A stretch of 64,000 nt of DNA, from the NCBI RefSeq assembly GCF_016526145.1, contig NZ_JADDUE010000009.1, forward strand, positions 62,001-126,000. The letters are read 5' to 3'. The position numbers were made by a program, and so were the translations under genes. Under the pieces are notes generated by a model. It made no database searches and was not told the DNA's origin. It saw only the letters and a list, made by a program, of their open reading frames with translations. This document shows, in pieces, positions 1 to 64,000 of the stretch. Positions within the stretch are counted from its first letter, which is position 1. Each line of letters begins with the position of its first letter. Source of the DNA: Saccharopolyspora galaxeae. Its GTDB lineage: Bacteria > Actinomycetota > Actinomycetes > Mycobacteriales > Pseudonocardiaceae.

Positions 1-52
1 CGTCCGATTTCGCCCATAAGATCTACTTTCGGCCGCGATCGGAAGGAGCGAC

Positions 53-466
53 ATGCCGCAGACCGTTGTCGCAGGCATTGATGGGTCCGACGAGTCGCAG
101 CGGGCGCTGCGCTGGGCCGCGGAGTACGTGCAGAAGGTGGGAGGTCTGGTGCACGCCGTTTCGGTGTGGCACCAGCCGGTGCAGTTCGGCTACCGGCTGC
201 CCACCTCGGATTCCGAGCTGGAGCAGCGCGCCCGGCAGCAGCTCGACAAGGTGGCCGAGGCGGTGCGCGCGGAGTTCCCGTCCGTCGACATCCGCGAGCG
301 GCTGATCCGCGGGCACGTGGTGGACGAGCTGGTGGGGTTGTCGCCGCAGGCGGACATGATGGTGCTGGGCAACAAGGGGCACGGTGCGTTCACCGGCATG
401 ATGGTGGGCTCGGTGGCGTTGAAGCTCGTGCACCACGCCCGTTGCCCGGTTCTCGTGGTGCGGTAG
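53..466 (+). CDS. Universal stress protein (single UspA domain)
   Basis: A 137-residue cytosolic protein of the usual length for a single-domain Usp. It shows the ATP-binding signature of the family: Asp10 after the first strand and, near the C-terminus, the G-2x-G-9x-G(S) pattern formed by Gly106, Gly109, Gly119 and Ser120, followed by the last strand CPVLVV. Members with this signature bind ATP and are linked to stress survival; the client process cannot be read from sequence. The ATG has a good AAGGAG ribosome site 5 bases upstream. The gene stands alone: a perfect hairpin follows it and the next gene faces it. Oddity: the last codons and the stop lie inside the first unit of a 25-bp tandem repeat. 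Confidence 0.95.
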   Translation: MPQTVVAGIDGSDESQRALRWAAEYVQKVGGLVHAVSVWHQPVQFGYRLPTSDSELEQRARQQLDKVAEAVRAEFPSVDIRERLIRGHVVDELVGLSPQADMMVLGNKGHGAFTGMMVGSVALKLVHHARCPVLVVR

Positions 467-557
467 CACCGAAATTTGCGCCGTGCGGTAGCACCGAAAT
501 CTGAGCCGTGCGGTAGCACCGAAATCTGAGCCGTGCGGTAGCACCGCCGGTTTGCGC
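458..557. repeat. 25-bp tandem repeat over the usp stop codon
   Basis: Four head-to-tail 25-bp units start at 458, 483, 508 and 533. Units 2 and 3 are identical, unit 1 differs at a few bases, and unit 4 keeps only its first half and the end. Each starts GTGCGGTAGCACCG. The TAG in the first unit is the stop codon of the stress protein gene. There are no spacers, so this is not a CRISPR array. The block could arise by slippage; it lies just before the hairpin at 587-621. Confidence 0.9.
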
Positions 558-586
558 TGAGCGCACCGCTGCGGCGAACCGCCGCC

Positions 587-621
587 GATCGCCCCTGTTC
601 CCGCCGAGAACAGGGGCGATC
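587..621. terminator. Bidirectional intrinsic terminator hairpin
   Basis: A perfect 14-bp stem, GATCGCCCCTGTTC pairing with bases 608-621, encloses a 7-base loop. It lies between the convergent stress-protein and methyltransferase genes. There is no U tract, which is common for actinobacterial terminators, so it can serve both directions. Confidence 0.8.
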
Positions 622-645
622 GCGCGTCGGATCCGGTGACCGGGT

Positions 646-1506
646 TCAGCCGTCCAGGTGCGCGGTGAGGAACTGACCGGCCTGCATCTGCTCCTCGAAC
701 TCGCTGAAGGTGCGGCCGTAGCTCGCGGCGACTTCCAGCGCCGGGTCGTGGCGCACGGTCCAGCCGAGCTTGCGCAGCTCGTCATCGGCGTCGGGCCGCT
801 CTTCGCCGCTGAACAGCGAGGGCAGGTCCATGCCCCATTCCTTGGCCATCTCGATGAGCTGCTCGTTCTGCAGCGCCGCGGCGATGTTGCCCGCGAAGTG
901 CTCGATGGAGACACGGCTGCCCGGCGCGGAGAACTGGGTCACGGTCTGCAGCAGTTGCGCTTCGGCCGCCGCGGGCAGGTAGGGCAGCAGCCCTTCGGCG
1001 AGCCACGCGGTGGGAACGCCGGTGTCGAAACCGGCGTCCTTGAGCGCGGTCGCCCAGTCGTCGCGCAGGTCGACCGGGATCGGGTGCCATTCGGCGGTGG
1101 GCTGCGCGCCGAGCTGCCGCAGGGTGTCGACCTTGAAGTCGATGACCTTCTGCTGGTCGATCTCGAACACGCGCATCCCGTCCGGCCAGTTCAGCCGGTG
1201 CGCGCGGGTGTCCAGGCCGGAGGCGAGGATGACGGCCTGGCGGGCCCCGCTCGCGGCGGCGCGCAGGAAGAACTCGTCGAAGTAGCGGGTCCGCACGCCG
1301 AGGTAGCCGCCCGCGAACTGCTGCAGGATCTCGGCCGCTTCGGGTCCTTTGAACTGCGGCGCATCCGCGGCCGCGGCCAGGTCGGCGGCGTAGGGATCGT
1401 TGATCAGCCGGTTCTCCTGGCGGGATTCGATCGCGCGGCCTTCGGCGACGGCCAGCGCGGTGAAGCCGACGCTGGAGACGATGTCCCATTGCTCGTGAAC
1501 GGTCAC
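646..1506 (-). CDS. SAM-dependent methyltransferase, leucine-carboxyl-methyltransferase-like (TIGR00027 type)
   Basis: A 286-residue class I methyltransferase of the large actinobacterial/mycobacterial family of putative SAM-dependent methyltransferases. Visible hallmarks are the N-terminal RQENRLINDPYA stretch (about 29-40), the SAM-binding loop VILASGLDTRAHRL (about 92-105) and the acidic end of strand two, FEID (114-117). The family is related to leucine carboxyl and polyketide O-methyltransferases, but the substrate is unknown for nearly all members. The frame extends upstream, but GTG at 1506 is preferred because GAAAGG lies at a good distance before it and MTVHEQWDIVSSVG-type starts are typical. 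It is monocistronic and convergent with the stress protein gene. Confidence 0.9.
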   Translation of the reverse strand: MTVHEQWDIVSSVGFTALAVAEGRAIESRQENRLINDPYAADLAAAADAPQFKGPEAAEILQQFAGGYLGVRTRYFDEFFLRAAASGARQAVILASGLDTRAHRLNWPDGMRVFEIDQQKVIDFKVDTLRQLGAQPTAEWHPIPVDLRDDWATALKDAGFDTGVPTAWLAEGLLPYLPAAAEAQLLQTVTQFSAPGSRVSIEHFAGNIAAALQNEQLIEMAKEWGMDLPSLFSGEERPDADDELRKLGWTVRHDPALEVAASYGRTFSEFEEQMQAGQFLTAHLDG

Positions 1507-1561
1507 GAGTGCACCTTTCCGTATGCCTTTCACATTCGTTGCCGACGAGGCTAACCGAAAG

Positions 1562-1576
1562 GTTGCGACACGCAAC
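1562..1576. promoter_or_regulatory. Inverted repeat upstream of the methyltransferase
   Basis: GTTGCG-aca-CGCAAC is a perfect 6-bp inverted repeat 56 bases upstream of the methyltransferase start. A second short AT-richer inverted repeat, CTCAAT-6-ATTGAG, lies at 1683-1700. Either could be an operator; neither matches a motif I can name. Confidence 0.35.
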
Positions 1577-1758
1577 TATGTTGTGACGTGTTCGGCTTCC
1601 GGCTAATTGGGACGAATCGCATCCGTGCAGGTCACCGCCCAAGTCCGGTGCAAGATCGACTGATCGCGGTGATCCGTCTGAACTCAATGCAAATATTGAG
1701 CGTGCAGCAGGAAACGCGTCAACCGGTCGATCGCGGTCGTTTTCCGAGCGGAGTCCTC

Positions 1759-3216
1759 TCAGCCTTCCCGCCTGCGTTCTCCGCGGCGCTGCTCCTCGCG
1801 ATAGCCGTAAGCGGCCTGCCGCACCGCCTGATCCGATTCCAGGCTCGATCCGAGCGCACCGGCGACCACGCCCATGGTGGTGAATCCCCAGGCCAGCGAC
1901 ACGTAGACGCTGAACTCCGCGTGCCCGAGCGTGCTGGTCAACAGATTCGTCGGCACCAGGAACAGCGCCACGAGCAGGTTGACCACGAACAGCCCGGCGT
2001 ACATCGTGCTGACCCCGATCGTCAGCGTGAGCACGGTGGAGGTGTTGTAGAGCAGCACCTGCTCGCGGTCGCGCTCGCTGTTGCGCTGCCGCCGCTCCCA
2101 GAGCCCGTGCGCGGTGATCAGCCAGAACACCAGCACCGCGATCGAAGCCAGCGAGGCGATCACCTGCCGGGTCGTGCCGAGCAGGTCGCCGATCTGCCAG
2201 ATGGTGCTGGACGAGAGCCCGAACGCGCTGGTCGCCAACGCCGCGGCGAGCGCGCTGCGCAGCCCGAAGACCAGTCGCCATGGCTGGTTGGTGCGCACCA
2301 TCCCGCTGAGCAGCCGCGCCCGCCCGCGCGTTCGCGTGGCGGAGTAGCGCACGTCGACCTCGCCGTCCTGGTCCCGGCTTTCCCGGTGGATCGGGGCGAC
2401 CAGCTCGGTGAGCTTGCTGTCCAGCCCGTGCCGGTTCTCCCCGCCGTCGTCGTCGCAGTTGAGCTCGTCCATCAGCTGCAGCACGACCTGCCGGGACCGG
2501 CGGTACGGCTGGGTGCCGCCGAGCGTGGGCAGCGAGACCACGCCCACGCGCTCGTCGATGTTCGCGTCCGCCACGACCGGTCTGCGGTTCGCCCGCACCG
2601 GCAGGTCGGTCAGGCAGATCGCGTAGTCCCAGTCGTGCTGGTCCATCCGCTCCCGGGTGGAGCGCAGGATGTCCCGGGTGTTGCGGCGGCCGGCGGTCAC
2701 CGGGTCCACATCGACCTCGACGCGCCAGGTGTGCGTGTCGCCCAGCAGCTCCGGCAGTTCCTCGGCGAGGTAGCGGGCCACCCGCTCCGGCATGTCCGGG
2801 TCGGCGACCAGGCCCAGCGTGCGGTCCGGCTCGCCGGTTTCCGATGCTTCTCGCTGCGACTCCTCGCTGCTGCGGTGGTCGATCTCGTCGCGATCGGTGC
2901 CGGCCGAGCCTCCGGCCGTCTCGTCCTGCTCCTGCTGCGCTTCGTCCGGGGCCGTCCGGTCTCGGCCCGCTTCGCCCTGGTTCGCGGTGTCCGGAGCCGC
3001 GGTGTCCTGGTCGGCGGCGTCTTCGTCGGCTGCGCCCGGGTCCGCTGCGTTCTCGCCCGCCGCGTCGTCCGACGCATCCCGGTTCGCCGAGTTCGAGCCC
3101 GCCGAACTCGAGTCAGCTGTTCGCCGATCCCGATCGGTTTCCGGGCCGGACGAACCGTCGTGCTCGTCGGGGCTCGCGTCGTCCCGCGGTTCACCGGGCT
3201 GCTGCGCAGCGCTCAT
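1759..3216 (-). CDS. Membrane protein with long acidic disordered N-terminus, unknown function
   Basis: 485 residues in three parts. Residues about 7-130 are low-complexity, rich in Asp, Ala, Gln and Glu (repeats such as AADQDTAAPDTA) and predicted disordered. Residues about 133-300 form a soluble domain with LGLVADPDMPERVARYLAEE and DYAICLTDLP. The C-terminus holds four likely transmembrane helices (about 315-333, 352-371, 394-421, 434-456), the third unusually long, then a basic tail. I do not recognise a characterised family; similar actinobacterial proteins are annotated as hypothetical membrane proteins. ATG at 3216 follows AGGAGGAA; an upstream in-frame extension lacks support. It is divergent from the NB-ARC regulator across a palindromic spacer, so the two may be co-regulated. 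Confidence 0.8.
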   Translation of the reverse strand: MSAAQQPGEPRDDASPDEHDGSSGPETDRDRRTADSSSAGSNSANRDASDDAAGENAADPGAADEDAADQDTAAPDTANQGEAGRDRTAPDEAQQEQDETAGGSAGTDRDEIDHRSSEESQREASETGEPDRTLGLVADPDMPERVARYLAEELPELLGDTHTWRVEVDVDPVTAGRRNTRDILRSTRERMDQHDWDYAICLTDLPVRANRRPVVADANIDERVGVVSLPTLGGTQPYRRSRQVVLQLMDELNCDDDGGENRHGLDSKLTELVAPIHRESRDQDGEVDVRYSATRTRGRARLLSGMVRTNQPWRLVFGLRSALAAALATSAFGLSSSTIWQIGDLLGTTRQVIASLASIAVLVFWLITAHGLWERRQRNSERDREQVLLYNTSTVLTLTIGVSTMYAGLFVVNLLVALFLVPTNLLTSTLGHAEFSVYVSLAWGFTTMGVVAGALGSSLESDQAVRQAAYGYREEQRRGERRREG

Positions 3217-3316
3217 TCGCTGGATTCCTCCTGCTCCTGGTCGGTTGCCGCCCGCCCGGCAGCTGCGGTGCCCGTGCCGGTGCACCGGCCCCGGGGTATC
3301 CACTCGCGACAGCGGC

Positions 3317-3351
3317 AAACGCGGGTGATCGATCGATCACCGTGCGCGTTT
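3317..3351. promoter_or_regulatory. Long palindrome in a divergent promoter
   Basis: GGTGATCGATCGATCACC (3324-3341) is a perfect 18-bp palindrome. It is flanked by AAACGCG (3317-3323) and, after a 3-base offset, CGCGTTT (3345-3351), so the arms continue. It sits between the divergent membrane-protein start at 3216 and NB-ARC start at 3405. A shared operator or a strong hairpin in both leaders is likely; no regulator can be assigned. Confidence 0.7.
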
Positions 3352-3404
3352 CGCCCGCGGTAAGGTCGCACCCGGAGAAGATCAACGACCTCCCGGGGGC
3401 GGCG

Positions 3405-5525
3405 ATGGGCGATCCTGCCTGGCACAACTCCAACAACTCGCAGGTGCACGGAAATTTCGTGCAGGCGGGCGTGATCAACGCCGAGCGGATCATCTTCGGG
3501 TCGTCCGAGCACGCGGGCCCGGCGATACCGGACACGCTGCCCGCGAAACCCACCGGATTCCTCGACCGCGAGCACGAGTCCGGCAAGCTCGACGAGCTCC
3601 TGCGCGCGGCCGAGGCCGCCGGAACCCAGCTGCTTGCGCTGCTGCCCGGGATGCAGGGGGTCGGCAAGACGACGCTGGCGGTGCACTGGGGCCGGTCGAA
3701 CAAGCACCTGTTCCCGGACGGAGCGCTGTTCGCCGACCTGGCGGCTTCCGCTCCGGGCGGCCCTGCCGGTGCCGACGAGTTGCTCGGCGGGTTCCTGGCC
3801 CAGCTGGGTGTTCCGCCCGCGATGACTCCGGTGCGGACGGCCGATCGCCAGGCGGTCTTCCGCAACCTGACCAGCGGCCGCAGGATGCTGGTGGTGCTCG
3901 ACGACGCGGCCAGCACCGCGCAGGTAACCGAGGTCATGCCCGCGTCGGAACGCAGCTGCGTCCTGGTGACCACGCGCAAAACCCTCGGGCTGGACGCGGT
4001 TTCGGTGCCGGTCGAACCGTTCGGCTCGGAGCACGCGGAGGCGCTGGCCGGGCGCGATCTCGGCGAACCGGTTTCGGACGACGACCGCGCGGCGCTGCGC
4101 AAGGTGGTCAACGCCTGCGGTGGCCACCCGCTGGCGCTGGATCTGCTGCGCGGCAAGCTCGCCGGGCGGGTACCGCTCGCCTCCTATGTGGACGGAATCC
4201 TGTCCCGCGGGCTGCTGCCGCGGCTGCGGTTCGACGACGGGGCCGAGCTCTCCGAGGTCGCGTTCAAAGCGGTGCACGAGGAGTTGTCCGCCGCGCAAGA
4301 ACGCGCTTTCCGGCTGCTGGGGGCGCATCCCGGTGCCACGTTCTCGGCGCGCACGGCCGCCGCGATGCTCGACCTGCCGGAGTTCGAGACCACCGAACTG
4401 CTGGACGACCTGCAGCGCCTGCGGTTGTTGAGCAGGGCGGGCGGGCGCTACCGGTTCCACGCGCTCACCCGGCTGTACGTCGCCGACCACGGCCGCGAAG
4501 CGGGTGACGCCGGCGAGCTCGCCGCGGCGCTGAGCAGGATGGTCGTGGACTACCACGAATTCGCGATCGGGCGGGACAAGGTGCTGTCCGGGCGGCGCCG
4601 GATCAGCGAGCAGCGCTACGCCGCGGTGCCCACTGCCCACAGTGGACCGGACGCGCGCGGGGAGGCGCTGCGGGACCTCGCCGAGGAACGGCCGAACCTG
4701 CTCGCCGCGGTGCGCACCGCCGCCGACCTCGCGATGTGGGAACAGGTGTGGCAGCTGTGCGAAAGCCTGCACCCGTACTACTCGGACCGCGCGCTGTACG
4801 GGGATTGGCTGGACAGCCACGAACTCGGCGTTTCCGCCGCGGAGGAGATCGCCGACCCGGCGGCGCAAGCTCGGATGCGCTGGCAGTACGGCGCCGCGTT
4901 GTTCGCGGTGCACGAGGATTCCGCCGCCGCGGAGCAGTTCGAGCGGGCGCGTGCGCTCGCGGTGGCGCACGGAGATGCGTGGGGCGAGCAGAGCGCCACC
5001 GAGTGGGCCGGGTTCGTGCTGGAACGGACGGGTTCGCTCGAAGCCGCGCTGGAATGCTTCGACCGCTCCAAGGCGATCGTGTCGGAGCGGTTCCCGGCGC
5101 AGCGCCGGCGGCGCCCGCTTGCGCTCCACAGGATGCACGCGGGCCGGGTCCTGGTGCGGCTCGGCCGGTTCGCGGAGGCGCAGGAGTTGTTGCGGGACGC
5201 CGCCGAGGTCTTCGAAGACCTCGGTGAGCCCGGGAACGTGGCCAAGGTGCTGCTGCCGCTGGCACAGGCGCAGCTGCGCACGGCGGAGCCCGCGGCCGCG
5301 TTGGAGCAGGCTCGGCTCGCGCTGGATTCCTTCGTGCGGCTGCGGATTCCCGATTGGCGGGTCGATGCGCTGGAGCTGCTCGGCGAGATCCACGAACGGC
5401 TCGGCGATCGGGAAGCGGCGAGCACGTGCGCGCGGGAAGCCGCTGAAGTCGCGACCGTGCTCGGCCAGCAGCGCGCGCAAGCGCTGTGGGACCGCGCCGA
5501 GCAGGACGGTCCGTCGCGGTCTTAG
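3405..5525 (+). CDS. STAND/NB-ARC ATPase with C-terminal TPR region
   Basis: 706 residues. The N-terminus carries a short tag, NSNNSQVHGNFVQAG (8-22), seen in many actinobacterial STAND proteins. The NB-ARC core follows: Walker A GMQGVGKT (82-89), Walker B MLVVLDD (161-167), sensor-like CVLVTTRK, and a GLPLAL-type CGGHPLAL. A winged-helix-like stretch leads into helical TPR-type repeats over roughly 430-700. There is no recognisable DNA-binding or effector domain. Such proteins are ATP-driven switches that oligomerise on sensing a ligand; whether this one regulates transcription or belongs to a defence or signalling pair cannot be seen. ATG 3405 is the best start (weak GGGGGCGG upstream). Divergent from the membrane protein; repeat element A follows the stop. 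Confidence 0.88.
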   Translation: MGDPAWHNSNNSQVHGNFVQAGVINAERIIFGSSEHAGPAIPDTLPAKPTGFLDREHESGKLDELLRAAEAAGTQLLALLPGMQGVGKTTLAVHWGRSNKHLFPDGALFADLAASAPGGPAGADELLGGFLAQLGVPPAMTPVRTADRQAVFRNLTSGRRMLVVLDDAASTAQVTEVMPASERSCVLVTTRKTLGLDAVSVPVEPFGSEHAEALAGRDLGEPVSDDDRAALRKVVNACGGHPLALDLLRGKLAGRVPLASYVDGILSRGLLPRLRFDDGAELSEVAFKAVHEELSAAQERAFRLLGAHPGATFSARTAAAMLDLPEFETTELLDDLQRLRLLSRAGGRYRFHALTRLYVADHGREAGDAGELAAALSRMVVDYHEFAIGRDKVLSGRRRISEQRYAAVPTAHSGPDARGEALRDLAEERPNLLAAVRTAADLAMWEQVWQLCESLHPYYSDRALYGDWLDSHELGVSAAEEIADPAAQARMRWQYGAALFAVHEDSAAAEQFERARALAVAHGDAWGEQSATEWAGFVLERTGSLEAALECFDRSKAIVSERFPAQRRRRPLALHRMHAGRVLVRLGRFAEAQELLRDAAEVFEDLGEPGNVAKVLLPLAQAQLRTAEPAAALEQARLALDSFVRLRIPDWRVDALELLGEIHERLGDREAASTCAREAAEVATVLGQQRAQALWDRAEQDGPSRS

Positions 5526-5530
5526 GAGTC

Positions 5531-5625
5531 GTTTCAGTATGATTTTCGGTCTTGTCTTGTCAGCGGCGGAGCCGCTGAGGTTCCGCTACCGGCACCGCTA
5601 CGCAAATCATTCTGAAAGAATTTCT
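5531..5625 (-). repeat. Dispersed structured intergenic element, copy A (short form)
   Basis: Read on the minus strand this copy matches the outer parts of copy D (26087-26303): TTTGCGTAGCGGTGCCGGTA, then GCGGAACCTCAGCGGC, then GCCGCTGACAAGACAAG and a final TGAAACG. It lacks the roughly 120-bp central hairpin of copies C and D. It keeps the small hairpin CAGCGGC-tcc-GCCGCTG. It fills the gap between the convergent NB-ARC and NmrA-type genes. Confidence 0.85.
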
Positions 5626-5632
5626 TAGAGCT

Positions 5633-6487
5633 TCAGGCGGCGATGTCGGCCGCGAGCCGGTCGGTGGCGCTGCTGGGCTCGCGACCGAGGAGCTCGGTCA
5701 TCAGCGGATCGGCCGTTGCGAAGTAGCCGTCGCGGCCGGCCTGGTACCAGGTGAGCATGAGGCGGGCCGCCTGTTCCGGCACGCCGTTCGTGATCTCCTC
5801 GGCGACCCACTGTTCGTCGTCCAGGACGGTGCGCTCGATGGTGCGCCCGGTCAGGTCGGAGGCGATCGCCGCGAGATCGTCGAAGGTGACGGCCCTCGGC
5901 GCGGTGAGCGTGATCGGGCCGTCGAAGGCGCGGTCGCCGGCGAGGACGACCGCGGTGGCCTCGGCCACGTCCGCGCGGTCGGTGTACGGGACGGGACCGT
6001 CTTGCGGTCGGGCGATCTCACCAGTCTGCTGCCACGGGCCGAGTACCTGGTCGAGGGGGCCGTAGGCGCCGTTGCGCAGTGCGGTCCAAGCGACCGGGGA
6101 CGTCGCGAGGATCGACTCGGTGGCGATGTGCAATTCGGACGGCAGATACGGGTTGCCGGGCACCGCGGCCTGCTGGCTCGTGTAGAGGATCCGCCGGGCA
6201 CCGGCCGCGACGGCGGCCTCGATGGCGTTGCGGTGCAGGCCGACCACGTCGGCCGCCGGATCGTTGCCCGATACCAGGAGCACCTGCTCGGCACCGGCGA
6301 ACGAGTTGCGCAGCGCGGCCGGATCTTCGTAGGAGCCCTGCCGCACGCGGACGCCGCGATCGGCGAAGTGCTGCGCCTTGGCGACGTCGCGGACGCTTAC
6401 GCCGATGTGATCGGCGGGCACGCGATCGAGGAGGTTCTCGACGGTGGCGCTGCCCAGCCCACCGGTGGCGCCGGTGACAACGATCAT
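5633..6487 (-). CDS. NmrA-type NAD(P)H-binding atypical SDR (quinone reductase-like)
   Basis: 284 residues. The N-terminus is the dinucleotide-binding VTGATGGLGSATVENL (4-19), and the body resembles the NmrA/QorB group: VRVRQGSYEDPAALRNSFAG, then QVLLVSG, and ILYTSQ in place of an active-site YxxxK. These proteins bind NADPH and either reduce quinones or act as redox sensors; the substrate is open. ATG 6487 is preceded by GGAGAGAGG; a longer in-frame extension is Arg/Cys-rich and not protein-like. It is convergent with the NB-ARC gene, with repeat element A between them, and has no obvious operon partner. Confidence 0.88.
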   Translation of the reverse strand: MIVVTGATGGLGSATVENLLDRVPADHIGVSVRDVAKAQHFADRGVRVRQGSYEDPAALRNSFAGAEQVLLVSGNDPAADVVGLHRNAIEAAVAAGARRILYTSQQAAVPGNPYLPSELHIATESILATSPVAWTALRNGAYGPLDQVLGPWQQTGEIARPQDGPVPYTDRADVAEATAVVLAGDRAFDGPITLTAPRAVTFDDLAAIASDLTGRTIERTVLDDEQWVAEEITNGVPEQAARLMLTWYQAGRDGYFATADPLMTELLGREPSSATDRLAADIAA

Positions 6488-6674
6488 GCTCGTGGCCTCT
6501 CTCCCCGTCCGCCCGCACCGCATCCGCCCTGGTGGCGGGCGGCAGCACAAATCGACCGTACAGGACAGCTTCGACTTGCCTGCGACAGTAGGTCGGCAAC
6601 GCCCTCGCTCTCGAACGCGGCACTGCTCTGGACGGCGACCGCCGCACCACCTACCTGCTTGATCATCGGACCGA

Positions 6675-8374
<1,700 letters not shown>

Positions 8375-8378
<4 letters not shown>

Positions 8379-9595
8379 CCTGCGCTCCTCGCCAGCATGG
8401 GCACACGGTAGCCGTTCGCGCGCAGGAATCGGATGATCGACTCCCGGTAGTCGTGCCGCGCCAGCACGTCGGTCGCCCGCCGCCGGATCATCGCGCGTTG
8501 TTCCGGCGTGCAGCGCAACGCCCTCCGCAGCGCTCGGGCCAGTTCCGCGGGGTCGCCGGGTTCGGCGAGGAATCCGGTGACCCCGTCGGTGACCTGCTCG
8601 GTCAACCCGCCGGTCCGCGTCGCCACGACCGGTGCGGCACCCGCCGCGTACGCCTCCAGCGGGACGCGGCCGAACGGTTCGCTGCGGGACGGCACCACCA
8701 CCGCGCGCAACGCGGGATGACCGAGCATTCCCCGCACCGCCGGGTCGAAGTCGGCCAGGAAAGTCACCGGGAGCCCGTGCAGCGCCGCGGCGAGTTCCCG
8801 CTGGTAGGCGGTTCGCCCAGGGGTTTCGCTGACGGCGGCCAGCACGACGTGCGGCCGGGCATCGGCACCCAGCAGCCGCAGCGCCTCGATGAAGTCGCCG
8901 AATCCCTTGTACGGCTCGGCCCTGCCGAAAGCGAGCACGAAACCTCGTTGCGCCGCAACGGGAACGTCCGCCACCGGTGGCCGCTCGGAGTCGAGCAGCC
9001 CGTCCGGCAGCGGCACCAGCGCCGAGTCCGGAACTCCGTGATCCCGGCGCAGATGCTCGGCCATGAACCGGGAGATCCAGCCGATCCGCGCGCCGCGACG
9101 CGCCGCGGCCCGCAGGCATCGGCGTTCCCACTGCACCCGTTCGGTGTCGTGCGGTTGGTGCAGCAGGCCGGTGGAACGCGGCACGAGCACCAGCCGGACC
9201 TCGGGCGGTACCGCCTCCGCCAATCCCAGGAACGGCACGTCGAAAGCGACGCACAGCACGGAATCCCCTTGCCGCACAACGCGTTCCCGCAGAACACGCG
9301 AGGTTTCCCGGGCAAGGTGGCGGAAATCCGGCAGAGTCCCGAATCGATCAGCGCCGCAGGTGCCGTTCCCGACCGGATGAACCTCGGCCCGGCGCAGCAT
9401 CGCCCGGGTTTCGGCGTGCCACTCCGCGTGGTACTCGGCGCCTGCCGGGTCCAGCCGGACCGGCAGCACAACCAAGCGCACCTGTGGCGGCAACACCTCG
9501 GCCAGCACGCTCAAGAACGCGCGGTTGGCCGCGCCCGCGCCGGTCCCGCACCCGAAGTACCCGTCGTGCACCGCCACGGCCACGGTCGATCCCAT
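8375..9595 (-). CDS. GT4-family glycosyltransferase
   Basis: 406 residues with a GT-B fold. The C-terminal half carries the GT4 hallmarks: strand-loop FGRAEPYKGF (223-232) and the donor-binding E-x7-E region SRSEPFGRVPLEAYAAG (303-319), then TGGLTEQVTDGVTGFL. These enzymes transfer a sugar from a nucleotide donor with retention; the sugar and acceptor cannot be read. The N-terminal FGCGTGAGAANRAF is a typical acceptor-side loop. ATG 9595 sits 39 bases downstream of the metal ATPase stop. The stop overlaps the TTG start of the next gene, making a two-gene unit for a surface or secreted glycan. Confidence 0.88.
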
Positions 9596-9634
9596 CCGAT
9601 CATGGTCGCAAAGGACGCCGCGCGGGCAAGAAGC

Positions 9635-11530
9635 TCACCGCCACGCCGCGGCGCGCAGCAGCCGCAACCCGTTGAGCCCGACCAGCACGGTGGAACCCTC
9701 GTGCCCGGCCACGCCCAGTGGCAACGGCAACTCGCCGACGAGATCCCACACCACCAGCACGGCGATGAACGAACCGGCGATGACCAGGTTCTGCCGCACC
9801 AGCCGCCGAGCACGCCGTGCCAGTCCGGCGACCTTCGGCACCGCCGCGAGTTCGTCGCGGACCACCACCGCGTCCGCGGTCCGCAGCGTCAGGTCCGACC
9901 CGGCGCGGCCCATCGCCACACCGACGTGCGCGGCCGCCAGCGCGGGCGCGTCGTTGATGCCGTCGCCGACGGCCAGCGCGGGCTCGCCGAGCCCGCGCAC
10001 CGCCTCGACCTTCTGGTCCGGCAGCAGGTCCGCGCGCACGTCGTCGATCCCGGCCTCCGCGGCGATCCGCTCGGCAGCGGGCGCGTTGTCGCCGGTCAGC
10101 AGCGTCGGCCCGGTTCCGGTCAGGGATCGGAACCCGCGCACCGCGGCCGCCGCGTCCGGGCGCAACCGGTCGGTGAGCCCGAGCACCGCGGCCTGCGCAC
10201 CATCGACGACGACCACTACGGCGGTGCGCCCGGAGGCGGTGACCTCGGCGACCCGCCCGGTGGACTCGTCCGGCCTGCGCACTTCGACGCGGTGCCCGGA
10301 AACCGTGGCGGCGACACCCCGGCCGGGCAGCGCCTGGAAATCCGTCGCCTCCAGCACGTCGAGACCGCGTTCCCGTGCCGCGGAGACCACGGCCCTGCCC
10401 AGCGGATGTTCGCTGTAGAGCTCCGCAGCCGCGGCCAGCTCGAGCGCGCGCTGCTCGTTGTGCCCAGGTTCGGCCCGCAGCTCGGCAACACGCGGCACGC
10501 CTTCGGTGAGCGTGCCGGTCTTGTCCAGCGCGACCCGCCCGGCGTCGGCCAGCCGCTCCATCACCACCGCCGACTTGACCAGCACGCCGTGCCTGCCCGC
10601 GTTGGCGATCGCGGACAGCAACGGCGGCATCGTCGCCAGCACCACCGCGCACGGCGAGGCGACGATCATGAAGGTCATCGCCCGCAGCAGCGCGCCTTCC
10701 AGCGCCTCGCCGAACAGCAGCGGAATCCCGAACACCGCCAAGGTCGCCACGACCACGCCGACCGAGTAGCGCTGCTCCACCTTCTCGATGAACAGCTGCG
10801 TCGGCGCCTTCGTCGCGCCCGCCTCGGCGACCATCGCCACGATGCGCGCGATCACCGACTCCGAGGCGTCCCGGCTCACCCGCACCCGCAGCGCCCCGGA
10901 ACCGTTGAGCGTGCCCGCGAACACCTCGTCGCCGCCGGTCTTGGCGGCGGGCACCGGTTCACCGGTGATGCTGGACTGGTCGACCTCGCTGCCGCCCGCG
11001 ACGACCTCGCCGTCCGCGCCGATCCGCTCGCCGGGGCGGACCAGGATCTCGTCGCCGACGTCCAGGTCTTCGGTGCGCACGGTGCGTTCTTCGCCGTCGC
11101 GCAGCAGCACCGCCGTGTCCGGTGCGAGGTCGAGCAGCCCGCGCACGGAGTCCTCGGTGCGCGCGGTCGCGAAGGCCTCCAGCGCACCGGAGGTGGCGAA
11201 GATGACGATGAGCAGCCCGCCGTCGGAGACCTGCCCGATCGCCGCCGCACCGATCGCGGCCACGATCATCAGCAGGTCCACGTCGAGCGTCTTGTCCCGC
11301 AACGCCTGCAGCCCGGCCCAGGCCGGCTCCCACCCGCCGGTGACGTAGCAGGTCAGGTACAGCGCCCAGCTCAGCCACAACGGGCCGCCGCCCAGGTCCG
11401 CGGCCAAGCCGAGCAGGTAGGCGGCCAGCGCGGCGCCCGCCCAGCGGGCCTCGGCGAGCGCGAACAGGCCGCGCTTGCTCGCGGGCGCGGACTCCCCGGC
11501 GGCGGCCGGGCGGGTGAGCGTGGTCGGCAT
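9635..11530 (-). CDS. P1B-4-type heavy-metal translocating ATPase (Co/Ni/Zn class)
   Basis: 631 residues, an inner-membrane pump with no N-terminal HMA metal-binding domain. Visible motifs are ITGEPVP (188-194), the metal-site SPCAVVLATMPP in a membrane helix (292-303), phosphorylation site DKTGT (336-340), SEHPLGRAVV, TGDN and GDGINDAPAL. The C-terminal AGHEGSTVLVGLNGLRLL resembles the HEGGT motif of the P1B-4 subgroup (CoaT/CtpD/CtpJ), which exports cobalt or nickel and sometimes other divalent metals. ATG 11530 follows GAGGAG. It is divergent from nmtR, whose operator-like palindrome lies in the shared promoter, so induction by nickel/cobalt is the expected control, as for the mycobacterial NmtR-controlled ATPase. 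Confidence 0.92.
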   Translation of the reverse strand: MPTTLTRPAAAGESAPASKRGLFALAEARWAGAALAAYLLGLAADLGGGPLWLSWALYLTCYVTGGWEPAWAGLQALRDKTLDVDLLMIVAAIGAAAIGQVSDGGLLIVIFATSGALEAFATARTEDSVRGLLDLAPDTAVLLRDGEERTVRTEDLDVGDEILVRPGERIGADGEVVAGGSEVDQSSITGEPVPAAKTGGDEVFAGTLNGSGALRVRVSRDASESVIARIVAMVAEAGATKAPTQLFIEKVEQRYSVGVVVATLAVFGIPLLFGEALEGALLRAMTFMIVASPCAVVLATMPPLLSAIANAGRHGVLVKSAVVMERLADAGRVALDKTGTLTEGVPRVAELRAEPGHNEQRALELAAAAELYSEHPLGRAVVSAARERGLDVLEATDFQALPGRGVAATVSGHRVEVRRPDESTGRVAEVTASGRTAVVVVVDGAQAAVLGLTDRLRPDAAAAVRGFRSLTGTGPTLLTGDNAPAAERIAAEAGIDDVRADLLPDQKVEAVRGLGEPALAVGDGINDAPALAAAHVGVAMGRAGSDLTLRTADAVVVRDELAAVPKVAGLARRARRLVRQNLVIAGSFIAVLVVWDLVGELPLPLGVAGHEGSTVLVGLNGLRLLRAAAWR

Positions 11531-11567
11531 CGCGGCTCCTCTGCTGTGCGGACGCCGCCAAGATACA

Positions 11568-11589
11568 TGAATGACTGCTCAGGTGTTCA
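11568..11589. promoter_or_regulatory. Candidate NmtR operator
   Basis: An imperfect 22-bp palindrome begins TGAATGACTGC and ends GGTGTTCA, with 7 of 11 symmetric pairs matching. This resembles ArsR/SmtB-family 12-2-12 operators bearing TGAA...TTCA ends. It lies 38 bases upstream of the ATPase start and 73 bases upstream of nmtR. A direct repeat AATCATCGG (11604-11612, 11618-11626) lies beside it. Confidence 0.55.
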
Positions 11590-11661
11590 ATCGTTCAGAC
11601 CGTAATCATCGGCCGCAAATCATCGGACGGGGCATCGAACCCCTGCCGATACACTGCGCCC

Positions 11662-12006
11662 ATGGGTCACGGAGTCGAGGCCAGGGCGACGCCCGCCGCG
11701 AAGCTGGACGCGGCATCCGCGTCCTCGGTGGCCGAGACGCTGCAAGCGCTGGCCACGCCCTCGCGGCTGTTGATCCTGAGCGAACTGCGCCAGGGCGCCC
11801 GGCCGGTCGGCGAACTCGCCGAAGCCGTGGGCATGGAACCCTCCGCGGTGTCCCACCAGCTGCGGCTGCTGCGCTCGCTGGGCCTGGTCAGCGGGAACCG
11901 GTCCGGCCGCAGCGTCGTGTACTCGCTCTACGACAACCACGTCGCGCAGCTGCTGGACGAGGCCGTTTACCACATCGAGCACCTGCGGCTGGGCGTCTCG
12001 GACTGA
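11662..12006 (+). CDS. nmtR: NmtR-like nickel/cobalt-sensing ArsR repressor
   Basis: 114 residues with a winged helix (LATPSRLLILSELR, then SAVSHQLRLLRSLGLV). The metal site of NmtR is complete: Asp91, His93, His104 and His107 in helix 5, spaced as in mycobacterial NmtR and CzrA. The N-terminus starts MGHGVE as in NmtR, whose Gly2 and His3 also take part in nickel binding. Metal binding releases the repressor from DNA. It is divergent from the P1B-4 ATPase gene, its likely target. The protein ends with LGVSD, a few residues shorter than the mycobacterial protein. The assignment rests on residue-level agreement; the preferred metal still needs measurement. Confidence 0.93.
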   Translation: MGHGVEARATPAAKLDAASASSVAETLQALATPSRLLILSELRQGARPVGELAEAVGMEPSAVSHQLRLLRSLGLVSGNRSGRSVVYSLYDNHVAQLLDEAVYHIEHLRLGVSD

Positions 12007-12012
12007 CCGGGA

Positions 12013-12342
12013 TCACCGCGGCGCGTACATGATCACGCCGACGCCCGCCAGGCACAGCGCCGCGCCGATGAGGTCCCAGCGGTCCGGCCGGAACCCGTCG
12101 ACCAGCACACCCCACAGCAGCGAGCCCGCGACGAACACCCCGCCGTAGGCGGCGAGGATGCGGCCGAAGTGCGCATCGGGCTGCAACGTCGCCACCAACC
12201 CGTAGACACCGAGCGCGATCACTCCCGCGCCCATCCACAGCAGACCCTTGTGCTCCCGCACGCCCTGCCACACCAGCCACGCGCCGCCGATCTCGGCGAA
12301 CGCGGCCAGCACGAAGAGCACGACCGAACGCAGAACCTGCAC
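12013..12342 (-). CDS. YnfA/UPF0060 family small membrane protein
   Basis: 109 residues, nearly all hydrophobic, with four short helices. It matches the UPF0060/YnfA family in length and motifs: [20 protein letters not shown] near the N-terminus, then [22 protein letters not shown] and [20 protein letters not shown]. The family belongs near the small multidrug resistance fold; some members confer drug tolerance but the physiological role is unsettled. GTG 12342 gives the family's usual length, although the ribosome site is weak; upstream residues are Arg-rich and not family-like. It converges on nmtR with six bases between the stops. Confidence 0.9.
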
Positions 12343-12548
12343 GCCGCGGAGCTTACTTGCGCGCGAGCGCAAGATCCCCGTGCCCGTCCCCTGGCGCAGC
12401 ACGCCGTCCGGAGCTTCGAGGGGTTCCGAGAAGAAACCTCAACCGGTTGACGACCGCACCGGCCGCGGGCCGATCGCGACGAACCGGAACGCGCGCCTCG
12501 GTGCGCTCGGTCGTGGTCGTTGGACCGGCCCATTAGGAACCGCAGGAT

Positions 12549-13091
12549 TCAGCGGGCGTGCCCGGCGGCCTCAGTGGCGTGCCGATCGGCCTCATCGGCG
12601 GCGGCGAGGTCGGCGCCCGCGGACGTGAGGTTGATCCGCGCCAGCTCGGCCGCCGATCGGGCGCAAGCCGCGGCCAGCGTGGCGGCGGTGCGCGCATCCC
12701 CGCGCAGCGCGGGAGTGGCATCGCCGGCGAGTTCGGCCGCCAGCGCCGCGACCTCGGCGGCCACCTCGGCCAGTTTCGCGGGCGGTCCCGCCGCCCCGGC
12801 CAGCGCCTCCCGCACCGCCTCGGCCCGCGCGGGATCCTCGCCGCTGCGCCGCTGCGCGGCCAGCACCGCTTGGTACGCCTCGGAATCGGCCACCGCGAGC
12901 TCGGTCGCCCGCTGCCGCAACGCCTCCGCCCGAGCCGCCCGGGAGGACGAACGGATCAGCCGCGCCGTCATCGCCGCCAGCCCGGCCGCCGATGCGACGG
13001 TGACCGCGCCGACCACGCCGCCGGTGGCGGACGGAGTCGGCGCGGCCACCTCGTCCAGGAAATCCCGCACGCTCGCGTCGAGATCGGTCAA
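12549..13091 (-). CDS. Formiminotransferase-cyclodeaminase family protein (methenyl-THF cyclohydrolase-like)
   Basis: 180 residues of helical FTCD C-terminal type, with SVRDFLDEVAAPTPSATGG near the start in the position of the family's PAPGGG loop. Stand-alone members (FchA) hydrolyse 5,10-methenyl-THF to 10-formyl-THF or act as cyclodeaminases. Beside formate-THF ligase the cyclohydrolase role is the better guess. The TTG start at 13091 overlaps the fhs stop (TTGA), so translation is coupled. It is the last gene of the minus-strand one-carbon operon. The C-terminal third is Ala-rich but keeps the helical pattern. Confidence 0.85.
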   Translation of the reverse strand: MTDLDASVRDFLDEVAAPTPSATGGVVGAVTVASAAGLAAMTARLIRSSSRAARAEALRQRATELAVADSEAYQAVLAAQRRSGEDPARAEAVREALAGAAGPPAKLAEVAAEVAALAAELAGDATPALRGDARTAATLAAACARSAAELARINLTSAGADLAAADEADRHATEAAGHAR

Positions 13092-14785
13092 CTCAGCCCC
13101 ACGACCTGGCCGTGCTCGTCGATGTCGATCTGCTCGGCCGCCGGATGCGAACCGAGCCCGGGCATCGTGCGCATGTCCCCGCAGATCGGGTACACGAAGC
13201 CGGCGCCGACCGAGGCCCGGACCTCCCGCACCGGCAGCGTCCAGCCGGTGGGGGCGCCCAGCAGCGTCGGGTCCGAACTCAGCGACAGGTGCGTCTTGGC
13301 GATGCACACCGGCAAGGCGCCGAAACCGTTCGCCTCGTAGTCCCGCAACGAGCGGGCCGCGGCCGGCGTGTAGCTGACGCCGTCCGCCCCGTACACCCGG
13401 CGGGCGATCACGTCGATCTTCTCCCGCAGGCTCGCCGAATCCGGGTAGAGCGGCTCGAAGCTGCTGGGCTCCTCGGCGGCCTCCACCACCGCCTCGGCCA
13501 GGTCCTTCGCGCCCTTCCCGCCGTCGAGGAAGTGGCTGCTGATCGCGACGCGGGCACCCGCGGCTTCGGCGACCTCCCGGATCGCGGCGTGCTCCGAGGG
13601 GTGGTCGCTGGGGAAGGCGTTCACCGCCACCACCGGCGAGACCCCGTGCATCCGGATGTTCTCGATCTGCTTGCGCAGGTTGGCCGCCCCGGCCAGCACG
13701 TCGTCCGGGTTCTCCGCGAGCAGTTCCGGCGGCAGCGGCCGGCCCGCGACGATCCGGTAGTTGCCGGAGTGCGCCTTCAACGCCCGCACCGTGGCCACCA
13801 GCACCGCCGCGTCCGGGCGCAGGCCGGAAGCCCGGCACTTGATGTTGAAGAACCGCTCCGCGCCCATGTCCGCGCCGAACCCGGCCTCGGTCACCACGTA
13901 GTCGGCGCAGCGCATCGCGATCCGGTCGGCCACCACCGAGGAGTTGCCGTGCGCGATGTTGCCGAACGGTCCCGCGTGCACGAAAACCGGAGTGTTCTCC
14001 GTGGTCTGCATCAGGTTCGGCTTGATCGCCTCGCGCATCAGCACCGTCATCGCCCCGGCCGCGCGCAGCTGCTCGGCGGTGACCGGGGTTCCCTCGGAGG
14101 TGTAGGCGACGACGATGTGGCCCAGCCTGCGCCGCATGTCGTGCAGCGAGTTCGACAGCGCGAGCACCGCCATCACCTCGCTGGCCGCGGTGATGTCGAA
14201 CCCGGTCTGCCGCGGCGTGCCGTCCGCGCTCCCGCCCAGCCCGGTCACGATCGAGCGCAGGTCCCGGTCGTTGACGTCGAGCACCCGCCGCCAGGTGATC
14301 CGGTGCGGGTCGATGCCCAGCTCGTTGCCCCGGTGCAGGTGGTTGTCCAGCATCGCGGAGAGCAGGTTGTGCGCGGCGGTGACCGCGTGCATGTCGCCGG
14401 TCAGGTGCAGGTTCAGCGACTCCATCGGCACCACTTGGCTGTAGCCGCCGCCGGCGGCGCCGCCCTTGATGCCGAACGTGGGGCCCATCGACGGCTGGCG
14501 GACCGCCACCGCCGAGTTGTGCCCCAGGTACCGCAGCCCCTGCCCGAGTCCCACGGTGGTGGTCGTCTTGCCCTCGCCGAGCGGTGTCGGGGTGACCGCG
14601 GAGACGACCACGTAGCGGGCGGGCGGTCGGTCGGCGAGTTCCTCGGCCGCGTCCAACGACACCTTCGCCACCTGGCTGCCGTACGGTTCCAGCAGGTGCG
14701 GGCCGAGTCCGAGCTGCGCGGCCACCTCGTCGATCGGACGCAGCGTGCTCGCGCGGGAGATGTCCAGATCGGACGGAATGCTCAT
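13088..14785 (-). CDS. fhs: Formate-tetrahydrofolate ligase
   Basis: 565 residues, close to the usual 556. It carries the nucleotide-binding TPLGEGKTTTTVGLGQGL, then RQPSMGPTFGIKGGAAGGG and the metal/folate region VTEAGFGADMGAE. Forward, it makes 10-formyl-THF from formate, THF and ATP. In a demethylation pathway it can run backwards, releasing formate and conserving ATP; which direction applies here is inference. ATG 14785 overlaps the stop of the reductase gene by four bases, and its own stop overlaps the cyclohydrolase start. Upstream in-frame residues lie inside the reductase gene and are not used. Confidence 0.96.
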   Translation of the reverse strand: MSIPSDLDISRASTLRPIDEVAAQLGLGPHLLEPYGSQVAKVSLDAAEELADRPPARYVVVSAVTPTPLGEGKTTTTVGLGQGLRYLGHNSAVAVRQPSMGPTFGIKGGAAGGGYSQVVPMESLNLHLTGDMHAVTAAHNLLSAMLDNHLHRGNELGIDPHRITWRRVLDVNDRDLRSIVTGLGGSADGTPRQTGFDITAASEVMAVLALSNSLHDMRRRLGHIVVAYTSEGTPVTAEQLRAAGAMTVLMREAIKPNLMQTTENTPVFVHAGPFGNIAHGNSSVVADRIAMRCADYVVTEAGFGADMGAERFFNIKCRASGLRPDAAVLVATVRALKAHSGNYRIVAGRPLPPELLAENPDDVLAGAANLRKQIENIRMHGVSPVVAVNAFPSDHPSEHAAIREVAEAAGARVAISSHFLDGGKGAKDLAEAVVEAAEEPSSFEPLYPDSASLREKIDVIARRVYGADGVSYTPAAARSLRDYEANGFGALPVCIAKTHLSLSSDPTLLGAPTGWTLPVREVRASVGAGFVYPICGDMRTMPGLGSHPAAEQIDIDEHGQVVGLS

Positions 14786-15624
14786 GCGGGAACCTCCTGG
14801 ATCCGGGCGAGCGCCGCATCGCGCCACTGGGCGGTCCGGGTGATTTCGTTGAACGTGTACAGGTGCCAGCCCGCGATCCCCGGTGCGGGTTCGTCCAGGT
14901 ACGGCCACAGGCCGTCCACGAGGGAGTCCGGGTTGTAGGGCGCCAGCAGTTTGCTGACCATGCCGTGCTGCTTGCGCAGGAACCGCAGCGACTCGCCGAG
15001 CCCGATCTTCATCGACACCCGAAGCAGCTTGGTCACGTCCACCGCTCCCGGGAGTCCGATGTGGATCGGAAGCAGCACGCCGCGGGCGCGGACCTCGCCG
15101 AGCCAGGCCGCGATGCGCTGCGGGTCGTAGCAGATCTGCGAGACCGCGTAGTCGGCGTAACCGGCCTTGTCGGTCATGGCCCGCACGGTGGCCTCGTCGG
15201 ACAGGAAGGCGTGCCGCTCCGGGTAGCCGCTGATGCCGACCCGCCCCGGCCTGCGGCCGAGCTCGTCCATCCTGCGCAGCAGCGCCAGCGCGTCCGGGAA
15301 TTCCCCGGCGGGCGCCGGGGAGTCACCCGCGATCACGAACACCTCGCCGCTGCCCAGCGCCTCCGCCCGGTCCAGCAGGCCGGACAAGTGCGCGGAGTCC
15401 TTGATGGACCGGGCCGCCAGGTGCGGCACGACCCGCATCCCCACCGCGGCCAGTTGCGCCCCGGTGGCCAGCGTCGCCTCGGGCCCCTTGGCCGCCGAGG
15501 ACGTGACCGTGACCGTGGTGCCCGCGGGCAGCTGCTCGCAGCGCTGCACCGCTCCGCGCACCGGCAGCACCTCGAACCGGGCGCTGCACAGCAATTCCTC
15601 GAGTCGCTGGAATCCGGTGTCCAT
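14782..15624 (-). CDS. Methylenetetrahydrofolate reductase family protein
   Basis: 280 residues of the FAD-dependent MTHFR TIM-barrel family: TVTVTSSAAKG (37-47) for the usual substrate loop, VFVIAGDSP, GRVGISGYPERHAFL, then a C-terminal ICYDP...PIHIGLPG. It interconverts methylene-THF and methyl-THF. Next to a DmdA-like methyl-THF-forming enzyme it may work in the oxidative direction, feeding methyl groups into the cyclohydrolase and ligase. ATG 15624 lies 14 bases after the DmdA-like stop. It is shorter than E. coli MetF (296) but holds the core. Confidence 0.9.
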   Translation of the reverse strand: MDTGFQRLEELLCSARFEVLPVRGAVQRCEQLPAGTTVTVTSSAAKGPEATLATGAQLAAVGMRVVPHLAARSIKDSAHLSGLLDRAEALGSGEVFVIAGDSPAPAGEFPDALALLRRMDELGRRPGRVGISGYPERHAFLSDEATVRAMTDKAGYADYAVSQICYDPQRIAAWLGEVRARGVLLPIHIGLPGAVDVTKLLRVSMKIGLGESLRFLRKQHGMVSKLLAPYNPDSLVDGLWPYLDEPAPGIAGWHLYTFNEITRTAQWRDAALARIQEVPA

Positions 15625-15638
15625 GATGGCCCGCCCAG

Positions 15639-16838
15639 CTACGCCGTGGCCGCGCGCTGCGCGGTCTTCGGGATGTCCTTCTGCGGGTCCAGGAAGGGCT
15701 TTTCGACCACCTCGGCCTGCTGCGGGCCGTGCTGGGTGTGCACCACGAGCTCGGTGCCGAACTCCTGGTAGGCCACCGGGACCATGGCGAAGCCGATGTT
15801 GCCCTCCACCCGCGGCGAGTGGCAGGCCGAGGTGACCTCGCCGATGCGCAGCCCGTGCGGGTCGTGCACGTCGAACGGCTCGATCATGTTGCCGTCGTTG
15901 AACGAACCGATCGAGGGCCCGCCGATCCGCACGCCGACCAGTTTGCGGGCCACCCCTTCGGACTTGATCCGGGTCAGGGCTTCCTTGCCGATGAAGTCGG
16001 ATTCCTGGTTCAGGTCGACCATCCAGGTCTTCTCGAAGCCGTAGCCCGCCTCGAACGGGTTGGTGTCATAGGTGATGTCGCAACCCCAGGACAGGATCCC
16101 GGCCTCGATGCGGCGGATGTGGCACGGGCCGATCACGGTCATCCCGTGCGGCTCGCCGGCCTCCCAGATCGTCTCCCACAGCTTCACGCCGTCGCGGCTG
16201 GCGTGGTGCAGGTAGATCTCGTAGCCCAGTTCCGCGGTGTAGCCGGTGCGGGAGACCACGACCTGCATCCCGTTCAGCTCGCGGTCCACCGCGTAGTAGT
16301 ACGGAACGTCCAAAATGGACTCGCCGAACAGGTCGACCATCACGTCGCGCGACTTCGGCCCCTGCACCTGCACCGGCCCGACATCGGGCTCGCGGATCTG
16401 CACGTCCATGCCGAGGTTGTGCGCCAGGCCCTTCGCCCACAGCAGCACGTCGCTGTCGGCCAGCGACAGCCAGAAGTGGTTCTCGCCCAGCCGCAGCAGC
16501 ACCGGGTCGTTGATGATGCCGCCGTCCTCGGCGGTGACGAACACGTACTTGCACTGCCCGACGCGGCACTTGTTCAGGTCGCGCGGCACCAGCATGTTGG
16601 TGAACTCGAAGGCGTCCGGGCCGGTGATCTCGACCTGCCGTTCCACCCCGACATCCCAGAGCGTCACCCCCTCCAGCAGCGCCCAGTACTCAGCGACCGG
16701 GTCACCGTAGTGCCGGGGGTGGTACGTGTGGTTGTAGACGCTGTAGAGGCCCACGCCGTGCTGCCTCGATGCGTGGAAGAACGGCGATTTGCGCAGCCGG
16801 GAGTACTGCAGGATGCCCGGATTCGGGTTGACGGCCAT
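15639..16838 (-). CDS. GcvT-fold THF-dependent demethylase, DmdA-like
   Basis: 399 residues of the aminomethyltransferase (GcvT) fold. Several motifs follow dimethylsulfoniopropionate demethylase DmdA more than classic GcvT: YSVYNH (32-37), WDVGVERQVEI (61-71), WLSLADSDVLLWAKG, VQVQGPKS and IRRIEAGILSWGCDI. DmdA moves a methyl group from DMSP to THF, giving methyl-THF. Substrate choice cannot be settled by eye; other methylated sulfonium, amine or aryl-ether compounds are possible. ATG 16838 follows AAGGAG. The gene heads a tight unit with reductase, fhs and cyclohydrolase, exactly the enzymes needed to oxidise methyl-THF. Repeat element B sits directly in front and a copy of its leader lies on the far side. 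Confidence 0.85.
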   Translation of the reverse strand: MAVNPNPGILQYSRLRKSPFFHASRQHGVGLYSVYNHTYHPRHYGDPVAEYWALLEGVTLWDVGVERQVEITGPDAFEFTNMLVPRDLNKCRVGQCKYVFVTAEDGGIINDPVLLRLGENHFWLSLADSDVLLWAKGLAHNLGMDVQIREPDVGPVQVQGPKSRDVMVDLFGESILDVPYYYAVDRELNGMQVVVSRTGYTAELGYEIYLHHASRDGVKLWETIWEAGEPHGMTVIGPCHIRRIEAGILSWGCDITYDTNPFEAGYGFEKTWMVDLNQESDFIGKEALTRIKSEGVARKLVGVRIGGPSIGSFNDGNMIEPFDVHDPHGLRIGEVTSACHSPRVEGNIGFAMVPVAYQEFGTELVVHTQHGPQQAEVVEKPFLDPQKDIPKTAQRAATA

Positions 16839-16840
16839 GG

Positions 16841-16940
16841 GCTGATGCTCCTTAGAAAGTTCTTTCAGAGTGGGTTTGCGTGGCGGTGCCGGTAGCGGAA
16901 CCTCACAAAGATCAAAAAGAAGTGTGCTGATGCTCCTTAG
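16841..16940 (+). repeat. Dispersed element copy B flanked by a 15-bp direct repeat
   Basis: The core (16856-16925) matches the family: CTTTCAGAGTGGGTTTGCG, GGCGGTGCCGGTAGCGGAAC, then CTCACAAAGATCAAAAAGAAG, with the central hairpins missing. GCTGATGCTCCTTAG occurs at both edges, 16841-16855 and 16926-16940. The inner copy carries the ribosome site of the DmdA-like gene. The arrangement looks like an insertion with target duplication, or a leader duplication. Confidence 0.8.
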
Positions 16941-17051
16941 CGGCGAGTGGGTTGATTTCCCGGCCTCGGCGAGGGATGCGGGAGCCGCACCTCGGCGGAA
17001 TCACCGGGTGGTTGTGCGTTTCTCGGCAGGCGGATCCGTTGCCGGGCTGGT

Positions 17052-19541
17052 TCAGCAGCGCATCCGGGACATGTCCGGGTCGAACACCGGGTCGGCGACG
17101 ACCGTTGCCGGATGTCGCCGGTCGAAGTAGGACACCCGCAGTTCGGTGCCGGGTTCGGCGAGTTCCGCGGGGATCCAGGCGTAGGCCAGGCTCGCGCCCG
17201 CGGAATGCCCGTAGCCCGCGCTGGTGGTGAACCCGGCCGCGGTGCGCCCGGAGCCGGCGAACACCGGCTCGGAGCCCATCAGCACCGTGCCGTCGTCGAT
17301 GCGCAGGCAGCACAGCCGCCGCCGCACGGGTTGCTCCCGGCGCCGCAGCAGCGCGTCGCGCCCGACGAAATCGCCCTTGTCCGGCTTCACCGCGAACGCC
17401 AGCCCGGCCTCGTCGGGGTCGTGCTCGCTGGACATGTCGCCGCCCCAGGCGCGGTAGCCCTTCTCCAGCCGCATCCCGTTGAACGCGCCGCGCCCGGCGG
17501 GGAAGATCCCGTGCTCGGTGCCCTGGGCGGCCAGCAGGTCCCACAGCCGCCTGCCGAACTCCGCCGAGGTGTACAGCTCCCAGCCCATTTCGCCCACATA
17601 GGACAGTCGAAGCGCGGTCACCGGCACCTCGCCGACGTGCAGCCGCTTGGCGCGGAAGAACCGGAACGCCTCGTGCGAGACGTCCTCGTCGGCCAGCGGT
17701 GCGAGCACTTCGCGCGCCTTCGGCCCCCACAGGCCGATGCAGCAGGTGCCGCCGGTGATGTCGCGGACCGCCGTGGTCTCGTCGGCGTGCCTGCGCAGCC
17801 AGGCGATGTCGCGGGGTCCGTTGCAGCCGACCTGGAACTCGGTCTCGGACAGCCGCGCGACGGTGATGTCGGCGCGGATTCCGCCGGTGTGCTCCAACAT
17901 CAGCGTGTAGGTCACGTAGCCGGGTTTGCGGTCGAGCTGGTTGGTGGTCAGCCGCTGCAGCAGTTCCAGCGCGCCGCGGCCGCTGACTTCCGCGCGCGCC
18001 AGCGAGGTCATGTCGAACATCGCGACCCGCTCCCGCGCGGCCAGGTGCTCGGCGGCCACGATCGGCGAGAAGTAGCGGCCCGCCCACTCGCCGGGGGCGA
18101 CGATTTCCCGGCCGGCCACGAGATGTTCGTTGCAGTCGTACCAGTGCGGCCGCTCCCAGCCGTTGGCTTCCAGGAACACCGCGCCGAGCTGTTCCTCCCG
18201 CTCGTGGAACGGGGTGGTGCGCAGCGGCCGGGGGCGCGCGGGCGGCTGCTGCGGGTGGATCACGTCGTAGACCTCGCGGAAGCTCTGCGCGCTGCGTTCG
18301 GCCACGTAGGACGAGCTGTGCGCGAACTCCTCGAACCGGCGCAGATCCGCCGCGCGCAGGTCCAGCCGCGGCGAGCCTTCGGTCAGCCACTCCGACATCG
18401 CCCGGCCGACGCCCGCGGAGTGGGTGATCCACACCGCCTCGGCGACCCAGAAGTTGTCGATCTCCCGGGACGGGCCGAGCACCGGCATCCCGTCCGCGGT
18501 GAACAGCATCAGCCCGTTCATGCCCTCCGCGATCTCCGCGCGGCCGAGCGCGGGCAGCAGCTCGCAGGCGTCGTCCCAGGGCTGCTTGAAGTCCTGCGGC
18601 GTGAACGGGTGCACGGAGGACATGCCCTTCCACGCGCCGCCGTCGGACGGAGCCTCCGCGCCGCCGCCCCGCGGAGCGCTCGGCGCCAGGTCCGCGGCCT
18701 GCACGGGAAGCACGCGGTGCTGGTAGGAACCGATGCCCCAGCGGTCGTGGATCTGCCGGAAGTACATCGAGCAGTCCTGGTGGCGCAGCAGCGGCTGGGT
18801 CACCTCGTCCCCGCCGGCGGCCTTGCTGGCGCCGAGATCGGCGATCGGGCCGGTGACCGCGTACTGGTGCGCGACCGGTTGCACCGGGATGGACACCCCG
18901 GCCAGCGAGCCGATCTTCGGCCCCCAGATCCCCGCGCAGCACAGCACCGTCTCCACCTCCACCGAGCCGTCGGTCGTGCGCACCGCGCGGACCCTGCCGC
19001 CGGTCACGTCGAACCCGATCACCTCGGTGTTTCCCCGGAACCGGACGCCACGGCGAGTGGCCTCGCGGGCCATCGCCTCGGCCGCGCGCACCGGTTTCGC
19101 GATGCCGTCGGTGGGCACGTACAACCCACCGTGAATGCGGGACGGGTCGAGCTGCGGGATGCGGTCGTGCACCTCGTTCGGCCCGATCAGTTCCGCGGGC
19201 ACGCCCCACGCGGCGGCGAGTCCGCGCTTGCGCTCCAGGTCGTCCCAGCGGGCTTCGGTGGCCGCGACCTCGATGCCGCCGACCTGGTGGAAGCACCGGC
19301 GCCCGTCGAGTTCCTCGGCGCTGAACCGCTCGACGGTGTAGGCGGCCAGTTTGGTCAACAACTCCGAAGCGTTGGTCTGGAACACCAATCCCGGTGCGTG
19401 CGAAGAGGAACCACCGGTGGCGAACAAGGGTCCTTGGTCCACGACGAGAACGTCGGTGACCCCGGCGCGCGCGAGGTGGTACGCCGTGGAGCAGCCGACG
19501 ACGCCCGCCCCCACGATCATGATCCGCGCACTGGTGTCCAT
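17052..19541 (-). CDS. Dimethylglycine oxidase/sarcosine dehydrogenase-type FAD-GcvT fusion enzyme
   Basis: 829 residues with two modules. Residues 7-27 are the FAD Rossmann strand IMIVGAGVVGCSTAYHLARA, and the DAO-type oxidase continues to about 390 (SSSHAPGLVFQTN, MLFTADGMPVLGPS). The C-terminal half is a GcvT-like folate domain (YVTYTLMLEHTGGIRADITV, LRLSYVGEMGWELY). This order and length match Arthrobacter-type dimethylglycine oxidase: N-demethylation at the FAD, with the C1 unit passed to THF as methylene-THF. Dimethylglycine or sarcosine are the likely substrates. ATG 19541 is the first sensible start. It is divergent from soxB, and is probably the promoter-proximal gene of the minus-strand operon, though element B separates it from the rest. 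Confidence 0.92.
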   Translation of the reverse strand: MDTSARIMIVGAGVVGCSTAYHLARAGVTDVLVVDQGPLFATGGSSSHAPGLVFQTNASELLTKLAAYTVERFSAEELDGRRCFHQVGGIEVAATEARWDDLERKRGLAAAWGVPAELIGPNEVHDRIPQLDPSRIHGGLYVPTDGIAKPVRAAEAMAREATRRGVRFRGNTEVIGFDVTGGRVRAVRTTDGSVEVETVLCCAGIWGPKIGSLAGVSIPVQPVAHQYAVTGPIADLGASKAAGGDEVTQPLLRHQDCSMYFRQIHDRWGIGSYQHRVLPVQAADLAPSAPRGGGAEAPSDGGAWKGMSSVHPFTPQDFKQPWDDACELLPALGRAEIAEGMNGLMLFTADGMPVLGPSREIDNFWVAEAVWITHSAGVGRAMSEWLTEGSPRLDLRAADLRRFEEFAHSSSYVAERSAQSFREVYDVIHPQQPPARPRPLRTTPFHEREEQLGAVFLEANGWERPHWYDCNEHLVAGREIVAPGEWAGRYFSPIVAAEHLAARERVAMFDMTSLARAEVSGRGALELLQRLTTNQLDRKPGYVTYTLMLEHTGGIRADITVARLSETEFQVGCNGPRDIAWLRRHADETTAVRDITGGTCCIGLWGPKAREVLAPLADEDVSHEAFRFFRAKRLHVGEVPVTALRLSYVGEMGWELYTSAEFGRRLWDLLAAQGTEHGIFPAGRGAFNGMRLEKGYRAWGGDMSSEHDPDEAGLAFAVKPDKGDFVGRDALLRRREQPVRRRLCCLRIDDGTVLMGSEPVFAGSGRTAAGFTTSAGYGHSAGASLAYAWIPAELAEPGTELRVSYFDRRHPATVVADPVFDPDMSRMRC

Positions 19542-19917
19542 GTGCAGCCCCCTGGCTCACGAATCTGGTTTCCGGAGCACCGGTGCTGGACTCCGGGAAG
19601 ATTTCGGCTTGGTTGACGCAGATTCGCTCTCGCGCGACCGGTCCGGGTGCCTGCGGAACACCTCCGGAGGGACTTTCGGAGGTGTTGCGCTCCTCACAAC
19701 TGGCTGCGTTATGAGCAACAGTGCGCCTGGATCAGGGCGGGCGTCAAGGACACGGAGGGGCGAATTTTCGTTGGCATGATCGGCTTTCCGCGGCTCGATC
19801 GGAGCGCTTGATCGACATCGCTGGGCCACTGAGGCGATCCCGCTTGTCGCGGTGTCCCGGCGTGGCTAACCTCTGCCGCACAAGGACATCTGGCGTTCTC
19901 GCCGAGTGGGTGATCAG
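19542..19917. promoter_or_regulatory. Divergent control region of the demethylation island with inverted repeat
   Basis: This 376-bp gene-free spacer separates the dimethylglycine-oxidase-like gene from soxB. It holds a perfect 10-bp inverted repeat, AACACCTCCG (19657-19666) and CGGAGGTGTT (19677-19686), with 10 bases between, and a looser TTGCGCTC/GAGCAA pair just after it. It is the natural place for promoters and an operator for the IclR regulator encoded downstream; the match to a known IclR site was not established. I see no gene in it. Confidence 0.55.
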
Positions 19918-21153
19918 ATGCGATCCCGCCCTCCACAAGCTCCGGAACTCCCGGAACCTCCCGCGCGCCTGTGGCGTCCGGCCGAGCCCAAGCGCGGCTA
20001 CGACGTGGTGATCGTCGGCGCGGGCGGGCACGGACTGGCGACCGCCTACTACTTGGCCCAGGAACACGGGATCCGGGACGTCGCGGTATTGGAACGCGGC
20101 TGGCTCGCGGGCGGGAACATGGCCCGCAACACCACGATCATCCGCTCCAACTACCTGCTCGACGAGAGCGCCGCGCTCTACGGGCACGCCCTGGACCTGT
20201 GGGAGCGGTGGCCGGCCGAACTGGACCACGACTTCCTGCTCAGCCAGCGCGGGGTGCTCAACCTGGTGCACACCGAGCAGGAGATCCGGGACGCGCGGCG
20301 GCGGGTGTTCGCCAACGGCCTCAACGGAATCGACGCCGAGTTCGTCGGTCCGGAGGAGATCGCCGAACTGTGCCCGGTGCTGGATGTCTCGCCGCACAAG
20401 CGATATCCGGTCCGCGGCGCCACTTGGCAGCCGCGGGCCGGGATCGCCAAGCACGACCACGTCGCGTGGGCGCTGGCGCGGCGCGCCGACCAGCTCGGCG
20501 TCGATCTGATCGAGAACTGCGAAGTCACCGGGTTCGTCATGGACGGTGCGCGGGTCGCGGGAGTGCGGACCTCGCGCGGGGACATCGCCGCCGGCCGGGT
20601 CGGGCTCGCCGCCGCCGGGCGGACCAGCGCGCTCACCGAGACCCTCGGGCTGCGGTTGCCGCTGCAGAGCCATCCGTTGCAGGCCATGGTCTCCGAGCTG
20701 CTGGAGCAGGTGCACCCGTGCGTGGTGATGTCGAACCACGTGCACGTCTACTGCAGCCAGGCGCACAAGGGGGAATTGGTCCTCGGCGCGGGGATCGACA
20801 CCTACAACGGCTACGGGCAGCGCGGGTCGGTGCACGTGCTGGAGCAGCAGCTCGCCGCGGCGGTGGAGCTGTTCCCGATGTTCGCGCGGGCGCACGTGAT
20901 CCGGACTTGGGCGGGCGTCGTGGACGTCACGCCGGACGCCTCGCCGATCATCGGGCCCACGCCGGTGGAGGGCCTGTTCGTCAATTGCGGATGGGGCACC
21001 GGCGGGTTCAAGGCGACTCCGGCCGTCGGCCGGGTGTTCGCGCACACCGTTGCCACTGGTGCGCCGCATCCGCTCAACGAGCCCTACGGGCTGGAGCGGT
21101 TCCGCACCGGGGCCCTCATCGACGAACACGGCGCCGCTGCCGTGGCGCACTGA
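19918..21153 (+). CDS. soxB: Sarcosine oxidase subunit beta
   Basis: 411 residues. The FAD-binding [20 protein letters not shown] lies at 28-47 and [15 protein letters not shown] at 66-80, both near-diagnostic for SoxB. The [17 protein letters not shown] stretch contains His179, the position expected to hold covalent FMN in heterotetrameric sarcosine oxidase. The enzyme oxidises sarcosine with oxygen to glycine and peroxide, passing the C1 unit to THF in the alpha subunit. ATG 19918 is preferred (GGGTG upstream); GTG 19906 in frame is possible and neither has a strong ribosome site. Unusually, soxD does not follow at once: element C fills 278 bases between the two. Confidence 0.95.
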
Positions 21154-21159
21154 AGAATG

Positions 21160-21425
21160 TTTGAAAGGTGGTTTGCGTAGTGGGTCGCTTAGCGGAACCT
21201 CAGACGCCGTCTCGCTGCGGGATCTCGTCCTGAAGTAGCGCCCTACTCGGCGGCTGAGCTGTCCTCGCGAGACGACGCCTGAGAACCCGCGGCGGTGCCG
21301 GTTGCTCAGGTGGTCCGCCGCAAGCGGCTGCGCCGCTTCCAAGGCCGAACACAAGAGCGTGCCGCCACGCAAAAGGCGCAGCCGCGCCGCTCGAAGACAA
21401 GAGCCCAAATGATCCGAAGTGGAGG
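21160..21425 (+). repeat. Dispersed structured element, copy C (long form) inside the sox operon
   Basis: It matches copy D over its length: GTTTGCGTA, TTAGCGGAACCTCAG, a 16-base arm at 21199-21214 pairing with 21268-21283 (14 of 16), an inner AGTAG/CTACT hairpin (21234-21238, 21243-21247), GCGGCGGTGCCGGTTGCT, an AAGCGGC-tgc-GCCGCTT hairpin (21322-21338), and GAAGACAAGAG. Many arm differences from copy D are compensated on the other side. It lies in transcribed sequence between soxB and soxD. Confidence 0.85.
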
Positions 21426-21431
21426 GACGTG

Positions 21432-21674
21432 ATGTTGCGCATCCCTTGCCCCTGGTGCGGTGAGCGGGACGAGGTGGAGTTCCGCTACGGCGGTCAGGCG
21501 CACGTCCGATACCCGGCCGACCCGGCCGGGCTGGACGACGCCGCCTGGGCGGAATACCTGTTCGTGCGGGGAAATCCGAGTGGCAGCCTCGCCGAGCGCT
21601 GGGTGCACACCGCGGGGTGCAGGCGCTGGTTCGACCTGGTCCGGGACACCGCGACGAACGAGATCACGTCATGA
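21432..21674 (+). CDS. soxD: Sarcosine oxidase subunit delta
   Basis: 80 residues, the usual size. It starts MLRIPCPWCGERDEVEF and ends with HTAGCRRWFDLVRDT. Cys6, Cys9, His59 and Cys63 form the zinc site known for this subunit, which braces the alpha-beta heterotetramer. ATG 21432 is chosen over GTG 21429 because GGAGGGA sits at a better distance. The stop overlaps the soxA start (ATGA), so the two are translationally coupled. Confidence 0.95.
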   Translation: MLRIPCPWCGERDEVEFRYGGQAHVRYPADPAGLDDAAWAEYLFVRGNPSGSLAERWVHTAGCRRWFDLVRDTATNEITS

Positions 21675-24514
21675 CCCGGCTCGGCAGCGGCGGCCGCATC
21701 GACCGCAGCCGCACGGTCCGGTTCACCGTGGACGGCGTGCCGATGCTCGGGCATCCCGGCGACACGCTTGCTTCGGCGCTGCTGGCCGCGGGCGAGATCG
21801 AGGCCGCGCCGTCGCCATATCTCGGCCGCCCGCGCGGAATCCTCACCGCCGACGCGAGCGAGCCGAACGCGATGGTCCAGGTGCTCGACGAGCCCGAGCC
21901 GATGGTGCCCGCGACCGAAGTGGAGCTGCGCGACGGCCTGGAAGTGGCGAGGCTCTCCGGCGTCGGCTGGGCCGAAGCGGGCGAGGAGTCCCGCTGCGAC
22001 AAGAAGTACCGGCACGCCGACGTGGTCGTGATCGGAGCCGGCCCCGCCGGGATCGCCGCCGCCCTCGCGGCCGGTCGCAGCGGCGCGCGGGTGATCCTGG
22101 TGGAGCGCAATCGGGAACTCGGCGGCGCGCTGCTGGACGGCGACGAGGTGGTCGACGGCCTGCCCGGTCCGGAGTGGGTGCGGCGGGCGGTGCGGGAACT
22201 CGTCGAACTGCCCGAGACGCGGGTGCTGACCCGCGCTACCGCGGTCGGCCACTACGACCACGGATACCTGCTCGTGGCCGAACATCCCGGACCTGGCAAG
22301 CACCCGGGGCAGCACCGCCTGTGGCACCTGCGGACCCAGCAGGTGGTGCTCGCGGCGGGTGCGCGGGAGCGGCCGATCGCGTTCGCGGGCAACGACCGGC
22401 CCGGGGTCGTGCTCGCTTCCGCGGTCCGCCGGTACGTGCGCCGGTTCGCGGTGCTGCCGGGGCGGGAGGTGGTCGTGTGCACCACTTCGGACAGTGCTTA
22501 TGCGACGGCGCTGGACCTCGTCGCGGCCGGGGCTCGGGTACCGGTGCTGGTGGACAGCCGGAACGACCCGCCCGCTCGGCTCGCCGCGCGGGCGCGCGAA
22601 GCGGGCATCCCGGTGCGGATCGGCTCTGCCGTGGTGCAAACCGTTGGCGCACAACGGGTTTCGGGTGTTCGCGTGCGGGATCTGGACGAGCGGGGCAGGC
22701 CGATCGGGGAACCGGAGGAGTTCGGCTGCGACCTGCTCGCGGTGTGCGGCGGCTGGAACCCGGCGACCGAACTGGCCGGTTCCTCCGGCGCGTTGCGGTG
22801 GGATCCCGTGGTGGCCGGATTCGTTCCGGACCCGGAGCAGGCTGATCCGGACAAGGACGGGCGGATCGTCGGTGCCGCGCGCGGCACGTACGACCTTGCC
22901 GGCTGCTTGGCGCAGGGGTTCGCCGCCGGAGCCGCGTCCGCGACCGCGAGCGGGTTCCGCGTGGTGCCGCCGCCGGTGCCCGCGGTGCGCGGTGACCTGA
23001 CGTGCGCGCGTCCCCGGCCGCTGTGGCTGGTCGATGGCGACGAGCGGGAGATCTTCGTCGACCAGGCGCGGGACGCGACGGTCGCCGACGTCCGCCGCGC
23101 GGTCGAAGCCGGTCTGAGCTCGCCGGAGCACGTGAAGCGCTACACCACGATCGGCACCGGCAGCGATCAGGGCGCGACCTCCGGCATCGTCGCGCTCGGC
23201 GTGCTGGCGACCCTGCTCGGGATGGACTCGCCAGCGGCGCTGGGACCGACCGGTGCGCGGCCGCCGACGCGCCCGGTGCGGTTCGAGCTGATGGCCGGTA
23301 GGGACCGCGGCGAGCTGCACGATCCGGTGCGCACCACGCCGATGCACGCCTGGCACGTCCGCGCGGGCGCGGAGTTCGAGAACGTCGGCCAGTGGAAGCG
23401 TCCCTGGTACTACCCGCAGCCGGGCGAGGACATGGAAACCGCGGTGCTGCGCGAATGCGCGGCCGCGCGCACCGGGGTGGCGATGATGGACGCCAGCACC
23501 CTCGGCAAGATCGAAGTGGTCGGCCCGGACGCGCCGGAATTCCTCAACCGCGTCTACACCAACGGTTTCGCGAAGCTCGCCGTGGGCAAGGCCCGCTACG
23601 GCATGATGTGCACCGCCGACGGCATGGTCTTCGACGACGGCGTCACGATGCGGCTGGCCGCGGACCGCTACCTGATGAGCACCACCACCGGCAACGCGGC
23701 CGCGGTGCTGGACTGGCTGGAGGAGTGGCTGCAGACCGAGTGGCCGCAGCTGGACGTGCGCTGCACCTCGGTGACCGAGCAGTGGGCCACGATCGCCGTG
23801 GCAGGCCCGGATTCCCGCGCGGTGCTGGCGCGCGTCGCACCGGAGCTGGACGTCTCGGCCGCCGGCTTCGGGTTCATGGAGGTCCGGGAAGCGTTGCTGC
23901 GCAACGGGATTCCGGCCCGGATCTGCCGGATCTCGTTCTCCGGCGAGCTGGCCTTCGAGATCAACGTCGAGTCCTGGTACGGCCAGGCGGCGTGGGACGC
24001 GGTCACCGAGGACGGCGCGGATCTCGGGATCACGCCCTACGGCACCGAGACGATGCACGTGCTGCGCGCGGAGAAGGGGTTCGTCATCGTCGGCCAGGAC
24101 ACCGACGGCACGGTCACCCCGCTGGACCTCGGCATGGACTGGGTCGTCTCCAAGCGCAAGGACTGCATCGGCAAGCGCTCGTTCGCCCGGCCGGACACCG
24201 CGCGTTCCGATCGCAAGCAGCTGGTCGGGCTGCTGCCGGTGGACTCCGACGCGTTGTTGCCGGAAGGCGCCCAGCTCATCGAACCGGGCACGCCGCTGAC
24301 TCCGCCGGTGCCGATGCTGGGGCACGTGACCTCCAGCTACCGCAGCGCCGCGCTGGGGCGGACGTTCGCCCTGGCGCTGATCCGCGGCGGACGCGGCCGG
24401 GTCGGCGAGGTGCTGCACGCCCCGCTCGGCGGCACCGCCATTTCCGCCGAGGTCACCGAACCCGTCTTCTACGACCCGGAAGGAGCGCGCCGTGACGGTC
24501 ATCAGCCCGGTTGA
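21671..24514 (+). CDS. soxA: Sarcosine oxidase subunit alpha
   Basis: 947 residues, typical for SoxA. Order: an N-terminal ferredoxin-like domain without cluster cysteines (RTVRFTVDGVPMLGHPGDTL), the NAD-binding Rossmann fold VVVIGAGPAGIAAALAAGR (118-136), a second nucleotide-binding part, and a C-terminal GcvT-like folate domain from about 560 (MMDASTLGKIEVVGPDAPEF, ICRISFSGELAFEINV). The subunit carries NAD and receives the methylene iminium intermediate to form 5,10-methylene-THF. ATG 21671 overlaps the soxD stop; earlier in-frame residues lie inside soxD. The end overlaps soxG by 23 bases. Confidence 0.96.
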   Translation: MTRLGSGGRIDRSRTVRFTVDGVPMLGHPGDTLASALLAAGEIEAAPSPYLGRPRGILTADASEPNAMVQVLDEPEPMVPATEVELRDGLEVARLSGVGWAEAGEESRCDKKYRHADVVVIGAGPAGIAAALAAGRSGARVILVERNRELGGALLDGDEVVDGLPGPEWVRRAVRELVELPETRVLTRATAVGHYDHGYLLVAEHPGPGKHPGQHRLWHLRTQQVVLAAGARERPIAFAGNDRPGVVLASAVRRYVRRFAVLPGREVVVCTTSDSAYATALDLVAAGARVPVLVDSRNDPPARLAARAREAGIPVRIGSAVVQTVGAQRVSGVRVRDLDERGRPIGEPEEFGCDLLAVCGGWNPATELAGSSGALRWDPVVAGFVPDPEQADPDKDGRIVGAARGTYDLAGCLAQGFAAGAASATASGFRVVPPPVPAVRGDLTCARPRPLWLVDGDEREIFVDQARDATVADVRRAVEAGLSSPEHVKRYTTIGTGSDQGATSGIVALGVLATLLGMDSPAALGPTGARPPTRPVRFELMAGRDRGELHDPVRTTPMHAWHVRAGAEFENVGQWKRPWYYPQPGEDMETAVLRECAAARTGVAMMDASTLGKIEVVGPDAPEFLNRVYTNGFAKLAVGKARYGMMCTADGMVFDDGVTMRLAADRYLMSTTTGNAAAVLDWLEEWLQTEWPQLDVRCTSVTEQWATIAVAGPDSRAVLARVAPELDVSAAGFGFMEVREALLRNGIPARICRISFSGELAFEINVESWYGQAAWDAVTEDGADLGITPYGTETMHVLRAEKGFVIVGQDTDGTVTPLDLGMDWVVSKRKDCIGKRSFARPDTARSDRKQLVGLLPVDSDALLPEGAQLIEPGTPLTPPVPMLGHVTSSYRSAALGRTFALALIRGGRGRVGEVLHAPLGGTAISAEVTEPVFYDPEGARRDGHQPG

Positions 24515-25103
24515 ACCCGGCACCACCGGCCCGGCAGGCGTCGAACGGCTGCGCCGCAGCCCGCTCGCCGACCGCGCCGCCGAACTGGCCGCGGCCGCGG
24601 GGCCGCGCGGCACCCGGCTCGCCGAGGAACCGTTCCTGACCCAGGTGAACCTGCGGGCCGCGCCCGAACAGCTCGCGCGGCTCGGCAACGCGGCGGGAAT
24701 CCCGTTGCCGCGCAAGGCGAACCGCGTGGGCGGCGACGCCCAGCGGGCGGCGCTGTGGCTCGGCCCGGACGAATGGCTGCTGATGGCGCCGGACGGCGAG
24801 GCCGCATCGCTGCGCGACGCGCTCGGTTCCGCCGGTGCCGCGTCGGTCGTCGACCTGTCCGCGAACCGCACCACGCTGCGGCTCAGCGGCGGGTCCGCCC
24901 GGGACGTGCTGGAGAAGGTGTGCTCGCTGGACCTGCACCCGCGCGCGTTCGCCGCGGGGTACTGCGCGCAGACCTTGCTCGGCCGCACCCAGGCCGTGCT
25001 CTGGCAGCTCGGACCGGAGCCGGACTACCGGATCCTGGTGCGGAATTCGTTCGCCGGCTACCTGGCCGATCTTCTGCTGGACGCGCTGCGCGGGCCTGCC
25101 TGA
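24492..25103 (+). CDS. soxG: Sarcosine oxidase subunit gamma
   Basis: 203 residues, matching the family size. It shows the SoxG pattern FLTQVNLRA, LWLGPDEWLLMAPDGE (the strongest mark), DLSANRTTLRLSG and FRILVRNSFA-like YRILVRNSFAGYL. It is the fourth structural subunit, GcvT-like but without catalysis of its own. GTG 24492 follows a perfect AGGAG lying inside the end of soxA, so the overlap is genuine. It ends the sox operon; the IclR gene starts 188 bases later in the same direction. Confidence 0.94.
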   Translation: MTVISPVEPGTTGPAGVERLRRSPLADRAAELAAAAGPRGTRLAEEPFLTQVNLRAAPEQLARLGNAAGIPLPRKANRVGGDAQRAALWLGPDEWLLMAPDGEAASLRDALGSAGAASVVDLSANRTTLRLSGGSARDVLEKVCSLDLHPRAFAAGYCAQTLLGRTQAVLWQLGPEPDYRILVRNSFAGYLADLLLDALRGPA

Positions 25104-25291
25104 TTAGGGCGCTGCGTTCAAGATCGTGGCGCCGAGCAACGGCTGCTGCCTGCGCGGCGTGTTCCCGGCCCGGTGACGGGGATCGGGGAGGTATCGTCCG
25201 CAGCGAAATCGCCCTTCGACACTGTTGCGCGATGCGGAACGCCGGGTATGGTCGCTAGGAAAACCACCAGCGACGGGATTCGGGTCCAACC

Positions 25292-26086
25292 GTGGTCAAC
25301 GCTCCTCAACCGGCCGAACGCGAAAAGCCCGGCGCACTCGTGCAGTCCGTGGACCGGGCGGTGAGCGTGCTGGAACTGCTGGCCCGCAACGGCGAAGCGG
25401 GCATCACCGAAATCGCCGGGGAACTCGGCGTGCACAAATCCACCGCTTCCCGGCTGGTCAGCGTCCTGGTCTCGCGCGGGCTGGTGGAGCAGCTCGGCGA
25501 ACGCGGCAAGTACATGATCGGGTTCGGTGTGGTGCGGCTGGCCGGGGCGGCCACCGACCGGCTGGACCTGCCCCGGCTGGGCGGCCCGTACTGCGAGTCG
25601 CTGGCGGCCGACCTCGGCGAGACCGTGAACATCGCGGTCCGCGACGAGGACGTCGCGATCAACATCAGCCAGGCCCGCGGCACCGCGTCGGTGACCGCGC
25701 ACAACTGGGTCGGCCAGCGCACCCCGCTGCACGCCACTTCCAGCGGGAAGGTGCTGCTGGCGCACGCACCCGACGACGACCAGGAAGCGCTGCTGGCGGG
25801 GGAGCTGGCGCAGTACACCACGCGGACCGTCATCGACCCCGGGGAACTGCGCGACGGCTTCGACCTGATCGTGCGGGACGGGTACGCCACCAGCTACGAG
25901 GAGCTCGAGCTCGGGCTCAACGCCGCGGCGGTGGCGGTGCACCGGCACGACGGCGAGGTGGTGGCCGCGCTCAGCGCCTCCGGGCCGTCGTACCGGTTCT
26001 CCCGCAAGCGGATGCGCGAAGTGATCGGTGCGATGACGGTAGCGGCGAAAGAACTCTCCGCGCAGCTGGGATTCCTGGAAACCTGA
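25292..26086 (+). CDS. IclR-family transcriptional regulator
   Basis: 264 residues. The N-terminal winged helix (about 17-80) includes SVDRAVSVLELLARNGEAG and HKSTASRLVSVLVSRGLVE. The ligand domain carries TPLHATSSGKVLLAHAP (the family's TxxGKxxLA loop) and GYATSYEELELGLNAAAVAV. IclR proteins act as dimers or tetramers on palindromic sites and sense small organic ligands. Position behind soxG argues for control of the demethylation island, perhaps via the inverted repeat at 19657-19686; the ligand might be sarcosine, betaine or a related compound (inference). GTG 25292 is the first plausible start, with no strong ribosome site. Repeat element D follows the stop. Confidence 0.93.
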   Translation: MVNAPQPAEREKPGALVQSVDRAVSVLELLARNGEAGITEIAGELGVHKSTASRLVSVLVSRGLVEQLGERGKYMIGFGVVRLAGAATDRLDLPRLGGPYCESLAADLGETVNIAVRDEDVAINISQARGTASVTAHNWVGQRTPLHATSSGKVLLAHAPDDDQEALLAGELAQYTTRTVIDPGELRDGFDLIVRDGYATSYEELELGLNAAAVAVHRHDGEVVAALSASGPSYRFSRKRMREVIGAMTVAAKELSAQLGFLET

Positions 26087-26303
26087 CTTTTTCAGAATGA
26101 TTTGCGTGGCGGTGCCGGTAGCGGAACCTCAGCGGCTTCCTCGCTCCGGGATCGATTTCTGACGTATGCCCATACGCGGCGAAATCGCTGTCCTCGCGAG
26201 GAAGCCGCTGAGAACCCGCGGCGGTGCCGGTTGCTTGCATGGCCACTGCTCAGCGGCTACGCCGCTGACAAGACAAAGATCAAGAACCGTAGTGAAACGC
26301 CGA
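26087..26303 (+). repeat. Dispersed structured element, copy D (long form)
   Basis: The element fills the gap between the convergent iclR and antiporter genes. Parts in order: TTTGCGTGGCGGTGCCGGTA, a perfect 16-bp stem CTCAGCGGCTTCCTCG (26128-26143) with 26197-26212, an inner hairpin CGTATG-cc-CATACG (26163-26176), a second GCGGTGCCGGT (26221-26231), hairpin CAGCGGC-tac-GCCGCTG (26251-26267), then GACAAGACAAAG and TGAAACG. CTCAGCGGCT occurs at 26128 and 26249; recombination between these two would produce the short copy A. Confidence 0.88.
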
Positions 26304-27860
26304 TCAGTCGCGTTGCAGCATGACGTCTTCCAGGTCTAGCTCGTGCAAGACCCGGCGCAGCACCTCGTCGTCGATGCGGCCTTCGTCGCGGAAACGCACG
26401 AACACCTCGCGCTCGGCGGCCAGCATTTCGATGCGCAGCCGCCGGTAGGCGGTGGTGGGGCTTTCGCCCAAGTCGGCATCGGGGCGGCCGAGCCGTTCCC
26501 ACGCGCGGTGGCTGCGGCGTTCGGCCGCGCGACGCAGCTGCTCGGCGACCTCGGCGGGTGGTTCCGCCTCAGCGGTGAGCGCGTCCAGCCGCCCGCGGGC
26601 GGCGAGCGCGGCGTTGTGCGCGGCCTCGGCCTCGGCGAGCGCGTCGGTGTAGTTCTCCCGGCCGCGCACTCCGAGCCACCGGATCACCCACGGCAGCGTC
26701 GCGCCGTGCAGCAGCAACGTGCCCAGCGTGACGAAGAACGCCAGGAACACGACTTCCGCGCGGTTCGGGAACGCCAGCACCGGGATCGCGGCGGCCGCGG
26801 CCAGCGAGACCACACCGCGCATTCCCGCCCAGGCCACCACCAAGCCGTGCTGCCACGGCGCCGCATCCGCTCCGCGAGCGATCCGATCGGGCAGCAGCAA
26901 CGTGCCGAACACCCAGACCGCGCGCACCAGCACCACCGCGGCGGTCAGCGCGAGCCCGGCCAGCACGAGCGGCCAAAGCCGTCCGGCGACGCCTTCGGTG
27001 ACGCTGCGCAGCTGCAACCCGATCAGCGCGAACACCACCGCTTCCAGCAGCGTGTCCGCCGAGCGCCACACCGCGCGGTCCTGCAGCCGCCGTGCCGCGG
27101 TGCCCGAAGGCGCCCGCTGCGCCAGGTACAGCCCCGCCACGACCACGGCGAGCACTCCGGAGGCGTGGATCGCCTCGGCCAGCAGGTAGGTCGCGAACGG
27201 GACCAGCAGGCCCACGGCGCTCTCCAACACCCCGTCGGCCAGCGCCAGCCGGAGGCGGTGCACCGCCCAGCCCACCGCGCAGCCGACGACCAGCCCGCCC
27301 GCGGCCGCGAGCACGAACACGCCGACGCCCTGCAGCAGCGTGTAACCGGCGCCGACCACACCGGCGACGGCGACGCGGTAGACCGTCAGCGCCGAAGCGT
27401 CGTTGACCAGGCTCTCCCCGGACAGGATCGTCATCACCTTGCGCGGCAACCCCAGTCGGCGACCGATCGAGGTCGCCGCCACCGCGTCCGGCGGAGCCAC
27501 CACCGCGCCCAGCACCAGCGCGGGCCCGAGCGGCATCCCGGGCACCAGCGCCCACGCCGCGAAACCCACCGCGACCGTCGTCACCAGCACGGCACCGACC
27601 GCGAGCGAACCGATCGGCCGCAGGTTCGCGCGCAGGCCCAGCGCGGAACTGGTCAGCGCCGCCGAGTACAGCAGCGGCGGCAGCACCAGCACCAGGATCA
27701 CTTCCGGGTTGATCGCGTAATCCGGCACGCCGGGCACGAACGACACCGCCAGCCCGGCCAGCACCAGCGCCAGCGGCTCCGACAACCCCCAGCGGCGGGC
27801 CAGCGCCGTGACCGCCAGCGCGCCTGCCAGCAGCAACATCACTTGCGGGAACTCGTGCAT
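26304..27860 (-). CDS. CPA1-family Na+/H+ antiporter (NhaP/YjcE type)
   Basis: 518 residues: about 12 membrane helices to residue 400, then a cytosolic charged tail rich in helices (residues about 405-518). Family motifs are VLVLPPLLYSAAL, VAPPDAVAATSIGRRLGLP (the DA substrate site), SGESLVNDASALTVY and WAGMRGVVSLAAAAAIP. It exchanges sodium or potassium for protons at the inner membrane. ATG 27860 begins the first helix; the longer frame upstream runs Arg-rich and antisense to the zinc-finger gene. Divergent from the UBP zinc-finger gene, a domain family often found fused to or beside such antiporters. Confidence 0.93.
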   Translation of the reverse strand: MHEFPQVMLLLAGALAVTALARRWGLSEPLALVLAGLAVSFVPGVPDYAINPEVILVLVLPPLLYSAALTSSALGLRANLRPIGSLAVGAVLVTTVAVGFAAWALVPGMPLGPALVLGAVVAPPDAVAATSIGRRLGLPRKVMTILSGESLVNDASALTVYRVAVAGVVGAGYTLLQGVGVFVLAAAGGLVVGCAVGWAVHRLRLALADGVLESAVGLLVPFATYLLAEAIHASGVLAVVVAGLYLAQRAPSGTAARRLQDRAVWRSADTLLEAVVFALIGLQLRSVTEGVAGRLWPLVLAGLALTAAVVLVRAVWVFGTLLLPDRIARGADAAPWQHGLVVAWAGMRGVVSLAAAAAIPVLAFPNRAEVVFLAFFVTLGTLLLHGATLPWVIRWLGVRGRENYTDALAEAEAAHNAALAARGRLDALTAEAEPPAEVAEQLRRAAERRSHRAWERLGRPDADLGESPTTAYRRLRIEMLAAEREVFVRFRDEGRIDDEVLRRVLHELDLEDVMLQRD

Positions 27861-27994
27861 GCGCCCTGTCGTACCCGTTGCGCGCTCGTACCGCGCAGGT
27901 CGGGGCCGTCCGGGAACAACGACCCGGCCGCGCAGCGTTCGCGAGGCCCTAGGGTGGACAGCGCCCGAGCAGCGCGTTCCGGAAGGGGGCAGTC

Positions 27995-28261
27995 GTGCCC
28001 GGATGTGATCACCTGGAGGTCGCCGCCGCGCTGTCGCCGGTGCCGAGTTCCCCCGGGGGCTGCGAGGACTGCCTGGCCAAGGGCCTTCAGGTGTGGGCGC
28101 ACCTGCGGCTGTGCACCGAGTGCGGGCACGTCGGCTGCTGCGATTCCAGCCCGGACCGGCACGCCACCGGGCACCACCGCGACACCGGGCATCCGGTGAT
28201 CCGCTCGTTCGAGCCGGGCGAGTCGTGGTCCTGGTGCTACGTGGACGAACGGTTGGGCTGA
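27995..28261 (+). CDS. UBP-type zinc finger protein
   Basis: 88 residues, essentially one ZnF-UBP domain: GCDHL, GCEDCL, WAHLRLCTECGHVGCCD, then ATGHHRDTGHPVIRSFEPG and WSWCYVDE. Zinc ligands are the repeated Cys and His pairs. In eukaryotes the fold binds the free C-terminus of ubiquitin; in actinobacteria the role is unknown, but genes for it cluster with CPA1 antiporters, as here. GTG 27995 has GGAAGGGGG upstream. Its 3' end overlaps the 3' end of the next, opposite gene by 25 bases. Confidence 0.92.
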   Translation: MPGCDHLEVAAALSPVPSSPGGCEDCLAKGLQVWAHLRLCTECGHVGCCDSSPDRHATGHHRDTGHPVIRSFEPGESWSWCYVDERLG

Positions 28262-29442
28262 GGGGGCACGTCGGCCCACGGCTGGTCGGCGTCCGCGGTT
28301 CCGGGGTTCGCGGGATCGCCGTACCGCTGCCGGATCGAGTCGGCGAACTCGTGCTGCCCGGCCGAGTCGAACAGCGCCGCCAGCCGGTCCGCGAGCCCCG
28401 ACCGTTCGGCCGTTTCCGGGTCGAGCTCGCGGAGCAGGCCGTCGACTTGCTCGATCGCGGCACGCTCGGCGTCGCCGGTCGGCTCGCCGGGGGCCAACGC
28501 GCCTGCCGAGAGTTCCCCGCCTGCCGAGAGTTCCCCGTAGGACAGGTACGAGCTCCCGCCCTCCAGCGAGCCGGTGAACGACAGCGACTCCGCGCGCAGC
28601 GGCCGCCCGTTCTGGAACGGTGCCTGCCGCGAAGCGGGCACCAGGTGCCGGAACTGCTCGGCGATCTCGGTTCCGTTCGCGGCCGCGGACAGCTGCGCGA
28701 GCGTGCCGATCAGTTCGGCGGCGCGTTCCACTTCGTCGTCGTGGCGCGCCAGCCACCACACGACGGCGCTGCCGGTGTCGCGCAGCACCTCGTCGGCGAG
28801 GTAGGCGCGCTTGTTGCGCTCGTGGTCGCGTTCCAGCTGCCAGACCTGCTCGTCCTTGCGGACCTCGGCGAGCCTGCGGAGCCGGTCGGCGTCGACCTCC
28901 GGCAAGGTCAGCGCCAAGTCCGCGGCCCACGCCTCGATGTGCCGGTGCTCGTCGCGGGTCACCGCGCCCAGCGCGGCCGCGAGCCGGTGCTCGATCGCGC
29001 CGCGTCCGGCGGGGTGCTCGCCCGCGGTGATGAGCCGGGCGCGGGAGAGCACCGTCTCCACCGCCAACTCCGCCGGGTTCTCGTGCCCGACGCCGACCGC
29101 GTCGGCCGGGCGGCGCCACCACACCGTCGCGCTGAACACGAAGCGGTAGTCGGCCTCGGAACTGGGCAGCGGAACGTCCCGGACCTGGCGCGGCTGGAAC
29201 GGCTCCGGCTCGGGTTCCGGCGCGGCCGGTGCCCGGCGCTGCGCCAGCAACGCCTCGTGCAACGCATCTTGCCGCTGCCGCTGCAGCACGTGCCTGCCGT
29301 ACGCGGCGACCGCGGCCAGCAGCAGCGCGGCGAACAGGCCCCACGCCCAAGGCGGCCAGGACAGGCCCAGGCCGAGCACGGCAGGAACCAGCACGGAACC
29401 GCCGGCCAGCGCGGCCAGCAGGATCTTGTTGTCGCGGCTCAT
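28237..29442 (-). CDS. Hypothetical membrane-anchored protein
   Basis: 401 residues. Two N-terminal hydrophobic helices (about 6-28 and 32-50) are followed by a large soluble part. The soluble part has a patterned domain (DYRFVFSATVWWRRP, ITAGEHPAGRGAIEHRLAAALGAV, LARHDDEVERAAELIGTLAQLSAAANG) that looks like a real conserved actinobacterial unknown. The C-terminal part is acidic and helical; an 18-bp direct duplication encodes GELSAGGELSAG. No function is assigned. ATG 29442 and GTG 29445 are adjacent; ATG is used. Its end runs 25 bases into the zinc-finger gene. Confidence 0.8.
   Translation of the reverse strand: MSRDNKILLAALAGGSVLVPAVLGLGLSWPPWAWGLFAALLLAAVAAYGRHVLQRQRQDALHEALLAQRRAPAAPEPEPEPFQPRQVRDVPLPSSEADYRFVFSATVWWRRPADAVGVGHENPAELAVETVLSRARLITAGEHPAGRGAIEHRLAAALGAVTRDEHRHIEAWAADLALTLPEVDADRLRRLAEVRKDEQVWQLERDHERNKRAYLADEVLRDTGSAVVWWLARHDDEVERAAELIGTLAQLSAAANGTEIAEQFRHLVPASRQAPFQNGRPLRAESLSFTGSLEGGSSYLSYGELSAGGELSAGALAPGEPTGDAERAAIEQVDGLLRELDPETAERSGLADRLAALFDSAGQHEFADSIRQRYGDPANPGTADADQPWADVPPQPNRSST
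28501..28536. repeat. 18-bp in-frame tandem duplication
   Basis: Two perfect copies of GCCTGCCGAGAGTTCCCC sit head to tail, coding (minus strand) for a repeated six-residue GELSAG unit in the hypothetical membrane-anchored protein. The unit length keeps the frame. Confidence 0.85.
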
Positions 29443-29629
29443 CACCAGATCCCCGCATCGACGGCGACGTGCTCGCCGGGTCCCCCGGCGCGGTGCGCAC
29501 CAACTTTAGGGCTCGTGATCACCGGCCGGTACCCGGCGACCGGGCGACCTGCGCGGGTCCGCGGTGTAGTGCGCCCGGCGGACGGGTATTCGGAATGCGT
29601 AGGCGTGCGACTCGATCCGGAGGTCGGTG

Positions 29630-30292
29630 ATGACGCGCGGTAAACCGGTTCCTCCTCATCCGGTGCACACGGTTCACCGCATCGGCGCAGTCCTGCTCGG
29701 CGTGCTCCTGCTGGTCTTCGCGATCCTCGGGCTGGCGCGCGGATTGCAGTTCTTCAGCACCAGCGGTCAGCCGGTCCTCGGACTGTCCAGCAACGGCCTG
29801 CTCTCGATCATCTCCCTGGTGGCGGGCGTGATCCTGATCGGCTGCGCGGCCTGGGGCGGTTGGCAGGCGTCCACCGTCACCACCGGGTTCGGCGGGGTTT
29901 TCCTGCTTTCCGGGCTGGTGCACCTGGCGATCCTGCACACCTCCCTGAACATCCTGGCGTTCCGGCTGCCGAACGTGTTCTTCAGCTTGATCGTGGGGAT
30001 GATCCTGCTGTTCACCGGGCTCTACGGGCGGATGTCCGGCGGGTTGCCACCGGACAACCCGTATCGCCGGGAACACCCGATGCGCAAGAACCGCCCGCAC
30101 CCGGAGGAACAGCTCGACTTCGAGGCGAGCGAAACCGATGCGCAGCAACAGCAGTACCGCGAGGCGGAGATGGCGATGGGCGAGGGCCACCCCACTCCGG
30201 AGCAGACCCAGCTGGTGATGCGCGATCAGGCCCGCCGCCGAGCCGCCGAACGCGCCAGGGCCCGCCGGAAGCTGGAGGGTGGCGCGGAGTGA
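29630..30292 (+). CDS. DUF4383 family membrane protein
   Basis: 220 residues. Four membrane helices fill residues about 15-145 (IGAVLLGVLLLVFAILGL, LLSIISLVAGVILIGCAAWG, GFGGVFLLSGLVHLAI, VFFSLIVGMILLFTGLYG), matching DUF4383, then a hydrophilic, Glu/Arg-rich cytosolic tail (RRRAAERARARRKLEGG). The function of the family is unknown. ATG 29630 follows GGAGG. The stop overlaps the start of the next gene (GTGA), linking it to the DUF1990 pair. Confidence 0.88.
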   Translation: MTRGKPVPPHPVHTVHRIGAVLLGVLLLVFAILGLARGLQFFSTSGQPVLGLSSNGLLSIISLVAGVILIGCAAWGGWQASTVTTGFGGVFLLSGLVHLAILHTSLNILAFRLPNVFFSLIVGMILLFTGLYGRMSGGLPPDNPYRREHPMRKNRPHPEEQLDFEASETDAQQQQYREAEMAMGEGHPTPEQTQLVMRDQARRRAAERARARRKLEGGAE

Positions 30293-30942
30293 TCGGCGCC
30301 TGGCTGTGGCGTTGGCCGCCCGGACTCGCGTTCGCCGCGCTGCGGCACCTCACCACCGGCATCCCGGTGCACCAGGTGGAACAGGCCGAACAGGTGCGCT
30401 CGCCGGAACTGGCCACCGGAGCGGACCTGCAACGCATCGAAGACGGAGTCGGTCCGCTGTTCCACCGCCGCTACGGCGTGCGCGTGCACGTGCACCTGCG
30501 GGAGGCCGAGACGGTGATGGCGTCGTTCATGGCGGCGCCGGACTCGATGGTCCCGAGCGAGGTGGCGCGGTTCGAGCCCGAAGGCGATCACCGCGACCTG
30601 CGGCTCGGCGACGACCTGGTGGTGCGGATGCCGGGCCCGTGGAACGGCCCGGTGCGCGTGGTCGCGCAGACCCCGCGCTCGTTCCGGCTCGCCACCCGGC
30701 GCGGGCACCTGGAAGCCGGGCAGATCGAGTTCCGCGCCGAAGACCGCGGCACGGAGCTGGTCTTCGAGATCGAATCCTGGGCGCGCAGCGGCAGCTGGGC
30801 CGCCGATCTGCTCTACGACCGGCTCCAGCTGTCCAAGTTCATGCAGGCGTACCTCTGGGTGCACTGCTGCGCGCGGGTTTGCGCCGCCGCAGGCGGGCAG
30901 ATGGTCCAAGGCGTGGAGATCTACACCGGACGGGAAGGATGA
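30289..30942 (+). CDS. DUF1990-related protein (first of a tandem pair)
   Basis: 217 residues, soluble after a short N-terminal hydrophobic stretch. The region RYGVRVHVHL, then RGHLEAGQIEFRA and LVFEIESWAR, aligns with the DUF1990 pattern (GHxExGxxxF) of the following gene, so the two look like diverged tandem copies. Function unknown. The GTG at 30289 overlaps the DUF4383 stop by four bases and is the only reasonable start. A hydrophobic C-terminus, KFMQAYLWVHCCARVCAAAG, could touch the membrane. Confidence 0.8.
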   Translation: MIGAWLWRWPPGLAFAALRHLTTGIPVHQVEQAEQVRSPELATGADLQRIEDGVGPLFHRRYGVRVHVHLREAETVMASFMAAPDSMVPSEVARFEPEGDHRDLRLGDDLVVRMPGPWNGPVRVVAQTPRSFRLATRRGHLEAGQIEFRAEDRGTELVFEIESWARSGSWAADLLYDRLQLSKFMQAYLWVHCCARVCAAAGGQMVQGVEIYTGREG

Positions 30943-30992
30943 GGCTCTCCATTCCAGGCTTTGCAAGGGACGTCAACAACGAGGAGGTGGGC

Positions 30993-31703
30993 GTGTTCCC
31001 CCGGCGAGGAGCCGAGCAAGTGCAGCGGCTTGCCGAGTTGCCGTTGAACTTCGACGTGCCCCAGAACCCCGCAGCAGCGGACTGGCACATCGACGACTTC
31101 CGCCAGCAGCTGCGCGCCGAACCGCCGGGCGAGCCGCTGCCCGGCGGCACCTGGGAAGTCGCCTGCTCGCTGGTGCGGCACTACGAGTTCGCCGACCCCA
31201 CGCTGGTGCAGCGCGTGCACCACTCGTCGGACACCCTCGCGGAATCGGACCTGCTGCTGGTGACCCGCTTCTACGGCCTAACCTTCCGGTTGCCGTGCCG
31301 GGTGGGCGAGGTCGTCGACGACACCGCGTCCGGGGTGCGCCGGTGGGGGTGGAATTACCGCACCTTGCAAGGACATCTGGAACAGGGGCAGATGGGCTTC
31401 TCGGTGCGCAAGGACCTCACCAGCGGCGCGGTCGAATTCCGCGTGCAGGCGTACTCGCGGGCGGCGCCGATCGCGAACCCGGTGGTGCGGCTGGGATTCG
31501 AGCTGTTCGGGCGGAGCACCCAGCTGCGCTTCATCCGCGGCGCCTGCCTGCGGATGGCCGCGCTGAGCGATCCGGCGAGGAACGGCCCGCCGCTGCCCGG
31601 CCCGTCGCGCGGGCAGCCCGCTGCGGGCGGTCCCGGTCCGGCTCGGTTCGCTCCGGGGGCTGGGCGAGCAGAGCCGCCAGCCGAGGGCAGTCGTCGACGG
31701 TGA
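30993..31703 (+). CDS. DUF1990 family protein (second of a tandem pair)
   Basis: 236 residues. The core has the DUF1990 hallmarks WGWNYRTLQGHLEQGQMGF, VEFRVQAYSR and a closing FELFGRSTQLRFIRGACLRM. The start is uncertain: GTG 30993 has a strong GAGGAGG five bases upstream, whereas ATG 30939 overlaps the previous stop but lacks spacing for a ribosome site. After about residue 190 the protein turns into a Pro/Gly/Arg tail that is antisense to the next gene for 173 bases; the true stop may have been lost. Function unknown. Confidence 0.82.
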   Translation: MFPRRGAEQVQRLAELPLNFDVPQNPAAADWHIDDFRQQLRAEPPGEPLPGGTWEVACSLVRHYEFADPTLVQRVHHSSDTLAESDLLLVTRFYGLTFRLPCRVGEVVDDTASGVRRWGWNYRTLQGHLEQGQMGFSVRKDLTSGAVEFRVQAYSRAAPIANPVVRLGFELFGRSTQLRFIRGACLRMAALSDPARNGPPLPGPSRGQPAAGGPGPARFAPGAGRAEPPAEGSRRR

Positions 31704-32136
31704 CGGTCACCGCCGGATGCCGCAGCACGCCCAGCGGCTCGATGCCCGGCACCGGCTCGGCGAACCGCACGCACAGCCCTCGCTCGCCGTTGGTCGCGCA
31801 GGTGATCCCGCCGTCGGCCAGCGACAGGTGCGCAGGACCGGCCGTCTTCACCAGCCAGTACGGGCCGGTGACGGTGGTCGAGGCGATGTTCGAGCGCGGG
31901 CTGCGCACGCACCACGGCCCGAACCGCACGACGAGCTCGGCCGCGCTGACCCGCACCCACGCCGTCGGCGGCGCGATGCCGAACGGCAGGCCCAGCACCT
32001 GGTACCGCCGCCAGAACCGGAACGGGAAGGTCTGCACGGTGCCAGGGTTCGTGCTCCGCACGGTGCCAGGCTCCGTGCTCCGCGCGGTATCGCTGTTCGT
32101 GCTCCGCACGGTGCCGCTGGTGTCGTCGGTGTGCAT
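31531..32136 (-). CDS. Hypothetical protein with N-terminal octapeptide repeats
   Basis: 201 residues. Residues about 7-33 are repeated TVRSTNPG-type octapeptides, encoded by a 24-bp tandem repeat. Residues 34-155 look like a folded domain (FRFWRRYQVLGLPFGIAPP, VSAAELVVRFGPWCVRSP, VVLRHPAVTVTVDD-like strands) known from actinobacterial hypothetical proteins. The last 45 residues are Arg/Pro/Ala-rich and lie antisense to the end of the DUF1990 gene. ATG 32136 is the first start. No function can be given. Confidence 0.7.
   Translation of the reverse strand: MHTDDTSGTVRSTNSDTARSTEPGTVRSTNPGTVQTFPFRFWRRYQVLGLPFGIAPPTAWVRVSAAELVVRFGPWCVRSPRSNIASTTVTGPYWLVKTAGPAHLSLADGGITCATNGERGLCVRFAEPVPGIEPLGVLRHPAVTVTVDDCPRLAALLAQPPERTEPDRDRPQRAARATGRAAAGRSSPDRSARPSAGRRRG
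32038..32122. repeat. 24-bp in-frame tandem repeat
   Basis: Units begin at 32038, 32062 and 32086, with a partial fourth at 32110. They share GGTGCCAGG and CGTGCTCCGC and differ at a few bases. The period is eight codons, so copy changes lengthen or shorten the N-terminal linker of the hypothetical protein without breaking its frame. Confidence 0.85.
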
Positions 32137-32314
32137 GCCCCGTGGCTACCCGGATGATCTCCGGGTTCCACGTCGCCTGCGCTGATGCGGAAATCTGCGT
32201 GATCCGCGCCGAGCCGCGAAAACGCTGACGCCCGGAGCCGGACTCGCGAAGGAGCAAGCGTGCGTGGCCGAAGTGCGCGGCGTCGTACCGGCCGAAGATG
32301 GCACGGCTGCGAAC

Positions 32315-33166
32315 TCAGGCCGCCCGCGCCCGCGCGATGATCCCGGTGATCAGCTCGGCCGAGTCGGCGCAGCTCATGGCCACGCGTTCGACCTCGTCCC
32401 GGGCTCGCACGAACGCCGCGACGTCCGACTCGGACTGCAGGAAAACCGAACCGCGGTGGTGTTCGAGGTGCACCACCGGCGCCGCCTTGGAGAACTCCAG
32501 CAGGAAGAAATCCCCGGAGTGCGCGGGAGTCCACCCCGCGCTGTTCGGGATCACCCGGATCTCGACGGTGTCCTGCGCGCCCAGCTCCAGCAGCAGCCGC
32601 AGCTGCTCCAGCAGCGTGCCCGGGTCGCCGATCGGCTGGTGCAGCGCCGTTTCCAGGATGAGCGCGCGGTAGTGCACCGGTGACCTGCGGCGGGTGATGA
32701 TCTCGCGGCGGCCGAGGCGCAGCGCGACCCGCTTGTCCGCGTTCTCCGCCTCGCCCGCGTGGATGATCGCGCGGGCGTACTCCGGTGCCTGCAGCAGGCC
32801 GGGCACCACGTTGGTCGCCACGTCGGTGATCCTGGTGGCGGTCCGCTCGAACTCCAGCAGGGTTGCGAGCTGGTCGGACTGCCCGGGAACGCCTATCGGG
32901 GTGCTCGGTGGCGGCTCGGCGGCCGCCTCGCGGGCCAGCTTCAGCATCCGGTTGCGCGCGGTGGCGCTGCTGCCGAGCACCGCGCAGACCGCGGAGACCG
33001 ACTCGGCCGACGGCACCCGGTCCCCGCGCTCCCAGCGCACCAGCACCGAGTGCGAGACGTCCAGGATCGCGGCCAGCCTGCGCAGCGCGAGACCGCTTTT
33101 CTGGCGTGCGTCGCGCATTTCGGCGCCCAGCACATAGGCGCGGGGCCGGGGAGTGGTTCCGTTCAT
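32315..33166 (-). CDS. XRE-family regulator with DUF5753 domain
   Basis: 283 residues. The N-terminal helix-turn-helix (about 13-70) has MRDARQKSGLALRRLAAILD and SHSVLVRWERGDRVPS. The C-terminal two thirds are the DUF5753 domain, with VVPGLLQAPEYARAII and LHQPIG. Such regulators are abundant in actinomycetes and usually pair with small DUF397-type proteins, affecting development and secondary metabolism. ATG 33166 fits the family best; ATG 33184 is possible. No ribosome site precedes either, so a leaderless transcript is likely. A small zinc-type protein is encoded divergently nearby. Confidence 0.9.
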   Translation of the reverse strand: MNGTTPRPRAYVLGAEMRDARQKSGLALRRLAAILDVSHSVLVRWERGDRVPSAESVSAVCAVLGSSATARNRMLKLAREAAAEPPPSTPIGVPGQSDQLATLLEFERTATRITDVATNVVPGLLQAPEYARAIIHAGEAENADKRVALRLGRREIITRRRSPVHYRALILETALHQPIGDPGTLLEQLRLLLELGAQDTVEIRVIPNSAGWTPAHSGDFFLLEFSKAAPVVHLEHHRGSVFLQSESDVAAFVRARDEVERVAMSCADSAELITGIIARARAA

Positions 33167-33554
33167 GGAAGGAATGTTAGTCATTTGCAACAAGATCGGC
33201 GATCATCCGAACGAGCTATTGTCAATAGGTCTCGGAACCCGACATCCTGTTTCCGGTATTTCCGCGCGGACGGCGGCGCGCTCGGCGGTGAACGGCCGGT
33301 CCGATGCGAACCGGCGCGGCGTCCGGTGCGGCCGCGGGTGCGGGTACCGAAAAGTGCTCCGGTGTTCCGGGCGGAGCGATGCTGCGAATCGAATGAAGTG
33401 AATCGGTTTCTGATTTGGAAGGGGGAATGGTGCGCGGTGCGGAGGACCCCGTCGGCCGGGCGGACCCCGGACGCACGGCGTCCGGCGCGGATTCGGCCTC
33501 GTGCGGGGAAAAACCCGGCTCGGGCCGGGAGCCGGCGGGGTCGGGAGGCGTCCG
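33167..33554. promoter_or_regulatory. Gene-free divergent spacer
   Basis: About 390 bases between the XRE-DUF5753 gene and the divergent small zinc-type gene. The first 60 bases are AT-richer than their surroundings and probably hold the XRE promoter. I see no convincing gene, RNA or named motif in the remainder. Confidence 0.5.
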
Positions 33555-33935
33555 GTGAGCGCGCACGCCTGGATGGCATCCGCGTTCGCCGCGACTTGGC
33601 ACAAGGTGGCCGTGTCCGCGCGCGGGACCGCGCCCGCCGCCGCTTGCGGGCACCGCATCGGCGGACCGGTGCACCGCAGGCTCATCGGCCCGCTGCCGGA
33701 TGACGGGCGAATTCCCTGCGCGGCGTGCGCCGCTGTTCTCGCCACATTCCGCGGCACCCGGGAATTGCGCGCGCCGTACTCCGGTGGCGGGTATTTCTCC
33801 GGGCAACTGCCGACCGGGCCGGGGCAACCGGAGTGGCCGGATGCCGACCCGGAGGATCCGCGGAATCCGCCGGGCCGGAACGGTCTTCCGGACAATTCCG
33901 CCGAACCCGGAAGGCATACCGGCGAGGCGGCATGA
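33555..33935 (+). CDS. Small zinc-ribbon-like protein
   Basis: 126 residues. The N-terminal half has MASAFAATWHKVAV, then ACGHRI (Cys31, His33) and IPCAAC (Cys55, Cys58), giving a CxH...CxxC set suited to zinc. The C-terminal half, from about residue 75, is Pro/Gly-rich and disordered. Small proteins of this plan occur beside XRE-DUF5753 genes in Pseudonocardiaceae; a regulatory partnership is inference. GTG 33555 has a good GGGAGG site upstream. Confidence 0.65.
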   Translation: MSAHAWMASAFAATWHKVAVSARGTAPAAACGHRIGGPVHRRLIGPLPDDGRIPCAACAAVLATFRGTRELRAPYSGGGYFSGQLPTGPGQPEWPDADPEDPRNPPGRNGLPDNSAEPGRHTGEAA

Positions 33936-34186
33936 ACCGGCCCGGCCGCCCGCGTGGCTCGTTCCGACCCGGTTCCGACCGGGCTCCTGCCGAGGTGCCC
34001 GGCTGATGTGACCCGGCCGACCTCCCCGGCCGGGCGGTCCGAAGACGGGCCTGCGTCGCGTCCCCGTCCCCGCGTGGCGCCGGCCCCGGCCGGGGCGATG
34101 CCGATTCGCCTCCCGCATCGCCCCGGCCCCCGCGCGGGGTTGCTCCCCGCATCCCCGGACCACTCGTCGTGCTGCGGCACCCCGGG

Positions 34187-34873
34187 TCACGCACCGCGCT
34201 GCCGCGGGATCCGCGGTGGCAGCCTGCGTCCCAGGTCGGTGAAGACCTCGGTGTTCAAGTGGTACGCCAGCCGGACCTCGGCGGTGATCCGCTTCTGCTC
34301 CCGCGAGTCCCAGCCTGCGGTGTCCAGCAGCAGCCGGTAGGCGTTGCGCACCCGGGGGCGGCTGGGCACGTCGTCGAAGGTGAGGAACGCGAAGCCCTGC
34401 CCGTCCGGCGGGTTCAGGCTGCGCTGCATCGCCGAGCGGATCACGGCGCCGCCGGAGAGATCGGCCAGGCAACGGGTGTAGTGGTGCGCCACGAACCCGC
34501 CGGGCCAGTCGAAGCACACCTCGCGCAGCCGCTCGCAGTAGCGCTCGGTGGCCTCGCTGGCGCTGATCACATCGCGCCAGTCCGGGCCGAGGTAGTAGTG
34601 CAGGTCGGTCTCCAGGTGCGGCAGCCTGCGCAGCCGGTCGCTGACGAACGGCCCGGCGACGACGTCGCTGCGCATCACGTCGGCCGCCGATTCCAGGACC
34701 TGGTAGGCGAAGTAGTGCTGGGCGAGCATCACCGCGTAGGCGTCGGCTTCCAGCTCGCCGGCGATCAGGGCGCGCAGGAAGGGCAGGGTTTGGACGTGTT
34801 CGTGGTCGGTGCGGGTCTCCGACCGGAGGCGGCCGGCGAAATCACTGCGGACCGGTTGCTGCGCGGGTGACAC
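34187..34873 (-). CDS. hmuO: Biliverdin-producing haem oxygenase (HmuO type)
   Basis: 228 residues, all helical. The proximal haem ligand is His24 in RTDHEHVQTLPF, and the distal helix has the flexible glycines in RCLADLSGGAVI, as in corynebacterial HmuO. It cleaves haem to biliverdin, iron and CO, using electrons from a reductase not seen here. GTG 34873 follows GGAGG. An IdeR/DtxR-like box at 34888-34906 covers the promoter, so expression under iron starvation is expected. It lies downstream of, and in line with, the siderophore-interacting protein gene. Confidence 0.93.
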   Translation of the reverse strand: MSPAQQPVRSDFAGRLRSETRTDHEHVQTLPFLRALIAGELEADAYAVMLAQHYFAYQVLESAADVMRSDVVAGPFVSDRLRRLPHLETDLHYYLGPDWRDVISASEATERYCERLREVCFDWPGGFVAHHYTRCLADLSGGAVIRSAMQRSLNPPDGQGFAFLTFDDVPSRPRVRNAYRLLLDTAGWDSREQKRITAEVRLAYHLNTEVFTDLGRRLPPRIPRQRGA

Positions 34874-34887
34874 TCGAACCTCCGTGG

Positions 34888-34906
34888 TTAGGTTAGCCTT
34901 ACCAAA
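34888..34906 (-). promoter_or_regulatory. IdeR/DtxR iron box upstream of haem oxygenase
   Basis: TTAGGTTAGCCTTACCAAA matches the 19-bp consensus TWAGGTWAGSCTWACCTWA at 18 of 19 positions. It lies 15 bases upstream of the haem oxygenase start, so Fe-loaded IdeR should block transcription. Confidence 0.88.
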
Positions 34907-34968
34907 ACCAAGAAGATCCTGACATGCGTCCGGTGAGGCTGCCAAGAGGTCGTCGTTGTGATGCGGGC

Positions 34969-35901
34969 TCAGCTGCGCCCCGCGCGCCAGTAGCCCATGA
35001 ACGCCACCGCGCCCCGCGGTACCTGGTGGTCCTGCACCATCAGCCGCCGCAGCCGCTTGATCACGGAGGCTTCGCCGGCCAGCCAGCCGTAGAGCCGGGC
35101 GGTCGCCGCGGTCGTCTCCTGCGGCACATCCCACAGCGTCGCGGAGTCGACGTCGACGTCTTCGAGCGCGGTGGCGCAGTCCCCGCCGCTGGCGCTGAAC
35201 TCGGACAGCGCGGCCGAAACCGAGTCCTCCAGCAGCGCGCCGTGCGGCAGCCAGCCGGTCGGGCGCCGCCGCACCAGCCAGCGGATCTCCACGTTCCGCG
35301 GGCCCTCCCAGGTCTGGATGTCGTCCACGGTGGGCACTTCGGCGCAGACCACGCCGCGGGCGTCGGCGGGCAGCGACTCCACGATGGCCGCCATCGCGGG
35401 CACCGCGGTCTCGTCCCCGGCGAGCACCAGCCGATGGGCGGAGCGCGGCGGGGACCATTCGCAGCCCCACATGGGTCCGCTGCCGGGCCGGTCCGGTCCG
35501 AGCAGGCCGGCCTCGTCGCCCGGCGCGGCCGTCGCCGCCCAGGTCGAGGCCGGTCCGCCGTGGCCGGCGTCGACTCCGTGCAGCACGAAGTCGATGTCCA
35601 GCTCGGCGGCCTCCGGCCGGTGCGCGCGCACGGTGTAGGTGCGCAGCGTGGGGCGCACCTCGTCCGGCATCGCCTGCCAGCGCGGGTACCAGTCCGGTCC
35701 GTCCGGCAGGTCGGCGATGGTGCGGCCGGGCTGCGGCAGCATCAGCTTGATCCGCTGGTCGAGTCCGCCGATGCCGAATCTGTGCAGGTCGTCGCCGGTG
35801 AACGTGATGCGGGTGAAGCTCGGGCCGAGTCGTCGCACGCGCGCCACGCGCGCCTGGAACACCACGTACTGCGGACGGGGGACGTCCTGCCGTCGGGCCA
35901 T
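34969..35901 (-). CDS. Siderophore-interacting protein (FAD-dependent ferric reductase, ViuB/SIP type)
   Basis: 310 residues. The FAD-binding RTYTVRAH (the RxYTxR motif), DFVLHG and ASTWAATAAPGDEAGLLGP are typical of the SIP family. The NADPH-side domain follows (LVLAGDETAVPAM, then YGWLAGEASVIKRLRRLM). These cytosolic enzymes reduce ferric siderophores to release iron. ATG 35901 is used. An iron box lies between this gene and the divergent FecB-type lipoprotein gene, so both should be iron-repressed. Confidence 0.93.
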   Translation of the reverse strand: MARRQDVPRPQYVVFQARVARVRRLGPSFTRITFTGDDLHRFGIGGLDQRIKLMLPQPGRTIADLPDGPDWYPRWQAMPDEVRPTLRTYTVRAHRPEAAELDIDFVLHGVDAGHGGPASTWAATAAPGDEAGLLGPDRPGSGPMWGCEWSPPRSAHRLVLAGDETAVPAMAAIVESLPADARGVVCAEVPTVDDIQTWEGPRNVEIRWLVRRRPTGWLPHGALLEDSVSAALSEFSASGGDCATALEDVDVDSATLWDVPQETTAATARLYGWLAGEASVIKRLRRLMVQDHQVPRGAVAFMGYWRAGRS

Positions 35902-35932
35902 CGCCGGAAACCCTTCGCCTATCGGGGCCTAC

Positions 35933-35951
35933 GTAGGCTAGCCTAACCTCA
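35933..35951. promoter_or_regulatory. IdeR/DtxR-like iron box in a divergent promoter
   Basis: GTAGGCTAGCCTAACCTCA matches the iron-box consensus at 16 of 19 positions. It lies between the siderophore-interacting protein start (35901) and the lipoprotein start (35968) and can control both. Confidence 0.75.
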
Positions 35952-35967
35952 ACGGTTGGAGGACGTG

Positions 35968-36960
35968 ATGGTGAGTCGGCGGCGCGTGCTCGGGCTGGGG
36001 CTGTCCCTGGGTGCGCTGGCGGGTTGCTCCGCACCGGACGGCGGCAGCGCGCCCGGATGGTCCTTCGTGGACGACCGGGGTGTGCGGGCTACCAGCGGCG
36101 CCGTGCCGCGGCGGATCATCGCACAGGTCTCCGCGGCGGGCGCGCTGAACGACTTCGGCGTGCCGGTGGTGGGCACCTTCGGCCCGCTGGTGCGCGACGA
36201 CGGCAGCACCGAGCCGGAGGCGGGCAGCATCGACCCGCGCCGGGTCACCGATGTCACCGGACCCGGATACGGCGAGCTGGACATGGAACGCACCGCGGCG
36301 CTGCGGCCGGACCTGCTGGTCAGCGGCAAGTACGCGGAGTTCGAGGGGTTGTGGCACCTGACCGTCGAGCAGGAGCGGCAGGCGCGGTCGATCGCGGCGA
36401 CCGTCGGCATCGAGCAGTCCGGCAGGTCGCTGCCGGAGACGATCGGGGCCTACCGCGAACTCGCTCGCGCACTCGGGTCCAATGTGGACTCGGAGCGGAT
36501 GCGCGCGGACGAGGCCCGATTCCACGCGGCCGCGCAACGGTTGCGCAGGATCGGGGTGCGGATGCGGGAGCAGCACCGCAGCATCCTCGCGATCGGTGGC
36601 ACCAAGCAGGAATTCTTCGTCGTGGTGCCAGCGCGCAACCCCGATCTGGACTACTACGTGCGGGAGCTCCGACTGCCGATCCAGGCGCCCGCGCGTCCGG
36701 ACACCGGCGGTGGCGGGTACTTCGAGCGGTTGTCCTGGGAGAACGCCGGGTCCTACCGCGGGGATGTGCTGATGTGGGACACCAGACCGGCTTCGTTGCC
36801 GCCGTCGGAGATGAAGCGCAATCCGGTGTTCGCCGCGCAGGAAGCCGCCGCGCACGACCGGTTCGTCGAATGGCACGCGGTCGCGCCGTGCAGCTACGCG
36901 AGCTATGCGGGCATCATGACCGGACTCGCCGACCAGCTCGAAGCTGCCGCACCGGGTTGA
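35968..36960 (+). CDS. FecB/TroA-type iron-siderophore ABC substrate-binding lipoprotein
   Basis: 330 residues. The N-terminus is a lipoprotein signal, MVSRRRVLGLGLSLGALAGC, with lipobox LAGC (Cys20) and a twin-arginine-like RRR start. The mature part has the FecB fold pattern (RIIAQVSAAGALNDFGV, ALRPDLLVSGKYAEFEGL, ILAIGGTKQEFFVVVP). It should capture a ferric siderophore outside the membrane. ATG 35968 follows GGAGG. No permease or ATPase gene is nearby, so it must work with a transporter encoded elsewhere. The iron box upstream fits its role. Confidence 0.88.
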   Translation: MVSRRRVLGLGLSLGALAGCSAPDGGSAPGWSFVDDRGVRATSGAVPRRIIAQVSAAGALNDFGVPVVGTFGPLVRDDGSTEPEAGSIDPRRVTDVTGPGYGELDMERTAALRPDLLVSGKYAEFEGLWHLTVEQERQARSIAATVGIEQSGRSLPETIGAYRELARALGSNVDSERMRADEARFHAAAQRLRRIGVRMREQHRSILAIGGTKQEFFVVVPARNPDLDYYVRELRLPIQAPARPDTGGGGYFERLSWENAGSYRGDVLMWDTRPASLPPSEMKRNPVFAAQEAAAHDRFVEWHAVAPCSYASYAGIMTGLADQLEAAAPG

Positions 36961-36963
36961 GCG

Positions 36964-36991
36964 CCCCGTCCCCTGCGGTGCGGGGACGGGG
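36964..36991. terminator. Bidirectional terminator hairpin
   Basis: CCCCGTCCCC pairs perfectly with GGGGACGGGG over an 8-base loop, between the convergent lipoprotein and nrdB stops. Confidence 0.8.
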
Positions 36992-37011
36992 TCGCGCTCG
37001 AAGGGAGCCCG

Positions 37012-38082
37012 TCAGTCCCAGCTCAGGGAGGCGCCGGACTGGTACTCGGTGACTCGGGTTTCGAAGAAGTTCTTCTCCTTCTTGAGGTCCATCGCCTCGG
37101 ACATCCACGGGAACGGGTTCTCCGCCGCGGGGAAAACCGGATCCAGTCCCAATTGGACGCAGCGGCGGTTGGTGATGAAATGCATGTACTGCTCGCAGAG
37201 CTCGGCGTTGAGGCCGAGGATGCCGCGCGGCATCGTGTCGCGGCCGTAGGCGACCTCCAGCTCGCAGGCCTCGGTGAGCATCCCGCGCACCTCTGCCTGG
37301 AACTCGGGTGCCCACAGCTGCGGGTTCTCCAGCTTGATCTGGTTGATGCAGTCGATGCCGAAGTTCAGGTGGATCGACTCGTCGCGCAGGATGTACTGGT
37401 ACTGCTCGGCGATGCCGACCATCTTGTTCCGCCTGCCCAGCGCGAGGATCTGCGCGAAGCCGGTGTAGAACCACATGCCTTCGAAGATCACGTAGAAGGC
37501 GATCAGGTCGCGCAGGAACGCCTGATCGCGCTGCTGGCCGCCGGTGGCGAACTGCGGGTCTTCCAAGTGCTGGGTGTAGCGCAGCGCCCAGGCGTCCTTG
37601 TCCGAAATGGACGGGATCTCGCGGTAGGCGTTGAACAGCTCGCCCTCGTCGAGGCCGAGGCTTTCGCAGATGTACTGGAAGGTGTGCGTGTGCACCGCTT
37701 CCTCGAAGGCCTGGCGCAGCAGGTATTGGCGGCACTCCGGATTGGTGATGTGCCGGTACACGGCGAGCACGATGTTGTTGGCCACTAAGGATTCGGCGGT
37801 GGCGAAGAAGCCGAGGTTGCGCTTGAGCATCAGCCGCTCGTCGTCGGTGAGCCCGTCGCGGGAGCGCCACAGCGCGATGTCGGCGTGCATGGACACCTCG
37901 GTCGGCATCCAGTGGTTGTTGCAGCCGGCGAGGTATTTCTCCCACGCCCAGCCGTATTTCATCGGTAGCAGCTGGTTGACGTCGGCGCGCGCGTTGATCA
38001 TCGACTTGTCGTCGGCGTCGACGCGGCCTGCGGCGCGGTCGATCTCGCCGAGGCCGGTGGTGTCGGTTCGCAGGGAGGTCAT
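37012..38082 (-). CDS. nrdB: Class Ic-type ribonucleotide reductase small subunit (Tyr replaced by Phe)
   Basis: 356 residues. All dimetal ligands are present: Glu97 (FFATAES), Glu128 and His131 ([10 protein letters not shown]), Glu201 (FEGMW), Glu235 and His238 (RDESIH). The residue that carries the tyrosyl radical in class Ia is Phe135. The first ligand is Glu rather than Asp, and the run [20 protein letters not shown] closely follows Chlamydia NrdB. Together this marks the class Ic, Mn/Fe-cofactor type. ATG 38082 has GGAG upstream; GTG 38088 is in frame. nrdA precedes it by 41 bases in the same direction. Expression should follow the B12 riboswitch at 40773-40975. Confidence 0.95.
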
Positions 38083-38123
38083 GCTCACTCCAGGAGTTCA
38101 GCTCGGTGAGGGGTGCGGATGCC

Positions 38124-40640
38124 TTACTGGCACGCCTCGCATTCCGGGTCTTCGACTGAGCACTGTGGACTTTCGGCGGCTGCGGGGGAGACGGCGTTGA
38201 GCCGGCCGTCGGTGCCTCGCAAGGTGCTCTTCTCCACGTGCGTGGCGCTGGCCGACCGCAGGTAGTAGGTGGTCTTCAGTCCCGCTCGCCACGCGCTGCG
38301 GTAGAGCTCGTCGAGCTTGCGGCCGCTGGGTTCGGCCAAGTAGAGGTTCAGCGATTGCGCCTGGTCGAGCCACTTCTGCCTGCGCGCGGCGGCCGAGACC
38401 AGCCAGCGCGGCTCGATCTCGAAGGCGGTGGCGTAGAGCGCCCGCAATTCGGCGGGGACGCGTTCGACGGGGCTGAGGTCGCCGTCGAAGTACTTCAGGT
38501 CGCGCACCATCTGCTCGTCCCACAACCCGGCCGTCTTCAGGTCTCGCACCAAGTCCTCGTTGAGCACCGTGAAGTCGCCGGACATGTTGGACTTGACGTA
38601 CAGGTTGCGGTAGAGCGGTTCGATGGATTGGCCCACGCCGCAGATGTTCGAGATCGTCGCCGTCGGCGCGATGGCCATCACGTTGGAGTTGCGCATCCCG
38701 CCGGTGCGGACGCGTTCCCGCAACGCGTCCCAGTCCATCGTGGACGAATGATCGAAATCGGCGTCACCGCGGGACTCCGCGAGCAGCCGCAGGGAGTCGA
38801 TCGGCAGCAGGCCCTGGCTCCAGAGGGAACCGTCGAAGGACTCGTAGCGACCGCGCTCGACGGCGAGCTCGTTCGAGGCGGCGATGGCGTGGAAGCTGAT
38901 CTCCTCCATGCTGCGGTCGGCGAACTCCACCGCCCGCTGCGAAGCCATCGGGATGCGTTGGGCGAACAGGGCGTCCGAGAAGCCCATCAGCCCCAGCCCT
39001 ACCGGGCGGTGCCGCAGGTTCGAGTTGCGCGCCTCCGGGATCGTGTAGAAGTTCACGTCGATCACGTTGTCCAGCATCCGCACCGCCGTGCGCGTGGTGC
39101 CGCGCAGCCGCTCGTGGTCGATGCCGTCCGGGGTGACGTGGCGGGCCAGGTTGATCGAGCCGAGGTTGCACACCGCGACCTCGTCCGAGCTGGTGTTGAG
39201 CGTGATCTCGGTGCACAGGTTGGAGGAGTGCACGACGCCGGCGTGCCGCTGCGGGGAGCGCAGGTTGCACGGGTCCTTGAAGGTGATCCACGGGTGCCCG
39301 GTCTCGAACAGCATCGTCAGCATCCGCCGCCACAGGTCCATGGCGCCGACCTGCCGGAAGACCTTCAGCTCGCCGCGCTCGGCGGCGGCCTCGTAGTGGC
39401 GGTAGCGCTGCGCGAACTCCGCGCCGTAGAGGTCGTGCAGGTCCGGGACCTCGTCCGGGGAGAACAACGTCCAGGTGCCGTCGGCGTGCACGCGGCGCAT
39501 GAACTCGTCCGGCACCCAGTTGGCGGTGTTCATGTCGTGCGTGCGGCGGCGGTCGTCGCCGGTGTTCTTGCGCAGGTCGAGGAATTCCTCGATGTCGATG
39601 TGCCAGGTCTCCAGGTAGGCGCAGACGGCGCCCTTGCGCTTGCCGCCCTGGTTGACCGCTACCGCCGTGTCGTTGGCGATCTTCAGGAACGGCACGACGC
39701 CCTGCGAGCTGCCGTTGGTCCCCCTGATGTGCGCGCCGGTTCCGCGCACCGGGGTCCAGTCGTTGCCCAGCCCGCCCGCGTACTTCGACAGCAGCGCGTT
39801 GTTGCTCACGGAGTGGAAGATCCCCGGCAGGTCATCGTCCACAGTGGTCAGGAAGCAGGAGGACAGCTGCGGGCGGGTGGTTCCCGCGTTGAACAGCGTC
39901 GGCGTGGAGCACATGAAGTCGAACGACGACAGCAGGTCGTAGAACTCGATGGCGCGCGCCTCGCGATCGTCTTCCTGCAGCGCCAGACCCATCGCGACGC
40001 GCATGAAGAACGCCTGCGGCAGCTCGAAGCGGACGCCGCCGTCGTGCAGCAGGTAGCGGTCGTAAAGCGTGCGCAGGCCCAGGAAACCGAACGTGGTGTC
40101 CCGGTCGGCGTCCAGCGCCGCGCCGAGCCGGTCCAGGTCGAAGCGCGCCAGCTCGGGGTCCAGCTGCCCCAGCTCGACACCGCGGCCGACGTACGCGGCG
40201 AAGTAGGACGGGTAGTGCTCGCGCATCTGGACCTGGTCGGCCTGCCGGGGCGCGCCGTGCAGCGCGCTGAGCGCCTCGCGGCGCAGCTCGTCCAGCAGCA
40301 GGCGTGCGGTGACCAGGGAATAGTTCGGTTCGCTCTCGACCAGAGTGCGGGCGGACATGGTGAGCGACTCGGCCAGTTCGGCCGCGCGCATCCCGTCGTA
40401 GAGCGTGCGGCGGACCTCGCGCAGCACTCGTGCGGAGTCCACATCGGACAATCCCGTGCAGGCTTGCTCCACGACGGTGCTGACCCGGGACCAGTCCAGC
40501 CGGTGCCGGGTGCCGTCCGGGCCGGTCACTTCGAGGTCGGGCGGCGCGGCGGCGGTCCGTTCCGGGGCCTGCGCGGGTGCTGCCGCCTGCGCGGATGCTG
40601 CGTGCTGTGTGGATGCTGGGGCGATGGGTGATCGGGTCAC
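38124..40640 (-). CDS. nrdA: Class I ribonucleotide reductase large subunit
   Basis: 838 residues. A single N-terminal ATP-cone region (about 35-120) is followed by the ten-stranded barrel with SSCFLTT (first redox Cys), NLCTEI (radical Cys) and IAPTATISNICG, and a C-terminal CEAC pair for reduction by thioredoxin/glutaredoxin. It reduces ribonucleoside diphosphates with the NrdB radical. GTG 40640 follows GAGGAG; the frame extends nine codons upstream without support. An Ala/Pro/Gln-rich linker precedes the cone. A cobalamin riboswitch lies in its leader, so B12, which supports a class II enzyme, should turn it off. Confidence 0.97.
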   Translation of the reverse strand: MTRSPIAPASTQHAASAQAAAPAQAPERTAAAPPDLEVTGPDGTRHRLDWSRVSTVVEQACTGLSDVDSARVLREVRRTLYDGMRAAELAESLTMSARTLVESEPNYSLVTARLLLDELRREALSALHGAPRQADQVQMREHYPSYFAAYVGRGVELGQLDPELARFDLDRLGAALDADRDTTFGFLGLRTLYDRYLLHDGGVRFELPQAFFMRVAMGLALQEDDREARAIEFYDLLSSFDFMCSTPTLFNAGTTRPQLSSCFLTTVDDDLPGIFHSVSNNALLSKYAGGLGNDWTPVRGTGAHIRGTNGSSQGVVPFLKIANDTAVAVNQGGKRKGAVCAYLETWHIDIEEFLDLRKNTGDDRRRTHDMNTANWVPDEFMRRVHADGTWTLFSPDEVPDLHDLYGAEFAQRYRHYEAAAERGELKVFRQVGAMDLWRRMLTMLFETGHPWITFKDPCNLRSPQRHAGVVHSSNLCTEITLNTSSDEVAVCNLGSINLARHVTPDGIDHERLRGTTRTAVRMLDNVIDVNFYTIPEARNSNLRHRPVGLGLMGFSDALFAQRIPMASQRAVEFADRSMEEISFHAIAASNELAVERGRYESFDGSLWSQGLLPIDSLRLLAESRGDADFDHSSTMDWDALRERVRTGGMRNSNVMAIAPTATISNICGVGQSIEPLYRNLYVKSNMSGDFTVLNEDLVRDLKTAGLWDEQMVRDLKYFDGDLSPVERVPAELRALYATAFEIEPRWLVSAAARRQKWLDQAQSLNLYLAEPSGRKLDELYRSAWRAGLKTTYYLRSASATHVEKSTLRGTDGRLNAVSPAAAESPQCSVEDPECEACQ

Positions 40641-40751
40641 TGGCTGTCTCCTCGCAAGCTCGGACACCAGCCCGGGGCCGGCGACGAGCGCGCGGGGACA
40701 GCGGCGCGCAGCACCGCACGTCCGCGCGACCCGCCCGCGAGGTCCCGGACA

Positions 40752-40772
40752 GCGCGCACCCCTCGTGCGCGC
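40752..40772 (-). terminator. Expression-platform hairpin behind the riboswitch
   Basis: GCGCGCAC and GTGCGCGC form an 8-bp stem with a 5-base loop, directly 3' of the riboswitch on the minus strand. It is a likely part of the switch output, although there is no U tract. Confidence 0.5.
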
Positions 40773-40975
40773 ACCGATGGCAGGTCTTCGGACTCACGAG
40801 CAGCCGGCGTCGTCGCGCCGGACCTACTGGCCGTCGCTTCCCGGACGCCTCGGGCGTCCAGTGCTGCACCACCCGGGGAGGTGGTGACGGCGGTCGTTCC
40901 CGTTCACCGCTGCGGGGCAGTCCCGGATTCGCACCGGGTTCCCTGTTGTCCCACCGGGCACCCCGGTGACCATCA
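40773..40975 (-). ncRNA. Cobalamin (B12) riboswitch upstream of nrdAB
   Basis: On the minus strand the leader has the conserved GGGAACCCGGTGCGAATCC, GGGACTGCCCCGCAGCGGTGA-type core (around 40905-40950) and the 3' B12 box GAGTCCGAAGACCTGCCAT (40777-40795). Spacing and order agree with the cobalamin family. It lies 133 bases before the nrdA start. Streptomyces nrdAB operons carry the same arrangement, where cobalamin represses the class I enzyme in favour of the B12-dependent class II one. Confidence 0.93.
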
Positions 40976-40983
40976 GCGCGGCC

Positions 40984-40999
40984 ACACTACATGTTGGGC
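40984..40999. promoter_or_regulatory. Possible NrdR box (weak)
   Basis: ACACTACATGTTGGGC agrees with the 16-bp NrdR-box pattern at about 12 positions and sits at the expected promoter of the nrdAB transcript. NrdR boxes usually come in pairs, and I find no good partner. Confidence 0.3.
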
Positions 41000-41140
41000 C
41001 GAGTCCTTTCCCGCACCCCAAGACTCCGCGTGTCGCCGCCCGCCGCCGATGACCGGCAGCCCGCCCCGGCGGTCACCGCACCCTGCTCCGGGCGGTGCCC
41101 GCACCCTGCCCGACACGCCCGGCCATCCGCCGCACATCTC

Positions 41141-41194
41141 CGAGTGAACGGACCGCTCGACCAATCTAGCCGGACCAACAGGTCGTTCACCCGG
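41141..41194. repeat. Imperfect palindromic repeat, copy 1
   Basis: It starts GAGTGAACGGACCGCTCGAC, has CAATCTAG in the middle and ends GTCGTTCACCCGG. The ends are inverted copies, so it can fold to a long hairpin. A near-identical copy lies 120 bases downstream. Confidence 0.8.
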
Positions 41195-41260
41195 ATCGAA
41201 GCTGCTCGGAATGGGGATGTGCGGGCGTGTCGGGCGCGCGGCAACTGCCGGGTTCGCGAG

Positions 41261-41313
41261 GAGTGAACGGACCGCTCGACCAATCTAGTGGGACGAACAG
41301 GCCGTTCACTCGG
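41261..41313. repeat. Imperfect palindromic repeat, copy 2
   Basis: The same 52-bp motif with better symmetry: GAGTGAACGG at the left and CCGTTCACTC at the right pair perfectly over 10 bases, and the next 8 are mostly paired. It lies 77 bases before the 5'-nucleotidase start and may act in its control. Confidence 0.8.
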
Positions 41314-41389
41314 AGAAGAGAGGGTGGTTTCGGGGGAGGGGTGGCGGCAGAATGTCCGGTGGATCACTGGTGGGTGGGAGGACAATCGG

Positions 41390-43078
41390 ATGCGCGCATG
41401 TCGTGTGCGCAGCGCCGCCGTCGCGGTCGCCGCGTGCTTGGTCACCTTCGGAACGGCGCTGCCCGCGCAGGCAGCGCCCGCCGACACCGAGGTGCGGTTG
41501 ATCACGTTCAACGACCTGCACGGCAACCTCGCGGCGCCGTCCGGATCATCCGGCGAGGTCGAGCTGGCGGACGGGACGAGCGTCCCGGCGGGCGGTGCCG
41601 CCTACCTCGCCGCGCACATCGACCGGCTGCGCGCGGAGGTTCCGAACTCGCTGGTGCTCTCGGCCGGGGACAGCGTGGGCGCATCGCCGGTGGAATCCGC
41701 GCTGTTCCACGACGAACCGACCGTCGAATTCCTCAACTCGCAGGACGTGCGCGCCCAAGTCGTCGGCAACCACGAATTCGACGAGGGCTACCCCGAGCTG
41801 CAGCGGATGCAGCGCGGCGGGTGCCACCCCGAGGACGGCTGCGCGTTCCGGGATTCCTTCGACGGTTCCGATTTCCCGACCCTGGGTGCGAATGTGTCCT
41901 TTGCGGACGGTAGGCCCGCGCTGCTGCCGTTCACCGTGCAGCGCTCCGGCGGGGTGCCCATCGGGATCATCGGCGTGACGCTGCACGACCTGCCGCAGTC
42001 GGTGAGCCCGGACGCGGTGGCGGGCCTGGAGTTCGGCGACGAGGTCGCCGCCATCGACCGCACCGCCGAAGCGCTCGACCGACTCGGGGTCAAAGCGCAG
42101 GTCGTGCTGATGCACCAGGGCGACGAAGCCGCAGGCGGCGGGCCGGATTCCTGTGCGGTGGCCCCGGAAGGACCGGCCACTCGCGTCGCGGCGGCCGCCT
42201 CGCCGAAGGTCGACGCGCTGTTCACCGCGCACAGCCACCAGCAGTACAACTGCACCGTCGACGACCCGGCCGGCGATCCGCGCCCGGTCGTGCAAGGCGC
42301 TTCCTACGGGCGGCTGCTGTCCACGATGGACCTGAGCATCGACCACCGAACCGGCGACGTCGTGCGGGACAAGACCAAGGCGCGCAACGAAATCGTCAGC
42401 CGCGACATCGCACCCGACCCGGAAACCGCCGCGCTGGTCGACGAAGCCAAGACCAAAGCCGCCCCGATCGCGAACCGCGAAGTGGGCACCGCCACCGGCG
42501 ACTTGAGCCGCGATCCCGCGCCGTCCGGGGAAACCACGCTCGGCGACGTCATCGCCGACGCCCAGCTGGAAGCCACCAAGGGGACCGGCGCGCAGGTGGC
42601 GCTGACCAACCCCGGCGGAATCCGCGCCGACCTGCCGCACCGGTCGTCGGCGAACGGCGAAGGTGACGGCGTGATCACCTACGGCGAAGCGTTCGCCGTG
42701 CAGCCGTTCGGCAACACCATGCAGACCATGACGCTCACCGGCGCGCAGTTGAAGAACGTGCTGGAGCAGCAGTGGCAGGGCGACGGCGCGACGGTGCTGC
42801 AGATTTCGTCCACTTTGCACTACGCCTACTCGGAATCCGCGCCCGCCGGGTCCAAGGTGTCCGATCTGGCCATCGCGGGCGAACCCGTTGATCCGGGCGC
42901 GACCTACCGCGTCGCGGTGAACAACTTCCTGGCGGGCGGCGGCGACGGCTTCAGCGGCTTCACCGAGGGCACCGACGTGACCGGTGGCCCGGTCGATCTG
43001 GACGCGCTGCTGGGATACCTCGGCGCGCACCCGGGCATCGTGCCGCCGCCCGCGGACCGGATCACCGCCACCGGGTGA
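41390..43078 (+). CDS. Secreted 5'-nucleotidase/metallophosphoesterase (UshA type)
   Basis: 562 residues. An N-terminal signal peptide runs to about residue 26 (cut after AQA). The metallophosphoesterase domain has ITFNDLHGN (Asp-His), SAGDSVGAS, VVGNHEFDEG, LMHQGDEA and TAHSHQQYN. The C-terminal 5'-nucleotidase domain has TNPGGIRADL, TYGEAFAVQPFGN and VNNFLAGGGDGFSGF for base stacking. It should hydrolyse extracellular nucleotides to nucleosides and phosphate. There is no LPxTG or transmembrane tail, so it is released or loosely bound. ATG 41390 follows GGGAGGA. Two palindromic repeats lie just upstream. Confidence 0.94.
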   Translation: MRACRVRSAAVAVAACLVTFGTALPAQAAPADTEVRLITFNDLHGNLAAPSGSSGEVELADGTSVPAGGAAYLAAHIDRLRAEVPNSLVLSAGDSVGASPVESALFHDEPTVEFLNSQDVRAQVVGNHEFDEGYPELQRMQRGGCHPEDGCAFRDSFDGSDFPTLGANVSFADGRPALLPFTVQRSGGVPIGIIGVTLHDLPQSVSPDAVAGLEFGDEVAAIDRTAEALDRLGVKAQVVLMHQGDEAAGGGPDSCAVAPEGPATRVAAAASPKVDALFTAHSHQQYNCTVDDPAGDPRPVVQGASYGRLLSTMDLSIDHRTGDVVRDKTKARNEIVSRDIAPDPETAALVDEAKTKAAPIANREVGTATGDLSRDPAPSGETTLGDVIADAQLEATKGTGAQVALTNPGGIRADLPHRSSANGEGDGVITYGEAFAVQPFGNTMQTMTLTGAQLKNVLEQQWQGDGATVLQISSTLHYAYSESAPAGSKVSDLAIAGEPVDPGATYRVAVNNFLAGGGDGFSGFTEGTDVTGGPVDLDALLGYLGAHPGIVPPPADRITATG

Positions 43079-43082
43079 GCCG

Positions 43083-43358
43083 GTGGACGCGCTGCAGGAA
43101 ACCGTCGCCGGTGCGCGCGCCGCACTCGCGCAGCGCGCCCGCGGCGGGGCGGCGCTGGGCACCGCGCCGGGCGGGCGGGACCGGGCGAAAGGCTACTTCC
43201 GGGCGATGCTGGATTGCGTCGTGTGGCTGCTGACCGAGCGAGCAGGAACCGCGCGACCGGTCAGCTACGCGTTGGCACGCCGGGTGATCGCCGGCGAAAT
43301 CACGCCGGAGGAGGCGCTAGCCCTGCACGCCGGCGAGCCGGTCGATGCGGGTGAGTAG
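43083..43358 (+). CDS. Small hypothetical protein
   Basis: 91 residues starting with GTG four bases after the 5'-nucleotidase stop. DRAKGYFRAMLDCVVWLLTE followed by YALARRVIAGEITPEEALALH gives a plausible two-helix protein with a non-random ending. The 3' end runs 42 bases into the opposite XRE-TPR gene. I recognise no family; it could be a false frame of GC-rich DNA. Confidence 0.45.
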   Translation: MDALQETVAGARAALAQRARGGAALGTAPGGRDRAKGYFRAMLDCVVWLLTERAGTARPVSYALARRVIAGEITPEEALALHAGEPVDAGE

Positions 43359-44648
43359 CTCCGCGGCGTCATCGCGGGCCGCGTGCTGCCGGTCCGCCAG
43401 CTGCGCCGACCACGCGCGCAACCCGGAAAGCCGGCCGCGCAGGCGCGCGCTGCGCACCCGGGAGGCCAGCAGCACCGCGCGGCGGCCGTGCCGGAAACCG
43501 GCGGCGTGGTCGCCGAGCGCGAACTTGGCCTCCCCGAGGCTCGCCAGCTCGAACACGGTGGAACGCACCTCGCCCGGAGCGCGGGCGGCCACCGCGCGCG
43601 AGAGGTTCCCGGCGGCGCCTTCGTGATCACCCATCGCCAGCTGCACCGACCCGGTCATGCCCAGCAGGTCGGCTTCGCGGAACCACCGCAGCAGCGGGTA
43701 GTCGTCGTCGATCGACGCGGCCGCGTGCTGGCTGCGGCCCTGCTCCAGCGCGCGCTGCACGGTGTTCTTGCGCTGCCCGAACGCGGCCGCCCACGCGCAG
43801 TTGAGCTGCAGCACCGAACTCACCAGCGGTGACGAGTCGGTGCGCAGCGAACCGAGCTGGAACAGCTTCAACGCCGACTCGGCATCGCCGAAGTGCAGCT
43901 CGGTGCGCCCGGCGGCGTAGAGCGCGCGGGAGATCGCCAGCGGATCCGTGCCTTCCCGGCCGAACGACAACGCGCGCCCGTAGTGCCCGTGCGCGGCTTG
44001 CAACAACCCGTTCTCCGCCGCGATCCAGCCCGCGGTGGCGTGCAGGTTGCACAGCATGGCCATCAGCTCCGCGCGTACCTGCTCGGACATGCACGCCTCG
44101 CGCATCGCCTCGGCCTGCCGGGCCGACGCGGCGATCGTGCCGTACTGGCCGACGCCGCCGTAGCGCTGATCCAGCGTGCGCAGCTCGGTGATCATCCGCT
44201 GCATCGCGGCGAGGTCCGAAGCGCCCACCCTGGTCGGCGCAGCGCTGTGCGCGTTGAGGTCGCGCACGCCCGGCGGGCCGGCGTCGGTTTGCCCACCGAC
44301 CACCACGGAGCCCGCGTAGGACAGGAAACTCCGTCGTTTCACCTGTTCCTCCTCTTCTTCCGCGTCGGGTGCCTGCTCGTCGCCTCCGGCGTAGGCGAGG
44401 CCCATCCAGCCGCGCGGCACGCCGAGTCCCTCGGCGATGCGGGACAACAGGTCGTAGCTGCGCACCGCGCGGCCGCTGAGCACTTCGCTGACTTCGCTCT
44501 GGGCTTGCCCGGTCAGCGCCGCGATGCGGATCTGCGGCACGCCGTGCGTGCGCAGCGCGCGGTAGACCGAGCCGATGTCGTGGGCCGCCAAGGCGTCGCG
44601 GACCTGCGGGCAACGCCAGAATTCCGGCGGGATCTCCTCTCCGGGCAC
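43317..44648 (-). CDS. XRE-type helix-turn-helix regulator with TPR domain
   Basis: 443 residues. Residues about 20-85 form the helix-turn-helix (IGSVYRALRTHGVPQIRIAA, then QAQSEVSEVLSGRAV). An acidic linker (DAEEEEEQVKRR) leads to a TPR-type helical domain (about 150-430) with repeats such as LYAAGRTELHFGDAESALKLF. Such proteins resemble streptomycete regulators that sense peptides or small signals. The GTG start at 44648 has no ribosome site, and TATAGCAT lies only a few bases upstream, suggesting a leaderless message. Divergent from the first LAL regulator. Confidence 0.9.
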   Translation of the reverse strand: MPGEEIPPEFWRCPQVRDALAAHDIGSVYRALRTHGVPQIRIAALTGQAQSEVSEVLSGRAVRSYDLLSRIAEGLGVPRGWMGLAYAGGDEQAPDAEEEEEQVKRRSFLSYAGSVVVGGQTDAGPPGVRDLNAHSAAPTRVGASDLAAMQRMITELRTLDQRYGGVGQYGTIAASARQAEAMREACMSEQVRAELMAMLCNLHATAGWIAAENGLLQAAHGHYGRALSFGREGTDPLAISRALYAAGRTELHFGDAESALKLFQLGSLRTDSSPLVSSVLQLNCAWAAAFGQRKNTVQRALEQGRSQHAAASIDDDYPLLRWFREADLLGMTGSVQLAMGDHEGAAGNLSRAVAARAPGEVRSTVFELASLGEAKFALGDHAAGFRHGRRAVLLASRVRSARLRGRLSGLRAWSAQLADRQHAARDDAAELLTRIDRLAGVQG

Positions 44649-44836
44649 CGGGCGATGCTATACGGAAAGTGATCGGACGTGTGCGCACCGTGAAAAGATC
44701 ACCGGAAAGGATTCAGCAAGAATCTCGGAATATACCGGGGAAATTCATGCCTTCCCGGTGCCGCGGTCCGGTCGTCGTTGTGCCGCGCTGTGTACCGCCG
44801 GTAACCTCCCGCCGCACCGAGATCAGGAGCAGTGCG

Positions 44837-47797
44837 ATGTACGCCGAGCAACGGCACCGGAACATCCCGGGACCAGCCCGTGCGGACCGGGCCGGGCCTG
44901 CCGAATTGTTCGGCCGGGACGACGAGCTGGAGCTGCTGACCGGGATCGCGGAGCAAGCCGGGAGCGGTTCCGGCCGGGCGGTTCTGCTGCGCGGGCCCGC
45001 GGGCATCGGCAAGACCGGGCTGCTGCACGCCGCGCTCGGACGGCTGGCGCCGGTCGCCGCGCGCACGTTGCGCGCCCGCTGCCCGGATGCGGGGTCGGGA
45101 GCTTACGGCGCGGTGCGCGATTTGTTCCAGCCGTTGGGATTCGGCACCGCGGCCGAAGACTCCGTGGATGCATCTCGGACTGATGCATCGCGGCCCGAAG
45201 CACTGCAGACCGATGCACCCCGGCTCGAGGCAACGCAGCCCGATGCGCCCCGGCCGGATGCGTTGCGGGGCAGCGCCCGGCTCGCGCTGCCCGCGCTGCA
45301 GCCGGACGGCCTCGCCCCCGCGCCGAGCAGCACCTACGCCGTGCTGCACGGGCTGCACTGGCTCGTCGCAGGACTCACCGCCGACGGGTTGCTGGTGCTG
45401 GCCGTGGACGACGTGCAGTGGTGCGACGAGAATTCGTTGCGGTGGCTGGCTTTCCTGCTGCGGCGCGCGGAGGACCTGCCGCTGCTGGTGCTGCTGACCC
45501 AGCGCACCGGCGACGGCGGCGCGGGGCCGGAAATGCTCGGGGAGATCGCCGAGATGCCGCTGTGCCGCACCGTGGACCTGCCCGCGCTCGGTGCGCGAGC
45601 AACGGGTGAGCTGCTCGCCGCCTCGGCGGGCAGCGCTCCGGACGAGCACTTCGCGGCCCGTTGCGCGCAGCTGACCGGCGGAAACCCGTTCCTGCTCGGC
45701 ATGGTCGCGGCGCGGTTGCGCGAGCATCCCGGCGAAGGCTGGGACCCGGTGGTGCTCGAAGAGCTCGGGCGGACCGTGGTCGCGCCGTCCCTTGTGGAGG
45801 GACTGCCCGCGCGGGTCCTCGCGGTTGCGCGCGCGATCGCGGTGCTGCCGGGCGAGCAGCCCGAACTGATCGCGGCGCTGGCGCGGACCCACCAGCGCAC
45901 GGTTTCCGCGGCGGTGCGCGAACTCGGCCGCCGCGACCTGGTCACCGAAGCGGCCGACGGCTGCGCGGAGTTCGTGCACGACTCGGTCCGCCAGGCGGTG
46001 CTGCGCGACAGTCCGGACGAGGTGCTGCGGCGGCTGCGGGAACGCGCGGCGACGCTGCTCAACGACGTGGGCCGCCCGGCCGAAGAGGTGGCGGTGCCGC
46101 TGTTGCTGCTGCCCGCGGCGCCGCGGCCGTGGATGACCGATGTGCTGCGGGAAGCCGCCGGTTGCGCGGAACACCGCGGCGCGCCGGGAATGGCGGCCCG
46201 CTACCTGCGGCGGGTCCTCGAGTTCGACGGCGACGACGTCGCGGTGCTGGTGCAGTGCGCGCGGATGCTCGGCCAGCTCGAACCGGAGACCGCGCTGCGC
46301 CAGCTGGAACGCGCGCTGGAACTGCTCGACGAGCCGCGCAGCCGGGTGCCGGTCGCGGCGCAGTACGCGCTGATCTCGCTGACCGCGCAGAACTCGGTGC
46401 GCGCCTACGAACTGACCTCCGGGGTGCTCGACGAGCTCGACGCGCTGGTCGGGCCGGAGCCCGCGGGCGCCGATCTGGCGTTGCGCACCGCGATCGAGGC
46501 GGTGGTGCTGCTGTCCGGGATGGACGAGAAGTCCACGGTGCGCAGCGCGGGTGAGCGGTTCCGCGGCAGGCCCGATCCCGCCGGGGTCACCGCCGAGGAG
46601 CGGCAGCTGCTGGCGTTGCTGTCCTCGCTGGGGACGCTGCGCACCTTCCGGCACGCCGAGGAACCCGCCGAGCAGGCGCGCCGGGTGCTGCGGATCAGCG
46701 ACGTGGAAAGCGGCGGCTGGGCGCTGATGGGCTCGGCGCTGTCGCTGTACATGGCCGACGACAACGAGTCCGCGCTCGCCGCGCTGGGGCTGCTCATCGA
46801 GCACGCGCAGGCCACCGGGCAGGCGTGGACCTACTGCCTGGCCACCAGCACCCGCGCGATCGTGCGGCACTGGACCGGCGACCTCGCCGAAGCGCTCGCC
46901 GACGGGCAGTCCTGCTACGACGTGCTGGTCCAGGAGTCCTGGGTCGGGGCGATGACGATGCCGCAGACCTCGCTGGCGATGGCGCTGATCCGGCAGGGCG
47001 AGGCGGCGCGGGCCGACGAGCTGCTGCGCGCGATCGACCGCGCCCGCTTCGAGGAGTTCACCTTCGAATACCACCCGTACCTGATGGCCCGGGCGTGGGC
47101 GCGGGAAGCGCTCGGCGACACGGCAGGTGCGCTGGAAATCCTGCTGCACTGCGGGGAAAGCCTGAGCGAAGCGGGCATCACGAACCCGGTGTTCGCGGCG
47201 TGGTGGTACGACGCGGCGCGGATCCTCGCCGCACTCGGGCGCCACGAAGAAGGTCAGCGGATCGCCGAGCACGGCGCGGAGCTGGCGGCGCGGTGGGGCA
47301 CGTCGCGTGCGCGGGGCATGGCGCTGACCGCGCGCGGCGTCGTCACGCCCGGGGAGGAAGGGCTGCGGTTGCTGTCCTCGGCGGTGCGGACGCTGGCCGA
47401 CTCGCCCGGCAAGCTGGCGCACGCCGAAGCCGAATACCTGCTGGGGCGGCGGCTGCTGGCGGAAGGTGATGCGGAAGGGGCGCGCGGGCACCTGCGATCT
47501 TCGCTGGACATGTCGGTGCTGCGGCGGGACCGCAGGCAGGTGGCGCTGTCCTCGGCCGCGCTGCTGGCCGCGGGCGGGCGGTTGCGCCGCGGCACCGGCT
47601 CGCCCGCTGACGCGCTAAGCGGCAGCGAGCGCCGGGTCGCGGACCGGGCCGCGGAGGGGGCGACGAACCGGGAGATCGCGGAGTCGCTGTTCCTCACCGT
47701 GCGCACCGTGGAACTGCATTTGACCAGCGCTTATCGCAAGCTCGGGGTGCGCGGGCGGGCGGCATTGCCTGCGGCGCTCGTGGAGCAGGCGGGTTGA
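44837..47797 (+). CDS. LuxR-family LAL regulator (ATPase, TPR, HTH), copy 1
   Basis: 986 residues. The N-terminal AAA-type ATPase has Walker A GPAGIGKT (53-60) and Walker B LLVLAVDDVQWCDENS. A long helical middle carries the LAL landmark HCGESLSEAGITNPVFAAWW. The C-terminal LuxR helix-turn-helix is AEGATNREIAESLFLTVRTV then ELHLTSAYRKLGVRGRAALP. These regulators hydrolyse ATP and bind an inducer, as MalT does. Seven 15-bp repeats (45167-45271) code for a 35-residue low-complexity insert between the Walker motifs. ATG 44837 follows AGGAG; earlier in-frame ATGs have no site. First of four LAL genes in 15 kb. Confidence 0.93.
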   Translation: MYAEQRHRNIPGPARADRAGPAELFGRDDELELLTGIAEQAGSGSGRAVLLRGPAGIGKTGLLHAALGRLAPVAARTLRARCPDAGSGAYGAVRDLFQPLGFGTAAEDSVDASRTDASRPEALQTDAPRLEATQPDAPRPDALRGSARLALPALQPDGLAPAPSSTYAVLHGLHWLVAGLTADGLLVLAVDDVQWCDENSLRWLAFLLRRAEDLPLLVLLTQRTGDGGAGPEMLGEIAEMPLCRTVDLPALGARATGELLAASAGSAPDEHFAARCAQLTGGNPFLLGMVAARLREHPGEGWDPVVLEELGRTVVAPSLVEGLPARVLAVARAIAVLPGEQPELIAALARTHQRTVSAAVRELGRRDLVTEAADGCAEFVHDSVRQAVLRDSPDEVLRRLRERAATLLNDVGRPAEEVAVPLLLLPAAPRPWMTDVLREAAGCAEHRGAPGMAARYLRRVLEFDGDDVAVLVQCARMLGQLEPETALRQLERALELLDEPRSRVPVAAQYALISLTAQNSVRAYELTSGVLDELDALVGPEPAGADLALRTAIEAVVLLSGMDEKSTVRSAGERFRGRPDPAGVTAEERQLLALLSSLGTLRTFRHAEEPAEQARRVLRISDVESGGWALMGSALSLYMADDNESALAALGLLIEHAQATGQAWTYCLATSTRAIVRHWTGDLAEALADGQSCYDVLVQESWVGAMTMPQTSLAMALIRQGEAARADELLRAIDRARFEEFTFEYHPYLMARAWAREALGDTAGALEILLHCGESLSEAGITNPVFAAWWYDAARILAALGRHEEGQRIAEHGAELAARWGTSRARGMALTARGVVTPGEEGLRLLSSAVRTLADSPGKLAHAEAEYLLGRRLLAEGDAEGARGHLRSSLDMSVLRRDRRQVALSSAALLAAGGRLRRGTGSPADALSGSERRVADRAAEGATNREIAESLFLTVRTVELHLTSAYRKLGVRGRAALPAALVEQAG
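45167..45271. repeat. 15-bp in-frame tandem repeat in an ATPase domain (seven units)
   Basis: Seven degenerate units alternate GATGCA...CGG and GA(A/G)GCA...CAG. Each codes for five residues of the form [DE]A[SPLT][RQ]x. The repeat adds about 35 flexible residues between the Walker A and B motifs of the first LAL regulator; the other three lack it. Confidence 0.8.
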
Positions 47798-48257
47798 GCG
47801 GGTTTTTCGCCGGAGTCCGGAAGAATTCGCCGACCGCGGTATCAGCTTGACTGATCATTCCGGGTGGCTTCCACGATCCAGGAATCCGTTGCCACGCCGC
47901 CGGAATCGGGCGATGGCGATGGTATGATCCGCTCGGCTGCGGCAGCCGGTGCGCTGCCCGGCCGGTGAGTTGTTGAAACGATGTGCTGCCCCGCCAATGT
48001 TCCGGCTCGTTCGGCGTTTCGGGCCGTTCGGCGTTCCGGCGCATTCGGCATTGCGAGCCATGGGAGGTTTCGGTGGCCGAGCGGCTTCCGGCGAATGCGG
48101 ACTCTCCCCGGCCGCTATCCGGTAATGCGGGTGAGTAAGCGCCGTTGAGCACGTTTCGTGAGGGAATGCGCGGTGCTGACTCCGCCGGGTTATTCCTGAG
48201 TGATTTTCATATTCGCTCGCTGATGATGCGGTTCTCCGGTCGGCGCAGGGGCCGCTG
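47798..48257. promoter_or_regulatory. 460-bp gene-free spacer
   Basis: The spacer lies between LAL genes 1 and 2. At 48011-48060 a degenerate 17-bp tandem repeat, TTCGGCGTT at its core, occurs about three times. Minus-strand open frames here are rich in Arg/Pro without a pattern and are not called. It probably carries the promoter of the next gene. Confidence 0.5.
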
Positions 48258-50726
48258 ATGGCGAACGAGGTCCAGCGATTCTCCGGGTGCGGTCTCGCAG
48301 GGCGGGATGCGGAACTCGGCGTGCTCGCCCACCTGGTCGGCGAACTGCGCGCCGGTCGTTCCGCGCTGGTGACGGTGACCGGCCCGCCCGGCGCCGGGCG
48401 CAGCGCACTGCTGACCGCCGTCGTCGAGCAGGCGCGCGCGGCGGGGGTGCGGACCGCCGTGGCCCGCAGCTCGCCGATCGAGACCGAGTTGCCCTACAGC
48501 ACCGTCGCGCAGCTCGCGGGCGTGCTGCTGCCGCCGGAGCAGCTCGCGCGGATCAGCTGGATGGGCGCGGGCGAAACCTGCGAACCCAAGATGTGCGGGC
48601 GTTTCCTGGCGCTGGCGCGGGAGGAACCGCTGCTGGTGGCGGTCGACGACGACCAGTGGACCGACCCGTGGTCGCGGCGTTGGTGGCGGGAAGTGGCCCA
48701 GCACTCCGACGGATCCGCGGTCCTGATGGTGCGCGCGGTGCGCGGTGGTTCCGCCGAGGTGCCCGACCGGTTCGACGGCGCGATTCCGGTACCGGTGCGG
48801 GAAATCCACCTCGGACCGCTGTCCGCCGACGACGTCGAGGGGATGTTGCCGGAACGCGGGCCGCGCGAGTTCGCCGTGGCCGCCGCGGAAAGCACCGCGG
48901 GCAACCCGGCGGTGCTCAGCGCGGCGTTGCGCGAATACCGCGCGGAGGGGCTGAGCCCGCACCCGCGGAACCTGGCGCGGTTCCGGCAACTGGCCGCCGA
49001 GGCGGAAGGCGAGCTGGCCGAGCGGACCGTGCGCGGCCTGCCCGCCGAGCAGGCCCGGCTGTTGCAGGCGATCGCCGTGTGCGCGGGCCGGTTCGACTTC
49101 GAGCTGGTCGGCGCGATCGCCGGGATGCAGCCCGGCGCCGCGGCCGCGGCCGGCGATGCGTTGGCCGGGCACGGACTGCTCGAACCGGGCGCTGCCACGG
49201 CTTCGGCCGTGCTCGCCGAGATGGACCCGGCGCGGCGCGAGCAGCTGCACGCGCGGGCCGCCGAGGTCGGCAACCGGGCCGCCGCGGTCGAACCGGACGT
49301 GCTCGCCGAACTGCTGGTGCACGCTCCGCCGCTGCACAGCCGGTGGGTGGTCGACACGCTGGTGCAGTCGGCCGCGCGGCACCGGATGGCGGGTCGCGAC
49401 GAGCGGGCCGCGGTGTTGCTGCGCCGCGCGTTGCGCGAGCCGGTCGCGGACTCGTACCGGGCGCAGTTGCGGACGGTGCTCGCCGCTTCCCAGGTCATGC
49501 ACGATCCCGCGGCAGGTGATGGCGGGTTGCGGCAGGTGCTGGCGGATGCGCCGGAAACCGCGGACCCGGCGGTGCTGGTGCGCGCCGCGGACCTGCTGCT
49601 GGCTCGTGGCGACGCGGAGCTCGCGTGGCGGGAACTTTCCCGGGTGTGCGGGCAGATCTCCGAGCCCGCGCTGCAGGCTCTGGCGTTGCTGGCAGCGGAC
49701 GGGTGCGGCCCTGAACCGGCATCGGCCGCGCCGGAAGTGCCCGCGCTGCCGGAGGAACCCGGCGACGCGGCCCAAGCCGGGGTGCTGGCCTGGCGGCTGG
49801 CCTGCGCCGGGAGACATCCGGATCTGGTGCGGACGCTGGCGCGGGCGGCGCTGGCTGACCGGAGGTCGCCGTTGACGCCGCGGATCGCGGCGGCGCGGGC
49901 GCTCGCCTGCCGCGCGGACCTGGCCGAAGCGGCCGCGGGGCTGACCGATGTGCTCTCCGACGCGCGCCGCGAAGGTTGCCTCGCGGCCGCCGCGAACGCA
50001 CTGGTGCAGCGCGCGATCGTGGCCACAGCGGACGAACGCTGGACCGACGCGCAGGCCGATCTGGCCGCGGCCGCCGAGGAACTTCCGCTGCACGCCCGGC
50101 ATCCGATGAGCCAGCCGCACCAGGTCGCCGCGGAGATCACCCTGGCGCTGCGGCGCGGCAACTTCGACGCGGCGGAGCGGGCCGCTGCGGTGGAGCTGCC
50201 GTTGGGCGCGGAGCGCGGCATGGCGTTCAGCTACCTGCTGCACGCTCGCGGCGAATTGCGGCTGGCAGCCGGGGACGCTGCGACCGCGTTGGGGTATTTC
50301 CAGGAGTGCGGCCGGATCATGCGCGCCAAGAGCAGGCTGAACCCGGCGGTGCTGCCGTGGCGGCGGTCGGCAGCGGCGGCCCAAGGCGTGCTCGGACGCA
50401 CCGGTGCGGCCGCGGCGCTCGGCGTCGAGGAACGGGAAATCGCCGAGAACTGGACTGCGCCGGGTCTTCTGCCGCACGAGCACGCCCCGGCGGCCGCAAC
50501 GACGAGCGGGCCGAGCCGGGTTCCGGAAACCGCCACGCCGACCGCGTTGACGACGGCGGAACGCCGGACCGCCGCCCTCGCGGTGCGGGGACTGTCCAAT
50601 GGCGACATCGCGGCGGAATTGGGCGTCACCGTGCGGGCGGTCGAGCTGCGGCTCACCAAGGTCTACCGCAAGCTCGGCGTGCAGCGGCGTGCCCAGCTGC
50701 CCGCCGAACTGGACGGGCGGAGCTGA
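48258..50726 (+). CDS. LuxR-family LAL regulator, copy 2 (degenerate P-loop)
   Basis: 822 residues. The P-loop is GPPGAGRS (42-49), with Arg in place of the Walker A lysine. Walker B is LLVAVDDDQWTD. The middle has FQECGRIMRAKSRLNPAVLPW, but the stretch that normally follows is missing, making the protein over 100 residues shorter than its neighbours. The C-terminal HTH is LTTAERRTAALAVRGLSNGD to YRKLGVQRRAQLPAEL. Inducer unknown. ATG 48258 has GCAGGGG upstream. The next LAL gene begins four bases after the stop, so the two form one operon. Confidence 0.92.
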   Translation: MANEVQRFSGCGLAGRDAELGVLAHLVGELRAGRSALVTVTGPPGAGRSALLTAVVEQARAAGVRTAVARSSPIETELPYSTVAQLAGVLLPPEQLARISWMGAGETCEPKMCGRFLALAREEPLLVAVDDDQWTDPWSRRWWREVAQHSDGSAVLMVRAVRGGSAEVPDRFDGAIPVPVREIHLGPLSADDVEGMLPERGPREFAVAAAESTAGNPAVLSAALREYRAEGLSPHPRNLARFRQLAAEAEGELAERTVRGLPAEQARLLQAIAVCAGRFDFELVGAIAGMQPGAAAAAGDALAGHGLLEPGAATASAVLAEMDPARREQLHARAAEVGNRAAAVEPDVLAELLVHAPPLHSRWVVDTLVQSAARHRMAGRDERAAVLLRRALREPVADSYRAQLRTVLAASQVMHDPAAGDGGLRQVLADAPETADPAVLVRAADLLLARGDAELAWRELSRVCGQISEPALQALALLAADGCGPEPASAAPEVPALPEEPGDAAQAGVLAWRLACAGRHPDLVRTLARAALADRRSPLTPRIAAARALACRADLAEAAAGLTDVLSDARREGCLAAAANALVQRAIVATADERWTDAQADLAAAAEELPLHARHPMSQPHQVAAEITLALRRGNFDAAERAAAVELPLGAERGMAFSYLLHARGELRLAAGDAATALGYFQECGRIMRAKSRLNPAVLPWRRSAAAAQGVLGRTGAAAALGVEEREIAENWTAPGLLPHEHAPAAATTSGPSRVPETATPTALTTAERRTAALAVRGLSNGDIAAELGVTVRAVELRLTKVYRKLGVQRRAQLPAELDGRS

Positions 50727-50730
50727 TCGG

Positions 50731-53577
50731 ATGCTGGTCGAGCGCGAGGCCGAACTGGCCGCGTTGAGCCGGGCGGTGGACTCGGTCCTGGCGGGATCCG
50801 GTGCGCTGGTGCACATCGAGGGGACGCCCGGAAGCGGCCGGTCGGCGCTGCTGGAGCGGTTGCGCGGCTTGGCGGACGACAGCGGTGCGCTGGTGCTGAG
50901 CGCGAGCGGTGCCGCGAGCGAGCGGACCTTCCGGTTCGGGCTCGCGCGCCGCCTGCTGCGCGGGCTCTCGGAGGCCGCCCGCGTCGAAGCGGCAACTCGA
51001 CCATCCACAATAGACACTGGTGGCGACTCCGCGACGGGCGACGCTCCGGACGTTCCGGTTGCTTCATCCACAGCGGACAGACCGCGCGACGCGCTGCCGC
51101 CCGCCGGCGAGGACGCGGACTCGCAGGCGGGCACCGTCCCGATCTCGGTGCTGCATTCGCTGCACGCACTGCTGGTGCGCACCAGCGCCGTCCGGCCGGT
51201 CGTGCTGGTGGTGGACGATCTGCACTTCGCCGACGACGCGTCGCTGCGTTGTCTCGTGCACCTGGTGGCGCGGTTGCGCGGGATGCGAGTGCTGATCGCG
51301 GCGGTGCTCGGCGCCGGACGGGAACCCGAGCGCGACCGCGCGGCGCTGATGCACGAGTTCACCGCGGCAGCCGGGCACCGGTTGCGCCCCGGTCCGCTGT
51401 CGGCGGCGGCGACCGGCGACCTGGTGCGCGCGCGGCTCGACGTCGATGCGGAGTTCGCCGCCTGCTGCCACGAGCTCACCGGCGGCAATCCGCGCGACCT
51501 GGTGCGCCTGCTCGACCAAGCGGTGGCGCACGCGGTGCACACCGAGCCCGATCAGGTGGCGTGGCTGCACGAGCTCGCAGGCGACGATCGCAGGCGGCGG
51601 TTGGCGAAGGAGTTGACCGCACCGGCCGCGCTGGTGGCCCGCTCGGTGGTCGCGCTGGGCGAGCACGCGGATCCGGCGCTGGTCCAACAACTGTCCGAAT
51701 TGGACCCGGTGCGCTACGACGACGCGCTGCGCGCGCTGGAACCGTGGTTCGAGGTGCGGGTGGACCGCATCGCCGCGATCAGTCCGGAAGTCGCCGACGA
51801 CGTGCTCGCGGTCGTGGACGAGCAGGCCGATGCCGAGGACGACCTGCACCTGCGCGCCGCCGAGCTGCTGCACGGCCACGGCCGCCCACCGGAGGCGGTC
51901 GCCGACCAGCTGCTGCTGGTCAACTCCGCGCTGCCGGACCGGGGCGTGCTGCGGCTGCGGGAGGCCGCGGCCGCGGTGCGGCCGCGCGTTCCGGAGACGG
52001 CCGCTCGCTACCTGCGCCGAGCCCTGCTGGACCTGGACCCCGCTGGTGCGGATCGCGCGCGGTTGCTGGCCGAGCTCGGGTCGGTGGAGCTGGCGTTCGA
52101 CGTCGGCTCCGCGGTCCGGCACATCACCCAAGCCGTTCCCAGGCTGCCCGGGGTGCGCGAACGGGCCGAAGTGGTCGCGCAGCTGCCGCTGACCGCCGCC
52201 GGGGCGCTGCCGCAGGTCGCGGAGCTGGTGCAGCGGGTCCAAGGGGAACTCGGCCCGCCCTCCGACGCCGATGGCCAGCTCGCGCTGCGCTTGGAGGCGC
52301 GGACGCGGTACGCGGAGCTGGAAGACGCCGCCACGCATCCGGCCGCCGCCGCCCGGCTCGGCGAACTCGGTGCCGGTGCGGGCAGTGCCGCGGAACGCGA
52401 ATTGCGCGTGGTGCTGCTGTCCGCGGTAACGCTGTCCGGGCGGGCACCGGCGGCCGAAGTCGCAGGCATGGCGCGGGAACTGCTGGAACAGGAACCGGCG
52501 AACGCCTCGACCGCGGTGCACTCGATGCTGGCCTACCTGCCGCCGCTGCTGCTGGCGGCGGGCGCGCCGGAAGGACTGGAGTCGTGGCTGGGGCTGGCGG
52601 GCGAGAACGCGCGGCAACGCGGCGCCACCGGCACCGAGGCGGTAGTGGCGGCCGAGCGGAGCCTGCTGCTGATGAGCTCCGGGCAGCTCGCACCAGCCCG
52701 CAGCGTCGCGCTCACCGCGTTCGAGCTGGCCGATCCGGCGCGCAACGAGGCGATGGTGCTGCCGGTGTGCGCGCTGGGCACGGTCGCTCGGCGACTTCGC
52801 GACCCCGAGCTGGCCGATCGGGTGCTGCAGCTGCCCGGCGCTGCGCACGACCTGCGGTTGTTCGCGACCAGGCGGCTCCTGCAGTCCGCGATGGCGCTGC
52901 AGAACGGGCAGCCGCAGTCGGCGCTGGCGCACGTGCTCGACTGCGGCAGGCGGCTGGAGCAGTCCGGCTGGCACGGCACCGCGATGTACTCGTGGCGCCC
53001 GACCGCCGCGCTGCTGCACCACCGGCTCGGCGCGCGGCACGCCGCCGCGGGGCTGGCCGAGCAGGAACTCGAGCGGGCCCGGCAGTGGGGCGCGCCCGCC
53101 CAGCTCGGCCTGGCGCTGCGGGTGCTCGCGACGGTCACCGGCGGTTCCCGCGGCGTCCGGCTGCTGCGCGAATCCGTGCAGGTGCTGCGCACGGGCACCG
53201 ACGAGCTGGTGCTGGCGCAGGCGCTGACCGCGCTGGGTTCCGCGCTGGCGGACCGGGCACCTGCCGAGTCCGAGGCGCTGATCGCCGAAGGCAGGCTGCT
53301 CGCCGCCCGCTGCAACGCCGCACCGGCCGAAGACGGGCCCGAGCCGCATTCCGCGCCGAACACCGCGGAATTGACCCGGGCCGAGGAAGTGGTGGCCGGA
53401 TTGGCCGCGCTCGGGCACACCAATCAGGACATCGCCGATGAACTCCGGATCAGCCGCCGGGCGGTGGAGAAACGGCTCAGCGCGGTTTACCGCAAATTGG
53501 GGGTCGACGGCCGTGCCGGGCTCGCCGCGGCGGTGCGCCGGAGAATTCCCGCGGAGCGGCCCGTGCGCGGTGCGTGA
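50731..53577 (+). CDS. LuxR-family LAL regulator, copy 3 (degenerate P-loop)
   Basis: 948 residues. P-loop GTPGSGRS (31-38) again has Arg for Lys; Walker B is VVLVVDDLHFADDAS. A Pro/Asp/Ser-rich insert (about 88-130) precedes Walker B. The helical middle shows the family landmark LDCGRRLEQSGWHGTAMYSW and ARQWGAPAQLGLALRVLATV. The C-terminal HTH is LTRAEEVVAGLAALGHTNQD to YRKLGVDGRAGLAAAV. ATG 50731 is close behind the previous gene with GGAG upstream. Likely co-transcribed with copy 2; it may form a hetero-complex (inference). Confidence 0.93.
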   Translation: MLVEREAELAALSRAVDSVLAGSGALVHIEGTPGSGRSALLERLRGLADDSGALVLSASGAASERTFRFGLARRLLRGLSEAARVEAATRPSTIDTGGDSATGDAPDVPVASSTADRPRDALPPAGEDADSQAGTVPISVLHSLHALLVRTSAVRPVVLVVDDLHFADDASLRCLVHLVARLRGMRVLIAAVLGAGREPERDRAALMHEFTAAAGHRLRPGPLSAAATGDLVRARLDVDAEFAACCHELTGGNPRDLVRLLDQAVAHAVHTEPDQVAWLHELAGDDRRRRLAKELTAPAALVARSVVALGEHADPALVQQLSELDPVRYDDALRALEPWFEVRVDRIAAISPEVADDVLAVVDEQADAEDDLHLRAAELLHGHGRPPEAVADQLLLVNSALPDRGVLRLREAAAAVRPRVPETAARYLRRALLDLDPAGADRARLLAELGSVELAFDVGSAVRHITQAVPRLPGVRERAEVVAQLPLTAAGALPQVAELVQRVQGELGPPSDADGQLALRLEARTRYAELEDAATHPAAAARLGELGAGAGSAAERELRVVLLSAVTLSGRAPAAEVAGMARELLEQEPANASTAVHSMLAYLPPLLLAAGAPEGLESWLGLAGENARQRGATGTEAVVAAERSLLLMSSGQLAPARSVALTAFELADPARNEAMVLPVCALGTVARRLRDPELADRVLQLPGAAHDLRLFATRRLLQSAMALQNGQPQSALAHVLDCGRRLEQSGWHGTAMYSWRPTAALLHHRLGARHAAAGLAEQELERARQWGAPAQLGLALRVLATVTGGSRGVRLLRESVQVLRTGTDELVLAQALTALGSALADRAPAESEALIAEGRLLAARCNAAPAEDGPEPHSAPNTAELTRAEEVVAGLAALGHTNQDIADELRISRRAVEKRLSAVYRKLGVDGRAGLAAAVRRRIPAERPVRGA

Positions 53578-53918
53578 ACCGTACGACACAGTACGTCGCG
53601 GAGACGTTCCGGCGAATTCGGGTTGTGTTTGTTTCGATCCGGGCGTGTGGGGTTCGCGCGCCCGCTGAGCAGTCGCCGCCGAGCCCGCCCGCACGCCCTT
53701 GCCCGCGATGAAACCGCAGTTCATAGCCCACCGAACCGTACCGGTCCGCACCGCACCGAACCCGCAGGCACGGCGACCGCAGCCTTAAGCTCCAGCCGCC
53801 TTCAGTGTTGACTTGGTTGGTTTTCGCTCCATAGCCTTCGCGGCGGAAAAACTGGTGGTCCCATCGCTCGCAGCAGCGGACCGCGCAGTGATGCCGGAGA
53901 AGGAATGGATGATCCGTC
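53578..53918. promoter_or_regulatory. 341-bp gene-free spacer
   Basis: It separates LAL copy 3 from the PAS-LuxR gene. A run of short CCGAACCG/CCGCACCG-like repeats lies around 53740-53770. I see no gene; a promoter for the PAS-LuxR gene is expected at the right end, where the sequence is less GC-rich. Confidence 0.45.
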
Positions 53919-54713
53919 ATGGCAGCCGCCGCCACGATCCGAACCAGAAACGAGCCGGACGACGTGGAACACGGGTCCGCCGACGGCTACCGGAAATTGT
54001 TCCGCTCGCTGTTCGAGCAGTCCGGGATGTGCATGGCGAGCCTGGATCCGGGAATGCGCGTGCTGGAGGCGAACCGGCATTTCGCCAAGCAGTTCGGCCG
54101 CGGCACCGCCGACGTGCTCGGCCGCGAATTCCCGGACTTCCTGCACCCGGGCGTGCGCGGCCGGTTCCGCTACCAGTTCGCGCGGCTGGTCGAAGGCCGC
54201 GGACCGCGGTTCATCGAGCGCACGGTGGCCGTCGGCGGCAAGGGCGCGGAGCCGGCGGCGAACGAGACGGTGCTCGGGGCGCGGAACTCGGCGCTGCGGC
54301 CGAAGGACTCGGGTGCCCGCCCGGATCCGGACGCGGCGAGCGCCGGGTCGGACACCGTCTTCGCTGGTGAGCTGACCGGCATCGCGGTGCCCAGCAGGTC
54401 CGGCCGCGCCGAGGCCGTGCTGGTGCTGCTGCGGCCGGACGAACCGCCGCGGCAGGCGGTGACCGGCGGCGCGGACAAGATGCTCAGCGAACTCGACGCG
54501 CGAATCCTGGAGGGCGTCGCCGCGGGCGAGTCGACCGTGCAGCTGGCGACGAAGCTCTACCTCAGCCGCGGCGGCGTGGAGTACCACGTGGCGACGCTGC
54601 TGCGGAAGCTGAAGGTCGGCAACCGTCCCGCGCTCGTGTCCAAGGGGTACTCGCTGGGCATCCTCGGTCTCGGCCAATGGCCCCCGCGAGTCCTGCCGGA
54701 GTTCGTGAAGTAA
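53919..54713 (+). CDS. PAS-LuxR family transcriptional regulator
   Basis: 264 residues. An N-terminal PAS domain (about 24-110) reads FRSLFEQSGMCMASLDPGMR, VLEANRHFAKQFGR and VLGREFPDFLHPGVRGRF. It is interrupted by a Gly/Asn/Pro-rich stretch (about 108-150). The C-terminal LuxR-type HTH (195-250) is MLSELDARILEGVAAGESTV, then GGVEYHVATLLRKLKVGNRP. The plan resembles PimM-type activators known from antifungal polyene clusters, but no such cluster is visible here. ATG 53919 is used. It lies 510 bases upstream of the mannitol PTS operon. Confidence 0.9.
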   Translation: MAAAATIRTRNEPDDVEHGSADGYRKLFRSLFEQSGMCMASLDPGMRVLEANRHFAKQFGRGTADVLGREFPDFLHPGVRGRFRYQFARLVEGRGPRFIERTVAVGGKGAEPAANETVLGARNSALRPKDSGARPDPDAASAGSDTVFAGELTGIAVPSRSGRAEAVLVLLRPDEPPRQAVTGGADKMLSELDARILEGVAAGESTVQLATKLYLSRGGVEYHVATLLRKLKVGNRPALVSKGYSLGILGLGQWPPRVLPEFVK

Positions 54714-55223
54714 CGAACGAAAATCGCAGTCCGTCCGCGAAAATCCCGAGCCCGACCGCGTCGCCCGCTCGCTTGCCAACGCCGCGGCCCCCGTGCAAGA
54801 TCGCTCACCCGAGACGACCCGGCCGGTCGTCGTCCATCACGGGAGGGCTGCGCACGTGCTCGCGACCGCCACCGCCGCGCCACCCCTGGCCGGGCGAGCA
54901 CCGCGCGGCACCAGCGAATCGACGCTGATCAGCGGCCCCGCCATCGGCCGCGCTGCCGATGCGGCACCCGCCGGCTGCGCACCGCGCGAGCCGCGTCCCG
55001 CTCCTTGCGCGCACGTGGGCGCCGGAGCCGAAGACCCGGCCGGTTATCTTTCCCGAGGCTGCCGCGAGCCCTCGACCGGCGAACTCGCCCGGCGGCGCCG
55101 CGCCGCAGCCGCACGACCCGCGCCAGGACCCGGCGCGCACCGCGTCCCACCGGGCAGCGGTCACCCGAGTCCGGAGCGGGCGGTGATCGACACAGGCGTC
55201 GGCGAGCACGGGAAGTGACAACC
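54714..55223. promoter_or_regulatory. 510-bp leader of the mannitol PTS operon
   Basis: This is the longest gene-free stretch in the window. It holds only Arg/Pro/Ala-rich open frames with no family pattern and no obvious riboswitch. It should contain the promoter for the PTS genes; the PAS-LuxR gene before it and the LAL gene after the operon are candidate regulators. Confidence 0.45.
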
Positions 55224-56312
55224 ATGTCGGGTACGGCCACGCAAGACCCGGGCGCACCGGCCCGAAGAGCCCGCGCGGCGGTGCAGCGCTTCGGCGGGCG
55301 GCTGGCGGGCATGGTGCTGCCCAACATCGGCGCCTTCATCGCCTGGGGACTGTGCAGCGCGCTGTTCACGCCGGCCGGCTGGCTGCCGAACCCCTACCTC
55401 GCGCAGCTCAACGAGCCGATGATCAAGCTGCTGCTGCCGCTGCTGATCGGCTACACCGGCGGCAGCCAGGTGCACGGCAGGCGCGGCGCGGTGGTCGGCG
55501 CGGTGGCCACCGCGGGCATCGCCACCGGCGCGGACATCCCGATGTTCCTCGGCGCGATGATCGTCGGACCGCTGGCGGGCTGGGTGCTCAAGCAGTTCGA
55601 CGAGCGGGTCGGCAAGCACGTCGCGCCCGGCTTCAAGATGCTGGTGGACAACTTCTCCGCCGGGATCATCGGTGGTGTGCTGGCGATCCTGGGGATGCTG
55701 GCGATCGGCCCGGTCATCGAAAGCGCCACGGTCACCCTCGGCCAGGGGGTGCGGCTGCTGATCGGGATGCACCTGCTGCCGCTGGTGTCGGTGTTCGTGG
55801 AGCCGGCCAAGGTGCTGTTCCTGAACAACGCCGTCAACCACGGGGTGCTCGGGCCGCTCGGCGTCTCGGAGTCGATGAGCACCGGCAAGGCCATCGAGTT
55901 CCTCGTCGAACCCAACCCGGGGCCCGGTTTGGGGCTGCTGCTGGCGGTCGCGCTGTTCGGGGCGCCAGCGATGCGTTCCAGCGCGCCGGGCGCGATGGTC
56001 ATCCAGTTCCTCGGCGGCATCCACGAGATCTACTTCCCGTACGTGCTGGCAGCACCGCGGTTGCTGCTGGCCACCGTCGCCGGTTCCGCCGCCGGGGTGT
56101 TCGTGTTCAGCGTGACCGGTGCCGGCGTCGTCGCCACGCCGTCGCCGGGCAGCGTCGTGGCGGTGCTGGCGGTGACGCCGAAGGGCGGTTTCCCCGGCGT
56201 GATCGCCGGTATCGCGGCTTCCGCGGCGGTGTCGTTCGCGGTCGCCGCGCTGCTGCTCAAACTGCGCCGGGAGCCCGCGGCCGGGGTCGCGGAAGGAGGT
56301 GCGGTCTCGTGA
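55224..56312 (+). CDS. mtlA: PTS mannitol-type permease, IIC component
   Basis: 362 residues with about eight to ten membrane helices. IIC-mannitol marks are MVLPNIGAFIAWG, ADIPMFLGAMIVGPLAGWVL, FKMLVDNFSAGIIGG and GGIHEIYFPYVL, the last being typical for mannitol permeases. It moves the sugar alcohol while the IIB domain phosphorylates it. In many bacteria IIC and IIB are fused; here the IIB is a separate gene overlapping by four bases (GTGA). ATG 55224 has GGGAAG upstream. Mannitol dehydrogenase (mtlD) is not in the window. Confidence 0.92.
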   Translation: MSGTATQDPGAPARRARAAVQRFGGRLAGMVLPNIGAFIAWGLCSALFTPAGWLPNPYLAQLNEPMIKLLLPLLIGYTGGSQVHGRRGAVVGAVATAGIATGADIPMFLGAMIVGPLAGWVLKQFDERVGKHVAPGFKMLVDNFSAGIIGGVLAILGMLAIGPVIESATVTLGQGVRLLIGMHLLPLVSVFVEPAKVLFLNNAVNHGVLGPLGVSESMSTGKAIEFLVEPNPGPGLGLLLAVALFGAPAMRSSAPGAMVIQFLGGIHEIYFPYVLAAPRLLLATVAGSAAGVFVFSVTGAGVVATPSPGSVVAVLAVTPKGGFPGVIAGIAASAAVSFAVAALLLKLRREPAAGVAEGGAVS

Positions 56313-56764
56313 GCCTGTGGCGGGCGATCGGATTCGCGCTGACCGGCAAGTCGCGGCCCGCCCGGATACCGGACGGGCAGGACCCGGAGTCCTCCCGCGT
56401 CGCGGAACCGGCCGGGTCCGCGCGGCGCGCTGCCGAGGAGCACTGGACGGGCACGATCGAAGGTGCCGAGGTGCGCAAGGTGATCGTCGCCTGCGACGCG
56501 GGGATGGGCAGCAGCGCCATGGTCGCCGCCCAGCTCGCGGGCAGGCTCAAGCCCTACGACGTGTCGGTGGCCGCGGCCTCGGTCACGCACATCCCGGACG
56601 ACGCGGATCTGGTGCTGTGCCAGGAGACCATGCTGGAGCGGGCGCGCCGGGAGGACACCGGCTCGGCGGTGATCATGGGTTTTCGCAGCTTCCTCGGCGA
56701 CCCGGTGTTCGACCGGGTGGAGCAGGCGGTGCGGGACGGCGGTCCCCTGGGCGGCTCCGGATGA
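56309..56764 (+). CDS. PTS mannitol-type IIB component
   Basis: 151 residues. The phosphocysteine loop is VIVACDAGMGSSAM with Cys62, followed by VTHIPDDADLVLCQETM. The first 50 residues are a hydrophilic linker, the remnant expected if a IICB fusion was split. It takes phosphate from IIA and hands it to the sugar. GTG 56309 follows GGAAGGAGG and overlaps the IIC stop; its own stop overlaps the IIA start. Confidence 0.92.
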   Translation: MSLWRAIGFALTGKSRPARIPDGQDPESSRVAEPAGSARRAAEEHWTGTIEGAEVRKVIVACDAGMGSSAMVAAQLAGRLKPYDVSVAAASVTHIPDDADLVLCQETMLERARREDTGSAVIMGFRSFLGDPVFDRVEQAVRDGGPLGGSG

Positions 56765-57246
56765 CCGCGCAGCACCACCCGCCGCGGCCCGCCGCGGTCC
56801 GGCTCGGGTTGTGCGCGGCCGACCACTTCGAGGCGGTGCAGCAGTGCGGCCGGTCGCTGGTGGAGGCGGGCGCGGTCGACGAGCCGTACGTCGCCGCGAT
56901 GCACGAGCGGGAGAAGTCGGTCTCCACGCACATCGGCGAAGGAGTGGCGATTCCGCACGGCACCGCGGGATCCGGTGAGCACGTGCACCGCACTGCGCTG
57001 GTGGTGCTGCAATTCCCCGGTGGCGTGCGCTGGAGCGACGGCGCGCTGGTGCGGTTGTGCGTGGCGATCGCGGCCGGTTCCGGGCAGTCGGACGGAGCCG
57101 CCGAGGAGCGCGGTGCCGGGTACCTGGACCTGCTGGCGGCGCTGGCGAAGGTGCTGATGGATCCGGTGCGCGCCGCGAGGCTCCGCGAGGCGCCGGACGC
57201 CGAGACGGTGGAGCGGTTGTTGCGGTCCGGGCGGGCTGATCGGTGA
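56761..57246 (+). CDS. mtlF: PTS mannitol/fructose-type IIA component
   Basis: 161 residues of PTS_EIIA_2 type. The phosphohistidine is His66 in IGEGVAIPHGTA, preceded by YVAAMHEREKSVSTHIG. It accepts phosphate from HPr and passes it to the IIB cysteine. ATG 56761 overlaps the IIB stop, so all three PTS genes are translationally coupled. The fourth LAL regulator starts 77 bases later in the same direction. Confidence 0.93.
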   Translation: MTAQHHPPRPAAVRLGLCAADHFEAVQQCGRSLVEAGAVDEPYVAAMHEREKSVSTHIGEGVAIPHGTAGSGEHVHRTALVVLQFPGGVRWSDGALVRLCVAIAAGSGQSDGAAEERGAGYLDLLAALAKVLMDPVRAARLREAPDAETVERLLRSGRADR

Positions 57247-57323
57247 ACCTCCCGATGCACGCCGTGAAATACGTTGCGGTGCAAAGGAAATCGGCATCGT
57301 GCGGGTTCGGGTGGTGATCGCGG

Positions 57324-59864
57324 TTGCGCATCGGGACGGCAGTGCTGCGCGAGCGCGACGCCGAGATCGACCTCGTGACGACGGCGCTCGCGGCGGCGCG
57401 GCGGGGTAGCGGCGGGACGCTGGTCTTCTCCGGGCCGGTAGGCATCGGCAGATCCGCGCTGTGCGGCGAGATCGCCCGGATCGCGCGGGAGCAGGGCGCA
57501 CGGGTGTTGCGCGCGGTGGCCGGTTCCGTTGCCGTCCCGGCAGGGCTGTTGCATCGGCTTTTCCCGGACCTGGACGATTTCGCCGCGCTGCGGCGGGAAT
57601 TGCTCGGATCCACCGGGCCGGTCGTGGTAATCGTCGACGATCTCCACCGCGCGGATGCGGATTCGTTGCGGTGGCTGGAATCGCTGGCGGAGTCATCAGC
57701 GTCGCGGGTTCTGCTGGTCGCATCTCGAATGGACGGTGCGGACGGGCCGGCATCGCTGGGGAGCTCCACGTGCAGGCGGCTCGATTCGTTGACCGCGGAC
57801 GGGATCTCGGCGGTCGTGGAAGATCTGTTCGGCGAGCGCGGCGATGACGGATTCGTGCGGGTGTGCCAGGACATTTCCGCCGGAATACCGTTGCTGGTGT
57901 ACGCATTGCTGCAGGATCTTCGCGGAGCCGGCGGACGTCCGTGCGAGTCCGATGTGGAGTTGCTCCGCGCATTGCGCCCGCGGGCGGTCGGCGAGCGCGC
58001 GTTGGCGGTGTTGCGCGAGCAGCCCGAGCCGGTGCGGGCAGCCGCCCGCGACATCGCGCTGCTGGGGCCCGGTCTCGCCGCCCGGCAGCATTCGGCCGAG
58101 TGCGCGGCCGGTGCACTGGCCGAACTGGGCCTCGTGGTCGCAGCGGACGCCCCGCGTTTCGTGCACCCGGTGTTCGCCGAGGCGGTGGCATCGCAGTCCG
58201 ACGCCGCGGAGGCCGCCGACGCGCACCGCGCGGCCGCGCGGTCGCTGCACGCCGACGACCAGCCGCCTGAAGTGGTGGCCGAACACCTCACCTGCGACGT
58301 CGTGCGCGACGAATGGGAAGTCGAGGTGTTGCGCGCGGCCGGGCGGTCCGCGCTGCGGCGCGGGGACGAGCCCGCCGCGATCCGCTGTCTGCGACGAGGA
58401 TTGCTGGCCCGCCCCGATCGTGCGGACCTGCTGACCGATCTGGCGCGGGCGGAGCGCTCCGGCGACCCGGCCGCCGCCGTGCGGCACATCGCGCAGGCAG
58501 TGCCCGGTCTCGACTCGGCCGGGCAGCGGTCGGCGGCTCTCAACGAGATTCCGCTGGCGCTGCTGGGCGCGGCGCCGCCTTCGGTGGTCGACGAATTGGG
58601 GCGGCTGCGCGGAAACGACGAGCTGCCGAGCGACGTCCGCGAAGCGATGGAGGCTCGGTACCGGTTCGCGCGGCTGCGCGAAGCCGGGTGGACGACCGAC
58701 ACGGCCAGCCTTTTTCGCGACCTTCCGCAGGAGGACGCGGATCCGGAACGAGCGGCGGTCCTGCTGCACGCGGCCGCACTTGGCGGGACCGATGTGGACA
58801 GCGTGCAGGCTTGGGCGCGCAAGGTGCCCGCGGACGACGCGTTCGGTGCGGTTCCGCTGGCGGCGCACGCGCTGGCGATGGCCGACGAGTTCGGCGAAGC
58901 CGAGCGCAGGCTGCGTGCAGTGCGTGCGCTCGCGCCGGATTCGGCCGCCACGCTCATCATCGATGCGCAGTGGAGCTTCGTGCTGATGCGCTCCGGCCGC
59001 CCCAGCGAAGCCGCCGCGCTCGCGGAGCGGACCCTGCGCCGCTGCGACCCGGAATTGACCTCCGTGGTCGCGGACTGCCTCGTTACGCTGGTTTGGTCCA
59101 TGTTGGACACCGGCGACCTGGTGCGCGCCGCACCGGTGCTCTCCCGGCATCGCAGCAGGAAATCCCCGGAGTGGGTGCGGTCGTTGTGCGCCGGTGCGCT
59201 CGCGGCGATCGGCGACGAAATCGAAACCGCGCTGGCGCACCTGCTGGAATGCGGCCGGGAACTGGATCGCGCGGGCTGGCGCAACCCGTGCCTGCTGCCG
59301 TGGCGCAGCTGGGTTTGCCTGCTGCAACACCGGCTCGGCCGCTCGGAAGCGGCCGTCGAGGTGATCGCCGAGGACCATCGCCTGGCGGTGCAGTGGGGCG
59401 TGCCGAGCGGAATCGGCCGCGCCCTGCGGGTTTGGGGCGCGGTCACCGACGGCGAAGCGAGCATCGACTTCTTCCGCCGCGCCCTCGACGTGCTGCGCGG
59501 CACGCCGTGCACGTTGGAATCGGCGAAAACGCACCTGCTGCTGGGGCAACGGCTGCGCGCGGCAGCTCCCGCCGAAGCCGCCGAGGAAGCCGGTCGCGGC
59601 GAGCTGCTCGCCGCGGCCTGCGGCGTGCCCGGCCTGCGCTCCGCGGTGCACATCGCCGCCAACGGCGGGACGCACGCCGAGCCGACGCCCGCGGAACTGC
59701 GCATCGCCCGGCTCGTCGCCGCCGGGTTCGGCAACCAGCGCATCGCCACCGAGCTGGCGGTGAGTTCGCGGGCGGTGGAAAAGCACCTGACCCGGATCTA
59801 CCGCAAGCTCGGGCTCGCCGGGCGCGCCGAACTCGCCCTGCTCGCGGCCTCCTGGGAATCGTGA
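57324..59864 (+). CDS. LuxR-family LAL regulator, copy 4 (degenerate P-loop)
   Basis: 846 residues from TTG 57324; GTG 57339 (VLRERDAEIDL) is an equally good start. P-loop GPVGIGRS (37-44) has Arg for Lys, Walker B is VVVIVDDLHRADADS, and the stretch between the two is much shorter than in the other copies. The middle holds LECGRELDRAGWRNPCLLPW and AVQWGVPSGIGRALRVWGAV. The C-terminal HTH is PTPAELRIARLVAAGFGNQR to YRKLGLAGRAELALL. It directly follows the PTS genes, so control of sugar-alcohol uptake, as MalT controls maltose genes, is a fair guess. Confidence 0.92.
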   Translation: MRIGTAVLRERDAEIDLVTTALAAARRGSGGTLVFSGPVGIGRSALCGEIARIAREQGARVLRAVAGSVAVPAGLLHRLFPDLDDFAALRRELLGSTGPVVVIVDDLHRADADSLRWLESLAESSASRVLLVASRMDGADGPASLGSSTCRRLDSLTADGISAVVEDLFGERGDDGFVRVCQDISAGIPLLVYALLQDLRGAGGRPCESDVELLRALRPRAVGERALAVLREQPEPVRAAARDIALLGPGLAARQHSAECAAGALAELGLVVAADAPRFVHPVFAEAVASQSDAAEAADAHRAAARSLHADDQPPEVVAEHLTCDVVRDEWEVEVLRAAGRSALRRGDEPAAIRCLRRGLLARPDRADLLTDLARAERSGDPAAAVRHIAQAVPGLDSAGQRSAALNEIPLALLGAAPPSVVDELGRLRGNDELPSDVREAMEARYRFARLREAGWTTDTASLFRDLPQEDADPERAAVLLHAAALGGTDVDSVQAWARKVPADDAFGAVPLAAHALAMADEFGEAERRLRAVRALAPDSAATLIIDAQWSFVLMRSGRPSEAAALAERTLRRCDPELTSVVADCLVTLVWSMLDTGDLVRAAPVLSRHRSRKSPEWVRSLCAGALAAIGDEIETALAHLLECGRELDRAGWRNPCLLPWRSWVCLLQHRLGRSEAAVEVIAEDHRLAVQWGVPSGIGRALRVWGAVTDGEASIDFFRRALDVLRGTPCTLESAKTHLLLGQRLRAAAPAEAAEEAGRGELLAAACGVPGLRSAVHIAANGGTHAEPTPAELRIARLVAAGFGNQRIATELAVSSRAVEKHLTRIYRKLGLAGRAELALLAASWES

Positions 59865-59919
59865 GCACGGGACGGCGGGCAACCGGCCACCCGCGCAGAA
59901 CGAGCTCGAGGACCGGCGC

Positions 59920-60753
59920 TCAGCCGCCGGGATGCCCGGTGAGTTCCAGGCTCCGCTCCCAAAGCGCCGCGCGGGCCCGCGGGTCGTAAGCCTGTTCGTG
60001 CGCCCGCGACTCGCTGGTCCGGTCGAAGTACCGGCCGGTGACCCCGGCGAGTTCGCCGTCCACCGCGAGCCTGCGGGTGGCCCGCACGCCGTCCTCGATG
60101 CTGTCGATCCGCTCCGCGGTCACGATCTTGGTCGGCATGTAGGTCGCCGGGTGCAGGCTGTTGACCACCACCTCCTCCGCGGGCAGCAGCTCGGCCAGGC
60201 TGAACCCGGACATGATCTGCGCGAGCTTGCTCTGGCAGTAGGCGCGGCCGCCGCTGTAGTCGTGCCGCAGCATCAGGTCGTCGAAGTCCAGCGCCTGCTG
60301 ACCGGCCGAGGCGACGTTGACCACTCGCGACGGTCGCCCGCCTGCGCGGCCGGTTTCCCGCAGCAGCGGCAGCAGTTCCAGCGTCAGCAGGAACCCGGCC
60401 AGGTAGTTCACCGCGAACCGCAGCTCGTGGCCGTCGACGCTGGTGGCCCGTTCGCGCCCGCCCGGTCCGCTCGCGCCGATCCCGGCGTTGCTGATCAGCA
60501 CGTCGAGCCGGTCGGTCGCGCCGCGCACCGTCTGGGCCAGTTCCCGGACCTGCGCGAGCTCGGCCATGTCGGCGACCGCGGTGCGCGGGCGCTCGCCGTG
60601 CTCGCGGTGGAGCTGCTCTGCGACGGACGCGAGTTTGTCCGGGTCGCGGCCGTGCAGCAGCAGCCGTGCGCCTTCGGCGGCGAGCCGTTGCGCCAGCGCG
60701 TGGCCGAGGCCGTCGGTGGCACCGGTCAGCAGGATCGTCGGGCGTTCGGTCAT
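59920..60753 (-). CDS. Short-chain dehydrogenase/reductase
   Basis: 277 residues of classical SDR type: cofactor motif TGATDGLGHALAQRL (9-23), SNAGIGASG, and active-site YCQSKLAQ (YxxxK) with a Ser in VNVASAGQQ. LLLHGRDP after strand two suggests NADP(H). The later part follows the retinol dehydrogenase/WWOX-like group; the substrate is unknown. ATG 60753 follows GAGGAG. The gene is convergent with LAL copy 4, 55 bases apart. Confidence 0.9.
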   Translation of the reverse strand: MTERPTILLTGATDGLGHALAQRLAAEGARLLLHGRDPDKLASVAEQLHREHGERPRTAVADMAELAQVRELAQTVRGATDRLDVLISNAGIGASGPGGRERATSVDGHELRFAVNYLAGFLLTLELLPLLRETGRAGGRPSRVVNVASAGQQALDFDDLMLRHDYSGGRAYCQSKLAQIMSGFSLAELLPAEEVVVNSLHPATYMPTKIVTAERIDSIEDGVRATRRLAVDGELAGVTGRYFDRTSESRAHEQAYDPRARAALWERSLELTGHPGG

Positions 60754-61014
60754 CGGCCGTCGCGCTCCTCGGTGTCTTCGGTCGATCTCGTCGCGGCACG
60801 CCGTGGTGATGGGGGACGCGGAGATCGCTTGCCGTTCAAGGCTGGCACACCGAGCTTCCGCGGTCAGCCGGTGAACTCCGCGCCCAGCTGCGTCCGCGGC
60901 TGCGAGCCCACGGGTGTATCGGCCGCGGTGCCCGGGTAGACCCGGGATGAGGAGATCGCGGCCTCGGCCGACCGGGGCCGCACGCCGACGTGGCGACTCA
61001 GGAGGTTCACGACC

Positions 61015-61431
61015 ATGACCACGGCACGCGAGATGATGACCGCAGGCGCGAAGTGCGTGAACACGGAACAGACGGCCGCGGACGCGGCGCGCATGATGGG
61101 CGATCTCGGGGTCGGGGGTCTGCCGATCTGCGGCAAGGACGACAAGATCAAGGGCGTGGTCACCGACCGCGACCTGGTGGTCAAGGTGCTGAGCCAGGGC
61201 CGCGACGCGGGCGCTTTCCCCGCGGGCGACCTGAACCAGGCCGAAGCCGCCACGGTGGGTGCCGACGACACCGCCGAGGACGTGCTGGCCACGATGCGGC
61301 ACTACAAGGTGCGCAGGCTCCCGGTGATCGACCAGCAGCGCCTGGTCGGCATGGTCACGCTGTCCGACGTGGCCAAGGCACTGCCGCACCACGAGGTCGG
61401 GGATCTGGTGGAGACGCTGTCCACGGCGTGA
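61015..61431 (+). CDS. CBS-domain pair protein
   Basis: 138 residues made of two CBS motifs: MTAGAKCVNTEQTAADAARM with GVGGLPICG and VVTDRDLVVKVL, then ATVGADDTAEDVLATM with VRRLPVIDQQRLVGMVTLSD. Stand-alone CBS pairs bind adenosine nucleotides and act as energy or stress sensors on partner proteins that cannot be named here. ATG 61015 follows AGGAGG. It is followed by a perfect terminator hairpin. Confidence 0.93.
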   Translation: MTTAREMMTAGAKCVNTEQTAADAARMMGDLGVGGLPICGKDDKIKGVVTDRDLVVKVLSQGRDAGAFPAGDLNQAEAATVGADDTAEDVLATMRHYKVRRLPVIDQQRLVGMVTLSDVAKALPHHEVGDLVETLSTA

Positions 61432-61476
61432 GCCACCGGAAGCCGCCGTTTCGGCCGGGCCGACCGGCCGTTGGGG

Positions 61477-61505
61477 AACCCGCCGGGTCGAGCACCCGGC
61501 GGGTT
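61477..61505. terminator. Bidirectional terminator hairpin
   Basis: AACCCGCCGGGT pairs perfectly with ACCCGGCGGGTT over a 5-base loop, between the convergent CBS and monooxygenase genes; a short TTCCT follows on the plus strand. Confidence 0.85.
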
Positions 61506-61554
61506 CCTCGTGCGCAGGCCGTTCAGCCGGCCCGGCGGTTCGCGGGGCGGATGC

Positions 61555-61881
61555 TCACCCGCGGGGCTCCAGCTCGCCCATCTTCGACCAGCCCTCGCCC
61601 GGCACCTCGGTGTTGATGATGTCCGGGGTCTTCGTGATCACGTCCGGGATCCAGGACATCGCGGTCTTGAAGTGCTCCGAATTGACGTGCTCCGAGCCCG
61701 CCTCCTGCGAGGCGAAACCTTCGGTGAGCACGAAGGTGTTCGGGTCGTCCACGCTGCGCGCCCAGTCGAAGAACAGGTTGCCCGGTTCGGCGCGGGTGGC
61801 CTGCGTGAACTCGTCGACCAGCGTGAGCCATTCCTCCGCGCGGTCGGGGCGGATGCTGAACTTGACGACGATGAAGATCAC
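61555..61881 (-). CDS. Antibiotic biosynthesis monooxygenase (ABM/YgiN) family protein
   Basis: 108 residues, the usual size of one dimeric ABM ferredoxin-like fold. VIFIVVKFSIRPDRAEEWL begins the first strand and helix, then EPGNLFFDWARSVDDPNTFV and HVNSEHFKTAM close the core. Members include quinol monooxygenases and haem-degrading IsdG types; the residues here favour neither strongly. GTG 61881 follows GAGGAG. It is convergent with the CBS gene and divergent from the deaminase gene. Confidence 0.88.
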   Translation of the reverse strand: MIFIVVKFSIRPDRAEEWLTLVDEFTQATRAEPGNLFFDWARSVDDPNTFVLTEGFASQEAGSEHVNSEHFKTAMSWIPDVITKTPDIINTEVPGEGWSKMGELEPRG

Positions 61882-62103
61882 GCGGGCTCCTCGGTTTCGG
61901 CCGGTCACGACACCAAGATGATGGCCGCCGCGGGACAGCGGAGGGAACCGCCGTTGTCACATCCTGATAAGGCGCCGTCGCCGGAGGCAGCACGCCGCCC
62001 GGGCTGAATGATCCTCGCGCAGCCGCTGATCGGCGTAGTGGCCGCGAGTGACCGAGCCATTACCGTTCGGAGGTGACGGCGCACCCGGCAGGGAGGACCC
62101 AGC

Positions 62104-63111
62104 GTGCGTGAGATCGGCGAAATCGTCCGCACGATGCCGAAAGTCGAACTGCACGTGCACCTGGAAGGCACCCTGGAACCGGAGCTGAAGCTGCGGCTGG
62201 CCGAGCGCAACGGCATCCCGTTCCCGTTCGAAACCGTCGAGCAGGTGCGCGCCGGCTACCGGTTCCACGACCTGCCCTCGTTCCTGACCGGCTACTACGA
62301 GGGCATGGACGTGCTGCGCACCGAGGCGGACTTCTACGACCTGACCGCCGCGTACCTGCGGCGCGCGGCGGGCGAAGGGGTCCGGTACGCGGAGGTCTTC
62401 TTCGACCCGCAGGCGCACACCGCCCGCGGAATCCCGTTCGGCACCGTGCTGCGCGGCATCCGCCGCGCGCAGCTCGACGCCGCGCGCCGCCACGACCTGC
62501 ACGCGCAGCTGGTGATGTGCTTCCTGCGCGATCACGAGCCCGGCTACGCGATGGCGACGCTGCTGGAATCGTTGCCGTACAAGGAATGGATCGTCGGCGT
62601 GGGGCTGGACTCCGACGAGCGCGGGAACCCGCCGCGCAAGTTCGCCGAGGTGTTCCGGCGGGCGCGGCAGGAGGGCTACCTGCTCACCGCGCACTGCGAC
62701 ATCGACCAGCAGGACTCGGTCGAGCACATCCGGCAGTGCCTGCACGAGATCGGAGTGGACCGCATCGACCACGGCAGCAACGTCCTGGAATCCCCGGAAC
62801 TGGTCGCCGAGGCGCAGCGGCGCGGCACCGGGTTCACCACCTGCCCGGTGTCGAACAGCTGGGTGAACGGCGGCGGGACGAAGGCCGACGAGATCGGGCG
62901 GATGCTGGCCGCGGAGCTCGCGGTGACGGTGAACTCGGACGATCCGGCGTACTTCGGCGCCTACCTCACCGACAACCTGCTGGCGCTGCACGCCGAACTC
63001 GAACTCGCCCCCGCCGACCTGGTCCGGCTGCAGCTCAACGCCGTGCGGGCGAGCTGGGCGCCGCTGTCGATCAAGGACCGGCTCACCACCGCTCTGCGCG
63101 CCGAGTACTGA
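62104..63111 (+). CDS. Adenine deaminase-like enzyme of the adenosine deaminase family
   Basis: 335 residues, TIM-barrel metal-dependent deaminase. Zinc ligands are His17 and His19 (VELHVHLEGTLEPEL), His197 and Asp279 (VNSDDPAYFG), with His223 in RIDHGSN. FYDLTAAYL, FFDPQAHTARGIPF and VGLDSDERGNPP group it with bacterial and fungal adenine deaminases rather than adenosine deaminases. The usual HAGE motif is replaced by HCDID (197-201), so the normal catalytic Glu is missing. The HCDxDQ form recurs in actinobacterial relatives as I recall them, which points to a distinct substrate such as an N6-substituted adenine (inference). GTG 62104 follows GGGAGG. Confidence 0.88.
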   Translation: MREIGEIVRTMPKVELHVHLEGTLEPELKLRLAERNGIPFPFETVEQVRAGYRFHDLPSFLTGYYEGMDVLRTEADFYDLTAAYLRRAAGEGVRYAEVFFDPQAHTARGIPFGTVLRGIRRAQLDAARRHDLHAQLVMCFLRDHEPGYAMATLLESLPYKEWIVGVGLDSDERGNPPRKFAEVFRRARQEGYLLTAHCDIDQQDSVEHIRQCLHEIGVDRIDHGSNVLESPELVAEAQRRGTGFTTCPVSNSWVNGGGTKADEIGRMLAAELAVTVNSDDPAYFGAYLTDNLLALHAELELAPADLVRLQLNAVRASWAPLSIKDRLTTALRAEY

Positions 63112-63225
63112 CCCGCGCGAGCGTCGGAGTGAACGACTCCTCGGATATCCGTTGCGGCGAACGATCTCCGCGCGATCCCGGCTGATCGAGTGGCGTGCCC
63201 GCGGTTCCGAGGCGAGCGCGGCGAA

Positions 63226-64000
63226 TCACGGAACCGGCACCGCCCGGTGCACCGCGATCGCGGTGACCGTGCGGCGGCAGACCTTGCCGGTGGGGGCCAG
63301 CGGCAACTCCGGGAGCACCACCAACGCTTCCGGCAGCTTCCGCCGCTCCAGCCCCCGGGCCTGCAGGAACGCGGTGAGCGCGGGCAGCTGCAGTTCGGCC
63401 GAGCCTGCGGCGAGGCTCACGCACGCGCACAACCGTTCACCCAGGTCGTCGTCCGGCACGGCGACGCAGGCGACGTCGACGATCGCCGGGTGCGCGCGGA
63501 TCTCCAGCTCCACCTCGGCCGGGCTGATGTTGTGGCCGCCGCGGACCACGACCTGCTTGAGCCGGCCCAGCACGTGCAGCCTGCCCTGCCCGTCGAGCAC
63601 GCCCCGGTCGCCGCTGCGCACCCACCCGTCGCGGGTGCGGTAGCGGGCGTCGAGGTCGGGTGCGGCGACGTAGCTCAGCGGGGTCATCGGCCCGCGCGCG
63701 CAGATCTCACCCGGCTCGCCCGGCGGCAGCGGGCGACCGTCCGGGGCGATGATCCGCAGCTGCGCGACCGCCGGATCGGGCAGGCCCGCGCTGCCGTCGA
63801 GGCCGGTGCGCGCGGTGTGGCAGTTGATGCCGTCCGAGGAGCCGTAGACGCTGATCACGCGGGCTCGCAGGCGTCGCGCGCACGCGTCGGCGGTGACTTC
63901 CGAAAGCGGCGCCGAGCTGGAAACGACGGTGCGCAGGCACGTGTTGTCCTCGTCCGGGCCCGGCGGGTGCTCGGCCAGGCGGCGCAGCATGGTCGGTACG
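63226..64000 (-). CDS. AMP-dependent acyl-CoA synthetase/ligase, C-terminal part (cut by window end)
   Basis: The visible 258 residues are the second half of an ANL-family enzyme: VISVYGSSDG (A5-type), PGEPGEICARGPM, then WVRSGDRGVLDGQGRLHVLG (the SGD/R hinge), GGHNISPAEVELEI and a closing LPLAPTGKVCRR with the catalytic Lys. The enzyme activates a carboxylic acid as an adenylate, then makes a CoA thioester; the acid is unknown. The frame is open at the right edge and VPTMLRRL near it is internal to such proteins, so the start lies beyond the window. Confidence 0.9.
   Translation of the reverse strand, partial: VPTMLRRLAEHPPGPDEDNTCLRTVVSSSAPLSEVTADACARRLRARVISVYGSSDGINCHTARTGLDGSAGLPDPAVAQLRIIAPDGRPLPPGEPGEICARGPMTPLSYVAAPDLDARYRTRDGWVRSGDRGVLDGQGRLHVLGRLKQVVVRGGHNISPAEVELEIRAHPAIVDVACVAVPDDDLGERLCACVSLAAGSAELQLPALTAFLQARGLERRKLPEALVVLPELPLAPTGKVCRRTVTAIAVHRAVPVP

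Follow-up and report, generated by a model that had tools for sequence, protein, structure and literature searches.

Four intergenic places in a 64,000-nt stretch of the Saccharopolyspora galaxeae genome (contig NZ_JADDUE010000009.1, positions 62,001 to 126,000; hereafter the window) carry related sequences, one of them in the gap between soxB and soxD. The initial annotation proposed that these are either a functional RNA or a DNA hairpin element, and which of the two they represent, and how they reached their places, is the question addressed here. The relatedness of the four sequences (copies A–D) was upheld at all four places by searches of the own genome, in which copy D recovered 48 matching pieces and copy C 40. 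The sox setting was also found to be correct, as SoxD and SoxG were recognised by Pfam and FAD oxidoreductase and GCV_T genes were present around them.

Four elements and their common fold

The features of the four elements, in window coordinates, are as follows.

5525..5624, minus strand: copy A, core lost by deletion and both ends kept, with TTA at 5522-5524 and 5625-5627
16856..16925, plus strand: copy B, its two ends joined directly after loss of the core, upstream of the GCV_T gene start at 16838 (minus strand)
21154..21425, plus strand: copy C, complete element extended by a longer 3′ tail, in the soxB-soxD gap
21190..21292 (G000:C34:83190-83292), plus strand: hairpin core of copy C, 112.6 bits
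21322..21338, plus strand: copy C 3′ hairpin, with the loop c(GCA)g on the minus strand
26087..26303, plus strand: copy D, complete element, filling the gap between the IclR gene stop and the convergent Na/H exchanger gene
26105..26122, plus strand: direct repeat 5′ of the copy D core, CGTGGCGGTGCCGGTAGC, from repeat search
26119..26221 (G000:C34:88119-88221), plus strand: copy D hairpin core, 118.3 bits with model R1
26217..26234, plus strand: direct repeat 3′ of the copy D core, CGCGGCGGTGCCGGTTGC, 89%, from repeat search
26251..26267, plus strand: copy D 3′ hairpin, with the loop c(GTA)g on the minus strand

Copy D starts directly past the TGA of the IclR gene (26084-26086) and is bordered on its 3′ side by the convergent Na/H exchanger gene (26304-27860, minus strand), and copy C is flanked by the soxB stop (21151-21153) and the soxD start (21432). 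Copies A and B, as read from the sequence, are deletion derivatives that retained the element ends and lost the hairpin core. Copy A is located between converging genes (ends 5525 and 5633), and its first base is the last base of the TAG stop of a gene encoding an NB-ARC/TPR protein (3342-5525, plus strand). Among the copies inspected by eye, a clean 3-bp duplication (TTA) was found only at copy A and the element ends were variable; a TNA duplication was not seen at most copies read in this way. Copy B is exactly bracketed by a 15-bp exact direct repeat, GCTGATGCTCCTTAG (16841-16855 and 16926-16940). By eye the GCV_T ribosome-binding site falls within this repeat, which is too long for a duplication of the TTA type of copy A.

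The core of the element is one long hairpin of about 103–105 nt. Above its GCGG/CCGC foot follow an AAC/AAC internal loop, a 17-bp stem, a GGGAT/GTCC region, and then a second, shorter stem that carries the apical hairpin; AAC/AAC and GGGAT/GTCC are fixed motifs that stay unpaired. In many copies short direct repeats border the core and a further hairpin lies on its 3′ side. A covariance model of this core (R1, 103 nt) was built from 32 aligned own-genome copies. A 16-bp stem had been described as kept between copies C and D despite at least four differences on both sides; four pairs are indeed changed on both sides, and the stem is 17 bp long. The main stem is perfectly paired in copy D, and in copy C it contains two A.C mismatches that were absent from the initial annotation. 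The covariation claimed for the inner hairpin was confirmed between C and D, with the closing pair changed from C-G to A-T and GTATG/CATAC standing against GTAG/CTAC, and the third (3′) hairpin covaries as claimed in its outer pair, A-T versus C-G. When compared with shuffled sequences, the fold of copy D gave a z of -5.9 with 0 of 200 shuffles as good, and the long copy C stretch was less clear (z -1.7, 12 of 200).

The 32 aligned own-genome copies showed both-sided changes in 13 of 38 pairs and in 133 cells, compared with 51.1 cells in shuffles and 2–17 cells in a control with the partners slid by 1–3 columns. Two of the five measures were not above shuffles in this set, namely both-sided pairs (13 versus 11.9) and further pair types (23 versus 25.2). 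In the relative G017, 93 copies (91 distinct) were changed on both sides in 21 of 38 pairs and in 318 cells versus 88.7 in shuffles, and all five covariation measures exceeded all 500 shuffles, in an alignment that was fitted to R1 and hence leans towards structure. Two unpaired motifs were also kept, GGAACCT in 35/35 own and 81/94 G017 cores and AGAACCCGC in 32/35 and 81/94, respectively. The compensatory changes across own-genome and G017 copies support the claim that fold is conserved more than sequence; covariation holds over many genomic copies, and the copies are not mere recent identical duplicates.

Copy number, insertion sites and core exchange

In the own genome (G000), R1 gave 39 rows, two of which are antisense echoes of listed copies, leaving 37 places. 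The model was positive in 13 of 60 genomes, comprising the five of the genus, among them the own genome, seven further family members and one weak case elsewhere; this last match, in G047 outside the family (E 8e-6), looks like chance. The number of copies was 124 in G017, at least 150 in G003 and 46 in G016. In a sample of the class, R1 was found in 1 of 296 genomes, the own genome only, by a shallow search that scored 13 candidates per genome. Saccharopolyspora spinosa (Pseudonocardiaceae) carries the element (locus L110), and the element has so far been found in a single actinobacterial family, probably Pseudonocardiaceae, to which the remaining carriers would also belong. Rfam at gathering scores returned only a cobalamin riboswitch in the window (40762-40989, minus strand, 83.6 bits) and no family for the element, and at a permissive threshold five element loci gave five matches, all far below gathering scores. 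The copy D query had no match in plasmid and phage records, and no paper on this hairpin family was among the matches listed in literature searches.

The occupancy of sites differs between relatives. No R1 match was present in the soxB-soxD gap at any of 80 soxB loci, a few of which reach little beyond the soxB stop, and the sole R1 place among them lies about 4.8 kb away from the gap; similarly, 19 named relatives had no element within 72 nt past the soxB stop. A paralogous soxB-soxD pair of the own genome (L195, G000:C4:144800-147000) contains a partial element in the opposite orientation. Some sites are common to genus members: the L046/L052 site holds different cores in two genomes of the genus, and its G017 equivalent is empty, with the aligned flanks less than 20 bases apart, and the L057/L199 site is also shared, its hairpin having been lost at L199.

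The position of the copies relative to genes was determined from gene calls made in this analysis. A co-oriented gene precedes 25 of 33 classified own copies and 84 of 93 G017 copies, and behind such genes the core starts 33–57 nt past the stop codon in 21/25 and 59/84 cases, respectively. In G017, 45 copies were found in convergent, 38 in tandem (same-direction) and 2 in divergent gene pairs, and 7 ran antisense to the genes on both sides, with one copy having no called downstream gene and one more, overlapping a called frame, left out; in the own genome four copies were antisense to both neighbours. Elements paired tail to tail at a distance of about 200 bp were observed in G017 at L088 and L081 (875605+/875814- and 4204113+/4204310-), and at L277 of the same genome the gap gene of a whiA-gap-pgk neighbourhood has an element on either side (names read from translations). 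A composite element carrying a gene between two copies was considered at L277 and L036/L048 and rejected for these loci, the genes between or beside the copies being housekeeping genes by reading.

The cores were compared with their flanks. Ten G003 loci picked by equal score have an identical 103-nt core, and in a multiple alignment their adjacent flanks differ by 21% (5′, 20 nt) and 11% (3′, 45 nt). Within the G003 burst, a set of near-identical copies scoring 93–99 bits, gapped pairwise alignment gave flank differences of 13% (5′) and 12% (3′) between copies with identical cores, compared with 25% for unrelated 22-mers. When all pairs of G017 and of the G003 burst were taken, flank divergence was nearly independent of core divergence, and one core shared by three G017 copies is preceded by a different 5′ flank in each; among own-genome copies, 3′ flank divergence does track core divergence. 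Many of the burst copies (L293-L312, G003) are followed on their 3′ side by small hairpins (GGCACGGCTTCGCCG...) in arrays whose length varies.

Replication polarity, strand of folding and candidate mobilisers

The orientation of the elements was related to replication by taking the terminus as the half-way point. The dnaA and dnaN genes lie within the first 5 kb of G017, G016 and G003, and the GC skew of sampled G017 loci switches sign between the genome halves. The leading to lagging ratio was 99:25 in G017 and 27:2 in G016 (29 listed of 46 copies), and in G003 (121 rows listed of at least 150) it was 18:2 at 99 bits or more and 31:11 below 93 bits. Among the matches listed, the G003 burst was without polarity (28:31), and G001 (24:13, p 0.10) and G004 (7:5) were not significant. 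Gene orientation is insufficient to account for the polarity in G017, because the elements between convergent gene pairs are oriented with versus against replication in a ratio of 36:9, and because 76/94 elements are leading compared with 160/255 genes in the same loci (Fisher p 0.0012). In tandem pairs of G017, 32 copies were co-oriented and one was not where the genes are leading, and the numbers were six and six where the genes are lagging. The G017 copies having a neighbour within 3% were more polar (35/38 versus 41/56, p 0.03), and no polarity difference was seen at near-identity cut-offs of 5% and 8%. The polarity could originate from biased insertion or from later selection, and the unpolar G003 burst speaks for later selection.

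The strand of the core that is predicted to fold better is the minus strand. The mean predicted RNA fold energy of the core was -61.9 (minus) versus -53.9 kcal/mol (plus) in 35 own copies, the plus strand being better in 2, and -65.9 versus -61.1 in 93 G017 copies, the plus strand being better in 21; for the full ~200 nt of the own copies the strand difference in predicted energy was small. A scan detected the 3′ hairpin in 32/35 own and 31/94 G017 copies. Its minus-strand loop has the form G...A in 32/32 own and 22/31 G017 hairpins, compared with 3 of 112 background window hairpins, and c(GNA)g or c(GNNA)g loops closed by C-G were found on this strand in 32/32 and 21/31, respectively; the tail hairpins of G003 have a like loop type by eye. 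DNA hairpins with loops of the c(GNA)g and c(GNNA)g type are exceptionally stable. In the foot and main stem, A.C exceeded G.U by 51:10 in 89 sense rows and by 42:22 in G017, an excess that in both sets leans on one or two pairs and is accompanied by G>A in the unpaired control, so that these wobble counts carry little weight as an indication of the folding strand. A terminator scan of 20900-26500 found four sites against 2.3 expected; copies C and D had no plus-strand site, and two minus-strand sites lie in the tail of copy C.

Several enzymes were considered as mobilisers. The RAYT-type Y1 transposase (PF01797) is present in 4/13 carriers and absent from 9/13, and 18 Y1 loci scanned with the model gave one weak match only (E 0.016, L209) with no clear adjoining element; on these grounds RAYT/Y1 was rejected as the general mobiliser. 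A reverse transcriptase (PF00078) was found in one of eight carriers examined (G016), in a sample that left out G001-G004 and G047, and its absence from the other seven led to the rejection of a group II intron or retroelement derivative as a general source of mobility. An IS5-type insertion sequence of G003 has GGGGTCCTTKCAGAATG ends and a TTA duplication. Such an end was matched within 5 mismatches at the 5′ end of 7/35 own and 7/94 G017 copies, at background rates of 0.4% in shuffles and 0.9% in random windows, and at the 3′ end of 5/35 and 5/94. A transposase of this type (E<=1e-30) was detected in 6/12 carriers and not found at this threshold in G000 (own), G002, G004, G018, G029 and G030. 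Three of four full copies of the IS5-type element in G003 (L319, L325, L330) lie within ~250 bp of a hairpin element. At own contig ends (L353, L354, L357, L358) an insertion sequence, with an IS481/IS3-like transposase end by eye, stops at the element foot GGTAGC; three of six junctions read GGTAGCGGAACC, a fourth resembles the opposite side of one of these sites, and by reading the GTAG of the element supplies the stop codon to the reading frame of this insertion sequence.

Explanations weighed and relation to known systems

Of the two natures proposed at the outset, the balance now tips towards the DNA element, a role of the transcribed hairpin being the less probable of the two. Because of the high copy number, the gain at sites that are empty in relatives, the polarity in three genomes, the core exchange and the minus-strand loops, we consider it probable that the copies belong to a small non-autonomous mobile DNA hairpin element, REPIN- or MITE-like, rather than to one RNA gene. 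The hairpin would be extruded as single-stranded DNA at the replication fork, recognised by a protein and then copied to new intergenic sites or into older copies, the fold and not the sequence being the selected unit as in REPINs but without a RAYT, and the part of the family with IS5-type ends may travel as MITEs. Against this stand several observations. No transposase has been tied to the element; an IS200/IS605-like picture misfits, since the favoured orientation puts the plus strand as lagging-strand template whereas the minus strand folds better; the G003 burst is unpolar, and G001 and G004 are not significant, among the matches listed; two sites (L046/L052 and L057/L199) are common to genus members and the element ends vary; and the 5′ flank difference of identical-core G003 copies falls from 21% to 13% with gapped pairwise alignment. 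A more specific proposal is offered tentatively, that the ~105-nt core alone might be a self-copying unit, coupled to replication and dependent on neither RAYT nor reverse transcriptase, which replaces older cores and whose orientation is set by the fork, with a hairpin-recognising enzyme presumed.

That the hairpin instead acts in cis in the 3′ untranslated part of mRNAs, in stability, processing or termination, and was spread by transposition or duplication through host benefit, seems unlikely to us. The location of most copies behind a co-oriented gene (25/33 own, 84/93 G017), with the core mostly 33–57 nt past the stop, the 45 convergent against 2 divergent cases in G017 and the strong RNA fold of copy D (z -5.9) would agree with such a role, but the core folds better on its antisense than on its sense strand, orientation in convergent pairs of G017 tracks replication (36:9), four own and seven G017 copies are antisense to both neighbours, relatives often do not share sites, and the terminator-like matches inside elements in 20900-26500 are confined to the minus strand of the copy C tail. 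Still less probable is an ordinary IS5-family MITE in which IS5-type terminal repeats act, the TNA target accounts for the stop codons through duplication of TGA/TAA, and the hairpin simply travels along. Although the GGGGTCCTTKCAGAATG ends and TTA duplication of the G003 insertion sequence, the 7/35 own copies with that end, the TTA on both sides of copy A and the 3/4 G003 insertion sequence copies beside the element are in its favour, 28/35 own and 87/94 G017 copies do not have the end at the same cut-off, 6/12 carriers have no close transposase, and the covariation, polarity and core exchange are left unexplained. We give the least credence, and very little of it, to an origin of the covariation without structural selection, in which the palindrome arms would correct each other by templated repair and so mimic compensation while ectopic gene conversion homogenises the cores. 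The cores of G003 and G017 do look homogenised independently of their flanks; arm-to-arm repair is disfavoured, however, because it should erase fixed unpaired motifs, and GGAACCT and AGAACCCGC persist in most copies in two genera. The mobile DNA hairpin thus remains the preferred reading, and it was compared with known systems.

ERIC, YPAL and Correia/NEMIS sequences are small palindromic intergenic mobile sequences that may become part of mRNAs close to stop codons. Neither replication polarity nor core exchange is known for them; their hosts are unrelated to those of the present element, and the likeness is one of description. Integron attC sites are recognised by their structure, lie behind stop codons and are co-oriented with genes, and in these three respects they resemble the element as proposed here. 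They differ from it in that the foot motifs of the element are, by eye, both AAC on one strand and not the inverted RYYYAAC / GTTRRRY, and in that the inspected copies are at ordinary chromosomal genes and not in cassette arrays. To IS5-family MITEs there is a likeness in that some copies have IS5-like ends and TNA flanks and copy A has TTA on both sides, but most copies are without such ends, the structured core is large and conserved, and half of the tested carriers are without a close transposase.

The closest likeness is to REPIN/REP sequences, which are described (PMC3116915, PMC3733652) as extragenic high-copy hairpins of ~100 nt that are non-autonomous, show compensatory changes in their stems and spread with the hairpin as the unit. 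The element would be filed as REPIN-like in its mode of working and not as a REPIN, because two defining features, the tag at the hairpin foot and the RAYT, were not recovered: of the tag forms GTAG and CGTC, GTAG was counted and is not conserved (21/35 own, 27/94 G017), the carriers are mostly without a Y1 transposase (9/13) and no clear element lies beside the 18 Y1 loci. Its fixed internal loops, partial IS5-type ends and leading-strand polarity in three genomes are further differences. High-copy hairpin repeats of this look have so far been best explained by RAYT transposases, and most carriers here are without a recognisable Y1. The family thereby offers a comparative system for finding what moves and reads such hairpins, in actinobacteria where the 3′ ends of many genes bear mobile structured DNA.
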